The notes under the pieces are model-generated. The model was not told where the DNA came from, searched no databases, and worked only from the letters and a program-made list of their open reading frames with translations. DNA of 64,000 nucleotides from Candidatus Acidulodesulfobacterium ferriphilum (GTDB lineage: Bacteria; SZUA-79; Acidulodesulfobacterales; Acidulodesulfobacteraceae), in NCBI GenBank assembly GCA_004195035.1, contig SGBD01000001.1, positions 310,001-374,000 of the forward strand. The letters are read 5' to 3'. Of the stretch, positions 1-64,000 are shown one piece after another. The position numbers and the translations under genes are program-made. Positions within the stretch are counted from its first letter, which is position 1; each line of letters begins with the position of its first letter.

Positions 1-590
1 CCGATCGTATCAACCTCACATATACCAGGCAAAAAGAGGCATTAGGTTTGGGGCATGCAATTTTATGCGCTCAAAACATGGTCGGAGAGGAACCGTTTGC
101 GGTAGTTTTAAGCGATGATATAATAGACTCCGATATTCCGGTAATGAAACAAATGATAGATATATATAAAAATTACAGGTATTCTATTTTAGCCGTTCAG
201 AGGGTGCAGGACGAGGATGTTTCAAAATATGGAATAATACAGGGAAAGGAAATAGCAAAAGGGCTGTTTAAAGTCGAAGACCTTGTCGAAAAACCTGAAA
301 TTAACGAAGCCCCTTCTAACCTTGCTATAATAGGCAGATATATTTTAATGCCCCAAATTTTTGATTTCATAAGCAAAACAAAGCCCGGGAAGGGCGGAGA
401 AATTCAACTTACCGATGCCATTAAATCTCTTCTTTCCATTCAGCCGGTTTATGCCCTTGAATTTGAAGGGGTAAGATACGACGGCGGGAATAAACTTGAC
501 TTGCTTAAGGCTCAAATAGTGTACGGGCTAAAAAATGCCGAACTAAGGAACGGACTTATAGATTTTATTAAAAAGCTGGATTTTGTTTAA
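1..590 (+). CDS. galU: UTP-glucose-1-phosphate uridylyltransferase, 5' end cut off by window
   Basis: The enzyme makes UDP-glucose from UTP and glucose-1-phosphate in the cytoplasm and feeds envelope polysaccharide synthesis. The reading frame is open from base 3 at the window edge, and the first visible residues read DRINLTYTRQKEALGLGHAI. That contains the RQ-x-x-LGLGHA stretch of the nucleotidyltransferase family. Further on are a VLSDD metal/nucleotide motif, a VEKP motif and the GRYIL and EIQLTDAI motifs typical of bacterial GalU. About the first 90 residues lie outside the window. The UUG at base 48 is an internal Leu codon, not the start. Hsp20 follows 32 bp later on the same strand with its own ribosome-binding site. 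The identification is secure because the motifs are in order and the C-terminus has normal length. Confidence 0.93.
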   Translation, partial: DRINLTYTRQKEALGLGHAILCAQNMVGEEPFAVVLSDDIIDSDIPVMKQMIDIYKNYRYSILAVQRVQDEDVSKYGIIQGKEIAKGLFKVEDLVEKPEINEAPSNLAIIGRYILMPQIFDFISKTKPGKGGEIQLTDAIKSLLSIQPVYALEFEGVRYDGGNKLDLLKAQIVYGLKNAELRNGLIDFIKKLDFV

Positions 591-622
591 ATTTGTTTTG
601 ATTTTTAACGGAGAGCGGCTAC

Positions 623-1087
623 ATGGATTTTCTTGATGAAAATGAAAATTTTAATAAAAAGATAATAAAATTCAAAAAAGAAGTTGAAAGATTGTTTAAT
701 TATCTTTTTGGATCTTTTTCGCTTGAGGAATCGGCCTATTCCTTTAAAACAAATGGTCCGCCGATAGATATTTATATAAATCGCAGTAAATTAGCAGTGG
801 AAATAGAACTGCCCGGGGTTTCTAAGGAAAATATTGCCATCGGCGTTCGCGACAATATTCTGGCAATAATGTGGAAACTTGAGCCCAAAACTAATTCTAA
901 TATCAATTTTTTTTGTTTGGAAAGAAGATTCGGAAAGTTTGAAAAATTTATACTTCTGCCGATAAGCCCCGCCAAACATTTTGTTAAGGCTGTTTTATCC
1001 AACGGGGTTTTAAAAATAAGCTTTGAATTAAGCGATATTTTTATCCACTCGGATGTGGGAATACCTATTCATTATGACGAATCTTAG
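623..1087 (+). CDS. Small heat shock protein, Hsp20/alpha-crystallin family
   Basis: This 154-residue protein has an alpha-crystallin domain from about residue 48 to 140. It contains the stretch LAVEIELPGVSKENIAIGV and, near the C-terminal end of the domain, the family signature SNGVLKISF (normally xNGVLxIxx). The family consists of ATP-independent holdases that keep unfolding proteins soluble. The strand expected to carry R-F-x-R-x-x-x-LP reads FEKFILLPISP, so it is moderately diverged. The ATG at 623 follows a purine-rich GGAGAGCGG stretch. The gene lies 167 bp upstream of lon, so the pair looks like a proteostasis neighbourhood. No CIRCE or sigma-32 promoter was recognised with confidence in front of either gene. 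Confidence 0.85.
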   Translation: MDFLDENENFNKKIIKFKKEVERLFNYLFGSFSLEESAYSFKTNGPPIDIYINRSKLAVEIELPGVSKENIAIGVRDNILAIMWKLEPKTNSNINFFCLERRFGKFEKFILLPISPAKHFVKAVLSNGVLKISFELSDIFIHSDVGIPIHYDES

Positions 1088-1254
1088 GATTATAAAATAT
1101 ATAAAATATAAAGGCGTAAGATTAAGATACAGGCTTTGGTTATAACAAATTATAATGAACAAATTTTGAGAATTTATAGTATAATAATATTATAATAATA
1201 GATATTTATATATTAGATTCTATTAACACATATTCTATACGGGAGCTTCCAAAT

Positions 1255-3732
1255 ATGGTGAGAGCAAATCAAAAAGATTTTGAAAGTTTATCGGACAACA
1301 TCAGTGAAATTGCGATTGGTAAAGGCGAAGGCGCTGACCAACCCAATTTAGCCGAAGAAATTCAGGTACCCGAAGTTATCCCGCTACTCCCCATCAGGGA
1401 CCTTGTTCTTTTTCCTTTTATGATAATTCCTCTTTTTGTCGGAAGAGAAGCATCCATTAAAGCGGTTGACGAGGCTATAGCTAAAGACCGGCTGATACTT
1501 TTATCCGCTCAGAAGGATATTGTCGTCGAAGAACCCTCGCAGAACGATATTTATGATGTCGGGGTTGTTGCGATGATAATGAAAATGCTTAAACTTCCTG
1601 ACGGAAGAGTTAAGATATTGGTTCAGGGCATATCAAAAGCTAAAATCGAAACATTTGTTCAAATAAAGCCTTTCTACCTTGTAAAAGTATCAAAGATAAA
1701 AGAAGAAAATATTGTCGATATAACGCCTGCTATCGATGCTTTAATGCGAAATGTAAAAGAACAGCTTGAAAAATATGTTTCTCTGGGAAGACTTCCATCG
1801 CAGGATATATTAATAATATTAGAAAATGTCAATAATCCAGGAAGGCTCGCCGATATAGTGGCGTCTAATTTGGGATTGAAAGTGGAGGAATCTCAAAAAA
1901 TATTGGAAGATTCCGACCAAATAGAAAGACTTAGAAAGGTTAACGACATACTGGCAAGGGAAATTGAAATTCTCTCTATGCAGGCCAAAATCCAATCCCA
2001 GGCAAAAGAGGAAATGACAAAAACCCAAAGAAATTATTTTCTCAGGGAGCAACTCAGGCAAATAAAGCAAGAATTGGGAGAAACGGATGAAAAAACTCAA
2101 GAAATAACGGAATTAAGAGATAAGATACTTGCGGCCAAGATGCCGCCGGATGTTTTGAAAGAAGCCGAAAAGCAGCTTTCAAGATTAGAAACGATGCATC
2201 AGGATGCCGCCGAAGCATCAACCGTTAGGACATATTTAGAATGGCTTACCGATGTTCCGTGGTCAAAGAAAACAAAAGATAATTTGAACATAGAAACGGC
2301 AAAAAAGATATTAGATGAGGACCACTATGATTTGGAAAAAATTAAGGAAAGAATACTTGAATACCTCAGCGTTAGAAAACTCAATAAAAAAATGAAAGGA
2401 CCTATACTGTGTTTCATCGGACCTCCGGGCGTCGGCAAAACATCTCTCGGAAAATCTATCGCGAAAGCCATGAATAGAAAGTTTATCCGGGTTTCACTGG
2501 GCGGAGTGCATGACGAGGCCGAAATTAGGGGGCACAGAAGAACTTATGTCGGGGCTCTTCCGGGAAGAGTTATTCAGGGCATTAAACAGGCAGGGACTAA
2601 CAATCCTGTCTTTATGATCGATGAAATAGATAAAATAGGCACCGATTTTAGGGGCGATCCATCCTCCGCCCTTTTGGAAGTATTGGATCCGGAACAAAAT
2701 TTTTCGTTTTCCGACCATTACTTAAATGTTCCGTTCGATTTATCGAATGTTATGTTCGTTGCCACGGCTAATGTCGCCGATACTATACCTTCTCCGCTTA
2801 GAGACAGAATGGAGATTATAAATTTATCGGGATACACCCTTGAAGAAAAAGAAAAGATTGCGGAAAAATATCTTATTTCAAGGCAAATAAGAGAAAACGG
2901 GCTAAAAAAGGAGTATATCGAATTTAAACCAAGCGCTATCAGGACTATTATCTCTGGATATACGCGGGAAGCCGGCTTAAGAAACCTGGAGCGCGAGATT
3001 GGAACCATATGCAGAAAAGTGGCAAAGCTGATTGCCGAAAATAAAATTAAAAAATATACCATAACCAATAAAAATATCCATAAATATCTTGGCACTATAA
3101 AAATCCTTCCCGAAGAGGAAAGACAGAAGGATGAAATCGGCGTTTCCACAGGGCTTGCATGGACCCCGTTCGGAGGAGAAATTTTATACATAGAGACCGT
3201 GCTTGTTAAAGGAAAAGGGGGATTATCGCTGACCGGCCAGCTTGGCGATGTCATGAAAGAATCGGCGCAGGCCGCCCTCAGCTACGCAAGGTCAAAAGCC
3301 GACGAACTTGGCATAAAACCGGATACATTCGAAAAAAACGACATTCATATACACATACCAGAAGGGGCAATACCTAAAGACGGCCCGTCGGCTGGAATTA
3401 CTATGGCAACATCTTTAATTTCCGCCTTATTAAAAAAACCGGTTAAAAAAGATATTGCTATGACCGGCGAAATTACTTTAAGAGGCAATGTTCTTCCTAT
3501 CGGAGGATTAAAAGAAAAGTCTTTAGCCGCTTTGAGGGCGGGCATTAAAACAGTTTTGATACCGGAGCGAAACAAAAAAGACCTTGAGGAAATTTCTCAA
3601 TTAGTTAAGAAAAATTTAAAATTCGTACCGGTTAGACACATGGACGAAGTTATAAAACAAGCAATAGTCGGAACATTTAACTCAAAACCTGCCGGTAAAA
3701 TAAAATCTAAGCAGGCAAGTAAAATAAATTAA
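1255..3732 (+). CDS. lon: Lon ATP-dependent protease (La)
   Basis: This is a cytoplasmic AAA+ serine protease that degrades misfolded and regulatory proteins. The 825 residues are the normal length. The order is a LAN substrate-binding domain (about 40-230, starting at the [16 protein letters not shown] motif), a helical linker, and an AAA+ module with Walker A GPPGVGKT at 389-396 and Walker [12 protein letters not shown]. The peptidase domain follows, with catalytic Ser712 in [10 protein letters not shown] and catalytic Lys755 in GGLKEKS, spaced 43 residues apart as in E. coli. The ATG at 1255 is preceded by GGGAGC. thiL starts only 3 bp after the stop, suggesting translational coupling. The C-terminal tail after the protease domain is short and Lys-rich. 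Confidence 0.98.
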
Positions 3733-3735
3733 AAA

Positions 3736-4776
3736 GTGAGGGCGAAAAAAAAAGAAGTACTAAATGAAACCGAGTTAATAAGAGAGATTGAAAAAATAAG
3801 CCTTATAACCCAAAAATTTAATAAATCTATAATTATCAAATCTATAGGTGATGATTGCGCTATTTTCAGAGATAAAAACGGCATGCTTGTCAGCACCGAC
3901 AGTATAACGGAAAATGTTCATTTCACGCTTAAGTTTTATAGTTTTTATGAAATAGGTTCCAAGTCTTTGCTCGTCAATTTAAGCGATATAGCCGCAATGG
4001 GAGGCACCCCTCGTTTATTTACCTTATCGCTATTTATTCCTGATTATGTAAATGAAGAAAATATTAAAGAAACCCTTTACGGCGTGGTCGGCGTTGCAAA
4101 AAAATACAGGGTTTCGCTTATAGGGGGCAATATATCGCGGGCATCCGAATTTTCTATATCCATAACGATTATAGGCGACTATAAAGACGACAATGTCATA
4201 AAAAGGGGTAATTCAAAAATAGGCGATGCGGTTTTTGTTTCGGGAGAAATTGGAAATTCATGGATGGCGTATTATTTGCAAAAACATGGGAAGCATATCG
4301 ATAAAAACTTCGTCAACCTCGAAAATTTTGAAAAAAAAACCATCGAAAACTTTATAAACAAATTTAAACTTCCTACCCCAAGAATTAAATTAGCTAAAGA
4401 ATTGGCTGTAAGAAAACTTGCGAATTCCTTAACGGATATTAGCGACGGTTTATACAAAGATATTTCCAACATTCTAAGACTTTCTCAGGGGGTCGAGATT
4501 TGGATAAACGAACTGCCCGTTAATGAAAACCTGAAACACATTGCAGAACTGTTAAAAATTAGGAAATGCGCGGACAATATTATATCGTTCGGCGAAGATT
4601 ATGAACTTTTGTGGACAGCCGACGATAAAAACGAAAAAGAGGTTTTAAACTTATCAAGCAGGCTTGGAATCAAGATTAAAAAAATAGGGCGTGTCGTAAA
4701 TGGAATTAACGGAATTAAGTTTCTAAAAAACGGCGTTGCATATCCTGTTAAAGATTCGACTTTTAGGCACTTATAA
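3736..4776 (+). CDS. thiL: Thiamine-monophosphate kinase
   Basis: ThiL phosphorylates thiamine monophosphate to the active cofactor thiamine diphosphate, using ATP and Mg2+. The 346-residue product shows the family N-terminus with ELI and then SIGDDCAIF. These are followed by DSITENVHF (the DxxxExxHF metal-binding segment), LLVNLSDIAAMGG, a GGNISR motif, and the C-terminal SLTDISDGLYKD and FGEDYELLW motifs. All are AIR-synthase-type kinase signatures. The chosen start is a GUG 3 bp downstream of the lon stop. It has no strong Shine-Dalgarno of its own, so translation is probably coupled to lon. No other thi genes are nearby. Confidence 0.95.
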   Translation: MRAKKKEVLNETELIREIEKISLITQKFNKSIIIKSIGDDCAIFRDKNGMLVSTDSITENVHFTLKFYSFYEIGSKSLLVNLSDIAAMGGTPRLFTLSLFIPDYVNEENIKETLYGVVGVAKKYRVSLIGGNISRASEFSISITIIGDYKDDNVIKRGNSKIGDAVFVSGEIGNSWMAYYLQKHGKHIDKNFVNLENFEKKTIENFINKFKLPTPRIKLAKELAVRKLANSLTDISDGLYKDISNILRLSQGVEIWINELPVNENLKHIAELLKIRKCADNIISFGEDYELLWTADDKNEKEVLNLSSRLGIKIKKIGRVVNGINGIKFLKNGVAYPVKDSTFRHL

Positions 4777-4885
4777 TCCTCTTTTGCATCTTTACATTGC
4801 GCATCTTTATGAATACATAAAAACTGAATGTTTTTATCGTAAAAATTAATATTAATTAAACATAAATATAATATATACTTAGCAG

Positions 4886-5857
4886 ATGTATCTCCTATCC
4901 TATCTTTTATTTTTTATTTTATTTATCGCAATTTCATCGATTTTTTCCATTTCCGAGTCTTCCGTTTTCTCATTGACTCAGGCAGATATAGATGAATTAA
5001 ATCTAAAAAAAAAGAATAAGATAATATTCCTGATAAGAAAATCATCCATATTTCTTGTGATAATTTTAATCGGGAATATGACCGCCAATGTTATAACCGC
5101 AAGTTTCGGATCGATAATTTTAACAGAATATTTTCACAAAATACCAGAAATTTATTCTATTATATCAATCTCCTTTACCCTCATTATTTTAGCCGAAATT
5201 ATTCCAAAAATTATAGCGCTAAAGAAACCCGTAGAATTATCTTTAATCGTTTCGCGTATATTTTATCCTGCCATTTTTTACGCAGAAATCTTAATGGATA
5301 AAATTGGGATTAAAGGAAAACAGTTCCAGCTAAAAAAGGATGAAGCTATTTCCAACGAAGAACTGAGAATGATAATAGAAATCGGTAAAACCGAAGGCGA
5401 AATAAAAGAAAAAGAATACGAGTTTCTTAAAAATTTCTTAAAACTTTCTTATTTAAAAGCCGGTAATATTATGACAAAGAGGGATAATGTTTTCGGATTA
5501 GATGTAAATACCCCTGCCTTAACCGCGGTGAAGCTTATCGAGGAAAACCATTTTTCCCGCATGCCTGTATATTTTAGAGAGAAAGATAATATCATAGGAA
5601 TACTTCTCGCCAAAAACATACTTTCCAGAATGTACAATCTTGGGGAGGAAAAAAGAACTCTTAACTCTTTTTTGATTAAGCCTTATTTCATACCGTCGTC
5701 AAAAAATGCCCTGGAACTTTTCAGGGAGCTTCAAAGAAAAAAGATTCATATTGCAATTGTAGTAAACGAATACGGAAAAATGACGGGCATTGTTACTATG
5801 GAAGACCTGCTTGAGGAAATATTTGGTGAAATAGAGGATGAATACGATGTTCAATAA
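4886..5857 (+). CDS. CNNM-type transmembrane protein with CBS pair (HlyC/CorC family)
   Basis: The 323-residue protein has an N-terminal CNNM/DUF21 membrane domain (about residues 1-140). Hydrophobic segments start at residue 1 and around residues 50-80 and 90-115, with the AEIIPK motif typical of the family. A cytoplasmic CBS-domain pair (about 180-315) follows, containing ISNEELRMIIEIG, IMTKRDNV, SRMPVY and VNEYGKMTGIVTMEDLLEEIFGEI. Members are implicated in Mg2+/Co2+ or Na+-coupled ion efflux. The C-terminal CorC_HlyC transporter-associated domain is missing here but present in the next gene, which overlaps by 20 bp. The two therefore look like an adjacent duplication with one shortened partner, translated together. 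The transported ion cannot be read from the sequence. Confidence 0.85.
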   Translation: MYLLSYLLFFILFIAISSIFSISESSVFSLTQADIDELNLKKKNKIIFLIRKSSIFLVIILIGNMTANVITASFGSIILTEYFHKIPEIYSIISISFTLIILAEIIPKIIALKKPVELSLIVSRIFYPAIFYAEILMDKIGIKGKQFQLKKDEAISNEELRMIIEIGKTEGEIKEKEYEFLKNFLKLSYLKAGNIMTKRDNVFGLDVNTPALTAVKLIEENHFSRMPVYFREKDNIIGILLAKNILSRMYNLGEEKRTLNSFLIKPYFIPSSKNALELFRELQRKKIHIAIVVNEYGKMTGIVTMEDLLEEIFGEIEDEYDVQ

Positions 5858-7091
5858 TCCATATCTTATTTATATAATTATAATTATTGCCTCAATATTT
5901 TTCGAAGGATTTTTTGCCGGGTCGGAAATCGGCATTATAAGTTTTGACAAGATTAAAGTAAAACACAAGGAAACTCAGGGAAATAAACTTGCTAAATTTT
6001 TGCTTAAAATGACAAAAAGGCCCGAAAGCACATTTTCTACTTCCCTTATCGGAAACAGTGTCGCTTATACGACAGCTTCCATTTTAGCAACGGCTATTAT
6101 ATATCGATATGCCCGCTCTTACACTCCATTTATCGTGGCAGTTATTCTTACGCCTATTATGGTAATTTTCGGCGAAATTATTCCAAAAATGATATATAGA
6201 AGACATGCAAATAGCCTGATGTTAAAAAGTATCCCCCTGCTTGCCGCCTTTGGGGTTATATTCTTTCCGATCAATATTATTTTTATAGCTTTCTCCAAAT
6301 TTTTAAATGTAATTTTTAAAAGCAAATCTAAAAATGTATTTTTAACAAAAGATGAACTTATAAAAGTCCTGACGATAAGCGGCAACATAGAAGAACTTAA
6401 AGAATATGATAAAAAGATTATAAAACGGATATTCGATTTTAGGGATAAAACCGCTAAAGACATTATGATCCCGCTAATCAATGTGGTGGCGGTGGATGAA
6501 AAGGCAAGCGTAAAAACCGCAAGGCAAATCCTGGTAGAATCCAATTATTCAAGAATACCCGTTTATAAAGACCGTATAGATAACATATCCGGCATTGCAT
6601 TTGCTTTCGATATTTATAATATGGAAAATATGGATAAGGTAGTAAGCGATATAGCTAAGCCTGTTCTTTTTATACCGGAAACGCTAAAAATATCGACAAT
6701 AATGATTAGGATGCAAAAAAGCCGCCAGCAAATGGTCGTAGTTGTGGATGAATATGGGGGGGCATCGGGAATAGTAGCCTTTGAGGACATACTGGAAGAA
6801 ATAGTCGGAGAAATTAGGGACGAGACCGATGAAGAAGAACCCATGTATAAAAAGATAGGCAAAAATACTTATATAATAAATGCAAGGCTTACATTAGACG
6901 AATTATCGGAACTTTTTAATTTAAAAATAGAAAGGCACCCGGAAGCAGATTATGAAACCGTCTCCGGTTTGATAATGGATAGACTCGGAAGAATACCTGT
7001 TCCGGGCGAAAAGTTCACAATAGATAATCTTACCTTTACAATAACGCAATCAACAAGCAAATCATTAAAAGAGGTAATTTTAAGCTATTGA
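5838..7091 (+). CDS. CNNM/CBS/CorC_HlyC membrane protein, second copy
   Basis: The 417-residue protein has the complete family architecture. A four-helix CNNM/DUF21 domain (about 10-190) carries FFAGSEIGIISFDKIKVK and GEIIPKM. A CBS pair (about 205-325) carries IMIPLINVVAVD, SRIPVYKDRIDNISGI and VVDEYGGASGIVAFEDILEEIVGEI. A C-terminal CorC_HlyC domain (about 335-417) carries ADYETVSGLIMDRLGRIP. It starts inside the end of the preceding homologue. The ATG at 5838 gives a 20-bp overlap; a second in-frame ATG at 5847 is also possible. The family is associated with divalent-cation homeostasis and cation resistance. Having two unequal paralogues in tandem suggests the products may form a heteromeric complex, which is inference. 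Confidence 0.88.
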   Translation: MNTMFNNPYLIYIIIIIASIFFEGFFAGSEIGIISFDKIKVKHKETQGNKLAKFLLKMTKRPESTFSTSLIGNSVAYTTASILATAIIYRYARSYTPFIVAVILTPIMVIFGEIIPKMIYRRHANSLMLKSIPLLAAFGVIFFPINIIFIAFSKFLNVIFKSKSKNVFLTKDELIKVLTISGNIEELKEYDKKIIKRIFDFRDKTAKDIMIPLINVVAVDEKASVKTARQILVESNYSRIPVYKDRIDNISGIAFAFDIYNMENMDKVVSDIAKPVLFIPETLKISTIMIRMQKSRQQMVVVVDEYGGASGIVAFEDILEEIVGEIRDETDEEEPMYKKIGKNTYIINARLTLDELSELFNLKIERHPEADYETVSGLIMDRLGRIPVPGEKFTIDNLTFTITQSTSKSLKEVILSY

Positions 7092-7178
7092 TAAACAGTT
7101 AATAAATATTAAAATGTTACCCGTGCTTTCACTTTTAATTTTTTCATTTAATTTACTTAATTTAACTTATTAAGTTAA

Positions 7179-7514
7179 CTAATGCGCAACAGCCCTGTCT
7201 ATCATCTGTTTAAATGCATTTTTAGGCGCTGCCCCAACTATCTGGTCCACCACTTTTCCGTTATTAAACAAAATAACCGTCGGTATCCCTCTTATCCCAT
7301 ATTTACCTGGAATAACCTGATTTTCATCAACATTTACCTTGCCCACTTTTATGGTGCCGTCATAATCCGATGCCATCTCGTCGATGATAGGGGCAACAGC
7401 CCTGCATGGAGCACACCAAACAGCCCAAAAATCCACAAGAACCGGTTTATTAGATTGCAAAACCTCTGTTTCAAAATTGGCATCCGTAAAGGCTAAAACT
7501 TTTTCTGAAGCCAT
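7179..7514 (-). CDS. trxA: Thioredoxin
   Basis: This is a cytoplasmic dithiol-disulfide oxidoreductase of 111 residues. It has the classical WCAPC active site in the context VDFWAVWCAPCRAVAPIIDE, and later the cis-Pro segment GIRGIPTVILF. The resolving cysteine pair and the conserved Asp before the active site are both present, so it should be catalytically active. The start is supported by GGAGGATTTACTC directly upstream of the ATG. It lies convergent to the CorC-type gene. The Mrp-type gene sits about 75 bp upstream on the same strand and may be co-transcribed. It could supply electrons to peroxide or ribonucleotide reductases encoded elsewhere. Confidence 0.96.
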   Translation of the reverse strand: MASEKVLAFTDANFETEVLQSNKPVLVDFWAVWCAPCRAVAPIIDEMASDYDGTIKVGKVNVDENQVIPGKYGIRGIPTVILFNNGKVVDQIVGAAPKNAFKQMIDRAVAH

Positions 7515-7588
7515 AATGAGTAAATCCTCCTTAAATTTTAATTTTGTTTAAATGTCCCTTTGTTTCATAAAACAGGCTTTTATAATTT

Positions 7589-8584
7589 TTATACACTAAC
7601 CCTCTGTTCCGATCTCAAAATCAAAGAATCCGCTATTTTATTAAATACGGCTTTTACCTCCGGATGTATATCTTTTGTCATAATGGGTTCACCTTTATCG
7701 GAGAGCTCGCAAATTTCTTCTACTATGGGCACCTCGCCCAGAAAATTAACGCCTAATTTTTCGGCAGTTTTTTTAGCGCCGCCATGTTTAAATATATCCG
7801 AACGCTTATTGCAATGGGGGCATATAAAATAGCTCATATTTTCGACTATGCCAAAAACAGGAACATTAACCTTATCGAACATACCCAACGCCTTTTTGGC
7901 ATCTATAAGGGAAATATCCTGAGGCGTGGAAACTACTATGGCAAAATTTATCGGAACGGTTTGGACTAATGTAAGCTGGATGTCTCCCGTTCCAGGGGGA
8001 AGATCTACGACTAAAAAATCGATTTCGCCCCATTCTACATCTTTTAAAAACTGCGTCGTGACCTGCATAACTATAGGCCCTCTCCAAATAGCGGGAGCAT
8101 CTTCCGGAATTAAAAATCCTAAAGACATAAGTTTAATCCCAAATTTTTCTACAGGTATTATTTTATTTTGAGAAGTTAAATCGGGTCTTTTGTTTATGCC
8201 CATCATCGTGGGAATACTCGGACCATACAAATCTGCATCCATAAGGCCCACTTTTTTACCTTGCTGCGCCAAGCTGATGGCTAAGTTGACGCTAAATGTG
8301 GATTTTCCTACGCCGCCTTTACCGCTTGCAACGGCAATAATATTTTTTACGCCGAAAATAGGGGCTCGCTCCTCAAACGGATTTTTATTGGGCTTACCTC
8401 CGTTATCTCCCGAAGAACACCCGCAAGAAGATTCTTCCCCGCTTTCCTCGCCGCAGCCGCACGAAGAACCGTGCTCTTCGTTATCCCCGCATCCGCATCC
8501 GCCGCCTTCTTCAAAATCATAAGCCCCGTCTTCGCTATCCGCGTTAAATTTATTCAATTCCTTTTCATCGTCATGATTATGCAT
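7589..8584 (-). CDS. mrp: Mrp/ApbC-type P-loop ATPase, Fe-S cluster carrier, with CGC-repeat N-terminus
   Basis: Mrp/ApbC (Nbp35-like) ATPases bind and hand over 4Fe-4S clusters. The core (about residue 76 onwards) has the deviant Walker A GKGGVGKST at 89-97, then GLMDADLYGPSIPTMMG, DFLVVDLPPGTGD and VSTPQDISLIDAKKA. The cluster-binding CPHC pair lies in MSYFICPHCNKRSDIF. Unlike most Mrp proteins there is no N-terminal MIP18/DUF59 domain. Instead the first 70 residues are acidic, Gly/Ser-rich and hold three Cys-Gly-Cys motifs at residues 30-32, 42-44 and 54-56, exactly 12 residues apart. The sequence shows this tail directly; its role as a metal or cluster ligand is inference. ATG start; trxA lies downstream. 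Confidence 0.92.
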   Translation of the reverse strand: MHNHDDEKELNKFNADSEDGAYDFEEGGGCGCGDNEEHGSSCGCGEESGEESSCGCSSGDNGGKPNKNPFEERAPIFGVKNIIAVASGKGGVGKSTFSVNLAISLAQQGKKVGLMDADLYGPSIPTMMGINKRPDLTSQNKIIPVEKFGIKLMSLGFLIPEDAPAIWRGPIVMQVTTQFLKDVEWGEIDFLVVDLPPGTGDIQLTLVQTVPINFAIVVSTPQDISLIDAKKALGMFDKVNVPVFGIVENMSYFICPHCNKRSDIFKHGGAKKTAEKLGVNFLGEVPIVEEICELSDKGEPIMTKDIHPEVKAVFNKIADSLILRSEQRVSV

Positions 8585-8746
8585 AAATACCTCTTTAGTT
8601 TAGTTTGATTATTATTTAATATTAATTCTATTAATTTAAGTTTGTGGGTATTACATTATATTTAAACATAGCCATATATGTTATATATAAATATTAATAT
8701 ATTTATATTATCATAGCTTTTTAGTTGTTTCAACCTAAAAATCTGA

Positions 8747-10051
8747 TTACACGGTATTGGCTATTTTAAACGCATCCATAAATGCGCTGACGGAAAACTC
8801 CGCCCTGCCCGGACCTGCCTCGCCGTACCCTTCAGGAACGGGTAAATTGTACTTATAATGGAGTTCATGCCATTTGAGAAGCAGTTTAACATAATACTCA
8901 AGAGGAGCCGATGAATTTCCCAATTTCCCGAGCTTGCTTGTCTTTTCGGGGCACCATGTGGTGTACCTCGGTATAACATTATTGGACATAAAAAATTCCA
9001 GCCCCTCTCCCGTTGAATTAATGGCGTCGTCTATGCTTTTAAACCCGTAAGGTTTGGAAAGTTCGACTCCCGCAACAAAATTTGGAATAACTCTGTATTC
9101 CCCGAATATAGACACGGCATCCACTATTCTTTTTATCCATTCATCTCTTCCGACAAATTTGGACTTTCCGGGACAAATATTATCAAAAAGCCCTTTATCC
9201 CAGACCTCAAAGTTGGTATGATAAATGTAAGCTCCTGCATCCTTAAGTCTTTTAAGGTTTTTTGCATCGTGAGCCTGAACGACAATCTTGCTTATCCATT
9301 TGCCTTTGTATTTATCTTCTATGGCTTCTAAAAACCTGACATAAAAATCTATCTCCGTATCTCCGTTAAATTTAAATTCATCTATAATGCTTCCTCCAGT
9401 CAATGTATAAGCCTTAGATTCGGAATCCTCCGATGAGCCGATTATGCCGAGAGCATCGATAATGTCGTCTATGGATTTTACGGCGGAATAGCTTTTGTTT
9501 GTTTTCTTTTGATTTACGTAATTTGAGTTCATATCGCAAAATGCGCATTCGCTCTTATTTTCAAAATACTGGCACATTCTGAAAACTGCGAGATATACTA
9601 AGTAGCCCCATTCGATAGTGGGAGCGATATCCCTGACCGATTTCCCTGACGGGGTTTTTTGCAGCATGTAGGATTTTTCGGGTGAAAAAATAATATCCCC
9701 TATAAAATTATCGTCAAGAAACAGGACATATTTGTTCGCAGCCGCGTCAAACTTAACCCTGTAAGGGGAAGATTTATTAATCCTGACGGAGATAATAGTT
9801 CGTTTTAGGTTATATATCCCGCTTTGAAGGGCAATTTCTTCCGGATATTTTTTTGTGATTATATCGTTATCATTATCTATGTTAAAAGAAAAAATGAAAT
9901 AAGATTTGCTTGAAAAATTTTTAACATCCGTTAACGGTTCGAAGAAAATCCCCTGTCTTAATATGTCTTCTTTTATGATGGCTTCGGGGTTTAATAAATG
10001 GCCGTATTCTTTAATGAAAAAGTCCAACTCGCCTATATGTTTATTTACCAT
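8747..10051 (-). CDS. Radical SAM protein with CX8CX2C cluster motif, function unknown
   Basis: This 434-residue protein shows radical SAM features: three cysteines at 160, 169 and 172 (context MCQYFENKSECAFCDMN), a glycine-rich TLTGGS motif expected to contact SAM, and later barrel strands such as VVQAHD and NFVAGVE. The spacing CX8CX2C differs from the canonical CX3CX2C, and I cannot assign it to a characterised subfamily. The N-terminal 150 residues form an additional uncharacterised domain. A WCPEK motif (about residue 380) adds a possible extra cysteine ligand. The gene is the only one in its transcription unit and diverges from a winged-helix/zinc-ribbon regulator 252 bp away. Radical SAM chemistry is likely; the substrate is unknown. 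Confidence 0.72.
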   Translation of the reverse strand: MVNKHIGELDFFIKEYGHLLNPEAIIKEDILRQGIFFEPLTDVKNFSSKSYFIFSFNIDNDNDIITKKYPEEIALQSGIYNLKRTIISVRINKSSPYRVKFDAAANKYVLFLDDNFIGDIIFSPEKSYMLQKTPSGKSVRDIAPTIEWGYLVYLAVFRMCQYFENKSECAFCDMNSNYVNQKKTNKSYSAVKSIDDIIDALGIIGSSEDSESKAYTLTGGSIIDEFKFNGDTEIDFYVRFLEAIEDKYKGKWISKIVVQAHDAKNLKRLKDAGAYIYHTNFEVWDKGLFDNICPGKSKFVGRDEWIKRIVDAVSIFGEYRVIPNFVAGVELSKPYGFKSIDDAINSTGEGLEFFMSNNVIPRYTTWCPEKTSKLGKLGNSSAPLEYYVKLLLKWHELHYKYNLPVPEGYGEAGPGRAEFSVSAFMDAFKIANTV

Positions 10052-10303
10052 AGTCTTTTATTTTATTACTTTAAGAAAAAAAATTCAATCGATAAAATTT
10101 TCCCTTTACATAAACGGTAAAAAAATATTATAATGTAAAATATATATATAAATATATTATTCTAAATTATACAAAAATAATTTATTGATTTATTTAATTA
10201 ATTATTTATTTTTAAGATACTTTAATTTTTGGTTTTAATAATGAATTTTGTGCTAACCTGTATTCTTAATTTAATTTATTTTATTTAATTGAGGATTTAT
10301 ATT

Positions 10304-11365
10304 ATGAAAACATTGCAAGCTAAGCTATATATTCTTTTTAGCTTATTTTTTCTTAGCAGAGAAAAATTAATCAAAGACACTATATCGATAATACCGCCGG
10401 AATATAAAAACATTGCATATTTAAGTGATATAGAATTCACTATTTTCGCGTATTTTTCTTATAAATATACCCATTCATCCGCAAAAGAAAAAAAGAATTA
10501 TGAAAAAAACGGCATAACGGTTTCCTATAAAGAATTAAACAGATTATATATCTCAACGCCGCATCTCGCAACCGTGCTTAAGAGTTTGCAAGACAATAAG
10601 CTCATCAATAAATCTACTTTAAGCGAAGATAAACGCAAAACGAATTACATCCTGCCTTATAGCGAACTTAAAAAATTTAACGAGATAAATATAAAAGCTC
10701 TTCAGTTTTGCGATTTCAATGAAACCGACACATATATTATCAATAATTTAATAAAGGGAACGATAGCCCTCCTTAAAAGCAACAAGATAATTAATGACGA
10801 GCAGGAAAAAAACCTTGACGATTTTTTAAATAAATCCGATAATTATTTTAAATTTTATTATGTAGTGCTTGCTTTATGGACAAGCAGATATCTCATAACC
10901 AGTTTTCAGATTAAATTAATGGGACCGTCAGAATTTATGGTTTATGCACTGATAATAAAATTTTATATTAAAAACGATAAAAAACCTATTACAACTAAAA
11001 AAGTTAAAGAAGAGACAGGCCTTGCCCCTTCTATTATCAGTCAAAGTTTCAAGAAGTTCATCGATGAAGACATCATAACAAGAAAAGAAATAAATAAATT
11101 TAAAGTATATTTTTATATCAATAAAAAAAACCTTGAAAAAAGGCTTATGAATGATACCATAATAATCGATGAAATTACTAAAAATTTCAAAAACGAGGAT
11201 GAGAAAAGTTTCGAAAAACTTGTCGATAAATTAAGCACCACCCTGACAGGTAAATTAAACAGTTTAGAAATAAACAAAGTATGCCTAAACAAAAAATGCG
11301 GAATGGAAATCCCGTTGATGCCCGGACTTAAATATTGCCCTTATTGCGGGGAAAAAGTTGCTTAA
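10304..11365 (+). CDS. Putative regulator: two winged-helix segments plus C-terminal zinc ribbon
   Basis: From the ATG at 10304 the product is 353 residues; the GAGGA at 10291-10295 is a well-placed ribosome-binding site. An in-frame UUG 15 bases upstream overlaps that site and was rejected. Around residues 65-120 there is a MarR/PadR-like winged helix (ISTPHLATVLKSLQDNKLIN, then a KRKTNYIL wing). A second helix-turn-helix with wing lies around 230-275 (KKVKEETGLAPSIISQSFKK). The C-terminus has a zinc-ribbon pair, CX4C then CPYC. No catalytic motif is visible. plsY follows directly. The divergent neighbour is the radical SAM gene, so a regulatory link is plausible but unproven. I do not recognise a named family. 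Confidence 0.6.
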   Translation: MKTLQAKLYILFSLFFLSREKLIKDTISIIPPEYKNIAYLSDIEFTIFAYFSYKYTHSSAKEKKNYEKNGITVSYKELNRLYISTPHLATVLKSLQDNKLINKSTLSEDKRKTNYILPYSELKKFNEINIKALQFCDFNETDTYIINNLIKGTIALLKSNKIINDEQEKNLDDFLNKSDNYFKFYYVVLALWTSRYLITSFQIKLMGPSEFMVYALIIKFYIKNDKKPITTKKVKEETGLAPSIISQSFKKFIDEDIITRKEINKFKVYFYINKKNLEKRLMNDTIIIDEITKNFKNEDEKSFEKLVDKLSTTLTGKLNSLEINKVCLNKKCGMEIPLMPGLKYCPYCGEKVA

Positions 11366-11377
11366 AGAGGTTTAGCC

Positions 11378-11968
11378 ATTTTAACGGGAATAATTTATAT
11401 ATTAGCATCATATTTACTGGGAAGCATCCCCACCTCTGCCATAGTTGCAAAATTTAAGGGGGGGATAGACCTGACTACGGCGGGAAGCGGTAATCTCGGC
11501 GCAACAAATGTTTCCCGGGTTATAGGAAAGAAATTTGGTTTTGTTACGCTGGTAATAGATGCGGCAAAAGGGTTTATACCGGTATTTTTGGCAATAAAAT
11601 TATCCCATCTGCCTTTATTTTTTTTATCTTTAATAATTATAGCCCCCGTAGTAGGCCATTGCTATTCGATATTCATAAAATTTAAAGGCGGGAAAGGGGT
11701 TGCTACGGCGCTGGGAGTATTTCTTGCCATATCCCCCGAAGCGGTTTTAATGGCTTTTTTAATATTCTTAGTAATATTATTTTTTTCAAGGTATGTTTCG
11801 CTTGCTTCGATGATAAGCGCTTTTTTGATGCCGTTTTTAATATTTTACACTCTTAAAAGCATTTACCTGTTTATTGCATCCGCCTTCATAGCAATTTTAA
11901 TAATATACAAACATTCCCCTAATATAAAGAGGCTTTTAAACGGGGCGGAAAATAAGATAAAAAAATAA
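11378..11968 (+). CDS. plsY: Glycerol-3-phosphate acyltransferase PlsY, apparent AUU start
   Basis: PlsY is a membrane acyltransferase that moves an acyl group from acyl-phosphate to glycerol-3-phosphate, the first step of phospholipid synthesis. The frame opened here gives about 196 residues with all family motifs: SYLLGSIPTSAIVAK, TAGSGNLGATNVSR, GHCYSIFIKFKGGKGVATALG and KHSPNIKRL. There is no ATG, GTG or TTG between the in-frame stop at 11363 and the essential first motif. The ATT at 11378 sits 7 bases after AGAGG and leaves 11 residues before YLLGSIP, close to the usual N-terminal length. Starting at the next ordinary start codon (11588) would delete two catalytic motifs. The last codons lie in a terminator hairpin. 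Confidence 0.88.
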   Translation: MLTGIIYILASYLLGSIPTSAIVAKFKGGIDLTTAGSGNLGATNVSRVIGKKFGFVTLVIDAAKGFIPVFLAIKLSHLPLFFLSLIIIAPVVGHCYSIFIKFKGGKGVATALGVFLAISPEAVLMAFLIFLVILFFSRYVSLASMISAFLMPFLIFYTLKSIYLFIASAFIAILIIYKHSPNIKRLLNGAENKIKK

Positions 11969-11986
11969 ATTTTTTTATCTTATTTT
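11949..11986. terminator. Bidirectional terminator shared by two convergent genes
   Basis: A perfect 17-bp inverted repeat (AAAATAAGATAAAAAAA at 11949-11965 and its complement at 11970-11986) is separated by a four-base loop. It overlaps the stop codon of plsY and the last codons of the convergent lipoprotein gene. Run-length A and T tracts give a U-rich end in both directions, as expected for an intrinsic terminator that works both ways. Confidence 0.8.
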
Positions 11987-12704
11987 ACTTTACCGTAACC
12001 AATCTGGAGCTTAATGCCGTAATTACATTGTTGACTTTAATGATTGCCTCGTATATGTAAATCTTCGGAGCAGATTTTGGAATCGTAACAGGCAAAACGG
12101 TTTTGTAGTAACCTTCCTTTTCAATATTGGTGCTTGTGGCATGATTATAAAAAATCTTTCCGTCTAACCCTTCCAATATTCTTGTTTCTTGAATGGAATG
12201 ATTTTTGATATTATTGGATGCCCCGATAACATTATATTCCATAATTAACTTAATCTTATTACCGGCCGTTACCGATTTGGGAGCGGTATATATTTTCAGA
12301 TTGGATATTAATACGCCTTTAACCTCTTTAAAGTTAATTTTTGGAGCGGCAGCGGCAGGATCATAAATAAACTCATTGCTTGCCAATTTATAGGGGGTGT
12401 TAAGCATAGACATTCCTCGAATCTTACCCTCCCTTGTGACAACATACTTTCCTGTTACATAGCCCACGCCGTAACCTATAGATAATCCGGCGGCAGTTCC
12501 TATTATTGCGCCAATCGGACCTCCTGTTAACGCTCCTATTACAAAACCGGTGCCTGCTCCAAATAATGCCCCTGTGGTTCCGCTTGCCGCAGTCGCCCTT
12601 GAAGTTGCGCATCCGCTAAGAGAAGACGAAGCAATAAAAATCGAGAGCAAAAGGATGATTGCTATACCAAATCTTTTTTTAATATTAATTTTATTATTTT
12701 TCAT
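11985..12704 (-). CDS. Putative lipoprotein with glycine-zipper segment
   Basis: The 239-residue product has a basic N-terminus, a hydrophobic stretch and a lipobox ending in LSGC around residues 28-31, so it is predicted to be a lipid-anchored envelope protein. Residues 40-88 are a glycine zipper (repeated GxxxG, for example GALFGAGTGFVIGALTGG and IGAIIGTAAGLSIGYGVG). This motif is seen in Rick_17kDa/OmpA-like and pore or membrane-associated lipoproteins. The remaining 140 residues are a beta-rich domain that I do not recognise. The ATG is preceded by an AGGAGG-type site (CCTCCT on the plus strand at 12715-12720). It stands alone, convergent with plsY. Its role could be outer-membrane integrity or surface assembly; this is inference. 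Confidence 0.7.
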   Translation of the reverse strand: MKNNKINIKKRFGIAIILLLSIFIASSSLSGCATSRATAASGTTGALFGAGTGFVIGALTGGPIGAIIGTAAGLSIGYGVGYVTGKYVVTREGKIRGMSMLNTPYKLASNEFIYDPAAAAPKINFKEVKGVLISNLKIYTAPKSVTAGNKIKLIMEYNVIGASNNIKNHSIQETRILEGLDGKIFYNHATSTNIEKEGYYKTVLPVTIPKSAPKIYIYEAIIKVNNVITALSSRLVTVK

Positions 12705-13006
12705 GTCCCTAAAACCTCCTTTATCTTAATTTTATGGCTATATGCTACCCGCGCATCTTATTACTATATATAATGTGCAATGCAAACTTATAAACCGCAA
12801 ATCAGCTTAATAATATAATAAATTTATGCGTGTTGCAACAAAAATCGTATTAGAATCGTGTAGAATAGTGTTAATACCTATACCTCCCTCCCCGCTGTTT
12901 TCGGAATAATTATATCTTATTTTATTCCAAAAATCCGGCGGGTGGATACAATATTAAGATTAAGAAGGCACTTTATGGAAAGAGTGCCGATTTCGCAACT
13001 TTATTA
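12705..13006. other. 302-bp intergenic stretch between two minus-strand genes
   Basis: The stretch is AT-rich and non-coding as far as I can see. It holds the ribosome-binding site of the lipoprotein gene at its left end, a small GGAATAA/TTATTCC hairpin near 12903-12928, and a likely terminator of the upstream doxX-type gene at 12967-12988. A purine-rich GGGGAGGGAGG on the minus strand near 12887-12897 looks like a ribosome-binding site but has no ATG, GTG or TTG properly placed after it. Confidence 0.6.
12967..12988 (-). terminator. Likely terminator after the DoxX-family gene
   Basis: Read on the minus strand, GGCACTCTTT, a short loop and AAAGTGCC form a stem with one bulged base, followed by a T-rich run TTCTTAATCTT. 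It starts about 18 bp after the stop codon at 13007. Confidence 0.6.
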
Positions 13007-13420
13007 TTACTGCAAAATGAAAGGCGCGTTTTTGGTTATTAATGCCGTCAGCGTATATTCGCCCGGACCCATTATGAAAATGCTCAATGCTACGACAAAT
13101 TCGGTTAAAGCATATTCGTAACCCCCGTTCAAAATATTAAACCCGTGCGGCAGATGGAGTATAAATATCGCGCCGAGCATTACAAGCATTATGTTTAACG
13201 CCCCTATTCTTGTCAATATTCCGCTTATCATCGCAAGGCTTCCAGTCGTTTCGGCTATGCCTACCAATACCGCTATAATGATTGGGAAATGCATATACCC
13301 TGCAAAACCGGCTATACCTAGTCCGTCAAACCAATCAAATAAAATTCCCGTCCCATGGTAAAAAAAACTGAGAAACAGCACAAACCTTAAGAAAAATAAA
13401 CTTATGGATTCTTTTTTCAT
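13007..13420 (-). CDS. DoxX family membrane protein
   Basis: The 137-residue protein has four predicted membrane helices and the DoxX/SURF4-like pattern RFVLFLSFFYHGTGILFDWF, then GIAETTGSLAMISGILTRIGALNIMLVM and LHLPHGFNILNGGYEYALTE. DoxX proteins are small inner-membrane proteins linked to quinone chemistry or redox stress in some bacteria; a precise activity is not established for most. The ATG has the site AAAGAGGTC upstream. It lies 109 bp downstream of the CDGSH gene on the same strand, and both are probably expressed from the promoter at 13820-13848. The divergent HxlR-type regulator makes a redox or electrophile response likely. Confidence 0.82.
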   Translation of the reverse strand: MKKESISLFFLRFVLFLSFFYHGTGILFDWFDGLGIAGFAGYMHFPIIIAVLVGIAETTGSLAMISGILTRIGALNIMLVMLGAIFILHLPHGFNILNGGYEYALTEFVVALSIFIMGPGEYTLTALITKNAPFILQ

Positions 13421-13529
13421 TTTTGACCTCTTTAATTAATTTAATGTTTTTAAATTATAATTTTACCTTTCTTTCTTTCACCCGGCCGCCGGTCATATGT
13501 CCGCGGCCGGAGAAATTAATATGTTTTAC

Positions 13530-13721
13530 TTATAACTTTATCCTCTTATCTCCTTCATAAACATATAAAGCATTTGGTCCTTCTTCATCCTTTATGCATT
13601 GATGCGAACCGTCGCAATAAGGCAAGTTCTTTGATAGCTGGCACCTGCAAATATAAATTGGAAACTCGCCCTCCTTAATTTCTAACGGTGAATTTTCGGT
13701 AATTTTTTTTAAATGAGCCAT
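13530..13721 (-). CDS. CDGSH-type iron-sulfur protein
   Basis: This 63-residue protein carries the complete 2Fe-2S CDGSH signature in CRCQLSKNLPYCDGSH, with three cysteines and one histidine as ligands in the C-x-C-x2-S-x3-P-x-CDGSH arrangement. It has no membrane anchor, so a soluble redox or cluster-transfer protein is expected. The start is supported by AAGGAGGTAAATCG immediately before the ATG. It is the first gene after a strong minus-strand promoter and precedes the DoxX gene, forming a two-gene unit opposite a HxlR regulator. Small single-CDGSH proteins are poorly characterised; a redox-sensing or electron-transfer role is inferred. Confidence 0.9.
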   Translation of the reverse strand: MAHLKKITENSPLEIKEGEFPIYICRCQLSKNLPYCDGSHQCIKDEEGPNALYVYEGDKRIKL

Positions 13722-13819
13722 TCGATTTACCTCCTTAATAATCTTTGATTTAAATTTTAATTTAATTTACTTTAATTTAATTTAAGTTACTTTAGGCGCC
13801 TTATCCCATGGATACGATA

Positions 13820-13848
13820 ATTATAAGTTGTTAGGTATATTATGTCAA
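13820..13848 (-). promoter_or_regulatory. Sigma-70 promoter for CDGSH-DoxX unit
   Basis: On the minus strand a perfect TTGACA (13848-13843) and a perfect TATAAT (13825-13820) are separated by 17 bp. This is a consensus sigma-70 promoter pointing towards the CDGSH gene about 100 bp away. Confidence 0.8.
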
Positions 13849-13865
13849 TTAGGGATTTTATTATT

Positions 13866-13891
13866 ATTAAGTATATTTTTATATACTTAAT
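13866..13891. promoter_or_regulatory. 26-bp palindromic operator candidate for HxlR regulator
   Basis: The arms ATTAAGTATAT and ATATACTTAAT are perfect inverted repeats around a central TTTT. The palindrome touches the -35 hexamer of the rightward promoter and lies just upstream of the leftward promoter. Its AGTAT-n-ATACT core resembles operators known for HxlR/YodB-type dimers. Binding by the adjacent regulator is inference. Confidence 0.65.
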
Positions 13892-13920
13892 TGACAATAT
13901 ATATTAAAATGTGGTAATAT
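13891..13920 (+). promoter_or_regulatory. Probable sigma-70 promoter for the HxlR gene
   Basis: TTGACA at 13891-13896 and TAATAT at 13915-13920 are spaced by 18 bp. The -35 element abuts the 26-bp palindrome, so bound regulator would be expected to block RNA polymerase (autoregulation). Confidence 0.6.
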
Positions 13921-14030
13921 AATCATATAATTATAATGATTACAAGTTTCGAAATTCACTACTGCTTGCCATGCGCCGAGATAACATTACGATAAATTAT
14001 TATATTAATATTTGATAAATTTAAATAACT

Positions 14031-14360
14031 ATGGAAAATAACAAAAAGGAAGCTTTCTGTCCTGCGCAGGAAGCCTTTAAAATGCTTGCCAATAAATGGT
14101 CTTTAATTATAATTAAAGAACTTTCCAGCGGAAAGTTAAGATTTAATCAGATTAAGAAAAAAACGGAAGGGATTTCTGCCAGAGAATTATCTAAAAGGCT
14201 TGAAGTTTTGGAAGCTATAGGAGCGGTTAATAGAAAAATTATAAATGTTAAGCCTATAATGGTTGAATACAGTCTTACGGAAGCAGGTAAAGAGCTGGTT
14301 CAAGCAATAGAAATAATTCACAACTGGACAATTAAAAATAAGAAAAATATGAAAATATAG
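14031..14360 (+). CDS. HxlR-family winged-helix transcriptional regulator
   Basis: The 109-residue protein has the HxlR signature: CPAQEAFKMLANKWSLIII, then ELSSGKLRFNQIKKKTEGIS, and the recognition part ARELSKRLEVLEAIGAVNRK followed by VEYSLTEAGKEL. Cys10, in the N-terminal position before the first helix, matches the conserved redox-active cysteine of YodB/HypR-type members, so thiol-based sensing is plausible. It diverges from the CDGSH-DoxX pair with a palindromic operator between them, the usual arrangement for a repressor controlling its neighbours and itself. The ATG lacks a clear ribosome-binding site. Family assignment is firm; inducer and targets are inferred. Confidence 0.9.
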   Translation: MENNKKEAFCPAQEAFKMLANKWSLIIIKELSSGKLRFNQIKKKTEGISARELSKRLEVLEAIGAVNRKIINVKPIMVEYSLTEAGKELVQAIEIIHNWTIKNKKNMKI

Positions 14361-14462
14361 GGCAAATCGTTTTTAAAATTTATGTGATATAATTTAGTAT
14401 AGTTGAATATGCGAAACGAAATAACATAAAATAAATCAATTTCTTTAAATTGGAGGCTTGAA

Positions 14463-15092
14463 ATGTTTAAAAAGATTTTACTATTTTCGATTATGCTCTT
14501 AATGGCAGCCATTTTCACTTTTATCGTTAAATCCGAGGCTAAAATGATGAATGGAAAAGGAATGACGAAAATTGAGAAAATGAGAAAATTTAGGAAAATG
14601 GTGATGTTTTTTAAGCGTCATTCGCTGGGTTTTATTCCCATTTTTTACAAATATCACCCTGGACCGATGTGGGTAGTGAAGCATGCAAAGGCCTTAGATT
14701 TAACCCCGGCTCAGATAAAAGAAGGCAAAGTTTTACAAAAAGAGATGTTTCAGAAAACCAAGGTTGGAATAATGGCATTAAAGAATGCGATAAGGCAATA
14801 CAGGACGGCAGCCAAACAGGAAAATCCCAGCATTAAAGGACTGATAACGGACGTTCAAGCCGTAGGGAACGCCGAAACCTATCTAGGCTACGAAATGATC
14901 CCCTTCCACATAAAAGCATACCGCTTATTAAATGCTTCGCAGAAAATAAAATACACAAGCTTAAGAAAAATGATGCTAAAAGCATATAATATGAAAATGA
15001 GGCATAAAATGATGATGATGCGCGGAATGATGAAAATGCTTCGCGGAAAAATGAAAATGCTCCATGAAAAAATGATGATGATGAATAGATAG
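14463..15092 (+). CDS. Exported methionine-rich protein, Spy/CpxP-like
   Basis: The 209-residue product begins with a signal peptide (KKILLFSIMLLMAAIFTFIV, cleavage probably after SEA near residue 26). The mature part contains LDLTPAQIKEGKVLQKEM and, later, LNASQKIKY. These resemble the paired LTxxQ motifs of Spy/CpxP periplasmic chaperones. The last 31 residues hold 14 methionines with interspersed Lys/Arg/His, including two runs of four Met. Met-rich tails are known Cu(I)/Ag(I) ligands in periplasmic proteins, so metal binding is a reasonable inference. The start is firm (GGAGGCTTGAA before the ATG). A GATA tetranucleotide repeat covers the stop codon, and a strong terminator follows. Confidence 0.62.
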   Translation: MFKKILLFSIMLLMAAIFTFIVKSEAKMMNGKGMTKIEKMRKFRKMVMFFKRHSLGFIPIFYKYHPGPMWVVKHAKALDLTPAQIKEGKVLQKEMFQKTKVGIMALKNAIRQYRTAAKQENPSIKGLITDVQAVGNAETYLGYEMIPFHIKAYRLLNASQKIKYTSLRKMMLKAYNMKMRHKMMMMRGMMKMLRGKMKMLHEKMMMMNR

Positions 15093-15107
15093 ATAGATAG
15101 ATAGATA
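15084..15107. repeat. Tetranucleotide tandem repeat (ATAG)n at a stop codon
   Basis: About five copies of ATAG cover the last codons and stop of the Met-rich protein gene. A change of copy number would alter little, because a TAG is met in the first unit. It sits directly before the terminator hairpin. Confidence 0.7.
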
Positions 15108-15109
15108 AC

Positions 15110-15148
15110 AATTAACGCCCCGCCTAAATTTGTGGCGGGGCGTTAATT
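15110..15148. terminator. Strong GC-rich hairpin terminator
   Basis: A perfect 15-bp stem (AATTAACGCCCCGCC at 15110-15124, complement at 15134-15148) has a nine-base loop. It follows the Met-rich gene by 17 bp on the plus strand and a possible 20-codon frame by one base on the minus strand, so it may serve both directions. The T tract after it is weak (TTAATTTCT). Confidence 0.8.
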
Positions 15149-15149
15149 T

Positions 15150-15212
15150 CTAAGAACCGCCATGAACTCGTGTATTTCTTGCTATTTTAATCATTTTTTC
15201 TATTTTATGCAT
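15150..15212 (-). CDS. Possible 20-residue peptide with strong ribosome-binding site
   Basis: On the minus strand a GGGAGGTAGT sequence (15226-15217), close to a perfect Shine-Dalgarno, lies 8 bases before an ATG at 15212. The frame encodes 20 residues (MHKIEKMIKIARNTRVHGGS) and stops one base before the 15-bp terminator hairpin. It lies about 60 bp downstream of tRNA-Arg(ACG) on the same strand. The peptide is basic and has no family I recognise. It could be a small protein, a leader peptide, or chance. The ribosome-binding site and the tight terminator placement are what support it; no homology supports it. Confidence 0.35.
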   Translation of the reverse strand: MHKIEKMIKIARNTRVHGGS

Positions 15213-15275
15213 TAAAACTACCTCCCATATTATATTTTAAAATTACATCCCTAAAAGGTATACAACGTTTTTGAG

Positions 15276-15352
15276 TGGTGCGCCCAGAGGGATTCGAACC
15301 CCCGGCCTGCAGATTCGTAGTCTGACGCTCTATCCAGCTGAGCTATGGGCGC
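15276..15352 (-). tRNA. tRNA-Arg (anticodon ACG)
   Basis: The reverse complement folds into a full cloverleaf. The acceptor is GCGCCCA/TGGGCGC, the D arm has AGCTCAGCTGGATAGAGC, and the anticodon loop CTACGAA holds ACG. The T arm contains GGTTCGAATCC, and CCA is encoded. The outermost pair of the anticodon stem (U27-C43) appears mismatched. ACG is normally deaminated to ICG to read CGU, CGC and CGA. Confidence 0.95.
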
Positions 15353-15524
15353 TTTTAGATTTGCAATATAGCAAAAATTGCGGTTAAGGCAGTTATGTCG
15401 TTAGCGTGCTTGTTATTACTATACTTTAATAATTGATTTTATATTATTAATTATATATAATAGTTCGGCATAACGCAAATTAAATAATCATTTTTTGCCG
15501 TTTTACATCATTCACTTTTTACCT

Positions 15525-15601
15525 GCCCCCGTAGCTCAGAAGGATAGAGCAGAGGTTTCCTAAACCTTTGGTCATCGGTTCGATTCCGGTCGGGGGCACC
15601 A
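15525..15601 (+). tRNA. tRNA-Arg (anticodon CCT)
   Basis: The cloverleaf is complete: acceptor GCCCCCG/CGGGGGC, D arm AGCTCAGAAGGATAGAGC, anticodon loop TTCCTAA with CCT, T arm with GGTTCGATTCC, and encoded CCA. It reads AGG codons. A second tRNA-Arg, ACG, lies 172 bp away on the opposite strand. Confidence 0.95.
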
Positions 15602-15636
15602 GTTAAAAACAATCATATTCTTTAAAACCACCTTTA

Positions 15637-15978
15637 TTATTTGGAAGTATTGCTTTCAATATCCATAAGGACTAAAATAAGCTCTGCATACGCCCATATC
15701 AATAAGAATATTAAGATTGATACAATAATCCCTCCGATCAGCGAAAAGAAAAATGAAGATATCGCCGAACCGAAATTGAATCCGGAAGAACCGTATAGCG
15801 CGGCCATTTTCCCTGCCTCATCAGCCCATATAAACGACATAATAAGGGTGCCGATTAAACCGGCAACAAGGTAAATTAAGGCGATAATTTTAAGAATGAA
15901 GGCGATAAGGGAAAGTGCGGGATATTTTGAGTCGTTCTTAAATGTACCTTTAAGTTTAAAATACGAAATGTAATTCAT
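15637..15978 (-). CDS. Small membrane protein, possibly DUF4282-like
   Basis: This 113-residue protein has two strongly hydrophobic segments (about residues 22-50 and 70-100) separated by a polar loop (WADEAGKMAALYGSSG). It ends in ELILVLMDIESNTSK. The closing E-x-I-x-VLxDIExNT pattern resembles small DUF4282-type membrane proteins, but I cannot confirm membership. The start is firm: AAGGAGGCATCC immediately before the ATG. It is transcribed alone, convergent with tRNA-Arg(CCT) on the opposite strand. No function is assigned. Confidence 0.65.
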   Translation of the reverse strand: MNYISYFKLKGTFKNDSKYPALSLIAFILKIIALIYLVAGLIGTLIMSFIWADEAGKMAALYGSSGFNFGSAISSFFFSLIGGIIVSILIFLLIWAYAELILVLMDIESNTSK

Positions 15979-16127
15979 GGATGCCTCCTTATCAGGTTTT
16001 TAATTGTTATTTTTATAATTATTAATATTATATAATAAAAAAAATATATTTAAAGAAAAAATTTTGCTTTTGCGATACCTTTGCATTATATTATCATTAA
16101 TAGAAAAAAATAAAAAAGGTATTCACG

Positions 16128-17399
16128 ATGATTAAGAAAACCGGTCAAATCCATATTTTATCAATTAATTGCGGAAGTTCTTCCGTAAAATTTTCAATTT
16201 TCGAAATATCGGGTTCTTTGGATAAAAAAAATCCATTGTTAAACGCAGGAAGAATTTTTTCGGGGATAATAGAAGAAATCGGGACTAAATTTGGCGAGTT
16301 TCATTTCAAAATAAAAGACAAAGAAGATTTTGGAAAATTAAATTTTAAGGATCATTCCGAAGCAATAAATTTTATGATTCATAAATTAGGATTTAATATT
16401 GCCAATTTAAATATTAGCATTGTGGTTCACAGGTTTGTTCATGGAGGCGATGGATTTAGAAAACCTGTAATGGCCTCCCGAGAAAATATCGTTAAACTAA
16501 GCAGATTAAATGAACTTGCCCCTCTTCACAATCCTTCTAATTTAAAAGGGCTTGAGATTGCGTCGAGATACCTGCCTCACGCAAAACAGGTTTGCGTTTT
16601 TGACACCGCTTTTCACCATACCGTTCCCTTGTATGCAAGAATATATCCCATACCGCTCGATTATTACAATAGATATAAGGTAAAAAGATACGGATTTCAT
16701 GGAATTTCATATTCTTATATAAATAATTTATTAAGTTTGAATAAAAAGGATATAAAAAAATTGATTATCTGTCATCTGGGCAACGGGGCAAGTATTTGCG
16801 CCGTAAAAAACGGTGTTTCCGTTGACACATCGATGGGTTATACCCCTTTAGAAGGCCTTATGATGGGAACGAGATGCGGCGATATAGACCCGTCCATACC
16901 GTTTATTCTTAAAGAAAAACTTAATGTTTCATGCGAAGAATTATACGACATTCTAAATAAAAAAAGCGGGCTTCTCGGCATATCCCAAAAAACTTACGAT
17001 TTTAAAGAACTATTGACTTATAGCGATGAAAACTCGAAACTTGCCTTTAAAATGTATGCATATAGAATAACTAAATTTATCGGGGGGTATTGCGCCGCCC
17101 TGAACGGAATAGACGCTCTGGTTTTCACCGGGGGGATAGGCGAAAATTCTTCCCTCCTAAGAAAAAAGGTATGTAAAAACCTGGCTTACCTTGGCATAAA
17201 AATAGATGACCTGAAAAACAAAGAGGCTTCGGAATATTTCAATAAATTTGATTGCCATGGAAAAATCAAAATAAGAAAATCGATAAAGTCAATAGGCATC
17301 GGAAAAATTCCCGTTTTTGCCGTTCATACCGATGAGGACTTTCAGATGGCGAGCGAGGCTGTGAAGTTGCTATTTTATAAAAAACCGGCGGCAACTTAA
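16128..17399 (+). CDS. ackA: Acetate kinase
   Basis: Acetate kinase interconverts acetate plus ATP and acetyl phosphate plus ADP. The 423-residue product has the first signature NCGSSSVKFSIF near residue 16 and VVHRFVHGG (substrate site). It also has HLGNGASICAVKNGVSVDTSMGYTPLEG (phosphate-binding and second signature), RCGDIDP, and VFTGGIGENSS near the C-terminus. It is slightly longer than the usual 400 residues. There is no adjacent pta gene, so the phosphotransacetylase is elsewhere. A SatP-type acetate transporter about 8.5 kb downstream may work with it in acetate uptake or overflow. ATG start. Confidence 0.97.
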   Translation: MIKKTGQIHILSINCGSSSVKFSIFEISGSLDKKNPLLNAGRIFSGIIEEIGTKFGEFHFKIKDKEDFGKLNFKDHSEAINFMIHKLGFNIANLNISIVVHRFVHGGDGFRKPVMASRENIVKLSRLNELAPLHNPSNLKGLEIASRYLPHAKQVCVFDTAFHHTVPLYARIYPIPLDYYNRYKVKRYGFHGISYSYINNLLSLNKKDIKKLIICHLGNGASICAVKNGVSVDTSMGYTPLEGLMMGTRCGDIDPSIPFILKEKLNVSCEELYDILNKKSGLLGISQKTYDFKELLTYSDENSKLAFKMYAYRITKFIGGYCAALNGIDALVFTGGIGENSSLLRKKVCKNLAYLGIKIDDLKNKEASEYFNKFDCHGKIKIRKSIKSIGIGKIPVFAVHTDEDFQMASEAVKLLFYKKPAAT

Positions 17400-17466
17400 T
17401 AAATTTAAATTGCCAAAGTTTATATATTTTAATATACCGGCTACCGGCCTTTATTTATTATTTATT

Positions 17467-18261
17467 TTATTTATAAATATTTTCTTCCGCGGGGAACGAG
17501 CCGTTTTTTACCTCTTCTTTATAGCTTTTTAGCGCATTAACGATTAATGTTCTTGAATCGGCAAATTTCTTAACAAATTTTGGAGGTTTTTTATCCAGCA
17601 TTCCGACCGCATCATAAAAAACAAGAACCTGTCCGTCCGTATATCTGCCTGCTCCTATTCCTATTGTCGGTATGGAAACATTATTCTGGACGCTTAACGC
17701 AGCCTCTTCGGGCATAGCTTCCAGAACTATCATAAATGCGCCTGCCTTTTCAAGCGCCACGGCATCATTGACAAGCCTTTCTATCTGGGATTCGATTCTT
17801 CCCTGAACCTTATAGCCGCCTAAAACATTTATGAATTGCGGCATTAATCCTATATGCGCCATAACGGGAATGCCATTTTCGGCTAATTTTTTTATGGTCA
17901 TGCCTGCCGTCTCTCCGCCTTCTATCTTAACTCCGTTTGCGCCGCTTTCTTTTAAAATCCTGCCCGCATTAATCAAAGCCTGCTCTGGACTAACCTGATA
18001 CGACATAAACGGCATATCGCAAGCGACAAAAACATCCGTTAAGGCACCCTTAACGATTTTAGCGTGGTAAATCATTTCTTCCAAAGTAACGCCAATAGTA
18101 TTATCCTTTCCCTGAACGGTGGTTGCAAGAGAATCTCCCACCAACACTATATCGACGCCCGCTTCTTTCGCAATGCCCGCCGATATATAATCGTAGGCGG
18201 TAACCATCACGATTTTTTCTTTATCTAACTTCATTTTAATGAAGTCTGCTATTCCTTTCAC
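17467..18261 (-). CDS. panB: 3-methyl-2-oxobutanoate hydroxymethyltransferase
   Basis: PanB transfers a hydroxymethyl group from methylenetetrahydrofolate to ketoisovalerate, the first committed step of pantothenate synthesis. The 264 residues show KIVMVTAYDYISAGIAKEAG, VLVGDSLATTVQG, FVACDMPFMSYQ, GANGVKIEGG, PVMAHIGLMPQ and a late GIGAGRYTDGQVLV motif, all standard. The start is a GUG at 18261; it gives the expected length before the first motif although no strong ribosome-binding site is seen. panC and panD are not adjacent. The upstream same-strand gene ends 24 bp before and encodes an unrelated Asn-rich protein. Confidence 0.96.
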   Translation of the reverse strand: MKGIADFIKMKLDKEKIVMVTAYDYISAGIAKEAGVDIVLVGDSLATTVQGKDNTIGVTLEEMIYHAKIVKGALTDVFVACDMPFMSYQVSPEQALINAGRILKESGANGVKIEGGETAGMTIKKLAENGIPVMAHIGLMPQFINVLGGYKVQGRIESQIERLVNDAVALEKAGAFMIVLEAMPEEAALSVQNNVSIPTIGIGAGRYTDGQVLVFYDAVGMLDKKPPKFVKKFADSRTLIVNALKSYKEEVKNGSFPAEENIYK

Positions 18262-18285
18262 TGTACAAAAAATATGGCTTGCGGT

Positions 18286-18615
18286 TTATACGATTTTGTT
18301 TAAAATATTGCCTGTCTGATTGACTCCGGCAGTAATCCGGCCATTGCCGTTATATTGGGTATTCGCATTGCCGTTGCCGTTATTGCCTGCATTAATATTG
18401 GATGTTGCATTTTGATTAAGGTTAGCAATGGACTCGTTTAAGGCGTTAACCAAACCCTGATTTATCGTTTTTACGGTGTTTAATGCCAAAGCGGCAGTTT
18501 TGTCGGCAACATCGTTAGGACCGGCAATATTTTGATACTGCCCGTTCTGGGCATACGATTGATTGTTATTAAAAAGCTGCAAGGCGGTCGGATTGTTATT
18601 TAAACCCTGAATCAT
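18286..18615 (-). CDS. Asn/Gln-rich small protein, unknown function
   Basis: The 109-residue product has no membrane segment or signal peptide. Composition is extreme: Asn and Gln dominate, with tracts such as NNNQSYAQNGQYQN and NINAGNNGNGNANTQYNGNG. A central amphipathic helix (about residues 36-68, AALALNTVKTINQGLVNALN) is the only part that looks folded and faintly recalls RebB-type killing-trait helices, without enough evidence for assignment. The start is good: AAAGGGGGC lies upstream of the ATG. It sits 24 bp before panB on the same strand and may share its transcript. I do not recognise a family. Confidence 0.55.
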   Translation of the reverse strand: MIQGLNNNPTALQLFNNNQSYAQNGQYQNIAGPNDVADKTAALALNTVKTINQGLVNALNESIANLNQNATSNINAGNNGNGNANTQYNGNGRITAGVNQTGNILNKIV

Positions 18616-18759
18616 TATAGCTAACGCCCCCTTTAAAAAATTTTAAAATTTAAATTGCCGTATTATTGTTTATTAATTAATATTCTAATTTATATATTAC
18701 CACAAAAAGACGGATTGTCAAACGAGTTTACGCTCTTAAGGCGCTTAACGCCGGTGCCG

Positions 18760-19272
18760 CTAAGCGCTAAACTTGACATACTTATCTTTTGGACAGCCAC
18801 AGACAGGGCATTTTTCCGGTGCTTCGGCCCCGACATGGGTATGGCCGCAAACAGGGCAAATATAGACGGTTCCCCCGTCAAAATCCTTTCCCGAATCTAT
18901 CAGTTCTTTTGCCTTTTTATAAATATCCCTGTGTATTTTTTCAGCCTCTAATGCATAATGAGTGGAGCGCACGGCTTCTTTTTCATTTTGAAATTTTGCG
19001 ACCTCGTAAAAAACGGGATACATCTCCTCTATCTCGTAATCCTCCCCGTTGAATGCGGCGCTTATATTTTCGCTCGATTTCTTAATGCCGCCCAAAGCCT
19101 TTAAATGATTTTTGGCGTGGACAAGCTCGGCGCGGGCAATAGCCTTAAAAACATTTGCCAGTTTAGGCTTGCCTTCATTTTTAGCCTCTTCCGAAAATAT
19201 CATATATTTGACATGTGCCTGGCTTTCACCTGCAAAAGCAGCTTTTAAATCGTCTTCCGTCATCTTTCTCAT
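18760..19272 (-). CDS. Rubrerythrin
   Basis: Rubrerythrins are non-haem di-iron peroxidases that protect anaerobes from hydrogen peroxide. From the ATG at 19272 the product has 170 residues. A ferritin-like four-helix di-iron domain comes first (EDDLKAAFAGESQAHVKYMIF, then ARAELVHAKNHL and EAVRSTHYALEAEKIHRDIY, supplying the Glu/His ligands). A C-terminal rubredoxin domain with paired CPVCG motifs follows. The start at 19272 is preferred because GGAGG lies 8 bases upstream; an ATG at 19287 overlaps that site. The flavodiiron protein encoded at 22.6 kb is a likely functional partner in oxygen defence. Confidence 0.95.
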   Translation of the reverse strand: MRKMTEDDLKAAFAGESQAHVKYMIFSEEAKNEGKPKLANVFKAIARAELVHAKNHLKALGGIKKSSENISAAFNGEDYEIEEMYPVFYEVAKFQNEKEAVRSTHYALEAEKIHRDIYKKAKELIDSGKDFDGGTVYICPVCGHTHVGAEAPEKCPVCGCPKDKYVKFSA

Positions 19273-19376
19273 TTTTAATTCCTCCATAAACGGTTATTTA
19301 TTATTATTCAATAGTAAACAATAATTATTATTGTTTATAGGCATTATATCATAAAAATGCCTCAAATATGAATAAA

Positions 19377-21365
19377 TTAATAAAAGTATATGCTGGATAG
19401 GGCTATATAATAATTTTTTAAATATCCAAGATATGTTCTTATAAGCTGCCTATATTTTTCATAGTTCTTTACCGAAATTAGGGGAGCTTTGGATTCAAAC
19501 GCATAAAGGCAATTTAACGTATTTTTATTTTTTGAGTAAGAACATTCGCCGGAAGCCGTTCCTGCATTATTGCTTAATTTTAAAACCGCCGGCAAATAAT
19601 AAATATTAGATTTTTTGGGAAGTTTAATAGTTATTTTTGCGATATGTTTAAATGGGTAGCCCATTACCATCGGGTAAATCCTGCGGGACTTTAAGACGGT
19701 ATGAAGAAGCCCTGTGTCTTCGGGTATTATCTGATGAAATATTACCTTATCGCCTCTTGCCTGCCCATAGCGCTTATCTGAAAATTTCATTTTTAACATA
19801 ATATTTTTATTAATATTATTAATATTTTTATATCTTAAATGCTCGATATTGGCTCCCGGAGCAAAATTATATAAGAAACCCGCCGCTTGAATCTTTTTTT
19901 GGTACCCGCTTGCATCTTTCAAAGACGATCTTTTAAAATTTGAATAAACCCCTTTATAAATAACTATAATTCTCCCGTTCAGCCGTCCGTTTTTGTCTAT
20001 TTTTCCTCTGAATTTAAACACTTTTTCATTCATACCCGCTTTTTGAGCGGGAAGGGTTATAAATTTGTACCGGCGGCCGGATAACAGCTCAACTCCTTTT
20101 CTGCCTGATATGCTAAACGGAAGGCTAAAAGCCTTATATGAAGATGAATCCGGATATAAATAAAACCGCTTGCCGTTAATTTTTGTCCCGACAATTACGG
20201 AATCAAACTGTTTTGGGGAAACGGATTTGATATTTAAATTTGATGTATTTAACGATGTTACGAGAACGGGAAATGCGCGGACACCCTCAATATTCAACAT
20301 TGTTATTAAAAGCGAGGCTAAAGACTTTGAATCGCCGTATCCGTTGGAAAGAGTGAAGGATGCGGGCTCAGGATTATAGCCGTTTATGCCGTAGCCTATC
20401 CCGACATATCTGAAAGATTTAACGAAATCGTTATAAATTGAAATTATTTTTTCTTTTTGCGCATTATTTTTATTCTTAATGCCGCCTATACTTTTTTTGA
20501 CAAATCTTTTAATTTTTTTATCGGCTTTTTCGGACTTTATGAACAGCTTATTTATATGATTCAGCAATCTGCTCCACGAGGTATAAGTGGAAACAGAAAT
20601 ATACTTTCTATAATTTTTTAAAGGGGGCATATAGGATTCTTTTTTTATAGCCGGAATATTCTTAATACGCAAATAAAGTTTTATATATTTTTTGTTTTTT
20701 ATATTTATGGCTTGTTTTACGACCGAAGATTTATTAACTATATTATGCAGATATAAATTAATATTTAAGCCGGCAGGATAAATTAAAGTAAAGCCCGTAT
20801 CTTTAACGGGAATGGTGCGGGTAAAATAGTCCGAATAAAATGCTCCGTTTTTAATAAGCGGCTTAAAATTATAAAGTTCGTAAGAAAAGTTTATTATCGA
20901 ACCGTCGGAGGCGGCAGGCATCGATAATGTTAAGTATTTTATATTTGAATATATCGGATATTTTATGGCAATGCCTGGCGAAACGACATTAACGGCATGC
21001 TTTCCTACCGGAATCTTGAACATTCCCTTAAGAAGCGTATAGGCATATAACAGCTTAACCTTCTGATATTTAGTAGAAAACGGAATAATGACTTCCGAAA
21101 ATCTGTTTATCCCCCTTTGCGACAATATTTTTATGGATTCGCTGACATAAATTTTGGCTTGATAATTTTTATTTAGTTTAAGAATGACATTTTTTTTAAG
21201 CAATTCAGCCCCAAATTTTTTATATTTAAATTCCTCATTGGGCTTATTCGTTTTATTTTGGCGGATAATACCAAGAGCAAAAGAATTTACAGGATTTATA
21301 AGATTCAAACTGCTAATAATAATTGAAAAAAGAACCAAAAACAGTGATAATTTTAATGTCCTCAT
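19377..21365 (-). CDS. DUF3857/transglutaminase-like protein with degenerate catalytic triad
   Basis: The 662-residue protein has a signal-like hydrophobic N-terminus (residues 3-30) and is probably periplasmic. An N-terminal DUF3857 beta domain (about 60-250) is followed by a transglutaminase-like region (about 300-420) with FRYVGIGYGINGYNPEPAS, and then a C-terminal beta domain. In active relatives the next motif reads GYGDCKD, FNHVIV and LDPT. Here it is GYGDSKS (Ser346), FDSVIV (Ser389) and YLYPDSS. Catalytic Cys and His are therefore both replaced by Ser, and the Asp position is shifted. It is unlikely to be an active protease or transglutaminase, and a binding role is inferred. It is transcribed alone. 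Confidence 0.75.
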   Translation of the reverse strand: MRTLKLSLFLVLFSIIISSLNLINPVNSFALGIIRQNKTNKPNEEFKYKKFGAELLKKNVILKLNKNYQAKIYVSESIKILSQRGINRFSEVIIPFSTKYQKVKLLYAYTLLKGMFKIPVGKHAVNVVSPGIAIKYPIYSNIKYLTLSMPAASDGSIINFSYELYNFKPLIKNGAFYSDYFTRTIPVKDTGFTLIYPAGLNINLYLHNIVNKSSVVKQAINIKNKKYIKLYLRIKNIPAIKKESYMPPLKNYRKYISVSTYTSWSRLLNHINKLFIKSEKADKKIKRFVKKSIGGIKNKNNAQKEKIISIYNDFVKSFRYVGIGYGINGYNPEPASFTLSNGYGDSKSLASLLITMLNIEGVRAFPVLVTSLNTSNLNIKSVSPKQFDSVIVGTKINGKRFYLYPDSSSYKAFSLPFSISGRKGVELLSGRRYKFITLPAQKAGMNEKVFKFRGKIDKNGRLNGRIIVIYKGVYSNFKRSSLKDASGYQKKIQAAGFLYNFAPGANIEHLRYKNINNINKNIMLKMKFSDKRYGQARGDKVIFHQIIPEDTGLLHTVLKSRRIYPMVMGYPFKHIAKITIKLPKKSNIYYLPAVLKLSNNAGTASGECSYSKNKNTLNCLYAFESKAPLISVKNYEKYRQLIRTYLGYLKNYYIALSSIYFY

Positions 21366-21475
21366 TACTTTAGCCCCTTACTAAAATTTAAACTTATAAT
21401 AAATTAATGATACTTATAATTAATATAAAATGAACTTAATTTTTAAAATTCATAACCCGAACGGCCTTAATATTC

Positions 21476-22600
21476 TTAATTTAATTTGCATATGTTAAAA
21501 ATGGAACATTTCCCGCAATTCTCTTCATTCTTGTTTTTAGGGCAAAGATCCAGTATTCCCAGCCTTGTAATGGCAAAATCATACTTTACCGGATCGAAAC
21601 AGTCAAGTTTTTTAAGGTTCTCGGTTATCTCTTCCGCCATTTTAAAGGAAGGATTTTTATAAGTCGTTAAGCCGATATATTGACTGATTCTACCTATATG
21701 GGTATCTACCGGCATTATTAACTGGGACGGATTTATATCCTGCCAAATTCCAAAGTCAAGATTATCGGAATTTCTTACCATCCATCTCAAGAATAAATTT
21801 ATTCTTTTGCACGGACTATTGTCAACCGGCGATGTGAAAAAGAAATGCACCATCGAATCTTCGGGCGGAACAGCCGAGTTATAAACAGACGAAAAATCTA
21901 TAAGTTCAAGCGCCCTTTTTGAAAAACCGATTACGGCGTTTTTTAAATTTAAATCCGAGGGGTTATAGTCTTTAAGGAAAAAATTTTCGATTGAACCGTT
22001 TTTTTTAAGCATTTCGCTTAAAATTAAAAAAAGGGCGACGATATCCCTTTCCTTAATAAATCTGTAATATAAGCCGTTAAACAATTTGAAGCCGTCTGCC
22101 GCATTAAAATTAACCGTAAATTCATAAAATTTATGATTTACTATCCTGTCTATTTTATCTAAAATTTTAATAATTTGGCTGACATTGCCGAACGCAAACC
22201 CCGCAGCTATAAATCCGGCAACTTCTATATCTTTAATGTCTTCAAACTTGTGCACAAACCCTAACGGGTCGGAATATAAATAAGATTCCTCAAATTTTTC
22301 ATATAAATCCTCAAGGCACTCTTTTAATTTTTTTTCCCGACTTTGCGGAGTTATATATTTGACGGCGCCGTTTCTGTAAACAAATGTTTTACCGTTCGGC
22401 AAAGACCAGCAGTCTCCCTCTTCGAGCGGATACGGCACATCCTTGCCCCTTCCGATAAAAACCTCTTTTCCGTCAATCAAGGTAAAAAAGTTAAAATCGT
22501 TATCCTCCCAAATCAAAGATTTGCCGGGGGATTCGTTGCTTAAGCCGCCTCCCGCATCTCCCAAGTTTAGTTTGCCGCCTCTTTTGCCGTTAGAACTCAT
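21476..22600 (-). CDS. TIGR02757/DUF2400 family protein with Fe-S tail
   Basis: The 374-residue protein belongs to a conserved family of unknown function. The family hallmark YSDPLGFVHKFEDIKDIEVAGFIAAGFAFGNV begins near residue 108. Later it has MPVDTHIGRISQYIGL, resembling the VDTHV-x-R segment of HhH-GPD DNA glycosylases, and a C-terminal CX8CX2CX5C cysteine set resembling the 4Fe-4S loop of endonuclease III. A non-standard 70-residue N-terminal part is Gly/Ser rich and then beta-rich. DNA base-excision activity is thus conceivable but unproven. It lies 42 bp downstream of the flavodiiron protein on the same strand. ATG start. Confidence 0.72.
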   Translation of the reverse strand: MSSNGKRGGKLNLGDAGGGLSNESPGKSLIWEDNDFNFFTLIDGKEVFIGRGKDVPYPLEEGDCWSLPNGKTFVYRNGAVKYITPQSREKKLKECLEDLYEKFEESYLYSDPLGFVHKFEDIKDIEVAGFIAAGFAFGNVSQIIKILDKIDRIVNHKFYEFTVNFNAADGFKLFNGLYYRFIKERDIVALFLILSEMLKKNGSIENFFLKDYNPSDLNLKNAVIGFSKRALELIDFSSVYNSAVPPEDSMVHFFFTSPVDNSPCKRINLFLRWMVRNSDNLDFGIWQDINPSQLIMPVDTHIGRISQYIGLTTYKNPSFKMAEEITENLKKLDCFDPVKYDFAITRLGILDLCPKNKNEENCGKCSIFNICKLN

Positions 22601-22642
22601 TATATAGCTATGCCCCGCCGTTAAAATATAAGGATAAGAAAT

Positions 22643-23875
22643 TTATGAACTCTGGGTTATCTTATAAGCAAAATCCATTCCGAATTTTTCGCAGTTTAGC
22701 AAATCCTCTTCAAACGGCGTCATTTGAATCTTTAAGCCGTCCTGCACGATAACAAACCTCAGGCTTTTAAGAATGTCCTGCACCATTTGAACGGCCTCGC
22801 CGCTCCAGCCGTAGCAACCGAAAACAGCCGCCTTTTTATTTTTAACATTCAGCATGACTAAAGACGATATCATATCGAATATCGGCTTGGGCGGCTTTGC
22901 GTTAAGGGTGGGGGAACCTACGATAACGGCATCGGAATCTTCGATTGTATCCACAACATTTTTAATGTCGGTATTTACCAAATTTACCAAAGTTACATCC
23001 GTTAAACCTTCGACATTAGCGCCCTTCGCGATATGTTTCGCCATTTCTTCGGTATTGCCGTAAGCCGATGCATAAACAACCGCTATTTTCTTTACAGTCT
23101 CGTTTGCGTCGGACGTTTTACTTGCGCCGATATACCAATCGGTATATTTTTTTAAATCTTTTCTTAAAATCGGGCCGTGCGACGGCGCAATTATGTCGAT
23201 TTCATAATTTTTAAGTTTTTCTAAAGCGTTTAAGGCATAATTTTTAAACGGCCTCATTATGTGGGTAAAATAGTATTTGAATGCCTCGAATGCGGCATCT
23301 TTATCGGCTAATAAGTCGTTAAAAACATTCGTATCGCAATAATGCGCTCCAAAAAAATCGCAGGGAAAGAGGATTTTATCTTCTTTTAGATATGTAAACA
23401 TAGTATCCGGCCAGTGTAAAAACGGAGCGCTAATAAACTGTAATGTTTTGCCGCCCAAATCAATCGAATCCCCATCGCCGACGGTAATATTATTATAATC
23501 CTTTTTGATAATATGTTTAACAAAGTGATGCGCATTTTTCGAATAAACCAATGTCGCGTCTTTTGCTATGTCTTTTATTAAATGAAGCGCTCCTGAATGG
23601 TCGGGTTCAGTATGGTTTATAATTATGTAATCTATTTTTGATATGTCGGTTAATCCGCTTAATTTATTTATTAACTGATCCTTTGTATTGAGTTTTACCG
23701 TATCTATCAAAGCCGATTTCTGAGTGCCTTGAATAAAATAAGAATTGTATGTGGTTCCGTTTTCAGTAGGAATTACTATGTCGAATATTCTTAAATCTGG
23801 GTCAAATGCGCCGGTATAAAACACGCCGTCCTTTATAGGTAAGGCTTTTTGAGAAAGACCGCTATTATTATCCAT
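22643..23875 (-). CDS. fprA: Flavodiiron protein (A-type flavoprotein)
   Basis: These cytoplasmic enzymes reduce O2 to water and/or NO to N2O. The 410-residue product has a metallo-beta-lactamase-like di-iron domain with NHTEPDHSGAL (HxExDH ligands) and further ligands in APFLHWPDTMF, CDFFGAH and APSHGPI. A C-terminal flavodoxin domain (about 265-405) has the FMN loop VYASAYGNTEEMAKHIAKG. There is no rubredoxin extension, so an external rubredoxin or similar donor is needed. The start has the excellent site GGAGGTTTAAGCC. Together with the rubrerythrin 4 kb away it suggests an anaerobe that meets oxygen. The downstream TIGR02757 gene may be cotranscribed. Confidence 0.95.
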   Translation of the reverse strand: MDNNSGLSQKALPIKDGVFYTGAFDPDLRIFDIVIPTENGTTYNSYFIQGTQKSALIDTVKLNTKDQLINKLSGLTDISKIDYIIINHTEPDHSGALHLIKDIAKDATLVYSKNAHHFVKHIIKKDYNNITVGDGDSIDLGGKTLQFISAPFLHWPDTMFTYLKEDKILFPCDFFGAHYCDTNVFNDLLADKDAAFEAFKYYFTHIMRPFKNYALNALEKLKNYEIDIIAPSHGPILRKDLKKYTDWYIGASKTSDANETVKKIAVVYASAYGNTEEMAKHIAKGANVEGLTDVTLVNLVNTDIKNVVDTIEDSDAVIVGSPTLNAKPPKPIFDMISSLVMLNVKNKKAAVFGCYGWSGEAVQMVQDILKSLRFVIVQDGLKIQMTPFEEDLLNCEKFGMDFAYKITQSS

Positions 23876-23998
23876 TGGCTTAAACCTCCTATTTAAGTTT
23901 AAGGATTTGCTGTAAATTAAACAACAAATTTTTTATATATATCGTTTATCGATGTTTTAAAATATTATATCATATAATATAATGAAATATAAGCTAAT

Positions 23999-25276
23999 AT
24001 GAGCAAAAACGAAATAAACAGTAAGAAAATAAGGCAGTTAAGCATTTACATACATATCCCCTTTTGCAAAAGCAAATGTAATTATTGCAGTTTCTATTCT
24101 ATATCTTTATCTTTGTCGAAAGTTGATAATATTTTTAACGATTTAGAGTGTAACGACAAGGCATGCGGGAGTAATAAAGGGCGGGAATGTAACCTGAACA
24201 GCGACAATCCGCGTAATTATTCGGGGATGCTTAAATCGGAACTCGAAATCATGTCCGAGAAATTCAATCTTAGGAACTCTTTTATAAACAGTATATATTT
24301 TGGGGGCGGCACGCCGTCTATTATGCCTGCCGGTTTTTTTAAAAATGTATCGGGATTTATAAATGACAGCTTTCGAATTGCCGCCAATACCGAAATAACC
24401 GTAGAAGTCAACCCCGAAAGCGGAAATTTTGAAAAGCTCTCGGCATTGAAATCGCTTGGGGTAAATCGCCTATCCATAGGAGCGCAAAGCTTTAACGGCG
24501 ATGTACTGAAAACTGCGGGTAGAATCCATAATAAAAAAGATATTTACGGCACCGTTAATAATGCAAAAAAATTGGGCTTTAAAAACATATCCCTTGATTT
24601 AATAATCGGGCTTCCGGGACAGACGGAAACCATTTTTTATAATGACATAAGACAAACATTAAATATGGAACCGGAGCATATTTCGGCTTATATGTTAAGC
24701 ATCGAAAAGAATACAAAATTTTATAAAACCTGTAATGAAAATAATGCAAAAAACAGGCTGACATTTATACCTGAAGAAACCGCGGCGAAATATTACGAAA
24801 TATTATGTAAACTATTGGATGAAGAGGGCTATGTTCATTATGAAATATCAAATTTTGCAAAAAAAGGATATGAAAGCAGGCATAATTTAAATTACTGGAA
24901 AAGAGGCGAATATTTAGGAATAGGACCTTCGGCTTCATCTTTTTTGAAAATGGAAGGCGGAAAAGAAATCAGAAAAACCAATATAGCGGATTTAGATAAA
25001 TACGCAGGTAATATTTTACAAAAAACCGATAATAGACATGAAGCCGATTTGCTCGAAATTCTGACCGAAAAAGACAAAATCAATGAAGAAATATTTCTAT
25101 CTTTAAGAACAAATTCGGGAATTAATGCAAAAAGGCTGACGGAATGGGTTAACTCAGGCATTATAAACAGTTTTATCGAGGAAGGACTTATGCAAATTAA
25201 AAGGAACGAAAATATCGTGCTGACTTTAAAAGGTATGCTTTTATCATCGGAAATATTTGCGCGTATTATGGTTTAG
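23999..25276 (+). CDS. hemW: HemW-like radical SAM protein (haem chaperone, formerly HemN-like)
   Basis: The 425-residue protein begins with IYIHIPFCKSKCNYCSFYS, the canonical CX3CX2C radical SAM motif within the HemN/HemW family consensus. It continues with YFGGGTPSIM, EVNPES, RLSIGAQSFN, DLIIGLPGQT, and HYEISNFAKKGYESRHNLNYW, then GIGPSASSF. Unlike coproporphyrinogen dehydrogenase HemN it has only three cysteines in the cluster motif and no second-SAM loop, so HemW (haem chaperone for respiratory proteins) is preferred. A low-complexity insertion follows the CXXXCXXC segment (about residues 40-75). The ATG lacks a clear Shine-Dalgarno. tRNA-Ser follows 64 bp downstream. Confidence 0.9.
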   Translation: MSKNEINSKKIRQLSIYIHIPFCKSKCNYCSFYSISLSLSKVDNIFNDLECNDKACGSNKGRECNLNSDNPRNYSGMLKSELEIMSEKFNLRNSFINSIYFGGGTPSIMPAGFFKNVSGFINDSFRIAANTEITVEVNPESGNFEKLSALKSLGVNRLSIGAQSFNGDVLKTAGRIHNKKDIYGTVNNAKKLGFKNISLDLIIGLPGQTETIFYNDIRQTLNMEPEHISAYMLSIEKNTKFYKTCNENNAKNRLTFIPEETAAKYYEILCKLLDEEGYVHYEISNFAKKGYESRHNLNYWKRGEYLGIGPSASSFLKMEGGKEIRKTNIADLDKYAGNILQKTDNRHEADLLEILTEKDKINEEIFLSLRTNSGINAKRLTEWVNSGIINSFIEEGLMQIKRNENIVLTLKGMLLSSEIFARIMV

Positions 25277-25340
25277 CACTTTTATATTGAAATATAACCC
25301 GCCAATATCTATAATAAGATAAAGTTGCAACATATTTTAC

Positions 25341-25428
<88 letters not shown>

Positions 25429-25482
25429 GTTAAAACAAATACTAACGAATAGCGGGAATATAAAGCAAAGGGTAGTTGGATT

Positions 25483-25583
25483 CGAACCCCCGGCAAGCCC
25501 GAAGGGCGCAAGGGGGTTCGTCGCTTTTAGCGTCCGTAGATACGTAAGCAGGCGTTTACAAAAGCAAGGCTTTTGTGCCTGCT
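25483..25583. repeat. Two consecutive strong hairpins downstream of tRNA-Ser
   Basis: Hairpin one spans 25483-25520, with CGAACCCCC pairing GGGGGTTCG and an inner GCCC-gaa-GGGC. Hairpin two spans 25547-25583, with AGCAGGC and ACAAAAGC pairing GCTTTTGT and GCCTGCT, with a four-base bulge. A small CGCT/AGCG hairpin lies between them. The outer arm of the first resembles a tRNA T-arm. It may be an attachment-site remnant or a small structured RNA. Confidence 0.6.
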
Positions 25584-25592
25584 GGAGTGTCA

Positions 25593-25608
25593 TCCCTCTC
25601 TCTCCACC
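25593..25608 (+). repeat. Near-exact copy of tRNA-Ser 3' end
   Basis: TCCCTCTCTCTCCACC matches 15 of 16 bases of the tRNA-Ser 3' end (25412-25427, TCCCTCTCTCTCCGCC). Tyrosine-recombinase elements that integrate at tRNA genes leave such duplications. No integrase is present in the window. Confidence 0.6.
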
Positions 25609-25655
25609 CTCTTTTTTATTTTATTCCTTTATTTTTTCTAATTAAATAAATAATT

Positions 25656-25709
25656 AAATAAATCAGACCCCTTTATTTTTTCCAAATAAATCAGACCCCT
25701 TTATTTTTT
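25656..25709 (+). repeat. 26-bp direct repeat, two tandem copies
   Basis: The unit AAATAAATCAGACCCCTTTA plus a T6 tail occurs at 25656-25681 and 25684-25709. A third, partial CCTTTATTTTTT copy precedes them at 25627-25638. The TCAGACCCC core resembles sequences often found at transposon-associated repeats, but no transposase is present. Confidence 0.75.
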
Positions 25710-25799
25710 TTTATTTTTTTTATAATTAATTATTTATATATAATGAAACATTTATAATTAAATTAACTTATTATTTATAATTATTATTAAATAAAATAA

Positions 25800-25827
25800 T
25801 TGACAAACTTTATTTTTATGATAATAT
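25800..25827 (+). promoter_or_regulatory. Sigma-70 promoter for the SatP-like transporter gene
   Basis: TTGACA at 25800-25805 and TAATAT at 25822-25827 are separated by 16 bp, with a TG-like extension before the -10. It leaves a 5' leader of about 130 bases containing two similar ribosome-binding-site blocks and a CCCATA/TATGGG hairpin. Confidence 0.75.
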
Positions 25828-25966
25828 TGTGCCTAAGACAACATTTTAACATCAAAAACATTTAACTAGGAGGACAGATAGCTGTACCCATAAATATGGG
25901 GCACAAAAAAAGAGGAGTATGTTCTCGCAACTAAAACTAAAACATTTAACTAAGGAGGAAATCTTT

Positions 25967-26539
25967 ATGTCAGATGAAAAAAAAGTTGGCGACCCAACGG
26001 CGTTGGGTTTATTTGCTTATGGCATAGCTCTTACGCTTTTGGCTACAGTAATCGGCGGATTCGCAGGTCCGTTTAACGGGCTGATTTTAGGCACGATTAT
26101 CTTTACCGGAGGAGTCGGGTTAGTTTTAGCAGGCATTTACGATTTTATGCGCGGCAGCGCTTTCGGAGGAGCTGCATTTACCGGATATGGCTTGTTATTT
26201 TTGACTGTTTCAACTTTTTTTATTGCGACAGTCGTTACAAAATCCGCAGCCGGCCCCGCGCCAATGTTCGGCGGCTGGTTTCACTTGTTGTGGGCTATCT
26301 TCGCATTTGCAACTTTTTTCGGAGCTAATGTATTAAAAAAATGGGTAATGCTGCAAATTGCCCTTTTTACAACAGGTGCTTTTCTTTTAATACAGGCTAT
26401 AGGACTCTTTACGGGGTCGTTAGCGGGTCTTCTGCCTGTGGTAGGAATAGTCGGCATAGTTTCAGGTTTATGCGCGGTTTATACCGCTATAGCCGTATTA
26501 ATTAACGGGGCGGCGGAAAAAACCGTTCTTCCTGCGTAA
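25967..26539 (+). CDS. satP: Acetate/succinate transporter, GPR1/FUN34/YaaH (SatP) family
   Basis: The 190-residue membrane protein has six hydrophobic helices and begins with GDPTALGLFAYGIALTLL, the family NPAPLGL-type signature. It continues with FNGLILGTIIFTGGVGLVLAGIYDFMRGSAFGGAAFTGYG, which matches the family G-M-x-F-R-x-G-N-T-F-G-x-T region. These proteins carry acetate or succinate across the inner membrane. The start at 25967 has a perfect AAGGAGG; an in-frame ATG at 25919 also has a weaker AGAGGA and would add 16 residues. It may supply acetate to acetate kinase. The gene ends before a strong bidirectional terminator. Confidence 0.88.
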   Translation: MSDEKKVGDPTALGLFAYGIALTLLATVIGGFAGPFNGLILGTIIFTGGVGLVLAGIYDFMRGSAFGGAAFTGYGLLFLTVSTFFIATVVTKSAAGPAPMFGGWFHLLWAIFAFATFFGANVLKKWVMLQIALFTTGAFLLIQAIGLFTGSLAGLLPVVGIVGIVSGLCAVYTAIAVLINGAAEKTVLPA

Positions 26540-26552
26540 CCCTTACTACCAA

Positions 26553-26585
26553 AAGAGAGCTATTAGATTAATTAATAGCTCTCTT
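26553..26585. terminator. Bidirectional terminator between satP and the ABC permease gene
   Basis: A perfect 13-bp stem (AAGAGAGCTATTA at 26553-26565 with its complement at 26573-26585) is followed by CTTTTT on the plus strand and TTTTGGT on the minus strand. It lies between two convergent genes. Confidence 0.88.
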
Positions 26586-26597
26586 CTTTTTCAATAC

Positions 26598-27554
26598 TTA
26601 GCTTATATCCTTCCTTGCAAATATTAAAGACGATATAATAACTAATAAAACCATATAGCTCAGACCATAAACAATTCTGTAAAAGACTGGGCCTGCCGAA
26701 ATAAATATTTTATATGCCGCCTCCGAGCTTATATTAAATATGGAAAAATTCGGCAAAACGGTATAAATGATATGGACAATATTAGTAAGCAGATGGTTTG
26801 CCTGATGAACAATTACTGTCTTTCCGCCTATAATTTTTTTAACGGGTCTTACAAGGTCGTTCATTTTACTTGAGACATTGCCTATGAAAAAAACAAGTAC
26901 GGTAAATATAGAGGCTAACGCCTTTGATGTTATTAAAGAAAAAAGTAATGCCACAGCCGCAATAAATACCGATTCTATTATAATAAAAAGCGCTTGAATT
27001 ATCAAAGGCTGAGGCAAAGAATAAACGGTAAAAGGCTTTGCCTTAGTCTTTTGGATTATGGGTTTATTTGGCGCATTTTTGCTTTCTTTAACGGAATTGC
27101 CATGAATGCTTTTTAAATGAGAGACGGCCGGCTTAGATTGCCCCGCAAACGGTTTAAAAGGTATGACATATTTGTGCATAATCAAAAGAACAAAGTAAAA
27201 AATAAGCATCATTATAATTGTCGAAAATATTATGGCGACCGTTAACCCCAAAAACCTGCCTATTAAGTATTCCGCTCTTTTAACAGGCCTTGTAATGCTT
27301 AAAAATATGCTTTTTTTCTCTATATCGTCATATATTATAGATGAACCGATAAAAATACCGATAAAAATATTAAAAATCGTTATGGCAAAAATGGAAAAAT
27401 CTACCATAATCCTACCCTGGCTTATAAAACTTGTTTGAGAGACAAAGTAGCTTCCCGAAATAAGAATTAAGGCAAATATTAAAAACGAATAAAAAATTTT
27501 GGAATTTTTTATCTCTTTAAAAGAATACATCGTTGAGTATAAAATTTTTTTCAT
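26598..27554 (-). CDS. ABC-2 type transporter permease
   Basis: The 318-residue protein has six predicted membrane helices. The opening part is MYSFKEIKNSKIFYSFLIFALILISGSYFV, followed by the conserved SSIIYDDIEKKSIFLSITRPVKRAEYLIGRFLGL segment of ABC-2 permeases that couples to the ATPase. A polar loop at about 150-185 (Lys/Pro rich) is an insertion compared with typical members. The ATPase gene lies 14 bp upstream on the same strand. The pair should form an exporter of unknown substrate. The linked glycosyltransferase suggests an envelope glycan or lipid, which is inference. Confidence 0.85.
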   Translation of the reverse strand: MKKILYSTMYSFKEIKNSKIFYSFLIFALILISGSYFVSQTSFISQGRIMVDFSIFAITIFNIFIGIFIGSSIIYDDIEKKSIFLSITRPVKRAEYLIGRFLGLTVAIIFSTIIMMLIFYFVLLIMHKYVIPFKPFAGQSKPAVSHLKSIHGNSVKESKNAPNKPIIQKTKAKPFTVYSLPQPLIIQALFIIIESVFIAAVALLFSLITSKALASIFTVLVFFIGNVSSKMNDLVRPVKKIIGGKTVIVHQANHLLTNIVHIIYTVLPNFSIFNISSEAAYKIFISAGPVFYRIVYGLSYMVLLVIISSLIFARKDIS

Positions 27555-27568
27555 TGGAATACCACCTG

Positions 27569-28405
27569 CTAATTTTTCTTGTTTTTACGCATTAAATCGT
27601 AAAGATATACCTCTAACGGCGTACTGTATTCCGCTATTAAAAGGTAATCTTTATCTTGTTCAGGTTTAGCCGTACCTTGCGTACGCTCGTGATTCTTGGA
27701 AGGATTTAATTTTGCTTCCATATAACCTTCCGCCTCTTTTTCAATTGCGGCAATGCCTTCATCTTTAATTAGCCTGCCGCCCACCAGAACCGCAATTTTA
27801 TCGCACAGTTCCTTGCTATCCGCAAGCACATGCGATGAAAAAAATATGGTTTTTTTTCTTTCTTTTAATTTAAATATTATATCCTTAAATTCTTTTCTCC
27901 CGATAGGATCAAGTCCCGATAACGGTTCGTCAAAAATTAAAATCTCCGGATCCCCCAAAATAGAAATAGCCAGAGCTAACCTCTGGGTCATCCCCTTTGA
28001 ATATTTGTGGACATGAATGTCTTTTGCGTAAAAAATACCTGCTAATTTTAGCGCATCATAAATTTCGCTTTTATCTATTTTTTTATTCAATAACTTAGAA
28101 TAATAATTAATAATCTCAATCCCCTTAAGTCCCCGGGGAAAACTTGGGTTTTCAGGCAAATAACCCAAATTAAGCCGCGCCCTATAATCCGTTGAATCGT
28201 AATCGTTTATCTTAATAATTCCGTTTGATGGATGAATCAGCCCTACTATCATCTTAATCGTTGTAGATTTTCCTGCGCCGTTTGGACCGAAAAACCCCGT
28301 AACCTTGCCATCCTCGATAGTTAAAGAAAGATCTTCTATGGCATTTTTTTTAATTCCGAAAAACCCGACTCGAAAATATTTTGTTGTATTTTTTAATTTA
28401 ATCAT
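27569..28405 (-). CDS. ABC transporter ATP-binding protein
   Basis: The 278-residue ATPase has Walker A GPNGAGKST near residue 41, a Q-loop around GYLPENPSFPRG, the signature YSKGMTQRLALA, Walker B EILIFDEPLSGLDPIG and the switch His in FFSSHVLAD. It is a single-domain, ABC-2 partner type with a diverged C-terminal extension (about 225-278). The start codon overlaps the stop of the preceding TPR-like gene in an ATGA arrangement (28402-28405), so translation is coupled. Its partner is the permease encoded next. Confidence 0.95.
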   Translation of the reverse strand: MIKLKNTTKYFRVGFFGIKKNAIEDLSLTIEDGKVTGFFGPNGAGKSTTIKMIVGLIHPSNGIIKINDYDSTDYRARLNLGYLPENPSFPRGLKGIEIINYYSKLLNKKIDKSEIYDALKLAGIFYAKDIHVHKYSKGMTQRLALAISILGDPEILIFDEPLSGLDPIGRKEFKDIIFKLKERKKTIFFSSHVLADSKELCDKIAVLVGGRLIKDEGIAAIEKEAEGYMEAKLNPSKNHERTQGTAKPEQDKDYLLIAEYSTPLEVYLYDLMRKNKKN

Positions 28406-29166
28406 AAACTTTTTTGCGGTAAAAATAGTTTTAATGAATATGGTACTTTATATTTTTTATGTTCTTTTTTAAGCTCCATCTCATTTTTAACTGCGTTTAT
28501 CCTGTATTTGATTATTTGCTTTATATAAGGATTTTTGTTGTTTTTATACATCTCTTCAAGAAAACTCAAAGCTCCTTTAAAATTTCCCGACTTATTAAGA
28601 AGTTTCATATATAAAAACTCCAAATATTTCGGGCTGTTTTTCATGCCGATTGCATATTTAAGATAATAGGCGGCTTTTTTGAAGTTATTAAGACTATAAA
28701 AATAGTTAAATGCTATCAAAAACGGTATATTCCAGTTGCCTTTAAGATGTTTCATTCCTATTTTTAATAATTTTATAGCCCTTTTCGGCTTGCCCGCCAG
28801 TCCAAGAAGAGTCCCTCCAGCCTGATAAGCATAATTAAACCGTGGATTAAGGCTAACGGTAATAGCCGATATTTTATACATGTAGGGATAATGCATTTTT
28901 GCGAGCCTGAACGATGAAGCCTCCTGAACAAAAAGCACCCAAAAGTAATCCGAAAAAAGCGTATTAAAGTTTAAATCGATAAATTTTATAAATTCCGGTT
29001 TTACGGAAGAATATCTTAAAAAAGACGCAAGTTTTAATTTTAGGCTATGTTTCGATAAAGCTACACGGCTAAAAGAAAAAAATATAAAATAAGCCAAAAA
29101 TATTATAAATATAAACACAACAAAGACTTTCGTAAACTTGCGAATAAAAATTTCCACAGGCTCCAC
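28402..29166 (-). CDS. Membrane-anchored TPR-like protein of ABC exporter operon
   Basis: The 254-residue product has one N-terminal membrane helix (about residues 13-35) and a helical-repeat region (about 85-240) with TPR-like spacing (YAYQAGGTLLGLAGKPKRAI, then AFNYFYSLNNFKKAAYYLK and LLNKSGNFKGALSFLEEMY). The start is a GUG at 29166 within a tandem CTGTGGAGC duplication; a second in-frame GUG lies three codons later. It sits between a glycosyltransferase and the ATPase, and overlaps the latter by four bases. A scaffold or assembly role for the transporter is inferred. I do not recognise a named family. Confidence 0.68.
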   Translation of the reverse strand: MEPVEIFIRKFTKVFVVFIFIIFLAYFIFFSFSRVALSKHSLKLKLASFLRYSSVKPEFIKFIDLNFNTLFSDYFWVLFVQEASSFRLAKMHYPYMYKISAITVSLNPRFNYAYQAGGTLLGLAGKPKRAIKLLKIGMKHLKGNWNIPFLIAFNYFYSLNNFKKAAYYLKYAIGMKNSPKYLEFLYMKLLNKSGNFKGALSFLEEMYKNNKNPYIKQIIKYRINAVKNEMELKKEHKKYKVPYSLKLFLPQKSL

Positions 29167-29204
29167 AGGCTCCAGCTATTATTCTAATAATTTATATTTT
29201 AGGT

Positions 29205-30356
29205 TTAAGACAAATCTGCCAATAATTTTAAATAAAATAGAACCGTTTTTGATGCGATTTCTTTAGCGTCGAACTTTTTAACGACTTCATTATAGCAATT
29301 TAATCCCAATTTTTCAATTAACTCACGATTGTCGATTAATGAAATAATCTTATCCGAAAGCCGGGCGTAATCCCCTGCCCCAAATAAAAGCCCCGTTTCG
29401 TTGTTTCTTATTATCTCGGGTATCCCTCCCGCGTCGGAAGCAATAACCGCCTTTTTAAACGCGCATGATTCTATGATAATGCTTCCCATTCCTTCGAGAC
29501 CCGACGGAACGATTATTAAATCGCTCGCGACGATAAATTTTTTTATATCTTTTTTAAAGCCGCTTATAATAAAATATTCTTTAAGCCCCTTTTTGTTAAT
29601 AAAATCCGTTATATGCTTATATAATACACCCTCCCCGATGATAACAAATTTTATATCGTTTCGCGTCTTTATTATTAATTCTGCCGCTTTTATTAATACC
29701 TCATGCCCCTTTTCTTTAGAGAGTCTTCCGATAAGAGAAATCATTTTTTCGTCCGGCTTAATCCCGAGTTCGCTTCTAACATTTTGCCTTTCAAGCTCAT
29801 AAACAAACATTTCCTTCTGCAATCCGTCTTCATCATAAATCCTTGGACTATAAATCGTTTCAATCTTTTTTGGATCAATCTTAACATCTTTAATTAAAAT
29901 GTTTTTAATGTAATCCGATATAGCGATAAACCCGTCCGTTAAAAACCTGTAGATTAAAAATCCCTTTAAAAAGCTTATCCTATAAGCAACATGCCTTGTT
30001 AAAACCTTAATAATCCTTTTTTTGAAAATTAAAAGCGAGGCAATTCCGCCTAAAAAATGGTCCCTTGAGGAGTGAAAATTTATCAAATCTATATCATGCT
30101 TTGTTAAAAAATTCCTTATTTTAAATACGGCATAAATATCGAGAAAATTCTTCATTTCAATAGATAAATTATTAATGCCTATTTTATCTAATTCTCCTTT
30201 TAATCGTTTATTATTATTATGTATAACATAAATATTAAAACTTTTATCATAGTAAAGTTTTAGAAATTCGAGGAGGATTACAATATCGTTTTGCGCTCCG
30301 CCGTAATTTTGAAAGCTGTCTATATGAAGTATATTAAATTTGGCCTTTTTATCCAT
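29205..30356 (-). CDS. Glycosyltransferase family 4
   Basis: The 383-residue protein is a GT-B fold transferase. The N-terminal half begins with FNILHIDSFQNYGGAQNDIVILLEFL. The C-terminal half has ISLIGRLSKEKGHEVLIKAAELI and then the nucleotide-sugar motif VPSGLEGMGSIIIESCAFKKAVIASDAGGIPEIIRNNETGLLF, with the E-x7-E pattern of family GT4. It is the first gene of a four-gene unit (GT4, TPR-like, ABC ATPase, ABC permease). Donor and acceptor cannot be read from sequence; a cell-surface glycan is likely. ATG start; about 86 bp separates it from the divergent marC gene. Confidence 0.9.
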   Translation of the reverse strand: MDKKAKFNILHIDSFQNYGGAQNDIVILLEFLKLYYDKSFNIYVIHNNNKRLKGELDKIGINNLSIEMKNFLDIYAVFKIRNFLTKHDIDLINFHSSRDHFLGGIASLLIFKKRIIKVLTRHVAYRISFLKGFLIYRFLTDGFIAISDYIKNILIKDVKIDPKKIETIYSPRIYDEDGLQKEMFVYELERQNVRSELGIKPDEKMISLIGRLSKEKGHEVLIKAAELIIKTRNDIKFVIIGEGVLYKHITDFINKKGLKEYFIISGFKKDIKKFIVASDLIIVPSGLEGMGSIIIESCAFKKAVIASDAGGIPEIIRNNETGLLFGAGDYARLSDKIISLIDNRELIEKLGLNCYNEVVKKFDAKEIASKTVLFYLKLLADLS

Positions 30357-30443
30357 TATAAAAAATATAAAAATATAATTGTTGTAAAAATTGTATTATA
30401 ATTATTTAAACAGTTCATTAATAATATAGCTTATAGCAAATAT

Positions 30444-31082
30444 ATGTCAAACATTATTCTAATTTTTTCTAAAGATGTATTGCTTGCCTTAATACCTCTA
30501 TTTGTCGCTATAGACATCTTCGGCGTCCTGCCTATTTATTTAGATTTCGTAAAAGATACAAGCATGGATGAAGAAAAAAATATTAGAAAAAACTCGCTAA
30601 TCACAGCCTTTAGCGTAGGTATCGGGTTTCTTTTACTGGGAAAATCCCTATTTGCCGTTATGGGCATATCTATTTACGATTTTGAAATAGCGGGGGGCAT
30701 ACTTTTACTGATAATATCCATAAATAACCTGATTTCCGAAAAACCTAAACTATTTGCCGGAGCCATTAAGGCGGATTTAGGAGTTGTTCCCATAGGCGTT
30801 CCTTTGATTGTCGGACCTGGGGTTTTAACCACTCTTTTAATTCTGACAGGCATTTATGGCTATTTTGTAATCACGATTTCATTTATTATTAACCTTTTAA
30901 TCGTTTATGTTGTTTTAAAAAATACAAGAACAATTTTAAAATACCTTGGAAAAACAGGTTCTAACGCAGCCGGAAAGTTAGCGGCGCTTTTGCTTGCGGC
31001 CTACGCCGTTATGATGATGCGGGTAGGAATTATTAATACCATATCGATTTACATAAAAAACATTACGCATCCGTTGCGTTAA
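30444..31082 (+). CDS. MarC family integral membrane protein
   Basis: The 212-residue protein has six hydrophobic helices and family motifs DVLLALIPLFVAIDIFGVLP, a central glycine-rich helix (FEIAGGILLLIISI), and GVVPIGVPLIVGPGVLTTLL. MarC/UPF0056 proteins were once linked to multiple antibiotic resistance but their transport function is unsettled. The gene overlaps the convergent ychF gene by four bases at the stop codons (31079-31082), so the two share no separate terminator. ATG start; expression unit is probably monocistronic. Confidence 0.88.
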   Translation: MSNIILIFSKDVLLALIPLFVAIDIFGVLPIYLDFVKDTSMDEEKNIRKNSLITAFSVGIGFLLLGKSLFAVMGISIYDFEIAGGILLLIISINNLISEKPKLFAGAIKADLGVVPIGVPLIVGPGVLTTLLILTGIYGYFVITISFIINLLIVYVVLKNTRTILKYLGKTGSNAAGKLAALLLAAYAVMMMRVGIINTISIYIKNITHPLR

Positions 31083-32179
31083 ACATTAAACCTGAAGTGC
31101 ATTATATCGCCGTCTTTAACGACATAATCCTTGCCCTCGAGCCTTAAAAGACCCATTCTTGCCGCATTAGATTCCGACCCTGCCTTTATAAAGTCATCGT
31201 AAGATATAACTTCCGCCCTTATAAAACCCTTTTCGAAATCAGAATGGATCGTCCCTGCGGCTTGCGGCGCCTTCCAGCCGTTTTTTATCTCCCACGCCCT
31301 GACCTCCTGCTTTCCTGCAGTAAAAAATGAAATCAGGCCTAAAAGCCTGAAGCTGATAGAGGCAACGATGTCTAAAGCGGAGGATTCGAGACCGTAATCT
31401 TTTAAAAAAGCGTCCTTATCCTCAGGGCTTAAAGTTGACAATTCTTCTTCTAACTTTGCGCACAACTTTATTACGGGTATATTTTCCGGTTTTGCAATAT
31501 TTAATATTCCATCTATCTCATTATTGGAAAAATCTTTGGACAGCATTTGTTCATCGACATTAAGAACATATATGACAGGTTTCGCCGATATAATACCTAA
31601 AGATTTTAAAAGGCTTTTTTCGGTTTCGCCAAATTCTTTATTAATTATATTGCCTGTTTCGGAAAGCTGCTTATTAATATTTTTTAAAAAATCTAGGCTG
31701 GACAATGCGGTTTTATCCCCGCTTTTGGCCATTTTTTCAAGTTTTTGAATATGTTTGGAAAGAATCTCTATATCGCTTAAGGCAAGCTCGGTATTAATAA
31801 TCTCAAGATCCCTGACGGGATTAATTGCCCCTTCCACATGCACGACCGAACTTTCTTTAAAAACTCTTATTACCTGTATAATCAAATCGACATTTCTGAT
31901 ATGCGAAAGAAACTTATTCCCGAGTCCTTCGCCTGCCGAAGCTCCTTTTGTCAGCCCCGCAATATCTACAAATTCGACATAAGTCGGCGTAACCTTTTCA
32001 GGGTTAACCATTTCCTTAAGCTTATAAAGCCTTTTATCGTTAATCGGTTTTATGCCAACATTAGGATCTATTGTGCAAAAGGGGTAGTTGCTGGCTTCGG
32101 CGCATCCGGAGGTAATAGCATTAAATATAGTTGACTTCCCGACATTCGGAAGTCCTACTATGCCGCATTTAAGTCCCAT
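31079..32179 (-). CDS. ychF: Redox-regulated ATPase/GTPase YchF (Obg-like)
   Basis: YchF is an OBG-family P-loop protein that binds ATP and associates with ribosomes. The 366-residue product starts KCGIVGLPNVGKSTIFNAIT (G1) and includes NYPFCTIDPNVG and VDIAGLTKGASAGEGLGNKFL (switch region). It ends in a TGS domain with SFFTAGKQEVRAWEIKNGWKAPQAAGTIHSDFEKGFIRAEVI. GAGG lies upstream of the ATG. It ends the run pth-rplY-prs; order and strand match the ychF-pth-rplY-prs-ispE gene string known from deltaproteobacteria. A 165-bp MITE-like element separates it from pth. Confidence 0.97.
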   Translation of the reverse strand: MGLKCGIVGLPNVGKSTIFNAITSGCAEASNYPFCTIDPNVGIKPINDKRLYKLKEMVNPEKVTPTYVEFVDIAGLTKGASAGEGLGNKFLSHIRNVDLIIQVIRVFKESSVVHVEGAINPVRDLEIINTELALSDIEILSKHIQKLEKMAKSGDKTALSSLDFLKNINKQLSETGNIINKEFGETEKSLLKSLGIISAKPVIYVLNVDEQMLSKDFSNNEIDGILNIAKPENIPVIKLCAKLEEELSTLSPEDKDAFLKDYGLESSALDIVASISFRLLGLISFFTAGKQEVRAWEIKNGWKAPQAAGTIHSDFEKGFIRAEVISYDDFIKAGSESNAARMGLLRLEGKDYVVKDGDIMHFRFNV

Positions 32180-32219
32180 ATCCTCAACCTCGTTTCAAAT
32201 TGCATCTTGTAGAATAATA

Positions 32220-32384
32220 ACCCAAATCCAGATTTAGAAAATATTTATATATTCCAATGCTAAGTAAATCTGGATTCCCGCTTTCGCGGGAATGACACCC
32301 GTTGGGTGAAAGGCTAAATTCCATAATTGTCATTCCTGCGTAGGCAGGAATCCAGAATATAAAATTCTAAATCGGGATTTGGGT
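32220..32384. mobile_element. 165-bp MITE-like element with 20-bp terminal inverted repeats
   Basis: The ends ACCCAAATCCAGATTTAGAA (32220-32239) and its near-complement (32365-32384) match in 19 of 20 positions. Both flanks read AATAATA (32213-32219 and 32385-32391), consistent with a 7-bp target duplication, although the sequence is low complexity. Inside are two inversely oriented hairpins that begin CTGGATTCC and end GGAATGAC. No transposase is encoded. It lies in the ychF-pth gap. A shorter version of the inner hairpin recurs at 62429. Confidence 0.75.
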
Positions 32385-32409
32385 AATAATATTATTATTG
32401 CTTTATTTT

Positions 32410-33009
32410 TTATTTACGGGAAAAAGCATTCATCGCCTTTGTAAGCCCGTCCGATATAATAACTAACAGAATTTCATTTATGATTTTTAAAATATCCGGA
32501 ATTTTTTTAATTTCTTCTTTCGAAAAATTCGACAGGACATAATCTGCCCCGGCATCAAATTTGGTTCTGTCCGAAGAGTTAATGCCCAATTTTACGCGAA
32601 TAAAATTTTTGCTCTGAAGCGAATTTATTACCGAATTAACGCCGTTATGCGAGCCGCCGCTGCCCCCGAACTTAATTTTATAGCTTCCAAAACCAAGGTC
32701 AAGGTCGTCGTGAATTAAAATAATGTTTGAAGTGCCGCTATTATCCGATATTTTAAAAATGCCATGCTTATTTAGCGCTTCTTTTACGGCTTTTCCGCTT
32801 AAATTCATATATGTAAGCGGCTTGATTAAATAAACATTTTTATCCGATACGGTCTTATTTGAAATCAGGTAATTTTTTTTATGACTGAAAGCAGGGAAAT
32901 CGTATTCTTTAGAAAAGCTATCTAAGGCAATAAATCCAAAATTATGCCGGGAAAAAGAGTATTCCTGCCCGGGATTTCCGAGACCGAATATAAATACATC
33001 AGAGGTCAT
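32410..33009 (-). CDS. pth: Peptidyl-tRNA hydrolase
   Basis: Pth releases tRNA from stalled peptidyl-tRNA. The 199-residue product has GLGNPGQEYSFSRHNFGF, containing the catalytic His of the family motif, and LIKPLTYMNLSGKAV. The substrate-binding segment reads ILIHDDLDLGFGSYKIKFGGSGGSHNGVNSVINSL, with the expected Asp and HNG residues. Length is normal to slightly long. It lies 20 bp downstream of rplY on the minus strand and shares its transcript. ATG start. Confidence 0.96.
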   Translation of the reverse strand: MTSDVFIFGLGNPGQEYSFSRHNFGFIALDSFSKEYDFPAFSHKKNYLISNKTVSDKNVYLIKPLTYMNLSGKAVKEALNKHGIFKISDNSGTSNIILIHDDLDLGFGSYKIKFGGSGGSHNGVNSVINSLQSKNFIRVKLGINSSDRTKFDAGADYVLSNFSKEEIKKIPDILKIINEILLVIISDGLTKAMNAFSRK

Positions 33010-33029
33010 TTTTCATTGGCTATATTATA

Positions 33030-33659
33030 TTAAGCCTTTGGTTGAGTTTGCGTGGTTTGGGCAGGCGCTTCCTCCTGAACTTCGGGTTGAGCGGCTACCT
33101 CTTCTACCGCGGGTTCTGCAACCGTAACAATAGGCGCATCCTCATCAGCCATTATCTCGATACCCTCGCTTAGCTTTAAATCCTTGACATGGATAATATC
33201 CCCTATCTGAAGGGATGCCACATCAATATTTATAGTATCGATTATATCTTTAGGATAACCCTTAATTGCAATATGCCTCATAAGTGGCTCTAGAATACCT
33301 CCGAGTTTCACGCCTTCCGGCTTGCCTATAAAGTGAATAGCCGCTTCTATCTCAATCTTCTCATCCATAGATACTTCATGAAAGTCGATATGGATAATAT
33401 TATCCGTTACAGGATCCTTTTGAATCTCCTTGATCACTGCGGTTTTTCCGTTAACCTTATCTTCCTTGCTTGCCATGTTAATAAAAGATGAGATGGAATG
33501 ATTTGCAAAAGTTTTAGTAAAATCTTTGTAGTTTAATAAAATCCTTAAAGAATCTAAATTTCTTCCGTATATCACGGCAGGAATAAGTCCCTGGTTTCTC
33601 AGGGATTTAACATTGTCCTCTTTGTTTCTCGCGTTCACATTCAAATTAATTATTTCCAA
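33030..33659 (-). CDS. rplY: 50S ribosomal protein L25/general stress protein Ctc
   Basis: The 209-residue protein is the long, two-domain (Ctc/TL5) form. An N-terminal L25 fold that binds 5S rRNA has GLIPAVIYGRNLDSLRILLNYKDF. A C-terminal beta domain has FIGKPEGVKLGGILEPLMRHIAIKGYPKDI. A Gln/Glu/Pro/Ala-rich tail follows. The start is a UUG at 33659 with an excellent AAGGAGA 6 bases upstream. It lies between prs and pth, the gene order usual in deltaproteobacteria. Confidence 0.95.
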   Translation of the reverse strand: MEIINLNVNARNKEDNVKSLRNQGLIPAVIYGRNLDSLRILLNYKDFTKTFANHSISSFINMASKEDKVNGKTAVIKEIQKDPVTDNIIHIDFHEVSMDEKIEIEAAIHFIGKPEGVKLGGILEPLMRHIAIKGYPKDIIDTINIDVASLQIGDIIHVKDLKLSEGIEIMADEDAPIVTVAEPAVEEVAAQPEVQEEAPAQTTQTQPKA

Positions 33660-33704
33660 TGAATATCTCCTTTTATCTTATATTTTCGTTTTATAAAAAT
33701 TATT

Positions 33705-34652
33705 CTAAATAAAAAGCGAACTGACCGAATCCTCGTCATAAATCCTTTTAACCGCTTCAGCCAAAAGATTTGCAACACTTAAAACTTTAATTTTATTTGA
33801 TAATTCCCGCCTGTTCTTTTGGTTTATAGTATCGGTAATTATCAGTTCTTTTATCGGCGAATTATCTATTTTATTCATTGCCTCGCCCGAAAGAACGCCG
33901 TGCGTCGCCATTGCAATTATCTCGCTTGCCCCGTTCTCGGAAAGCGCAGCCGCTCCCTGAGTAATCGTGCCTGCAGTATCTATCATATCGTCCAGCATAA
34001 TGGCGGTTTTATTTTTAACATCCCCGATAACATTCATTATTTCGGCAACATTTGCCTTTACTCTTCTTTTATCGATAATAGCAAGGTTTGAGTTTAAATG
34101 CTTTGCAAATGCTCTTGCCCTTTCCACCGCCCCCGCATCTGGAGAAACCACTACCATATCGGCAGGGTCCAAATTTTTTTCGTTTATATATTTCATCAAA
34201 ACAGGAACGGCATATAAATGGTCAACCGGAATATTAAAAAAACCCTGAATCTGTCCCGCATGCAAATCCATTGATAAAACCCTGTCCGCGCCTGCGGTAG
34301 TTATAATGTCCGCCACTAACTTAGCAGTGATCGGCACTCTCGAGGCTGTCTTTCTATCCTGTCTTGCATACCCGTAATAAGGAATAACAGCTGTTACCCT
34401 TTTTGCCGATGCCCTTTTCATAGCGTCAATCATTATTAAAAGCTCCATAAGGTTTTTATCGACAGGGTTTGATGTTGATTGAACTAAAAAAACATCATAC
34501 CCGCGGACATTTTCGCTTATGTTTATAAATGTTTCACCGTCGCTAAAATTATAAACCTCGGCATCTCCAAGAGATATACAAAGATATTCGGCCATTTTTT
34601 TCGCCAAATCTATATTTGAATTACCCGCGAACAGTTTTAATCTATCGAGCAT
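33705..34652 (-). CDS. prs: Ribose-phosphate pyrophosphokinase
   Basis: PRPP synthetase converts ribose-5-phosphate and ATP to PRPP for nucleotide, NAD and histidine synthesis. From the ATG at 34652 the product has 315 residues, the usual length. It has LFAGNSNIDLAKKMAEYL at the N-terminus, then YYGYARQDRKTASRVPITAKLVA, VVVSPDAGAVERAR and the PRPP-binding loop AIMLDDMIDTAGTITQGA. An in-frame ATG at 34703 would add 17 residues translated from tRNA-derived DNA and was rejected; AAAAGGAAAA precedes the chosen start. It lies downstream of tRNA-Gln and a perfect 9-bp hairpin, and upstream of rplY. Confidence 0.97.
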   Translation of the reverse strand: MLDRLKLFAGNSNIDLAKKMAEYLCISLGDAEVYNFSDGETFINISENVRGYDVFLVQSTSNPVDKNLMELLIMIDAMKRASAKRVTAVIPYYGYARQDRKTASRVPITAKLVADIITTAGADRVLSMDLHAGQIQGFFNIPVDHLYAVPVLMKYINEKNLDPADMVVVSPDAGAVERARAFAKHLNSNLAIIDKRRVKANVAEIMNVIGDVKNKTAIMLDDMIDTAGTITQGAAALSENGASEIIAMATHGVLSGEAMNKIDNSPIKELIITDTINQKNRRELSNKIKVLSVANLLAEAVKRIYDEDSVSSLFI

Positions 34653-34664
34653 AATTTTTCCTTT

Positions 34665-34823
34665 TGGCTGGGGCGGGAGGATGATTCGCATCTTTGCCGC
34701 CATAAAAGCCTTCGGCTTTTATAAGCACGCGGTCAAAGATATACTCATGATCGCCCAACCGGTAATATTGTTAATCTTACTTACTGCTTTCGTCATACAT
34801 TATGCTGGCTGGGGCGGGAGGAT
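34665..34823. repeat. 18-bp duplication of tRNA-Gln 3' end
   Basis: TGGCTGGGGCGGGAGGAT occurs exactly at 34665-34682 and at 34806-34823, the latter being the 3' end of tRNA-Gln including CCA. The two copies lie 141 bp apart, with a hairpin (34702-34722) between them. It resembles a tRNA-associated attachment-site duplication with no element left inside. Confidence 0.7.
34702..34722. terminator. Perfect 9-bp hairpin between tRNA-Gln and prs
   Basis: ATAAAAGCC, a three-base TTC loop and GGCTTTTAT form a tight stem. It sits downstream of tRNA-Gln on the minus strand, where it could terminate or process the tRNA transcript before prs. The T tract after it on the minus strand is absent, so a processing or attenuator role is equally possible. 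Confidence 0.5.
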
Positions 34824-34880
34824 TCGAACCTCCGAATGCAGGAATCAAAATCCTGTGACTTGCCGCTTGTCGACGCCCCA
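34806..34880 (-). tRNA. tRNA-Gln (anticodon TTG)
   Basis: The reverse complement gives TGGGGCG pairing CGCCCCA, D arm with CAAGCGGCAAG, anticodon loop TTTTGAT with TTG, T arm GGTTCGAATCC and encoded CCA. It reads CAA and CAG. An exact 18-bp copy of its 3' end lies 141 bp downstream. Confidence 0.95.
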
Positions 34881-34919
34881 ATTTTAAATAAAATTAAAGA
34901 GGATTTTGGGATTTTAATG

Positions 34920-35183
34920 CTAATCCTGGCTATTTATAGCGGCTTCATACGCGCTAAGCACAACCGATTCTATCATATCTCTTGTTTCATTATTTAACGG
35001 ATGAGCCGTATCTTTAAATGTTCCGTCCTTTCTTTTTTTGCTCGGCATTGCAACGAACAAACCTTCCTTGCCGTTTATTATTTTAAGGTCTCTGACAACA
35101 AAACAGTTATCAAAGGTGATAGTAACATAGGCTTTTAGTTTTTCTTCATCAACAGGAAACACATTAACTTCAGTAACTTGCAT
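34920..35183 (-). CDS. spoVG: SpoVG family RNA/DNA-binding regulator
   Basis: The 87-residue protein matches SpoVG throughout: MQVTEVNVFPVDEEKLKAYV, then TFDNCFVVRDLKIINGKEGLFVAMPSKKRKDG and DTAHPLNNETRDMI. SpoVG proteins bind nucleic acids and regulate gene expression in Gram-positives, spirochaetes and deltaproteobacteria. The start is preceded by GGAGGTTTGCT. It sits between tRNA-Gln and ispE, an arrangement consistent with the ispE-prs cluster of deltaproteobacteria. No sporulation genes are nearby, so a sporulation role should not be assumed. Confidence 0.95.
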   Translation of the reverse strand: MQVTEVNVFPVDEEKLKAYVTITFDNCFVVRDLKIINGKEGLFVAMPSKKRKDGTFKDTAHPLNNETRDMIESVVLSAYEAAINSQD

Positions 35184-35219
35184 AGCAAACCTCCAAATAA
35201 GATAAGTTGCGTAAATAAT

Positions 35220-36167
35220 TTATAAAGTTGTTGCCAAAGAACCTGATACTATCCTTCTATTAAAAGGAGCTGACTCTAAATTAGCCAGATATGCTACCGC
35301 CTTTTCTTTGCTTTTAAATGCGCCAAAAACAGTGGAACCGCTTCCCGATAAAAGGGATACTTCGGCGCCACGCCGCATCATAGAATCCTTAATTTCCTTG
35401 AGCATCGGATACTTTCTAAATATTACGGCCTCGAAATCGTTTTCAAATTTTATATTTTTAAAATCTAAGTATTGAATATTATAATAATTTAGGTTATTTG
35501 TCAATAAAAAATCGTCAAAATAATTATATGCCTCTTTTGTGCCTATTCCAAAATCAGGAATTATGATTACAATAAAGTATTTTGGCAATGCCGCCTCGGG
35601 GATTTCGTAAATATTTTCTCCAAACCCCGTTATAATTGCATCGCCCTTAGTTAAAAAAAAGGGGGCATCCGACCCCAATTCAAAGGCTAATTCTTGCAAT
35701 TCACGGAGACTAAATGCCCCCCCGAATATTTCATTTAACTTTAGTAACATCCCCGCGCCGTCGCTTGATCCGCCGCCTAATCCCGCTTTAAGAGGGATAT
35801 TCTTTTCTATTAAAACATCGATGCCTTTATCTTTAATATTTAATTTTTCAAAATAAATTTTAGCCGCTTTTATAATTATGTTGTCCAAGTTTGCAATAGA
35901 TTCTAATCCTGATTTAAAAATATCTTTCTTTAGTATTTTGCCGGAAATAACGGAAATTTCATAGCAACCATCCGTAAATTTAAAAGAAATTTTATCAAAA
36001 ATTCCAATTTTACGCATTAAAGATTGAATTTTATGAAGATTATTGGACCCCTTTTCGCCTATCTTTAATGAAAAATTAACTTTGGCGGGGGCATGATAGC
36101 AGAAACTTGTTGAATCAGGGGGGGTTAGCTTTTCGTAATCCTTAAAATAACGGTTCAGATGTTCCAT
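35220..36167 (-). CDS. ispE: 4-diphosphocytidyl-2-C-methyl-D-erythritol kinase
   Basis: IspE phosphorylates CDP-ME in the methylerythritol-phosphate pathway to isoprenoids. The GHMP kinase motifs are APAKVNFSLKI, then IPLKAGLGGGSSDGAGML (the ATP-binding glycine loop) and SLLSGSGSTVFGAF. At 315 residues it is longer than usual because about 24 residues precede the first motif. The start overlaps the end of nuoN by 13 bases, so it is translationally tied to the complex I operon. No other isp genes are visible. Confidence 0.93.
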   Translation of the reverse strand: MEHLNRYFKDYEKLTPPDSTSFCYHAPAKVNFSLKIGEKGSNNLHKIQSLMRKIGIFDKISFKFTDGCYEISVISGKILKKDIFKSGLESIANLDNIIIKAAKIYFEKLNIKDKGIDVLIEKNIPLKAGLGGGSSDGAGMLLKLNEIFGGAFSLRELQELAFELGSDAPFFLTKGDAIITGFGENIYEIPEAALPKYFIVIIIPDFGIGTKEAYNYFDDFLLTNNLNYYNIQYLDFKNIKFENDFEAVIFRKYPMLKEIKDSMMRRGAEVSLLSGSGSTVFGAFKSKEKAVAYLANLESAPFNRRIVSGSLATTL

Positions 36168-37735
36168 AACGAACTTATGGAATTATGCGCAAAATTTATA
36201 AATAATTGCGGATAAATACCCATTAGCAATGTAAAAAATAGGCAGATAAAAATTACTATCATTAATCCTTCGTTTATTTTACCGTTAACAATGCCGAAAT
36301 CGCTGGAGGGCTTACCTGTATCGGCTCCGCCGGCCATGCCGCCTCTCTGTACCCCATTTGGCGATGCAATTAATTCTTCCTTCTCAGGCATATACATCTG
36401 TACTATTATCTTTATGTAGTAAAATGCGGCAAAAGCGCTGTTAATAAAGGCTATTAAGACCAGCAGGTTATATCTTGATTTAATTGCCGCCGAAAACACG
36501 TAAAATTTTCCCATAAAGCCTGAAGTGACAGGGATTCCAGCCAAAGATAAAAGAAAAAATGTCATGGCGGCTGCAACGACAGGGTACTTATATCCGATGC
36601 CCGAATATTTCTTAATGTCTAAAGACATTAAATCAAAATTTTCAAATATAATGACAACCGCGAATGCCCCGGCTGTCATAAAAACATACGCCAATAAATA
36701 AAAAAGGGTTCCGGAATATCCGTAATATCCGCCGCCTATAATCCCCACGAGTATATAGCCTGCTTGCGCTATGGACGAATATGCCAGCAGCCTTTTAATA
36801 TTTGAGGACATAAGAGCCGCAATATTTCCAAATGACATCGAAAGTATAGCAAGCAACCATAATATATTATTAAAGTTCATTATATTAAAATTATAAATAA
36901 GGGAAAATATTCTTAAAAAAATTGCAAAAGCCGCTATTTTAACACCTGTTGCCATAAAATTAGTAACCGGCGTGGGAGCTCCGTCATAAGCATCCGGCGT
37001 CCATGCATGAAACGGAAAAAGCGACATTTTAAATGCAAGCCCCACTAAGAATAAAATCAGTCCTATAGCAAGATAAATCTTTATATTGTCAAAATTTACC
37101 AATCCTTTGCTTGCAATATTAACGATAAAAAAATGGATATTATACAAATTTAGATGGCCTGTAGCGGCATAAATAAATACTGATCCAAAAATTAAAAACG
37201 CGGATGCAAAAGTCCCGAGCACAAAATATTTTAATGCAGCTTCGGTGCTTCTTGCGTTTCCCTTTAAATAGCCTGTGAGAATATATGCGGTAATAGACAT
37301 AAATTCGATAGACAAAAACACCATAATAAGATTATTCGATGATACCAAAAGCATCATCGAGGCTACCCCGAATAAAATAAGGCTATAATATTCGGGAAGC
37401 GGTACTTCAAAATTATTTATATAATTGTTTGACATCAAGATTGTTAAAAAACCTGAAAAAAGGATGCCGATAAATAAAAATACGGAGAACCTGTTGAAAA
37501 CAATAGAGCCATAAAAACCGTCTATTGTCCTCCCTGACAACATTAAAATATAAAGCATGGAAAAACCAATGCTTATAAGGGAAAGATAATATGGATTATC
37601 ACTTTTTGAAAGTTTTTCAAAAAAAGTAAGAAAAAGAACTATAAAGGCAAAAATTATAATAATAGCCTCAGGTATTACGCTTAGCATGCCTTCTTCCAAA
37701 AAATTAATATTATATACTTGCGATACATCAAGCAT
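36155..37735 (-). CDS. nuoN: NADH-quinone oxidoreductase subunit N
   Basis: This is an antiporter-like membrane subunit of complex I, 526 residues with about 14 helices. Family motifs include IEFMSITAYILTGYLKGNARSTEAALKYFVLG and KMSLFPFHAWTPDAYDGAPTPVTNFMATGVKIAAFAI (proton-channel Lys/His region), then AGIPVTSGFMGKFYVF. A polar insertion lies near residues 455-485. nuoN overlaps nuoM by 8 bases and ispE by 13. Confidence 0.96.
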   Translation of the reverse strand: MLDVSQVYNINFLEEGMLSVIPEAIIIIFAFIVLFLTFFEKLSKSDNPYYLSLISIGFSMLYILMLSGRTIDGFYGSIVFNRFSVFLFIGILFSGFLTILMSNNYINNFEVPLPEYYSLILFGVASMMLLVSSNNLIMVFLSIEFMSITAYILTGYLKGNARSTEAALKYFVLGTFASAFLIFGSVFIYAATGHLNLYNIHFFIVNIASKGLVNFDNIKIYLAIGLILFLVGLAFKMSLFPFHAWTPDAYDGAPTPVTNFMATGVKIAAFAIFLRIFSLIYNFNIMNFNNILWLLAILSMSFGNIAALMSSNIKRLLAYSSIAQAGYILVGIIGGGYYGYSGTLFYLLAYVFMTAGAFAVVIIFENFDLMSLDIKKYSGIGYKYPVVAAAMTFFLLSLAGIPVTSGFMGKFYVFSAAIKSRYNLLVLIAFINSAFAAFYYIKIIVQMYMPEKEELIASPNGVQRGGMAGGADTGKPSSDFGIVNGKINEGLMIVIFICLFFTLLMGIYPQLFINFAHNSISSLWNI

Positions 37736-39269
37736 TGGACAACCCCATCTTTAATTTAATTAAATTGTGAATATATCCATGACGGCTTATCATGCCGAGA
37801 AAATGTACCACCGTAGGATCAATTCTTTCTAAAAACGGCGCGGGATAAAATCCTATAAGAAACATCAGCAATATTAACGGTAAAACCGTAATAATTTCCC
37901 TTAAATCCATGTCCTGAAAACTTTCTATTTGAGGGTTTGTGATGCCTTGAAACATAACCCGCTGGAACATCCATAACAGGTAAACCGCCGCAAAAATTAT
38001 TCCGCTTGTGGCAATTATCGTTAAAAGCATATAATGATTAAAAGACCCGACCAATATTAAAAATTCCCCCACAAAACCGTTTAAACCGGGTAGTCCGATG
38101 GACGCCAGAACGGAAATCATAAAAAGTGTAGTAAGTATCGGGGCTTTTTTTGCAATACCGCCAAAATCCGCAATTTGCCTCGTATGCGCCCTCTCGTAAA
38201 GCATTCCTACGAAAAGAAATAGCGCTCCGGTGGTAATCCCATGGTTTAAAAGTTGAAGGATAGAACCATCCACGCTAATTGCGGACATTGCAAATAAGCC
38301 CAGCATTATAAAACCCATATGCGAAACACTTGAAAATGCCACCAATCGCTTTAAATCCTTTTGAACTATAGAAACTAATGCCCCGTATAGAACCCCTATA
38401 ACTCCGATAATAATAACTATCGGCGCAAGCATTAAAGTTGCGCCGGGCAAAAGAGGCATCGCAAACCTGAAAAATCCATAAACCCCAAATTTTAAAAGAA
38501 CACCCGCAAGTATGACGCTGCCCGCTGTAGGGGCTTCGGTATGGGCATCCGGAAGCCATGTGTGAAATGGAAAAACCGGTATCTTAATCGCAAAACCCAA
38601 AAATAAAGCGATAAATAGCAATATTTGAAGATTAATCGGTATATGAGTATTATATAATCTCAAGATATTAAATGTAAAATTTCCCGTCTGATCGTAATGA
38701 AGTATAAAGATATAAATTAACCCGAATAACATTATAAGCGACCCCGACAATGTGTACAGGACAAATTTGACGGCCGAATACACCCTTCTGCCCGTTCCCC
38801 ACATTCCGATAATAAAATACATAGGAATCAGCATGAATTCCCAGAATAAATAAAATAAAAGAACATCTAACGACGCAAATGTTCCAATCATAAATGTTTC
38901 GAGTATCAGCATCAATATGACAAATTCCTTTACATGGTCTTTTATATATCTATAGCTTGAAATGAGGGAAACAAATGTTAAAAGGGTCGTTAATAAAATT
39001 AAGAACAGGCTTACGCCGTCTATCCCCAAAAAATATGACGCGCCGAATGTGCTTATCCAGTTTAATTTTTCGACAAATTGGAATTTATATGTATCCGGTT
39101 TAAAATAAACAAAAAGATAAACCGAAAAAATAAATTCTACAAGGGATAAAATTGAGGCAAGATTTCTTAATAATCCTTCATTTTTTTTATTAATAAACAT
39201 TAATAAAATAACCGAAGCCAATGGAAAAAAAATCAATATAGACAAAAGATATTTTATAAAGAAATCCAT
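37728..39269 (-). CDS. nuoM: NADH-quinone oxidoreductase subunit M
   Basis: The 513-residue proton-pumping subunit has about 14 helices. It shows the family motifs LFYLFWEFMLIPMYFIIGMWG, KIPVFPFHTWLPDAHTEAPTAGSVILAGVLLKFG and KRLVAFSSVSHMGF. The conserved Glu of helix V (FWEF) and the Lys of KIPVFPFH are present, so proton transfer residues are intact. It lies between nuoL (47 bp gap) and nuoN (8 bp overlap). Confidence 0.97.
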   Translation of the reverse strand: MDFFIKYLLSILIFFPLASVILLMFINKKNEGLLRNLASILSLVEFIFSVYLFVYFKPDTYKFQFVEKLNWISTFGASYFLGIDGVSLFLILLTTLLTFVSLISSYRYIKDHVKEFVILMLILETFMIGTFASLDVLLFYLFWEFMLIPMYFIIGMWGTGRRVYSAVKFVLYTLSGSLIMLFGLIYIFILHYDQTGNFTFNILRLYNTHIPINLQILLFIALFLGFAIKIPVFPFHTWLPDAHTEAPTAGSVILAGVLLKFGVYGFFRFAMPLLPGATLMLAPIVIIIGVIGVLYGALVSIVQKDLKRLVAFSSVSHMGFIMLGLFAMSAISVDGSILQLLNHGITTGALFLFVGMLYERAHTRQIADFGGIAKKAPILTTLFMISVLASIGLPGLNGFVGEFLILVGSFNHYMLLTIIATSGIIFAAVYLLWMFQRVMFQGITNPQIESFQDMDLREIITVLPLILLMFLIGFYPAPFLERIDPTVVHFLGMISRHGYIHNLIKLKMGLSNA

Positions 39270-39316
39270 ATTCGTTAACCTTCGTTAAACCGTTATTAAA
39301 TTAATATATGCTTAAA

Positions 39317-41203
39317 TCACCTGATAAAAAAATAAAAAAGCAATGCGGCAACCCCGATAGTCAGAGTTAAAATATAACTCATTAACATGCCGTTTTGGAT
39401 TCTTTTTGCTTTAACCCCAAAAAATGCAAAACCTGATGCAATACCGTTAACAGCTCCGTCAATAATTAAAACATCTACAACCTTCCATAAAAAATTGGAA
39501 AAGCTCAGGGTCGGCTTGACAATTATTGCATTATATATCTCATCGATATAAACCTTGTTATAGGACAATGCGTATATAGGCTTAAAAATATTTTTAATCT
39601 TTTCAGGGTCAATAGCCTTTTTGATATATAAAAGATAGGCTATAAATATTCCAAGAAGCCCTACCAAAACAGATATGAGGCTTAAAATGTACCACGGAGT
39701 ATTGTTGACGAATGGGGCAAAGTTATATGAGTTTTTGAAATCAACATGTAAAAAACTATAAAATACGGAATTATTAAATGGGGGGATACCCAGAAACCCG
39801 ATTATTAAGGCAAGCGATGCCAGTATTATCATGGGAATCGTCATAATTTTCGGAGATTCATGGACATGCACCTTTGGATCTAGATTAGATTCTCCAAAAA
39901 AAGCCGTGAATATTAATCTAAAAATATAAAAAGCGGTCATTAAAGCGGTAATTTCTCCAATTACCCATGCAAAATAGAAACCCTTATTGTAAACATCCGC
40001 CAATATTGCGTCTTTACTAAAAAATCCGGAAAAAGGGGGTATGCCGGAAAGGGCAAGGCCGCCGACTATGAATGTAATAGCGGTAGTTTTCATCTTTGAA
40101 TATAGCCCGCCCATCTTTCTTAAGTCTAACTCGCCTGCAAGTCCATGCATTACACTGCCCGCGGTTAAAAATAGCAGCCCTTTAAAAACCGCATGCGAGA
40201 TAAGATGAAATATTCCTGCCGTATAAGAACCAATGCCCACGGCCATGAACATATATCCCAATTGGCTTATGGTTGAATATGCTATAATCCTTTTAATATC
40301 GAACTGCGTCAAAGCTATAAATGCGGCCAAAAATGCGGTAAGCGTCCCAATCGTTAAAACAACTTCGGATGCAAATTGCGAATATGAAAAGATTACATGA
40401 AATCTTGCAATCATATAAACGCCGGCGGTAACCATGGTAGCCGCATGAATTAATGCGCTGACCGGGGTAGGTCCCTCCATCGCATCCGGCAGCCACACAT
40501 GCAGAGGGAATTGCGCCGATTTTCCAACGGCTCCCGCGAATAGCAGCAAAGCGATAATCGTAACGGTAATGGACGGAATGGACGGAATCATTTTGAATAT
40601 AGTTTCATAATTGAGGGTTCCCGTAGTGACAAATAACAAAAAAATGCCGACCGCAAACCCGAAGTCTCCCACTCTATTAACTATAAAGGCTTTTTTCCCC
40701 GCATCCGAAGCGGATTTCTTCTCGTACCAGAACCCAATCAGGATATACGAACAAAACCCGACAGCTTCCCAGAATACATATAAAAGCAACAGGTTATTGG
40801 AAATTACGAGCATTATCATGGAGAAAACAAAAAGATTTAAGAACGAAAAATATCTCGCAAAACCCTTGTCATCCTTCATATATCCTATCGAATATATATG
40901 CACGAGGGCGCTTACCCCCGTAACCATAACGAGCATCACGACGGAAAGCCTGTCTATGACCGCAGATACCCCTGCCTTAAAGTTTGCCGCATGAATCCAG
41001 GGATAAAGCGTGGTCGTAAATCCATGCGTATATGAAACGATAAAAAACAAAACGGAAGAAAGAATAAAGGATATTACTACAAAAGAACTTGCTATATAAC
41101 CGGAATACCCCTTGAAATATTTTCCAAATAATCCCCAGAGAAACCAGCCCGCAAAGGGAAATAACGGTATCAGCCATGTAATTATAAATTTTGCGTCCAT
41201 CAA
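39317..41203 (-). CDS. nuoL: NADH-quinone oxidoreductase subunit L
   Basis: The 628-residue subunit is the distal proton pump with the long lateral C-terminal helix. Motifs: LYVFWEAVGFCSYILIGFWYEKKSASDAGKKAFIVNRVGDFGFA, AQFPLHVWLPDAMEGPTPVSALIHAATMVTAGVYMIAR, KRIIAYSTISQLGYM and SGIPPFSGFFSKDAIL. The conserved Glu, Lys and His channel residues are present. The transverse helix and last membrane anchor follow, at about residues 540-628. It lies downstream of nuoK. Confidence 0.97.
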   Translation of the reverse strand: MMDAKFIITWLIPLFPFAGWFLWGLFGKYFKGYSGYIASSFVVISFILSSVLFFIVSYTHGFTTTLYPWIHAANFKAGVSAVIDRLSVVMLVMVTGVSALVHIYSIGYMKDDKGFARYFSFLNLFVFSMIMLVISNNLLLLYVFWEAVGFCSYILIGFWYEKKSASDAGKKAFIVNRVGDFGFAVGIFLLFVTTGTLNYETIFKMIPSIPSITVTIIALLLFAGAVGKSAQFPLHVWLPDAMEGPTPVSALIHAATMVTAGVYMIARFHVIFSYSQFASEVVLTIGTLTAFLAAFIALTQFDIKRIIAYSTISQLGYMFMAVGIGSYTAGIFHLISHAVFKGLLFLTAGSVMHGLAGELDLRKMGGLYSKMKTTAITFIVGGLALSGIPPFSGFFSKDAILADVYNKGFYFAWVIGEITALMTAFYIFRLIFTAFFGESNLDPKVHVHESPKIMTIPMIILASLALIIGFLGIPPFNNSVFYSFLHVDFKNSYNFAPFVNNTPWYILSLISVLVGLLGIFIAYLLYIKKAIDPEKIKNIFKPIYALSYNKVYIDEIYNAIIVKPTLSFSNFLWKVVDVLIIDGAVNGIASGFAFFGVKAKRIQNGMLMSYILTLTIGVAALLFYFFIR

Positions 41204-41243
41204 GAATACCCTTTTATACTTTTATGTTTATATTGAATGTGGC

Positions 41244-41543
41244 TTATAATTTTAATTCATTTGCCTTATCTATATCGACCGTTCCCTTTTCCCTGTAAAA
41301 CGCAACGGCAATGCCAAGGGCTATTGCGGCTTCGGCGGCGGCCACGACCATCACAAAAATAACGAAAATGTCTCCGTCTATAAGATTAAGGTAGTTTGAA
41401 ACGGCAACGAATCCCAAATTGGCGGCATTAAACATTAACTCCAAACTCATAAATATTACTATTAAGTTTTTGCGCATTAAAACGCCGAGCATCCCGATGC
41501 AAAAAATTATTCCCGCAACTATTAAATAACCGTTTATCGACAT
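41244..41543 (-). CDS. nuoK: NADH-quinone oxidoreductase subunit K
   Basis: This is a small three-helix subunit of 99 residues. It has the family core GMLGVLMRKNLIVIFMSLELMFNAANLGFVA with the conserved Glu in SLEL, and the second membrane Glu in AAAEAAIALGIAVAFYREKGTVD. It forms the proton path between the quinone site and the antiporter subunits. It lies 42 bp downstream of nuoJ and 40 bp upstream of nuoL. Confidence 0.96.
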   Translation of the reverse strand: MSINGYLIVAGIIFCIGMLGVLMRKNLIVIFMSLELMFNAANLGFVAVSNYLNLIDGDIFVIFVMVVAAAEAAIALGIAVAFYREKGTVDIDKANELKL

Positions 41544-41584
41544 TTTTATTATAAATTAAAATTATTTAAATTTAGTTAATTCAA

Positions 41585-42088
41585 TTAAGATTTCTTTTTG
41601 GCAAATAGATAGGCGCCGATTATGGCGACCAATAAAAGAACAGATGCAACTTCGAACGGAAATATATACTTTGTAAATAAAAATTCGCCTAATATCTGCG
41701 TATTCCCAATTTTATTAATTAAAGCATGCGTATAAATACCCGTCGGTTTTTTTGGGTAACCGTTAATAATATAAATGGTTATTTCCGCCAATAAAATTAT
41801 AAAAATTACCCCCGCTATGAATATCTGGTGCAAATCCATTTTAATTTTTTTTATTTTTGAAAGATTGAGCAGCATGATAACCAATACAACCAATACCATA
41901 ATAGCCCCGGCATAAACAAGGATTTGCATGGCCGCAAGAAACTGCATATCTAACAGGACATAAAAACCGGCAAGAGCAAAAAAGCAAAGCACTAAATATA
42001 AGGCGGAAGTTAAAGGGTTTTTCATCGATATGACCATTAACGCCGAAAAAACAGCTATAATTGAAAAAATATAAAAAAGCGCTTCCAA
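41585..42088 (-). CDS. nuoJ: NADH-quinone oxidoreductase subunit J
   Basis: The 167-residue subunit has five helices, with NPLTSALYLVLCFFALAGFYVLLD and QFLAAMQILVYAGAIMVLVVLVIMLLNL. The latter is the family motif in the helix that undergoes a pi-bulge change in complex I. It is followed by a loop that varies among species and a final helix ending in LFAKKKS. Order and strand fit between nuoI and nuoK. Confidence 0.95.
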   Translation of the reverse strand: MEALFYIFSIIAVFSALMVISMKNPLTSALYLVLCFFALAGFYVLLDMQFLAAMQILVYAGAIMVLVVLVIMLLNLSKIKKIKMDLHQIFIAGVIFIILLAEITIYIINGYPKKPTGIYTHALINKIGNTQILGEFLFTKYIFPFEVASVLLLVAIIGAYLFAKKKS

Positions 42089-42116
42089 AATTATCCTCTT
42101 AATAAATTATTAATAT

Positions 42117-42632
42117 TTATCTGGATTCTATTAACTTTTCTACCCCGTAAATTCCTTCGTCCCGCGTATAAAAAGCTACTTCATAATTACTTCCCATGCT
42201 TATTGCTTCTTCAGGGCAAATCTCTTCGCAATAGCCGCAGCAGATACATCTTAATAAATCGATATCAAAAGACGACGGATGCCTTCTTCCGTCATTAAAT
42301 GTATTATGCGCAAGCTTGTCTAAGCTATGATTATGCTTTTGCCTCTCCGTAAGTTCGTGATTGTCGCCGTAATCTACATATCCTGATTTTATTTTAATGG
42401 CCTCCGACGGACATACGGTCTGGCATAAAAAACATGCAACGCACCTTAACGACCCGTCTTTATTTACATTAAGTTTGGGAAAGGCTCTGAATCTTTCGGC
42501 TATTTCAAGCCTTTCTCTCGGGTATTGAAAGGTTACGGGTTTATTAAAAAAGGTCTTTATCGTAGTCTTTAACCCCACCAATAAATTTTTAGAAATTTCT
42601 ATAATAGAATTTTCCTGTTTCTTAGTATCCAT
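42117..42632 (-). CDS. nuoI: NADH-quinone oxidoreductase subunit I, 2x4Fe-4S
   Basis: The 171-residue peripheral-arm protein has the two ferredoxin clusters N6a and N6b, in RCVACFLCQTVCPSEAI and CICCGYCEEICPEEAI. The second follows DIDLLRC with the typical spacing. They pass electrons towards the quinone site. It lies 6 bp from nuoH and 28 bp from nuoJ. Its N-terminal helix links to the membrane arm. Confidence 0.96.
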   Translation of the reverse strand: MDTKKQENSIIEISKNLLVGLKTTIKTFFNKPVTFQYPRERLEIAERFRAFPKLNVNKDGSLRCVACFLCQTVCPSEAIKIKSGYVDYGDNHELTERQKHNHSLDKLAHNTFNDGRRHPSSFDIDLLRCICCGYCEEICPEEAISMGSNYEVAFYTRDEGIYGVEKLIESR

Positions 42633-42638
42633 ATTATT

Positions 42639-43625
42639 TTATTTGTTTATTAATATCATTATAAAACCGGTAACTATAATGTTAGCCAATGCCAGCGGCA
42701 ATAAAAACTTCCATCCAAAATCCATGAGTTCGTCATACCTTAACCTTGGATATGTCCATCTTAACCATAAATAAATAAGTACGACAAAAAAAAGCTTTAT
42801 TAAAAACCATAAAACCGAAGGAAGGAAAGGACCCTGCCATCCTCCTAAAAACAAAGTAACTATTATCGCGCTATTAACTACTATTTGGGCATACTCGCCG
42901 ATAAAATAGAACGCAAACTCCATACTTGAATATTCCGTGTGAAACCCGGCGACAAGCTCTCCCTCCGCCTCTCCTAAATCGAAAGGAACTCTATTCATTT
43001 CAGCCGTGGAAGCAATCAAATAAATTATAAAGCCTACAGGCTGATAAACTATAAACCAGATATGCGACTGCTCGGAAACTATTCTGGATAAACTCAAATC
43101 CCCCGCGATCATTATTACTCCAATAATAGAAAGGACAAGGGGAATTTCATAGCTGATCATTTGAGCCGCCGTACGTATTCCTCCAAGCAATGAATATTTG
43201 CTGTTGGAAGCCCAACCCCCCAAAACCACTCCGTAAATCCCGAGCGATGACAATGCTAAAATAAAAAGTATTCCGATATTTACATCCGTAATCTGAAGCG
43301 GAACGGTATGCCCCAGAATCTTAACAGGCGCGCCGAACGGTATAACCGCGAATGTAGTCAGCGCAGGAATAACCACTATTATAGGGGCCAAAAGAAACAA
43401 AATCTTATCGGCATCCGCGGGTATAATATCCTCCTTAAAAAAAAGTTTTATTCCATCCGCTATCGGCTGCAATAACCCATGAAATCCCGCTTCCATAGGA
43501 CCCATTCTGTTTTGGATTTTCGCCGCCACCTTACGCTCTAAAAGTGTCAGATAAGCCGCCGCCGCAAGCAAACCCGCGAAAACGATTAATATTTTTATAA
43601 TCTCTGCTATAAGCCAAAATATCAT
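42639..43625 (-). CDS. nuoH: NADH-quinone oxidoreductase subunit H
   Basis: The 328-residue protein has eight membrane helices and contains the quinone-binding chamber. Motifs: LLERKVAAKIQNRMGPMEAGFHGLLQPIADGIKLFFKED, and TAEMNRVPFDLGEAEGELVAGFHTEYSSMEFAFYF. The second carries the acidic residues on the quinone loop. The C-terminal WLRWTYPRLRYDELMDFGWKFLLPLALAN is standard. It is downstream of nuoG. Confidence 0.97.
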   Translation of the reverse strand: MIFWLIAEIIKILIVFAGLLAAAAYLTLLERKVAAKIQNRMGPMEAGFHGLLQPIADGIKLFFKEDIIPADADKILFLLAPIIVVIPALTTFAVIPFGAPVKILGHTVPLQITDVNIGILFILALSSLGIYGVVLGGWASNSKYSLLGGIRTAAQMISYEIPLVLSIIGVIMIAGDLSLSRIVSEQSHIWFIVYQPVGFIIYLIASTAEMNRVPFDLGEAEGELVAGFHTEYSSMEFAFYFIGEYAQIVVNSAIIVTLFLGGWQGPFLPSVLWFLIKLFFVVLIYLWLRWTYPRLRYDELMDFGWKFLLPLALANIIVTGFIMILINK

Positions 43626-43695
43626 AATCTTTGCTTATTAAAATAAATTTAGAATTGTTACAGTATTTACATAATACCACAACAACTATTTTTAA

Positions 43696-45822
43696 TTAAT
43701 AATATAACTTAGTTTTATCGTTATAATAAAATTTACTTTTAGTTTTAATCTTATTGTAATATGTTGCATTCTCTAACTTTAACGATTTAACGAACTCGGA
43801 CAATTCATTCTTTATATAATTAAACGAATATCCTAATTTGTTTGAGATTAAGGTTAAAAAATCTAAAATATCGCTTCTATATACGCCCAAATCAAATTCA
43901 TTATCCAAATGTATCTTTTTACCCTCAAAATTTTCATAGAACGCATCTTTTGATTCAAGAAAATCGTACACCGGTATAACGACATCCGCCATAGTAGATA
44001 ATATGCTCGCCTTAGAAGAAAAAACGGCTAAAAACTCTAAATCCGTTATATATTTAGTCAATTCTTTAGTTATGTAATTACTTATAGGGTCGCCTATATA
44101 AATGAGATTTTTTATTTTCCCCGCATCAAATCCCGAATATATAGAATTAAAACCTAAAAGATTAGAGGGGTTTACCCCCGCGCTTTCAAGTCCTCTATAA
44201 TTAAAAGGCTTCATAAGAGGATAAACATATACTATTTTTTGTTCATCCCTCAAAAATTCGACCATTTCTTTAATAGCAAGAAAATCTTTACCCATATTAT
44301 AAGCCGACATTGGAAAGTCGCCGATTATAATGGAAATAGAATTTGACTTAAGAATATTTTTGGATACCCTGTTTAGCTGACTGTCCATTTCATCATCTTT
44401 TTTAAAGCCGTAATCGTAAAGATTTAATCTTAGACTATTTAAGAAATAGTGTATTTCAGATAACTCTATATCCTTCCTTATATGTGCAATATCCTCAAAT
44501 CTTGTTAAAACAGGATTTACTTGTTTTTTAATATTTACAAGTAAAAGTTTTCCTCCATGTTCCCTGTGTGTTTTCATAATGTTATATGAAACATACGGAA
44601 TTTCATCCTCTATAGAGCCGATATACAATATTACATCGGAATTTTGTACGGCTTTAATCTCGAAGTTTTCTTCGTTTTTAAAAACGGTTTTAAATTTATT
44701 AAAGTTCTCCCTATAAAATTCCGGTTCGGCTATATCGAAATAGGCGGGTTTTAAAATATATTTCACAAAATTAGAAATTACGAACCCATCATTTGTGGAA
44801 ATACCCGGGGATACTAAAACTGCGGTATTTTCCATGCCGTTTTTTCCGGAAATATTTTTAATTCTTAAAACAAACTCATTTATTGCATCTTCAATGCCTG
44901 TTTCTTTCGGCATAGATTTCTTTTTAATAATGGGGGCTTGAATATAATAGCCGTCCGATTTTCCGATACCCTCGTAAAAAAATCCGGAGCGGCACAAATA
45001 TCCGCCGAATAAAGAAGCAGTTCTGACCAAAGATTCTTCTTTATCATACCTGTAATACTCAATCCTGCATGCGGCGGAACATTTATCGCAGACGGATGAA
45101 AAGGGCGACACCTGCCAGTACCTTTCTTTAAACTTCGAAGGTTTTGAAATTAATGCGCCGACGGGACAGACTTCGATACAATTCCCGCAATAATAGCAAT
45201 CTAAATAATTTACCTCCGGCTTAATTTCCATAAACCCGCAGTTCTCGGATGGAATTGCGCCCATTTCCAATTTATCGTCTTGTTTTAAACCGATGTAACC
45301 GTTATACCCTTTGTCTTTGATTTGATAAAACGGATTCCCGTACATATCTGTGCATACCCTAATACACCTTGAGCACAGCACGCACCTCGTAGCATGATAT
45401 TCGATAATATCGCTTTTAAATATATGCGTTCTATCAGGAAAAATCTTTTCATTTTTCTGGGTTGTGATGCCAAATTCAAAAGATAAATCCTGTAAACTGC
45501 ATTCGCCGGATTTATCGCAAACGGGACAATCAAGAGGATGATCCAATAGAAGATGCGACATTACTTCTTTTCTCACTTTCCATAGTTTTTCGGTATCGGT
45601 TAAAATTTCATACCCTTCTTTTACTTTTGCGACGCAAGACGGAAGAGGATTTTTAACTCCTTTAACCTCAACCACGCAAATTCTGCATGAGCCGATAGGT
45701 CTTAGCCTCTTAAGATAGCAAAGCGTTGGTATTTTTATACCGTTTTGGGCGGCGGCCTCAAGAACGGTAATACCTGATTTAGTCATTATTTTTTTGCCGT
45801 TTATCGTAATTTCGATATCCAT
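43696..45822 (-). CDS. nuoG: NADH-quinone oxidoreductase subunit G
   Basis: The 708-residue protein begins with a 2Fe-2S domain (ITINGKKIMTKSGITVLEAA, and Cys set in CYLKRLRPIGSCRICVVEV ... CVAKV). The N5 region (HPLDCPVCDKSGECSLQD), two ferredoxin-like clusters (CVLCSRCIRVC and CYYCGNCIEVCPVGAL), and a molybdopterin-family 4Fe-4S site (CDKCSAAC ... LCRSG) follow. The rest is a diverged molybdopterin-oxidoreductase fold without cofactor ligands, as in other NuoG. It would normally sit beside NuoE and NuoF; here it is preceded by the NuoF-GltD fusion. ATG start. Confidence 0.95.
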   Translation of the reverse strand: MDIEITINGKKIMTKSGITVLEAAAQNGIKIPTLCYLKRLRPIGSCRICVVEVKGVKNPLPSCVAKVKEGYEILTDTEKLWKVRKEVMSHLLLDHPLDCPVCDKSGECSLQDLSFEFGITTQKNEKIFPDRTHIFKSDIIEYHATRCVLCSRCIRVCTDMYGNPFYQIKDKGYNGYIGLKQDDKLEMGAIPSENCGFMEIKPEVNYLDCYYCGNCIEVCPVGALISKPSKFKERYWQVSPFSSVCDKCSAACRIEYYRYDKEESLVRTASLFGGYLCRSGFFYEGIGKSDGYYIQAPIIKKKSMPKETGIEDAINEFVLRIKNISGKNGMENTAVLVSPGISTNDGFVISNFVKYILKPAYFDIAEPEFYRENFNKFKTVFKNEENFEIKAVQNSDVILYIGSIEDEIPYVSYNIMKTHREHGGKLLLVNIKKQVNPVLTRFEDIAHIRKDIELSEIHYFLNSLRLNLYDYGFKKDDEMDSQLNRVSKNILKSNSISIIIGDFPMSAYNMGKDFLAIKEMVEFLRDEQKIVYVYPLMKPFNYRGLESAGVNPSNLLGFNSIYSGFDAGKIKNLIYIGDPISNYITKELTKYITDLEFLAVFSSKASILSTMADVVIPVYDFLESKDAFYENFEGKKIHLDNEFDLGVYRSDILDFLTLISNKLGYSFNYIKNELSEFVKSLKLENATYYNKIKTKSKFYYNDKTKLYY

Positions 45823-45929
45823 TTAATTCAATCCTGTAAACATGTACAAATATATGGCTTTTTAAAATAAAACTTTCTTTCTATCGTGCATCTCGAATCT
45901 AACTCTTTTAATGTGTTTGCTTTGAAATT

Positions 45930-47834
45930 TTATTTAAACTTTACAAGCATAAGAAAATAACACCTCATACACCTTGTGGCTTCATAAATAACATCATCGC
46001 TGGTTAAACCCTTGTCAACTTCCATAAAATTACTTATGCGCATCTCAACATCTTCTTCCACCTGTTTAGCTGCAGGATTTCCTTTCGGAAAATCGGTATA
46101 ATCTATTATCTCTTTTTTGTCATAAACACCAATCTTTTCTAACAGATATTCAAAAAGGCAATCGTCCGTTGCTTCAAATGAGCCCGTTCTTATATATTGA
46201 TCTATCCTTCTTGCGGCATTTTTACCGTCGCGATTTGAATCGACTATGCTGATGGGTCCCGTAAATGCGTCGCCGCCGGCGAATACTCCAGGCATATCGG
46301 TCATATGCGTAAACTCGTCCGCTATTATTATTTTGCCTTTACCTGTTTTAATCTGCGGCGTATCTTTCAAAAAATCAAAATCCGGAACCTGCCCGACCGC
46401 CATAATAAACGAATCACATTCTATGTCAAAATCGGAACCAGGAACTTCCACGGGGCTTCTTCTGCCACTTTCATCGGGATCTCCGAGTTTCATTTTTATG
46501 CACTTTACGCCTTTAACCGCCCCGTTTTCTTGGATAATACTCACGGGGTTAGTCAAAAATTCAAATTTAACGCCTTCTTTAATGGCAGTATCGATTTCGT
46601 AAGGAGCTGCAGGCATCTGCTCTCTCGCTCTTCTATATACAACGATAACTTCTTCGAACCCTAACCTGATTGCTGTCCGGCAGCAATCTATAGCTACATT
46701 GCCGCCCCCTTCTATGATAACCTTCCTGCAGGTTTCGATTTTATTCCCAAGGGAGACATCCCTTAAAAATTTAACCCCTTCATAAAAACCCTTAAGGTTG
46801 TCCTGCTCTCCTGGCAACCCTATATTTTGTCCCTTATGTGCGCCGACCGCAAGGAAAACGGCTTTAAAATCTTGCCCAAAAAGATCCCTTATCGTAAAAT
46901 CGGTTCCAAGTCTTTGATTTAATTTATAATCGATTCCGGTAGAAAGGATATAATCAATTTCTTTATCTAAGAATTCTTTCGGCAACCTGTATTTCGGGAT
47001 GCCGACATTCATCATTCCCCCCAAAACGGGCAGCGCTTCAAATATCACGGGCTTATAGCCCATTAAGCGCAAATAGTACGCACAGCTTAAACCGGCGGGA
47101 CCTGAACCGACGATTGCTATTTTAATCCCGTTGTCTTTGATTGCGAATTTCGGTTTGATATCGGAATAAAATTCGTTATCGGCGGCGAATCGTCTTATTA
47201 AACATATCTGAATGGGCTCATCGACATTAGCCCTGCGGCAATTGTCTTGGCACGGATGAAAGCAGGTTCTTCCCAAAATCCCTGCTAACGGGGTATTTCT
47301 TCTCGCGGATTCGAGCGCGTCTTCAAATCTGCCGTCCCTGACCCTTTCTATCCAGTTTGGAATATCGAGTTTGGATGGACAGCCGTTAATGCAAGGGGCG
47401 GTTATCTTAGTTATATAATCCCCTTTCGGTATAATTTCTTTATTTATTATTGCGTTTTCGAAATCTTCCCTGAAATTATCTATTAGTTCGGTAACGGCTA
47501 ACGGTCCCATGGTTCCCACGGTGCACTTAGAAGACGATAAAATCCATTCGCATTGATTCCTTAATCTATCCAAATCTTCTAAAATAGCACGACCGTTACA
47601 TATATGTTCGAGAATATCGGAAGCAACCGAAGTTCCAATCATGCACGGGGTACAAACGCCGCAAGAAATCTTTTGAAGTTCGTTCATATAGCATCTTGCC
47701 AGATCAACTTTATTGTCCTTGTCGTCAAGCAAAGCTATGCCGTTCCAATTAAGTATGGAGGATATTTCGGCGTGGCCCGTTCTTTTAAAGAATGAAATAT
47801 CTAATTTTGAACCAATTTTATCTATAATCTTCAT
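45930..47834 (-). CDS. Fusion: NuoF C-terminal 4Fe-4S domain + GltD-type FAD/NAD(P)H oxidoreductase
   Basis: This 634-residue protein replaces NuoE and NuoF in the complex I operon. Residues 25-130 match the NuoF C-terminal domain, with cysteines 58, 61, 64 (ISCGVCTPCMIGT) and 104 as N3 cluster ligands. The FMN/NADH and SLBB parts of NuoF are absent. Residues about 145-220 are a GltD/DPYD-type 4Fe-4S domain (APCINGCPS and CFHPCQDNC, with Cys211). They are followed by an FAD Rossmann domain (GSGPAG at 243-248) and a nucleotide domain (GGGNVA at 376-381, with VVYRR at 399-402, suggesting NADPH). A final cysteine pair (CMRC) lies near the end. Predicted role: NAD(P)H or ferredoxin-linked entry for complex I electrons. 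Confidence 0.85.
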   Translation of the reverse strand: MKIIDKIGSKLDISFFKRTGHAEISSILNWNGIALLDDKDNKVDLARCYMNELQKISCGVCTPCMIGTSVASDILEHICNGRAILEDLDRLRNQCEWILSSSKCTVGTMGPLAVTELIDNFREDFENAIINKEIIPKGDYITKITAPCINGCPSKLDIPNWIERVRDGRFEDALESARRNTPLAGILGRTCFHPCQDNCRRANVDEPIQICLIRRFAADNEFYSDIKPKFAIKDNGIKIAIVGSGPAGLSCAYYLRLMGYKPVIFEALPVLGGMMNVGIPKYRLPKEFLDKEIDYILSTGIDYKLNQRLGTDFTIRDLFGQDFKAVFLAVGAHKGQNIGLPGEQDNLKGFYEGVKFLRDVSLGNKIETCRKVIIEGGGNVAIDCCRTAIRLGFEEVIVVYRRAREQMPAAPYEIDTAIKEGVKFEFLTNPVSIIQENGAVKGVKCIKMKLGDPDESGRRSPVEVPGSDFDIECDSFIMAVGQVPDFDFLKDTPQIKTGKGKIIIADEFTHMTDMPGVFAGGDAFTGPISIVDSNRDGKNAARRIDQYIRTGSFEATDDCLFEYLLEKIGVYDKKEIIDYTDFPKGNPAAKQVEEDVEMRISNFMEVDKGLTSDDVIYEATRCMRCYFLMLVKFK

Positions 47835-47865
47835 ATAGTCTAAATTTAATTTATGATTTTATCTT

Positions 47866-49065
47866 TTACCTGTCCACTTCTCCCAGCAATATATCCACAC
47901 TGCCCATAATCGCAACTAAGTCGGCTAACAAATGCCCCTTCGTCATTTTACACAAAGCGCTGATATTACAAAACGACGGCGGTCTCACCCGCATGCGGTA
48001 AGGAAAAGCCGAACCATCCGACACCAGATAAAAACCAAGTTCTCCTCTCGGATTTTCTACGGAGTGGTATGCCTCGCCCTTTGGCGGCTTTATGCCCTCC
48101 ATACCGTATTTAAAGAGCGATATCATGCCTTCCATTGTGGTCAACGCCCTTTTTTTAGGGGGGATAACATAGCGGGGATATTCGTCATAGCTTAAATATT
48201 CGCCCGCCGGAATATTTTCGACCGCCTGATTTATTATTTTAAGGCTTTGCCTCATCTCTTCTATTCTTACGAAATATCTATCGTAAACATCTCCCGTATC
48301 TCCAAGAGGGATTTCGAAATCAAAATCTTCATAGCTTGAATAAGGGTTTGTCTTCCTGACATCATATTTTAATCCGCTGCCTCTGAGGGAAGGCCCGGTC
48401 AATGCGAAATTAGCCGCATCTTCGGCGGAAATTATACCTAAATTTTTGGTTCTTTCTAACCAAATTTTGTTCTTTGTGAGTAACGCTTCATACTCGCTGA
48501 CTTTTTCGGGAAAAATTTTTATAAAATTCCGCGTTTTATCTATAAAATCTTTGTGTATATCCATTGCTAAACCGCCGACCCGATAAAAGGAAGGGGTCAT
48601 CCTTGCGCCGGTAACCGCTTCTATGATATCTAATATTAACTCTCTTTCGCGAAAACAGTATAGAAACTCGGTTAAAGCGCCTATATCAACGGCGTGCGTA
48701 CCCAGCCATACAAGATGGGAACTGATTCTTGTAAACTCTGCAAGGATAACCCTGACATATTCAGCTCTTTTAGGGGCTTTTACGCCGCAAAGCTTTTCGA
48801 CGGCAAGAATATAACCCAAGTTATTTGAAGCGGCGGAAACATAGTCCATTCTGTCCGTAATAGTCTCGGCCTGATGGTAGGTTCGGGATTCGGCATATTT
48901 TTCCATACTTGTATGTAAATAACCTATAACAGGTTCCGCATTAACTACAACTTCTCCGTCTAATTGAACCAAAACCCTGAGAACGCCGTGAGTGGCGGGA
49001 TGAGAGGGACCCACATTCAATGGAAATTTATCTGTCTCTATTAAGAAATCTTTGTATTCAAACAT
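47866..49065 (-). CDS. nuoD: NADH-quinone oxidoreductase subunit D
   Basis: The 399-residue 49-kDa-type subunit lines the quinone site with NuoB. Motifs: NVGPSHPATHGVLRVLVQLDGE, IGYLHTSMEKYAESRTYHQ, TPSFYRVGGLAMDIHKDF and the C-terminal DGSAFPYRMRVRPPSFCNISALCKMTKGHLLADLVAIMGSVDILLGEVDR. The catalytic Tyr and His equivalents are within the conserved contexts. It is a stand-alone NuoD, not fused to NuoC. It lies 30 bp from nuoC and 31 bp from the NuoF-GltD fusion. Confidence 0.97.
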   Translation of the reverse strand: MFEYKDFLIETDKFPLNVGPSHPATHGVLRVLVQLDGEVVVNAEPVIGYLHTSMEKYAESRTYHQAETITDRMDYVSAASNNLGYILAVEKLCGVKAPKRAEYVRVILAEFTRISSHLVWLGTHAVDIGALTEFLYCFRERELILDIIEAVTGARMTPSFYRVGGLAMDIHKDFIDKTRNFIKIFPEKVSEYEALLTKNKIWLERTKNLGIISAEDAANFALTGPSLRGSGLKYDVRKTNPYSSYEDFDFEIPLGDTGDVYDRYFVRIEEMRQSLKIINQAVENIPAGEYLSYDEYPRYVIPPKKRALTTMEGMISLFKYGMEGIKPPKGEAYHSVENPRGELGFYLVSDGSAFPYRMRVRPPSFCNISALCKMTKGHLLADLVAIMGSVDILLGEVDR

Positions 49066-49095
49066 TGTTAAATTTCTTATTAATAATTTGGTGAT

Positions 49096-49638
49096 TTATG
49101 GTTTTTGGGTTATTTCATCCATTTCGACATATCCCGGGGTATCAAAATTTATCGTTTCGACCGGCGGCCTTTGCCTTAACGGGTAATCTTTAAGAAGAGG
49201 ATGCCCTTCCCAGTCATCGGGATTCAATATTCTTTTCAAATCGGGATGCCCCTTGAATTTTAAACCAAACATATCGTAAACTTCCCTTTCAAACCAATTT
49301 GCCGAATTGTAAAGCGGCGTTAAACTGGGGTAATCAGGCTCGTTTATTTTGCTTCTGCTCTTTACAAATATTCTGAAATTATTTTTTGTAGAATAAAAAT
49401 TATAAATTACTTCTATTCTTTCGGGCTTCTTTGGATAATCAACGGCAAACAAGTCGGATAACATATCGAATTGCAGCCTGGAGTCGTCTTTTAAGAATTT
49501 TGCAAAATCTATAATATTTTCTTTGCCCGTGAATATATGCATATCGCCATTAGAAGTTTCGATCGAAGAAACTAATTTTGGCATAGATTCCTTTATGACG
49601 CTAAGTGCAAATAAGACATCCATCTCTTTAAGGCTCAT
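49096..49638 (-). CDS. nuoC: NADH-quinone oxidoreductase subunit C
   Basis: The 180-residue protein matches the 30-kDa subunit: MLSDLFAVDYPKKPERIEVIYNFYS, then DYPSLTPLYNSANWFEREVYDMFGLKFKGHPDLKRILNPDDWEGHPLLKDYPLR. The last segment is the strongest family signature and contacts NuoD and NuoB. It is a separate gene from nuoD, unlike the E. coli fusion. Order nuoB-nuoC-nuoD is normal. Confidence 0.96.
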   Translation of the reverse strand: MSLKEMDVLFALSVIKESMPKLVSSIETSNGDMHIFTGKENIIDFAKFLKDDSRLQFDMLSDLFAVDYPKKPERIEVIYNFYSTKNNFRIFVKSRSKINEPDYPSLTPLYNSANWFEREVYDMFGLKFKGHPDLKRILNPDDWEGHPLLKDYPLRQRPPVETINFDTPGYVEMDEITQKP

Positions 49639-49697
49639 GTTTATATTAAATTTATGTTATCTTAAGATAATTTAAAATTAAAAGCTTTAGTTCGGGT

Positions 49698-50192
49698 TTA
49701 CTTTAAAATCTTAGGCGGTTCCCCGCTTTTTATAGTCCCTTTTTCTATCTTTTCTTGAAGTTTTACTATGCCGTATATGAGGGCTTCCGGTCTGGGCGGA
49801 CAACCGGGGATATAAACATCGACGGGAATAATTCTGTCAACGCCCTGAACTATGCTATAAACATTAAAAAGCCCCCCTGAACAGGCACAATCACCCATTG
49901 CAATAACCCATTTCGGATTTGGCATCTGATCATAAATTCTTTTAACCATGGGAGCCATTTTATATGAAACCCTTCCTGATACGATAATTAAATCGGATTG
50001 CCTGGGACTTGACCTGAAAATTAAACCTAATCTATCGAAGTCATACCGGGAAGAGGCAACAGTCATCATTTCGATAGCACAACAGGCCAAACCAAATGTC
50101 GCAGGCCAAATCGACCATTTTCTGCCCCATGAAACAAGCTTATCTAACGATGTCGTTATAATGTTATCACCCAGATGTTCTTCTATTCCCAT
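49698..50192 (-). CDS. nuoB: NADH-quinone oxidoreductase subunit B, N2 cluster
   Basis: The 164-residue PSST-type subunit binds the last cluster, N2. The ligand cysteines are visible in [16 protein letters not shown] (the tandem Cys-Cys), [14 protein letters not shown] and [15 protein letters not shown]. The conserved Arg and Asp residues near FRSSPRQSD are present. It overlaps the end of nuoA by 10 bases, so the first two genes are translationally coupled. Confidence 0.97.
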
Positions 50193-50560
50193 CTAAGCGC
50201 CCCCTTTTTCCACACATACAAAAGACCTATGACTAATATTATGATAAACATAAACATTTCTATAAATCCGAAAAGCCCCAGCTCTGAAAAAACAACGGCC
50301 CAAGGAAATAAAAAAAGCGCTTCGATATCAAAAAGAAGAAAAAAAATGGCAACAAGATAAAATTTAACATCAAATCTGAAGTGGGCATCGCCTGTCGGTT
50401 CAACCCCGCACTCATAAGGTTTTAATTTTCCGATTTCGTATGTTTTTTTTCCAATAAAATTTGAGGCTATAATTGTAAAAATGGCAAATAATATGGCTAT
50501 TACGAGCATTATAAGGATGGGTAGAAAAGAATTCAAACTATCTCCATTCATATTATTCAT
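50183..50560 (-). CDS. nuoA: NADH-quinone oxidoreductase subunit A
   Basis: The 125-residue membrane protein has three helices and the family signature [45 protein letters not shown]. The acidic [11 protein letters not shown] part is the most conserved. It is the first complex I gene, 96 bp downstream of pepA, and probably begins the operon or shares the pepA transcript. Confidence 0.96.
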
Positions 50561-50656
50561 AATGTTACACTAAAATAAATTAATTATAAATATGCGGTTG
50601 GATATATCGTATAGAATGTATCATATAATATATTCAAAATCAATAAGAAAAATAAC

Positions 50657-52207
50657 TTAATCTTTATGTTGTTTTAAATAGTATAACATCGTTCTGACGC
50701 CGACCCCCGTCGCACCCTTTGGATTATAAGTAAAACCTGTTTTAGTAAAGGCAGGACCTGCTATATCTATGTGGCACCATTTGACTTTCTCCGAAACGAA
50801 TTCTTCCAGAAACATCCCTGCCGTTATGGCCCCGCCATATTTATTTCCTACATTTTTGACATCGGCGACAGGACTTAAGAGTTTTTCCTGCATATTATCG
50901 TCGAACGGCAATTCCCACATTTTTTCGCCGGAAATCTCGCTTGTCTTGATAATGCTGTCTATTAAGCCTTTGTCGTTTCCCATGACCCCCGAGGTATATT
51001 CGCCTAAAGCGACAACGCAGGCTCCGGTCAGGGTGGCCATGTCTATTATCTCTTCCGCCCCCTGATTCTCCGCAAAGGTCAAAGCATCCGCAAGCGTTAA
51101 ACGGCCCTCCGCATCGGTATTTTCTATTTCGATAGTCTTGCCGTTAAGCGCTTTAACTATATCATCCGGCCTCTGAGCGCCGCCGTCCGGCATATTTTCG
51201 CAGGCGGCTATAATGCCGTGAACCTCCGCATTCAGGTCCAGATTAGAAATGTATTTCATTATTCCCAGGACGGCGCAGGCTCCAGACTTATCCGACTTCA
51301 TAGTCGTCATAAAATCGGCCGGTTTCAAAGAAAGCCCGCCGCTATCAAAGGTTATACCCTTTCCTACTATTGCAATCTTTTTAAGTTTAATTTTTTTTGT
51401 TTTATTTTTCGGCTTATAAATCAGATGGATAAATCTGGGAGGATTTTTTGAACCCTGCGCAACCCCGTAAAAGGAAAGCATACCCTTTTTAAGTATCTCT
51501 TTCTCGTCGAATATTTCACATTCTATACCCTCTTGCGCGGACAAATCCTTCGCAATATTTGCGAGATACTCGGGTGTAGCGATATTTCCCGGCTCGTTAA
51601 CTATATCTCTTGCAAAATTCGCGGCTTGGGAAGTTATTTTTCCGAATCCTATGCCTTCCTTAATATTTTCCTCTTTGTCCTTACCTGCTTTAAGCGAATC
51701 GAAATGAATCCCGACAATCTTAATATCTCCCGCTTTGCTATTATTTTTATCGTCATCTTTTGTCTTATATTTTTTAAATTCGTATAAACCTAATAATGCT
51801 CCCTCTACAACGGCTGAAGACATATAAAACAATCCGTTTTTTATATAATATTCTTCGGGCAATCCGGGAATTATAAAAATTGCCTCTTTAATTCGATTTG
51901 TTTTGGCAATTCTTAAAGAGCTTGAAACAAAATATCTCATAGAATCATAATTAAACTTATCTTTTTTGCCTATGCCGTGCACCAATGAAAGAATAGGGGA
52001 TTCAATCATTGCATTTTTCCCCTTTTTTGCCTTAAAATTAAGTTGTTTTAGCCTTTTATATATAAACTCGAATTCTTTGAGGGTTTTATTCTTTAAAAAA
52101 CTGCCCTCATCCCCTTCAAAGACTCCAAATATAAAAATACGCTCAAACCGCGGCACAACTTTACCTTTTAAAATTTCCCCGATAGATTCGATAATTTTAA
52201 ATTCCAA
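50657..52207 (-). CDS. pepA: Leucyl aminopeptidase (cytosol aminopeptidase, M17)
   Basis: The 516-residue peptidase has two Mn/Zn ions in the C-terminal domain. Motifs: IAIVGKGITFDSGGLSLKPADFMTTMKSDKSGA (metal and catalytic Lys region), ENTDAEGRLTLADALTF (the NTDAEGRL signature) and MATLTGACVVALGEY. The N-terminal domain is diverged. The start is a UUG at 52207, preceded by a run of eight G residues at the Shine-Dalgarno position; the tract lies between inverted GTATT/AATAC. PepA can also act as a DNA-binding protein in some bacteria. It precedes nuoA on the same strand. Confidence 0.95.
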   Translation of the reverse strand: MEFKIIESIGEILKGKVVPRFERIFIFGVFEGDEGSFLKNKTLKEFEFIYKRLKQLNFKAKKGKNAMIESPILSLVHGIGKKDKFNYDSMRYFVSSSLRIAKTNRIKEAIFIIPGLPEEYYIKNGLFYMSSAVVEGALLGLYEFKKYKTKDDDKNNSKAGDIKIVGIHFDSLKAGKDKEENIKEGIGFGKITSQAANFARDIVNEPGNIATPEYLANIAKDLSAQEGIECEIFDEKEILKKGMLSFYGVAQGSKNPPRFIHLIYKPKNKTKKIKLKKIAIVGKGITFDSGGLSLKPADFMTTMKSDKSGACAVLGIMKYISNLDLNAEVHGIIAACENMPDGGAQRPDDIVKALNGKTIEIENTDAEGRLTLADALTFAENQGAEEIIDMATLTGACVVALGEYTSGVMGNDKGLIDSIIKTSEISGEKMWELPFDDNMQEKLLSPVADVKNVGNKYGGAITAGMFLEEFVSEKVKWCHIDIAGPAFTKTGFTYNPKGATGVGVRTMLYYLKQHKD

Positions 52208-52253
52208 TGTAATACCCCCCCCGTATTATTTTTTTATGTTTTAATACTTATTT

Positions 52254-54065
52254 TTAATACTTAAACCTTTTTATTATCCCTATAAGCTTTTCCAGCTCCC
52301 CGTAAACGGAAGCCGCTTCTTTGGCAGTGCTTGAAGACTGCTTCGAATTTGATGCGGCAAGATTCGATACCATTTCGATATTTTGGGAAATCTCGTTTGT
52401 TGCCGCCGTTTGCTCCTCTGATGCCGCGGCTATGGAATTAACCTGGTCTGCCAGGCCTACTATGTTTCTTTCTATGCTATTAAGCGATTCTCCCGCCTTT
52501 GAAGCATATTCCACCGATAAGCTGACTTCTTTCATCGTGGAATCCATCGAAGATTTTGTATTTTGGGTGCTTTGCTGTATGGTTTGAACCTTCGATACTA
52601 TCTCTTTTGTTGCCTTAACCGTTCTTTCCGCAAGCTTTCTTACCTCATCCGCCACAACGGCAAATCCCCTTCCTGACTCTCCGGCGCGCGCGGCCTCTAT
52701 TGCGGCATTAAGCGCCAGCAGGTTTGTCTGATCGGCTATATCGTTGATAACCGAGATTATTTCTCCAATCTCGTAAGAACCCTTTTCGAGCCCGTTTATT
52801 AGGCTTCCAAGTTCTTCCGTAAGAACGGCCACATTTTTAATACCGTTTATCGCCCTTTCGACTATGTCAAAGCCTTCTTTTGCACTGCCGGAAGCCTCTT
52901 TTGCGACACTGCTTAAATTTTGCGTATTTTTGGATATCTCTTTAATCGTCTGACTCATTTCTTCCGAGGCCGCTGCCACATGCGTCGAAAGCAAAGCCTG
53001 TTCTTTAGCCTTACCGCTTATTTCATCGACATGGGTTTCTATCGATGTGTTTACATCGACAATGGTCATGGCCTCTTCGGTTATAGATTTTACGATTTCT
53101 CTTATATCTATAATAAATTTGTTAAATTTGTTAGCGACGGATGTAATTTCATCATATACGGAATTTTTATAAACATCGCATTTTATGCAAATCTGCCCAC
53201 CCGTATCTCCATACCGGTCTTGCTGCTTATCCCAGCATCTCGGCTCCAGTTCATCTTCTTTAAGCATGCAATTCTTGCTTTTCTTCATCATAATAGTTGT
53301 CTTATTATAACAGTCCATAGGAATAAGCTTGCTTAAATCTCCGTCTCCCCTTACAATATCGTTCAGCTTATCGTAAAGATTTTTTGTCGGCTTTATAAAG
53401 ATAGATTTTAATAAACCATATATGGCTAAAATAGATAGAACAAGAAAGATAAAGGAAACGATAATAATGTTTCTCATAAAAATATTGGATGAGTTTACGG
53501 CATTTTTCATGGAATAAATAAGCTTAACCCCGCCGAGCGTCGTCCCGTCTTTAACCGTATGGCACATAAGGCAGTTTATACCCCTGGACATCTTTTTTGC
53601 GACAAACGGAACGCCGACTTTTAGATATTCATGTCCGTTTTTATTGAATATACTGATAATTTCCTTATTTGACCCCAGTATTTCTTTGTCAAACTTAGTT
53701 GTCGGATTTTCATGTTTGAGCCCTGGACCGAACTCTTTATTAACGGCTTCGCCTCTTATAACTTTAACATCTTTAATGCCCTGAATTTTTTTAAATATCC
53801 CGAAAAGCTGCCTTCTATCGGACTTCTTAGAAATAGTTCCGTTAAGCATCATGGCATTTAAACTGGAAAGCACCGTTTTGGCAGTAACGACGGCATCGCT
53901 TGATGTCATTTTAACGGACATTTTGTTCTGGCTGGAAACAGAGTAATAAGTTAAAAATGATAAAATTAAAATAAAAACGAAAGTGATTAGGAAAAGTAGT
54001 TTGGTCTTAATAGAGACCTTTTTAATCAAATTTAAATCCACCTTATTTATCCCCCCTGCCTGCAT
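52254..54065 (-). CDS. Methyl-accepting chemotaxis protein with periplasmic haem-c motif
   Basis: The 603-residue receptor has a first membrane helix (about 22-42), a periplasmic sensor domain ending in a CLMCH haem-binding motif at 165-169, a second helix (about 197-217) and a HAMP linker. The long MCP signaling domain includes the tip [40 protein letters not shown]. Between HAMP and signaling domain is a Cys-rich segment with Cys266, 277, 293 and 296, plus Cys252. The pattern suggests redox or gas sensing by c-type haem; DUF3365-like sensors are similar. A GUG at 54041 with a G-rich site upstream could be an alternative start. Confidence 0.82.
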
Positions 54066-54157
54066 TAAAATAAATAATAAAAATCTTTATAATGATATCA
54101 AATATAATAAATATAATAAAACAAAAAAGTAAATGTTTTAAAATATTCCGTCGTCAA

Positions 54158-54179
54158 TAGGCTTTATGTATAAAGCCTA
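54158..54179. terminator. Perfect palindrome downstream of the response regulator gene
   Basis: TAGGCTTTAT and ATAAAGCCTA form a 10-bp stem with a two-base GT spacer. It begins a few bases after the response-regulator stop codon, so an mRNA-end hairpin is likely. There is no clear T tract, so intrinsic termination is not assured. Confidence 0.45.
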
Positions 54180-54182
54180 GAA

Positions 54183-55544
54183 CTAATGCGGACTCTGCCC
54201 TTGCTTTAACACCCTTAGCTTTCTGTAAAGATTTCTTTCGCTTACCCCGATAATACCCGCAATTTCGGATTTGCTCAACTTTTTAGAAAAAAGGTATTTG
54301 ATATATTCTTCTTCTATTTCTTTTAAAGTCGGATTTTTATCAAAGAGCGTCTTTCCGTTAACCGCATCCCTGTCATTATCGTATGAAACTTCAAGCTGAA
54401 TAGCTTCCGGCGGTATTTCTTCTTTGCCGTCGGATAAAACCATTGCTCTTTCGATAACATTTTTTAATTCCCTGACATTGCCGGGCCAGTCGTAGTTTAA
54501 AAGTTTATTTTCGGCGGATGCGGAAAGGTGCTTTGAAAATTTAATTTTATTTTCTTTCGTCATAAAAAAATGGGCTAAATGAGAAATATCTTCTTTTCTC
54601 TCTCTTAAAGGCGGAAGCTCTATCGTAAAACCGTTTATCCTGTAAAATAAATCACCTCTAAAATGACCTTCTTCGACCATCTTTTTTAGATTTTTATTTG
54701 TTGCGGTTATTATTCTTGTGTCGATAAAGAGGTTTTTGGATGAACCTACCCTCCTGAAGCTTTTCGTATCTAATATTCTTAGAAGCTTCGCCTGTATAAT
54801 ACCGCTAACATCGCCAATTTCATCGATAAAAAGCGTTCCCTTGTCCGCATATTCCAGAAGCCCTTTTTTAAGGGCATCCGCTCCTGTAAACGAACCCCTT
54901 TCATGACCGAACAACTCCGATTCGAACAAATTTTCGGATAAATTACAGGAATCGACAATGATAAGGGGGTTATCTTTTCTGATCGACAGCTTGTGGAGCA
55001 TATTCGCGCTTAATTCTTTGCCTGTGCCTGATTCTCCAGTAATCAAAACATTCAAATCCGATTTGGCGGCGGCGGAAATATCTTCTATCACCTTCGATGC
55101 CGCTTTAGATTTTCCTATAAAAAACCGCTTAAAAATCTCTCTTTTAAAATAGGCGGCATAATTTTTTAAGTTAATATTTTCGATTAGTTTTTTTATGGTT
55201 ATGCTGAGTTCTTCGAGACTTAGCGGCTTAACAAGGTAATCGCAGGCGCCAATTTTTAAGGCAGCCACGGCTGAATCGACGGTGCCGAAAGCAGTTAAGA
55301 TAATTATCTCTATATCGTTCGTTTTTGATTTTACAATTTTTAATAGTTCTATGCCGGACTTTCGGGGTAATTTTAGGTCCGATATTATAATGTTGAAATA
55401 GCCTTTTTCTAATTTTTCTATTGCTTCTTCGGCAGAAGGAGCGGATTGAACGTCATAACCCTCGCTGCTTAAATAGTCCGTAAGTATATTTCTATAATTT
55501 ATATCGTCGTCAACAATAAGTATAGAAATTAAATTGTTATCCAT
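54183..55544 (-). CDS. Sigma-54-dependent response regulator, NtrC family
   Basis: The 453-residue activator has a receiver domain (about 5-120; phospho-acceptor Asp56 in IIISDLKLPRKSG). The AAA+ domain (about 147-385) has Walker A GESGTGKE, the sigma-54 contact loop in ERGSFTGADALKKG (GSFTGA for the usual GAFTGA) and Walker B GTLFIDEIGD. It ends in a Fis-type helix-turn-helix (SKSEIAGIIGVSERNLYRKL). The target operon is unknown. Its cognate kinase lies 5 bp upstream on the same strand. No sigma-54 promoter was seen in the immediate region. Confidence 0.96.
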   Translation of the reverse strand: MDNNLISILIVDDDINYRNILTDYLSSEGYDVQSAPSAEEAIEKLEKGYFNIIISDLKLPRKSGIELLKIVKSKTNDIEIIILTAFGTVDSAVAALKIGACDYLVKPLSLEELSITIKKLIENINLKNYAAYFKREIFKRFFIGKSKAASKVIEDISAAAKSDLNVLITGESGTGKELSANMLHKLSIRKDNPLIIVDSCNLSENLFESELFGHERGSFTGADALKKGLLEYADKGTLFIDEIGDVSGIIQAKLLRILDTKSFRRVGSSKNLFIDTRIITATNKNLKKMVEEGHFRGDLFYRINGFTIELPPLRERKEDISHLAHFFMTKENKIKFSKHLSASAENKLLNYDWPGNVRELKNVIERAMVLSDGKEEIPPEAIQLEVSYDNDRDAVNGKTLFDKNPTLKEIEEEYIKYLFSKKLSKSEIAGIIGVSERNLYRKLRVLKQGQSPH

Positions 55545-55549
55545 GGCTT

Positions 55550-56722
55550 TTATTTTTCTTTATCGTTATTTTCCCTGAAGTTGCTTTTAACCGGTATTTT
55601 TATTACGAATTTTGTTCCCAAATCCTGTTTAGACCTGACCTCGATCGAACCCCCTAGAGATTTAATTATGCTCAAAGATATGGAAAGCCCGAGCCCTGTG
55701 CTTCCCGCACCCTTATTTTTCGAGAAAAAGGGGTCAAAAATCTTTTTGATATCGGCCGGCGCAATACCCTGTCCATTATCTATAATCAATATATAAATAT
55801 AATCCTTTATTATCCTGGTTATAAAATACACGACTCCCGACTCTTCCTGAACGGCCTGTATTGCGTTAAGCCCTATATTAAGTACGACCTGCCTTAACCC
55901 TGCTTCCGAGAAACTAATCAGAGGAGGATGTCTGGCAAAGTTCTTCTTTATCATAACATTTTTCTTATTTGCCAGGAAGGAAAGCAAGGAAAGGCTCTCA
56001 TCCACCGACTTATTGACATTTACTATATCTGCCTTAACCGATACGGGTCTGGATAGGAGGAGAAGCTTTTTTGTAATATCTTTACACCTCTCTATCTCCG
56101 TTCTTATTAACTCAAAATATTTTTTAATATCGCAGCTGCCTTCTTTGAAACCGCCGGGAAGATTGCTTTGAATGGGTTCATTGTTTCCGATGCACATCCT
56201 CATCATATCTACGGAAGCCAGTATATTGTTAAGCGGATTATTTATTTCATGCGCCACGCCCTCGGCTAAGAGGCCGACTTCGGAAAGCCTTTGAGATAAG
56301 TTAAATTTAAGCTGGGCATCGGAACCGCTTCCCAGACACCTCAAAACCTCGACCGCATATCTTTTGCCCGTTGAATTATCATACAAAGGGGATGAATTTA
56401 TTTCGACGGCAATTTCTTTTTTTTCCGACCCGTAATGACCGTGTATAACCTTAACCGTCTTCCCTTTTTTAATAACCTCTTCCACCGAACACGATTCTAA
56501 TAAGGGGTCGCACGGCTCGTCCCTGAAATGGCTTATCTTATAACAATAGCCTCCTATAACATCCGAAACTGGCAGGCCGGCATCATTTAAAAAACGCCTG
56601 TTTGCATAAACTATTTTGTAATTTTCATCGATAACGATAACCCCGTCATTTATGTTATCTAATATGTCATCCGAACTAAAAGCTAAAACCTGTTTTTCCC
56701 TATTTTCCATAAATAATCCCAT
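55550..56722 (-). CDS. PAS sensor histidine kinase
   Basis: The 390-residue kinase has no membrane helix, so it is probably cytoplasmic. A PAS domain (about 14-125) has ILDNINDGVIVIDENYKIVYANRRFL and a cysteine-containing insert, CYKISH ... EPCDPLLESCSV (Cys60, 71, 78). The phospho-acceptor His158 lies in EGVAHEINNPLNNILAS, followed by the ATPase domain (GLRQVVLNIGLNAIQAV, DNGQGIAP, GSTGLGLSISLSII). Its partner is the NtrC-type regulator 5 bp downstream. The start at 56722 is an ATG; a second ATG four codons in (56710) is preceded by GGGATTATTT and may be the real one. The PAS cysteines suggest redox sensing. Confidence 0.93.
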   Translation of the reverse strand: MGLFMENREKQVLAFSSDDILDNINDGVIVIDENYKIVYANRRFLNDAGLPVSDVIGGYCYKISHFRDEPCDPLLESCSVEEVIKKGKTVKVIHGHYGSEKKEIAVEINSSPLYDNSTGKRYAVEVLRCLGSGSDAQLKFNLSQRLSEVGLLAEGVAHEINNPLNNILASVDMMRMCIGNNEPIQSNLPGGFKEGSCDIKKYFELIRTEIERCKDITKKLLLLSRPVSVKADIVNVNKSVDESLSLLSFLANKKNVMIKKNFARHPPLISFSEAGLRQVVLNIGLNAIQAVQEESGVVYFITRIIKDYIYILIIDNGQGIAPADIKKIFDPFFSKNKGAGSTGLGLSISLSIIKSLGGSIEVRSKQDLGTKFVIKIPVKSNFRENNDKEK

Positions 56723-56864
56723 AAATAAATTAATGAATTAAATATCGATAGAAAATTTTGTTAAAGGTTTGTTAATATAAACACTTTTTGGCTGATATCC
56801 CCAATTATTATAACACAATTATAAACCTTGAATAGGATTAATTGAAAAATTTTACTTCAACCTA

Positions 56865-56893
56865 TTGACAATATTTCAAAAATCTATTAATAT
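56865..56893 (+). promoter_or_regulatory. Sigma-70 promoter for rplU-rpmA
   Basis: TTGACA at 56865-56870 and TAATAT at 56888-56893 have 17-bp spacing. It lies about 47 bp upstream of the L21 gene, which has a good GAGGATTATCTT site. Confidence 0.75.
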
Positions 56894-56940
56894 TAGCTTT
56901 TATATTTATAAATTTATTTTTAAGCAAAGAGGATTATCTT

Positions 56941-57252
56941 ATGAATGATTACGCTATCATAAATTCAGGCTCAAAGCAATACAAGGTATCTGCCGGAGAC
57001 CTGATAAGAATTGAAAATATAGGTAAAAACAAGGGGGATGAAATATTTTTTAAGCCGAGCATGCTGAAAAATAACGACAATATTCTTTTTGGGGAACAGG
57101 CTTTAAAAGATGTAAATGTCAAAGGTATCGTGGTCAGAAACGGAAGAGCAAAAAAGATAATCGTGTTTAAGATGAAACGCCGTAAAGACGAAAGAAAAAA
57201 AAGAGGACATAGACAAAATTTTACCGAAGTCAAGATAACCGACATTCAATAA
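56941..57252 (+). CDS. rplU: 50S ribosomal protein L21
   Basis: The 103-residue protein has the L21 motif YAIINSGSKQYKVSAGDLIRIENI and the C-terminal RRKDERKKRGHRQNFTEVKIT. The latter is the rRNA-contacting signature (KxxRKxxGHRQ). Start is supported by GAGGATTATCTT before the ATG. It begins the rplU-rpmA-obgE cluster. Confidence 0.97.
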   Translation: MNDYAIINSGSKQYKVSAGDLIRIENIGKNKGDEIFFKPSMLKNNDNILFGEQALKDVNVKGIVVRNGRAKKIIVFKMKRRKDERKKRGHRQNFTEVKITDIQ

Positions 57253-57341
57253 ATAACCTTCAGGGCAAAAATTTAAAATTTTAAATACGCGGATAATAAA
57301 AAAATAAATAATACTTTATCTAATAAGGCACAGGTGTAATT

Positions 57342-57602
57342 ATGGCTCACAAAAAAGCAGGCGGCAGTTCCAGAAACGGGCGGGACAGTCAAGGTCAAAG
57401 AAGGGGAGTAAAAAGATTCGGCGGGGAATTAGTAAAGCCGGGCGAAATCATTGTTCGCCAGGTTGGTTCATCTTTCCACCCCGGAAAAAATGTCAAAGAA
57501 GGAAGGGATTATACTCTTTACTCTATAATGAGCGGCTTTGTTAAATTTCACGCAGGAAAGAACAATAGAAAATTTGTCAGCATTATCCCCTTAGAGAAAT
57601 AA
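57342..57602 (+). CDS. rpmA: 50S ribosomal protein L27
   Basis: The 86-residue protein begins [41 protein letters not shown], the L27 N-terminus that reaches the peptidyl-transferase centre. There is no N-terminal extension to be cleaved. It lies 89 bp after rplU and 171 bp before obgE; the gap has a GCCGC/GCGGC pair near 57664-57706 followed by TTTGTTTT that may terminate some transcripts. Confidence 0.97.
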
Positions 57603-57761
57603 TCGCCGCGATTCCGGATTCAACGATTCAACCTATGCATCCGCCGCATCCAAGCCCAAATACGCCGCAAAGGCGGGCTGCCGGACGGAACGACATTTCA
57701 GGCGGCTTTGTTTTACCTCAAAATTCCTCATTACATAAAATCAATTACTATAGAATCATAA

Positions 57762-58778
<1,017 letters not shown>

Positions 58779-58843
58779 TTTGTTATAATAATTATAAAAA
58801 TGTGATATATAAATTCTTCCGAAAATAACAAAAAGCATAATAA

Positions 58844-60019
58844 ATGAATAATAAAGAATATAATGCATTAAACGATTTTAGAAAATATTTGAATTCCAAA
58901 AAAAGAATAGTTTTAAAAATCGGCACGCAGGTACTCTTAGGCGATAAAGATAAACTTTCTTTATCCGCCTTTAAAAGAATTTGCAGTTTTTCGCATTCGT
59001 TAATACGGCAGCAAAAAGAAGTAATATTAGTTTCATCGGGAGCGATAGCCGCCGGAAAAGATGTATTAAATACCCCGTCCCCTTCAAATAATTTTTCAAA
59101 TAATTTCAGCATGCCGGAAAAGCAGGCTTTTGCCGCTTGCGGACAGGCGATATTAATGAAAAATTACGGCTCTTGTTTTAAACAATACGGAATAAAAACA
59201 GCGCAAATCCTTTTAACGAAAGACGACATATCCTCCAGAAAAAGGTTCGTCAATGCAAGAAACACAATATACGAGCTGTTAAAGAATAAGGTTGTGCCGA
59301 TTATAAATGAAAATGACACTATTTCCTACGAAGAGATAAAATTTTCCGACAATGACCATTTGTCGGCTCTCGTTTCAAACCTCGTATGCGCCGACTTATT
59401 AATAATTCTTTCCAATGTCCATGGCGTTTACGACAAAAATCCTGTATTGCATAAAGATGCGAAACTTATTAAAACGATAGATAACATAAAGGATTTTATG
59501 AAAGATTTTAAAGAAACATCTAAAAGTTTGCAAGGCACAGGCGGAATGAAATCAAAACTTTATGCCTCGTTTATCGCCGCCGGCGCGGGGACAGACACTA
59601 TTATTATCTCGGGCAAGGACGGAAAAAGCCTTGATTCGTTCGCCGGAGGCATACTGACGGGAACATTCATTCCGTCTTTAAAAAATAACATTAACAAGAA
59701 AAAACACTGGCTTTTATTCGGCATGGAAAAAAAGGGGCAAATAGTAATCGATAAGGGGGCAGTCGACGCAATTATCAACAAAAATAAAAGCCTTCTTGCA
59801 AGCGGTATTCTTGCAGTAAACGGCGAATTTAAAAAAGGGGAGGGGGTTTATATCGTTAACGAAGAAGGTAAAATTTTTTCTATCGGCATATCCAATTTTG
59901 ATTCGAAGGATATAAAAAGAATTAAGGGACTTAAATCCCATGAAATAAAAACAAAATTTGGCGAAGGCATCCTTTCGGCTTTAGTTGTGCATAAGGACAA
60001 ATTGGCCGTTACCGCTTAA
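58844..60019 (+). CDS. proB: Glutamate 5-kinase
   Basis: ProB makes glutamate 5-phosphate, the first step of proline synthesis. The 391-residue product has the kinase domain (KKRIVLKIGTQVLL, SSGAIAAGKDVL, NENDTISYEEIKFSDNDHLSALVSNLV, KSLQGTGGMKSKLYAS) and a C-terminal PUA domain (GAVDAIINKNKSLLASGILAVNGEFKKGEGV). It lies between obgE and proA; the pair supplies glutamate semialdehyde. ATG start; the first 20 residues extend beyond the family core. Confidence 0.96.
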   Translation: MNNKEYNALNDFRKYLNSKKRIVLKIGTQVLLGDKDKLSLSAFKRICSFSHSLIRQQKEVILVSSGAIAAGKDVLNTPSPSNNFSNNFSMPEKQAFAACGQAILMKNYGSCFKQYGIKTAQILLTKDDISSRKRFVNARNTIYELLKNKVVPIINENDTISYEEIKFSDNDHLSALVSNLVCADLLIILSNVHGVYDKNPVLHKDAKLIKTIDNIKDFMKDFKETSKSLQGTGGMKSKLYASFIAAGAGTDTIIISGKDGKSLDSFAGGILTGTFIPSLKNNINKKKHWLLFGMEKKGQIVIDKGAVDAIINKNKSLLASGILAVNGEFKKGEGVYIVNEEGKIFSIGISNFDSKDIKRIKGLKSHEIKTKFGEGILSALVVHKDKLAVTA

Positions 60020-60084
60020 TTAAATATATTAAGAGCATGATAATAAAATTATAATAAAATTTAACCATATTTATTCTAAGGTAA

Positions 60085-61362
60085 ATGCGTATGGAACCTG
60101 AAACAGAATCTATCGAAGAAATTGCAAGAAAGGCGTACGCCACAAGCAGTTTTATCGCAAGCGCCGGGATAAGCACAAAACTAAATATACTTAATACGAT
60201 TAAAAACCTTTTAATCGAAAACAAAAATAATGTAATCCTTGAAAATAGAAAGGATGTGGAAAATGCACAGTCCCGCGGGCTTAGCGTTCCGATGGTTGAC
60301 AGGCTGACGATTTCCGAAAAGACATTCAATTCAATGATTAAGTCGGTAGAAGATGTGGGGAAAATTAAAGACCCTGTAGGAGAAATAGAAGATATTACGG
60401 TTAGGCCAAACGGGCTTATGGTCGGAAAGATGCGGATACCGCTTGGCGTCATAGGTATTATTTATGAATCGAGACCGACCGTTACAATAGATGCATCCAT
60501 ACTTTGCCTGTTATCTGGAAATGCCGTAATTTTAAGGGGCGGGTCGGAGGCTTTTAATTCCAATATGATACTGGCTTCAATAATCTCGAAAAGTTTAAAT
60601 CTTAACGGCCTTCCGCCTCAAATAGTTTCAATGGTTCCTTATACCGATAGATCTGCTATTAAAGAATTAATTTCTCAAAAAAAATATATAGATTTAATAA
60701 TACCGAGGGGCGGAGAAGGGCTTATATCCTATGTTATCGAAAACTCTAAAATTCCCGTGATAAAACATGATAAAGGCCTCTGTCACATATATGTCGATGA
60801 ATATGCCGATATTAAGAAGTCGCTTAATGTCATTATTAATGCAAAAGTTCAAAGGCCGTCGGTTTGCAATGCATTAGAAACGCTTTTAGTCCATTCCTCC
60901 ATACTTGACAGGTTTATGCCTGAAATGCTCGGCGAACTTAAAAAAAACGGCGTGGAAGTGAGAGTTGACGATGAAATTTTAAATATTTACAAACAGGAAT
61001 TTAATTTTCTTGTAGCGGCAGAACAGGACGATTGGGATACCGAATATTTAAATCTTACACTGGCAGTAAAATCGGTCCCCAATATGGACGCCGCCGTAGA
61101 ACATATTAAAAAACACGGTTCCAATCATACCGAAGCAATACTTACCGAAAATTACGCCAACGCTCTTGAGTTCATAAAAAGGGTAAACTCTTCCTGCGTT
61201 CTTATAAACGCTTCTACTAGATTTAACGATGGTTTTGAGCTAGGGCTCGGGGCGGAAATAGGCATATCCACTTCAAAAATTCATGCATTTGGACCGATGG
61301 GCGCAAGGGAACTTACCACGACTAAATTTATCGTTTTCGGCAGCTATCAGACAAGGACATGA
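60085..61362 (+). CDS. proA: Gamma-glutamyl phosphate reductase
   Basis: ProA reduces glutamyl phosphate to glutamate semialdehyde with NADPH. The 425-residue product has LGVIGIIYESRPTVTIDASILCLLSGNAVILRGGSEA, then GGEGLISYVIENSKIPVIKHDKGLCHIYVDEYAD. The catalytic Cys lies in KVQRPSVCNALETLLV, and SRFNDGFELGLGAEIGISTSKIHAFGPMGARELTT follows with one substitution. Two nearby start codons (60085 and 60091) fit. It overlaps nadD by 4 bases. Confidence 0.96.
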   Translation: MRMEPETESIEEIARKAYATSSFIASAGISTKLNILNTIKNLLIENKNNVILENRKDVENAQSRGLSVPMVDRLTISEKTFNSMIKSVEDVGKIKDPVGEIEDITVRPNGLMVGKMRIPLGVIGIIYESRPTVTIDASILCLLSGNAVILRGGSEAFNSNMILASIISKSLNLNGLPPQIVSMVPYTDRSAIKELISQKKYIDLIIPRGGEGLISYVIENSKIPVIKHDKGLCHIYVDEYADIKKSLNVIINAKVQRPSVCNALETLLVHSSILDRFMPEMLGELKKNGVEVRVDDEILNIYKQEFNFLVAAEQDDWDTEYLNLTLAVKSVPNMDAAVEHIKKHGSNHTEAILTENYANALEFIKRVNSSCVLINASTRFNDGFELGLGAEIGISTSKIHAFGPMGARELTTTKFIVFGSYQTRT

Positions 61363-62009
61363 ATATCGGCATTTTCGGCGGAACATTTGATCCGATTCAT
61401 TACGGACATTTAAGGGCGGCGGAAGAAATTACGCAAAACTTTTTGGAAAAAGTTATATTTGTCCCGACAAACATAACTTCTAATAAAGAAAAAGTACCTT
61501 CAAGTTCGCAAGAAAGGCTTGAAATGATAAAAATCGCAATAAACGATCATAAAAAATTCACAGTTTCGGATATTGAAATTAAAAGAGGCGGAATTTCTTA
61601 CTCATATGACACCGTTATTCAGTTTAAGAAATTATACCCGGATGACGATTTATATTTTATTATAGGAATGGATGCGTATTTTGATTTAAAAAATTGGAAA
61701 AACGGCGAACTCCTCTTTGGCATGATTAATTTTATCGTTATTAACAGAAATAATATAAGGTTTAATCCAAAAGATCTAATAAAACTTACATCTTTTTTGC
61801 CGGACGGGATAAAAGGGCAAATCGATATAGACCATAAAAACAAAAGATTTGTCACGTCTAAAAATAGATATATAAATTTCCTTAAAATAACAAGAATGGA
61901 TATTTCATCTACAATAATCAGGAATAACTTTAAAAAAAACATTTCCAACCTATATCTATTGCCAAAGGATGTTATTAATTATATAATTAATAAAAAGATG
62001 TATATTTAA
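61359..62009 (+). CDS. nadD: Nicotinate-nucleotide adenylyltransferase
   Basis: NadD makes nicotinate adenine dinucleotide on the way to NAD. The 216 residues start NIGIFGGTFDPIHYGHLRAAEEI (the GxFDPxHxGH adenylyl-transfer motif) and continue with FVPTNITSNK, YSYDTVIQFKKLYPDDDLYFIIGMDAY and DISSTIIRNNF. It overlaps the end of proA by 4 bases and lies before rsfS, a common arrangement. Confidence 0.96.
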   Translation: MNIGIFGGTFDPIHYGHLRAAEEITQNFLEKVIFVPTNITSNKEKVPSSSQERLEMIKIAINDHKKFTVSDIEIKRGGISYSYDTVIQFKKLYPDDDLYFIIGMDAYFDLKNWKNGELLFGMINFIVINRNNIRFNPKDLIKLTSFLPDGIKGQIDIDHKNKRFVTSKNRYINFLKITRMDISSTIIRNNFKKNISNLYLLPKDVINYIINKKMYI

Positions 62010-62056
62010 CTTTTACAATTTATAATTGCAACTGCTAAACAAGGTGATTTAAAATA

Positions 62057-62422
62057 ATTAACGCAAAAATAGAAAGAAAAAAACTAAAAAGAACAAATAA
62101 AACTATAAGGTCTATAATAGGCTCCCTTTTAGAGAAAAAGGCTCACGATGTTATCGTGCTCGATATTAGAAGGATTTCCGCAATGACCGATTTTGTTATT
62201 ATCGCGGGCGGTTCATCCGATCGTCAAATATCATCGATAGCCAACAATTTAATAGATTCCATAAAAAAGCGTCCCTTCGGAGTGGAGGGGCTTTCAGGTT
62301 CGAGATGGGTCGTAATTGACTATGGAGATGTCATAATACACATAATTCACGACGATTTAAGGCCGTATTATAACCTTGAAGGATTATGGCCCGATGCCAA
62401 AGAGTTAATTGTGGAAAATTAA
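62057..62422 (+). CDS. rsfS: Ribosomal silencing factor RsfS, non-canonical start
   Basis: RsfS binds L14 and blocks subunit joining in slow growth. Motifs: EKKAHDVIVLDIRRISAMTDFVIIAGGSSDRQISSIANNL and, at the C-terminus, SRWVVIDYGDVIIHIIHDDLRPYYNLEGLWPDAK. The homology begins around TIRSIIGSLLEKK, upstream of the first ordinary in-frame start (GUG at 62156, inside VIVLDI). Between the in-frame stop at 62045 and this homology there is no ATG, GTG or TTG. ATA (62054) and ATT (62057) follow AAGGTGA at 62041-62047 with 6 and 9 bases of spacing. An AUU or AUA start is therefore likely. Confidence 0.85.
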   Translation: MNAKIERKKLKRTNKTIRSIIGSLLEKKAHDVIVLDIRRISAMTDFVIIAGGSSDRQISSIANNLIDSIKKRPFGVEGLSGSRWVVIDYGDVIIHIIHDDLRPYYNLEGLWPDAKELIVEN

Positions 62423-62428
62423 GAGTAG

Positions 62429-62448
62429 ATTCCTGCGTACGCAGGAAT
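62429..62448. repeat. REP-like palindrome, related to MITE inner hairpin
   Basis: ATTCCTGCGTACGCAGGAAT is a perfect 20-bp palindrome 18 bp upstream of the next start codon. Its sequence matches the inner hairpin of the 165-bp element at 32220-32384 (ATTCCTGCGTAGGCAGGAAT) with one difference. It may be a dispersed repeat. Confidence 0.7.
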
Positions 62449-62466
62449 GACGGATAAAAATTAATT

Positions 62467-63840
62467 ATGTATATCATTACATTAATAATCGCCATTCTGG
62501 TGCTGATAGCTTTCTTTGAGTATCTTTATATGCTTAACCCCGTGAAGATTCCACTGCATTACGCCCCGGGCTCACAGCACATAATTAATGAATATCTTAT
62601 AATTTATATTTTTTCGGCATTTTTGGTTGGAATTGTTCTTGTCCTGTCTATAAATATTTTAAAGGATTTAATTTCTCAGATAAAAAATCTTTTCTTTAAA
62701 AGAAAGCAGTTTATAAAAACGGAAATAGATAATTCCGTTAACAAAGCTTACGATTTCTATATTAAAGGACAATACGACAAGGCAATAGACTTAATAAAAA
62801 AATACTTATCCGCCTATGAAAACAGCATAAGCGGTTATTTACTTCTGGCGAAAATTTACAAACATAAAGGAAAAATAAAAGATAGCGAATTTAACTTAAA
62901 TAAAGCGCTGGAAATAGAAAAAGATAATATTAATGCTCTTAATGAGGCCGGAAATCTATATAAATTAAACAAAGATTATGATAAAGCAATAGTTTATTAC
63001 AATAAGGCGTTAGAATCCTCAAACGATAATCTATATGCAATAACGCAGTTAAAAGATATTTACATAAAAAAAGGCGAATGGAAAAATGCATACAGGATGT
63101 CTAAGCTCTTTCTCGCTGAATCAAAAGATAAAGAGATTAATAAAAAAGAAGAATTAGTCATGCTCGGGCTTAAATATGAATTCGGAAAGTATCTTTTAGA
63201 AACGGAAAACGATACCGTAAGATCCGCTAAAAGATTTAACCAGGTGTTAACCCAAAATAAAAATTTTGTCCCCGCGTACATATCTCTGGGAGACATTTAT
63301 ATTAAAAAAGGGAAATATCCCGAAGTATTCGATTTATGGGAAAAGGCATTTTTAAAAACCGGCAACTTCGCTATTCTAATCAAAATCGAGGATATAGCGA
63401 TAAAAACGAATCATCCCGAAAATATTATTAAATTCTACCAAGAACTTATTTACGATAATCCTGAAAAGTGGGAATACAGGCTATTTTTAGGAAAACTATA
63501 TATGAGATTAGAAATGGTTGACGATGCGCTTTCAAGCCTTCATGAAATCCCTGCTTCAATTTTTAAAGACAACTCCCTCAGCCTTCTTTTAGCGGAATGT
63601 TACTTTAAAAGAGGAAAATATAACGATTCCGCCGTAAATTTTAGAAAGGCTCTTAAAGGCCAATATCCGGTCAAGTTACCTTTTACCTGTTCAAATTGCG
63701 GGTTTGTCTCTTACAATTATTCTTCGATCTGCCCATCCTGCAACCTATGGAACACATTTAATATAAAAACCTCCGGAACGCTTTATGAAAGCGGACAAAA
63801 AGATGATATTAAAAATATTCCGTCATTGATTTCGGAGTAA
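62467..63840 (+). CDS. LapB-like TPR protein with C-terminal zinc/rubredoxin-like ribbon
   Basis: The 457-residue protein has two N-terminal membrane helices (about 1-22 and 47-72), then a tetratricopeptide array (about 95-400, repeats such as AYDFYIKGQYDKAIDLIKKY, GNLYKLNKDYDKAIVYYNKA and GDIYIKKGKYPEVFDLWEKA). It ends in a four-cysteine ribbon: Cys408, 411, 422 and 425 in CSNCG and CPSCN. The order and the ribbon match LapB/YciM, which recruits FtsH to control LpxC. LapB normally has one helix, so this has an extra one. Location after rsfS and before gpmI is where rlmH is found in some relatives. Confidence 0.75.
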   Translation: MYIITLIIAILVLIAFFEYLYMLNPVKIPLHYAPGSQHIINEYLIIYIFSAFLVGIVLVLSINILKDLISQIKNLFFKRKQFIKTEIDNSVNKAYDFYIKGQYDKAIDLIKKYLSAYENSISGYLLLAKIYKHKGKIKDSEFNLNKALEIEKDNINALNEAGNLYKLNKDYDKAIVYYNKALESSNDNLYAITQLKDIYIKKGEWKNAYRMSKLFLAESKDKEINKKEELVMLGLKYEFGKYLLETENDTVRSAKRFNQVLTQNKNFVPAYISLGDIYIKKGKYPEVFDLWEKAFLKTGNFAILIKIEDIAIKTNHPENIIKFYQELIYDNPEKWEYRLFLGKLYMRLEMVDDALSSLHEIPASIFKDNSLSLLLAECYFKRGKYNDSAVNFRKALKGQYPVKLPFTCSNCGFVSYNYSSICPSCNLWNTFNIKTSGTLYESGQKDDIKNIPSLISE

Positions 63841-63853
63841 ACAGGCTAAGCAA

Positions 63854-64000
63854 ATGAAAAAATATGACGGGTTAGCTTTGATTATTTTGGACGGTTTCGG
63901 CTTGTCGCCTTCCGTGAAAGGCAACGCTATAATAAATGCGAATCCCGAGTTCATAAATTCCATCTTTAAAAGTTATCCGTTTACGACTCTAATCACTCAC
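63854..64000 (+). CDS. gpmI: 2,3-bisphosphoglycerate-independent phosphoglycerate mutase, 3' end cut off
   Basis: The visible 49 residues begin KKYDGLALIILDGFGLSPS, with the N-terminal LIxLDGxG motif containing the metal-binding Asp of the cofactor-independent mutase. They continue NAIINANPEF, as in the family (GNAIxxAxxPxxxxL). The frame stays open to the edge. It starts 13 bp after the LapB-like gene, the usual position after rsfS/rlmH in deltaproteobacteria. The start ATG has a poor ribosome-binding site, so coupling to the preceding gene is likely. Confidence 0.85.
   Translation, partial: MKKYDGLALIILDGFGLSPSVKGNAIINANPEFINSIFKSYPFTTLITH

Follow-up and report, generated by a model that had tools for sequence, protein, structure and literature searches.

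A fused N3-GltD subunit takes the place of NuoE and NuoF in the complex I operon of Candidatus Acidulodesulfobacterium ferriphilum and probably accepts electrons from NADPH

Among the electron donors known for pumps of the complex I type are NADH, ferredoxin, F420H2 and, probably, flavodoxin. The loss of NuoE and NuoF (NuoEF) has already been reported in Campylobacterota (PMC6682613) and in 11-subunit enzymes devoid of an N module (PMC11238625). In the Campylobacterota the missing subunits give way to two different genes of the nuo cluster, nuoX and nuoY, and flavodoxin or ferredoxin is the presumed donor of the resulting enzyme (PMC6682613). The GltD/NuoG fusions StnC, NsoC and NfnA display a circularly permuted GltD half, a C-terminal CxxC motif and an NADPH-FAD-[4Fe-4S] wire; in StnC, which has been shown to bind NADPH, the GltD part is embedded in a NuoG-like chain, and the electrons go to a bifurcating module of NuoE/NuoF type (PMC10482914). 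The beta subunit (FdhB) of the NADP formate dehydrogenase of Moorella thermoacetica, likened here to the fusion by its domain list, combines 4Fe-4S, ferredoxin-type and NADP-binding domains (PMC5736913) and serves a soluble formate dehydrogenase. As for the organisms considered here, a published analysis of the order Acidulodesulfobacterales gives the nuo genes as near-complete 'except nuoE, nuoF and nuoG' (PMC6776010), and the passages of it considered here do not mention the fusion described below.

The window (the whole stretch of 64,000 nucleotides that was analysed) contains thirteen nuo-operon genes, all in the same direction on the minus strand and separated by -10 to 107 nt. These are, in order, nuoA (50183-50560, PF00507), nuoB (49698-50192, PF01058), nuoC (49096-49638, PF00329), nuoD (47866-49065, PF00346), the fusion gene (45930-47834), nuoG (43696-45822), nuoH (42639-43625, from sequence and synteny), nuoI (42117-42632, with 4Fe-4S dicluster domains), nuoJ (41585-42088, PF00499), nuoK (41244-41543, from sequence and synteny), nuoL (39317-41203, PF00361 and PF00662), nuoM (37728-39269, PF00361 and PF01059) and nuoN (36155-37735, PF00361 and position). 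A preliminary description of this DNA had reported subunits A to D and G to N as present in order, which domains and synteny confirm, and NuoE and the FMN/NADH part of NuoF as missing; indeed neither NuoE nor a Complex1_51K domain is found in the otherwise complete nuoA-N operon. The 708-residue NuoG carries ligands for N1b, N5, N7 and the two [4Fe-4S] clusters of its ferredoxin domain, and those of N4 are likewise kept. The second of these ferredoxin-domain clusters lacks its ligands in E. coli NuoG. No catalytic Cys or Sec was found in the window NuoG, whereas the FdhA partner of Moorella-type NADP formate dehydrogenases has one or the other. The operon is of the complex I (NDH-1) kind in that A-D and H-N are encoded together and the ligands of N1b, N4 and N5 in NuoG and of N3 are present; it departs from the canonical 14-subunit enzyme by the lack of the FMN/NADH domain of NuoF and of NuoE with its N1a. 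The predicted complex shares the eleven core subunits, the NuoG clusters and N3 with E. coli NDH-1 but not its FMN, NuoF-type NADH site or N1a. It differs from the 11-subunit enzymes in having both NuoG and an N3 domain, and the fusion differs from Moorella FdhB by its location in a full nuoA-N operon.

The single gene announced between nuoD and nuoG at 45930-47834 proved to be one intact minus-strand frame of 634 residues without internal stops; read on the plus strand, these positions are rich in stops. Its product, in place of NuoE and NuoF, joins a NuoF-type N3 [4Fe-4S] domain to an FAD/NAD(P)H oxidoreductase of GltD/NfnL type. Pfam domains were found at residues 44-127 (NADH_4Fe-4S), 145-222 (Fer4_20) and 238-528 (Pyr_redox_2), while the same search detected neither Complex1_51K (FMN/NADH, PF01512) nor a ferredoxin-binding or docking domain in the fusion. 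The N3-type domain covers residues from about 45 to 127 (47454-47702, minus strand; PF10589, 3e-18). Upon alignment its residues C58, C61, C64 and C104 coincide with the four N3 cysteines of E. coli NuoF, so that Pfam and alignment agree with the earlier identification of a C-terminal NuoF domain with these ligands, and the entire FMN/NADH region of the E. coli protein is missing. The GltD core (residues about 145-528; 46251-47402, minus strand) comprises the Fer4_20 and FAD/NAD(P)H domains (PF14691, PF07992; alignments to NfnL and StnC), with C148, C152, C191, C195, C199, R214, R283 and Y400-R401-R402 as residues of note. Over about 480 residues, the GltD half as a whole shares about 40% identity with solved chains of StnC/NfnA type, and it also aligns to NfnL.

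In NfnL and GltD, an N-terminal segment ending in RCxxC helps to bind the first [4Fe-4S] cluster. The counterpart of this segment is C-terminal in the fusion (residues 593-626; 45957-46058, minus strand), where it ends in RCMRC and contains C622 and C625. Two solved chains of NfnL type align through their N-terminus with residues 593-625 of the fusion, and a profile built from the last 44 residues of 30 fusions matches residues 21-60 of the NfnL encoded in the same genome with an E value of 3e-16, compared with a best value of 0.34 over 200 shuffles of that NfnL. Alignment indicates that the permuted arrangement of the GltD half is common to the fusion, StnC and NfnA. The five cysteines previously assigned to the GltD part (148, 152, 191, 195 and 199) do belong there, but the list was incomplete: by homology, C622 and C625 would complete the second GltD-type [4Fe-4S] cluster. 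The predicted ligands of the distal cluster are C148, C199, C622 and C625; those of the proximal cluster are probably C152, C191 and C195 together with a non-Cys residue, R214. The latter is invariant in the family alignment and falls on the StnC ligand K170 and on a Glu of the bifurcating NfnB. NfnB uses Glu as this non-Cys ligand and StnC uses Lys170, and a K170R variant of StnC retained about half of the activity (PMC10482914). With respect to NfnL/GltD, the fusion therefore has in common the FAD and NAD(P)H domains and two [4Fe-4S] sites, and differs by the C-terminal location of its CxxC segment and by the replacement of the proximal Glu ligand by Arg214. An AlphaFold2 model computed with 19 family rows as input (mean pLDDT 52, pTM 0.36) is poor outside the N3 domain and too poor for cluster distances.

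We consider it probable that the fusion is the input subunit of a true proton-pumping complex I, where NuoE and the FMN/NADH half of NuoF have given way to a non-bifurcating NADPH dehydrogenase of GltD type. NADPH would transfer a hydride to the FAD of the GltD half, and single electrons would then pass through the proximal cluster (C152, C191, C195 and probably R214) and the distal cluster (C148, C199, C622, C625) to N3 (C58, C61, C64, C104), to N1b and the N4/N5 chain of NuoG and finally to quinone. Such a path would involve no second flavin, no FMN and no N1a. An input running from the FAD enzyme through N3 into NuoG had been suggested at the outset and is still the best-supported reading: the N3 ligands and those of the NuoG clusters are all kept, as first described, the gene keeps a fixed place between nuoD and nuoG, and it persists in relatives without NuoE and NuoF. 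StnC offers a linear NADPH-FAD-[4Fe-4S] wire of the same kind leading into a NuoG-like chain (PMC10482914), with the difference that the fusion joins GltD to N3 and is proposed to deliver to quinone; no StnAB-like (NuoE/NuoF-type) bifurcating module was found in the nuo operon. In the forward mode the complex would act as an NADPH:quinone oxidoreductase. In the reverse mode the large proton gradient of an acidophile would drive NADPH formation for CO2 and N2 fixation, which is possible since the hosts, found in acid mine drainage, are described in the order-level analysis as likely rTCA autotrophs and N2 fixers (PMC6776010). While the domains, ligands, gene order, conservation and absence of alternatives in relatives can be read from the sequences, we infer from them the assembly of the fusion into complex I, the donor and the direction of the reaction.

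Complex I normally uses NADH and some GltD-type enzymes prefer it, so that the same architecture could be fed physiologically by NADH or by both pyridine nucleotides. We regard this as unlikely, because the YRR motif at 400-402, including R401 and R402, is invariant in the family and common to solved NfnL, StnC and NfnA-type chains, and StnC binds NADPH (PMC10482914). Motif and homology (about 40% identity to NADPH-binding chains of NfnL/StnC type) make NADPH the likeliest donor, in agreement with one half of the initial suggestion of NADPH or ferredoxin. NfnS-type domains are present in the genomes tested, the host genome itself having an nfnS-nfnL pair, and PntB was not found in the genomes tested; the NADPH pool would accordingly be tied to NADH and ferredoxin through NfnAB.

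The other half of that suggestion fared less well. Ferredoxin or flavodoxin might be the direct donor, with the NAD(P)H site being secondary, or the fusion might bifurcate or confurcate between NADPH, ferredoxin and quinone. The window NuoG possesses the additional [4Fe-4S] site mentioned above, the hosts live under anaerobic or microaerobic conditions, and the Campylobacter complex I, which has likewise lost NuoEF and uses other nuo-cluster genes instead, is thought to be fed by flavodoxin or ferredoxin (PMC6682613). However, the fusion shows no ferredoxin-docking domain in the Pfam search. The presence of Arg at the position of the NfnB Glu ligand counts against an Nfn-type bifurcating FAD and places the fusion nearer to the non-bifurcating StnC (PMC10482914); no second flavin site was found in the fusion either. 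Its FAD is expected to be non-bifurcating, and direct feeding by ferredoxin or flavodoxin, or bifurcation, appears quite improbable.

A separate and intact nuoE-nuoF pair, which the preliminary description had named as a possible refutation if expressed with this operon, does exist in the host genome, but it is located in a formate dehydrogenase locus. The single NuoF domain found outside the operon lies in an intact nuoE-nuoF-fdhA locus whose third gene scores 857 bits against TIGR01591 (cut-off 666) and encodes a formate dehydrogenase alpha subunit with a catalytic-type CxxxCH motif and its own NuoG-like N-terminus. From its context, the pair is read as the beta/gamma pair of that formate dehydrogenase. 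A comparable Fds locus in Desulfitobacterium was judged to be outside complex I (PMC11238625). Complex I could nonetheless borrow this NuoEF, leaving the fusion to act with NuoG alone as a soluble NADPH enzyme of its own, in the manner of SfrAB; in some other genomes the fusion does adjoin a NuoG- or FdhA-like gene without nuo neighbours. We hold this to be very unlikely, given that the pair is contiguous with an FdhA already equipped with a NuoG-like N-terminus and that the N3 domain of the fusion would fill the NuoF docking site. Moreover, no NuoF domain was found in 12 of the 30 family genomes, and four near-complete relatives (G007, 100% complete; G006, 99%; G010, 97%; G005, 95%) lack both NuoE and NuoF and retain nuoABCD-fusion-GHIJKL. 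Complex I of the family is therefore independent of a borrowed NuoEF, and borrowing from formate dehydrogenase is ruled out as a general explanation. In two other genomes (G004 and G009), NuoE- and NuoF-type domains occur in one ORF (frames of 663 and 780 aa) in which the NuoF domain is split by an insertion.

The host is an uncultured bacterium of acid mine drainage, and its nearest public relatives are metagenome-assembled genomes, including those of Ca. Acididesulfobacter diazotrophicus and SZUA-79. The search for the same fusion in related genomes retrieved it at full length in 28 of 30 family genomes, the two exceptions being 86% and 59% complete, and the order nuoD-fusion-nuoG was displayed by all 24 loci checked. 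Against five relatives the fusion gives dN/dS values of 0.04-0.08, which points to purifying selection. An assembly chimera or a decaying gene, the other refutation initially foreseen, is hardly conceivable and is ruled out by this conservation across many assemblies, by the synteny, by the lack of internal stops and by the dN/dS values.

The fusion is not unique to this order, as it adjoins nuoD in at least two other phyla. Among 386 genomes searched, 14 that do not belong to the family encode short N3-GltD fusions (about 650-690 residues), and the neighbourhoods of all 14 were inspected. In G263 and G125, both sampled genomes of their phylum, nuoD is followed by the fusion, by a selenocysteine formate dehydrogenase replacing nuoG and then by nuoH and nuoI, an arrangement that possibly represents a complex I accepting both formate and NADPH. 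The selenocysteine of FdhA in these two clusters (L071 and L072) corresponds to the TGA codon in HCARLUH. The N3-GltD architecture is also paired with a selenocysteine FdhA in loci L073 and L075, the closest match found to the Moorella arrangement. G346 has nuoD on one side of the fusion and two nuoG genes on the other; in G362 it is followed by a NuoG-like gene and then by nuoBCDH. In three genomes of one family, nuoJKLMN come after the fusion and a NuoG-like gene, and a second locus with nuoD but neither nuoE nor nuoF lies elsewhere. In the remaining seven genomes the fusion adjoins a NuoG- or FdhA-like gene alone. The phylum of G346 shows a match (E 1e-160 or better) in 21 of its 121 sampled genomes and is taken as Campylobacterota on the basis of the 16S sequence of one member, G456, which is nearest to Sulfurovum (88%) and Aliarcobacter (87%). 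Nine further clusters were inspected in this phylum; in eight of them the fusion is preceded by nuoD and followed by nuoG genes, albeit with a 96-residue frame between nuoD and the fusion in one and a 95-residue opposite-strand frame in another; in the ninth, that of G456, nuoD is not beside the fusion. Tandem nuoG genes follow the fusion in loci of this type (L079, L150-L158); in the seven of the nine clusters that extend far enough, the fusion sits between nuoD and such tandem genes. Viral contigs were searched for relatives as well and none were found. The literature search, covering open-licence publications only, retrieved no description of a complex I with an N3-GltD subunit, and novelty outside this order is uncertain.

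A gene tree of 30 rows was built from short and long fusions. A fully supported split sets the short fusions apart from the long NuoF-GltD ones. Outside the family, rows linked to complex I fall in three places and the family makes a fourth, with two of these rows lying on long branches and flagged as unsure by the program. The label of complex I association needs at least four changes on this tree, and the starred branches force four. This topology fits several recruitments of the fusion to complex I, although one early gain of the association followed by later losses may also account for it. The broader proposal that a transferable N3-GltD plug has independently replaced NuoEF in Acidulodesulfobacterales, in part of the Campylobacterota and in the phylum with selenocysteine FdhA would define an NADPH-specific class of complex I whose pump works directly on the NADPH pool, perhaps reversed in acidophiles; we judge it about evenly balanced between right and wrong.

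If the reading of the fusion as an NADPH-specific input subunit is correct, complex I would link the proton gradient to the anabolic cofactor directly, by way of a single FAD. NADPH would provide more driving force toward menaquinone than NADH, their E' values being about -380 and -280 mV, respectively (table in PMC9304861), and operation in reverse would let autotrophic acidophiles make NADPH directly from the proton gradient. The locus would then be a clean case of input-module exchange in complex I, and it would explain why the nuo genes of this order are given as lacking nuoE, nuoF and nuoG in the published analysis (PMC6776010).

Related architectures were also encountered. In Collinsella aerofaciens (L140:13893-17530), a protein of 610 residues combines the N3 cysteines with a GltD half and has CLRC at its C-terminus; it adjoins a group A [FeFe]-hydrogenase gene and is possibly part of an NADPH-linked hydrogenase. 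Long fusions of NuoF type and GltD (about 770-1060 aa; L060-L067, L080 and L081) are mostly located beside NuoE-like and NuoG/FdhA-like genes. Elsewhere in the window, the product encoded at positions 52254-54065 resembles methyl-accepting chemotaxis proteins; it has a CxxCH motif (LMCHTVKDG) as well as a region rich in cysteines, and might be a sensor that binds haem.
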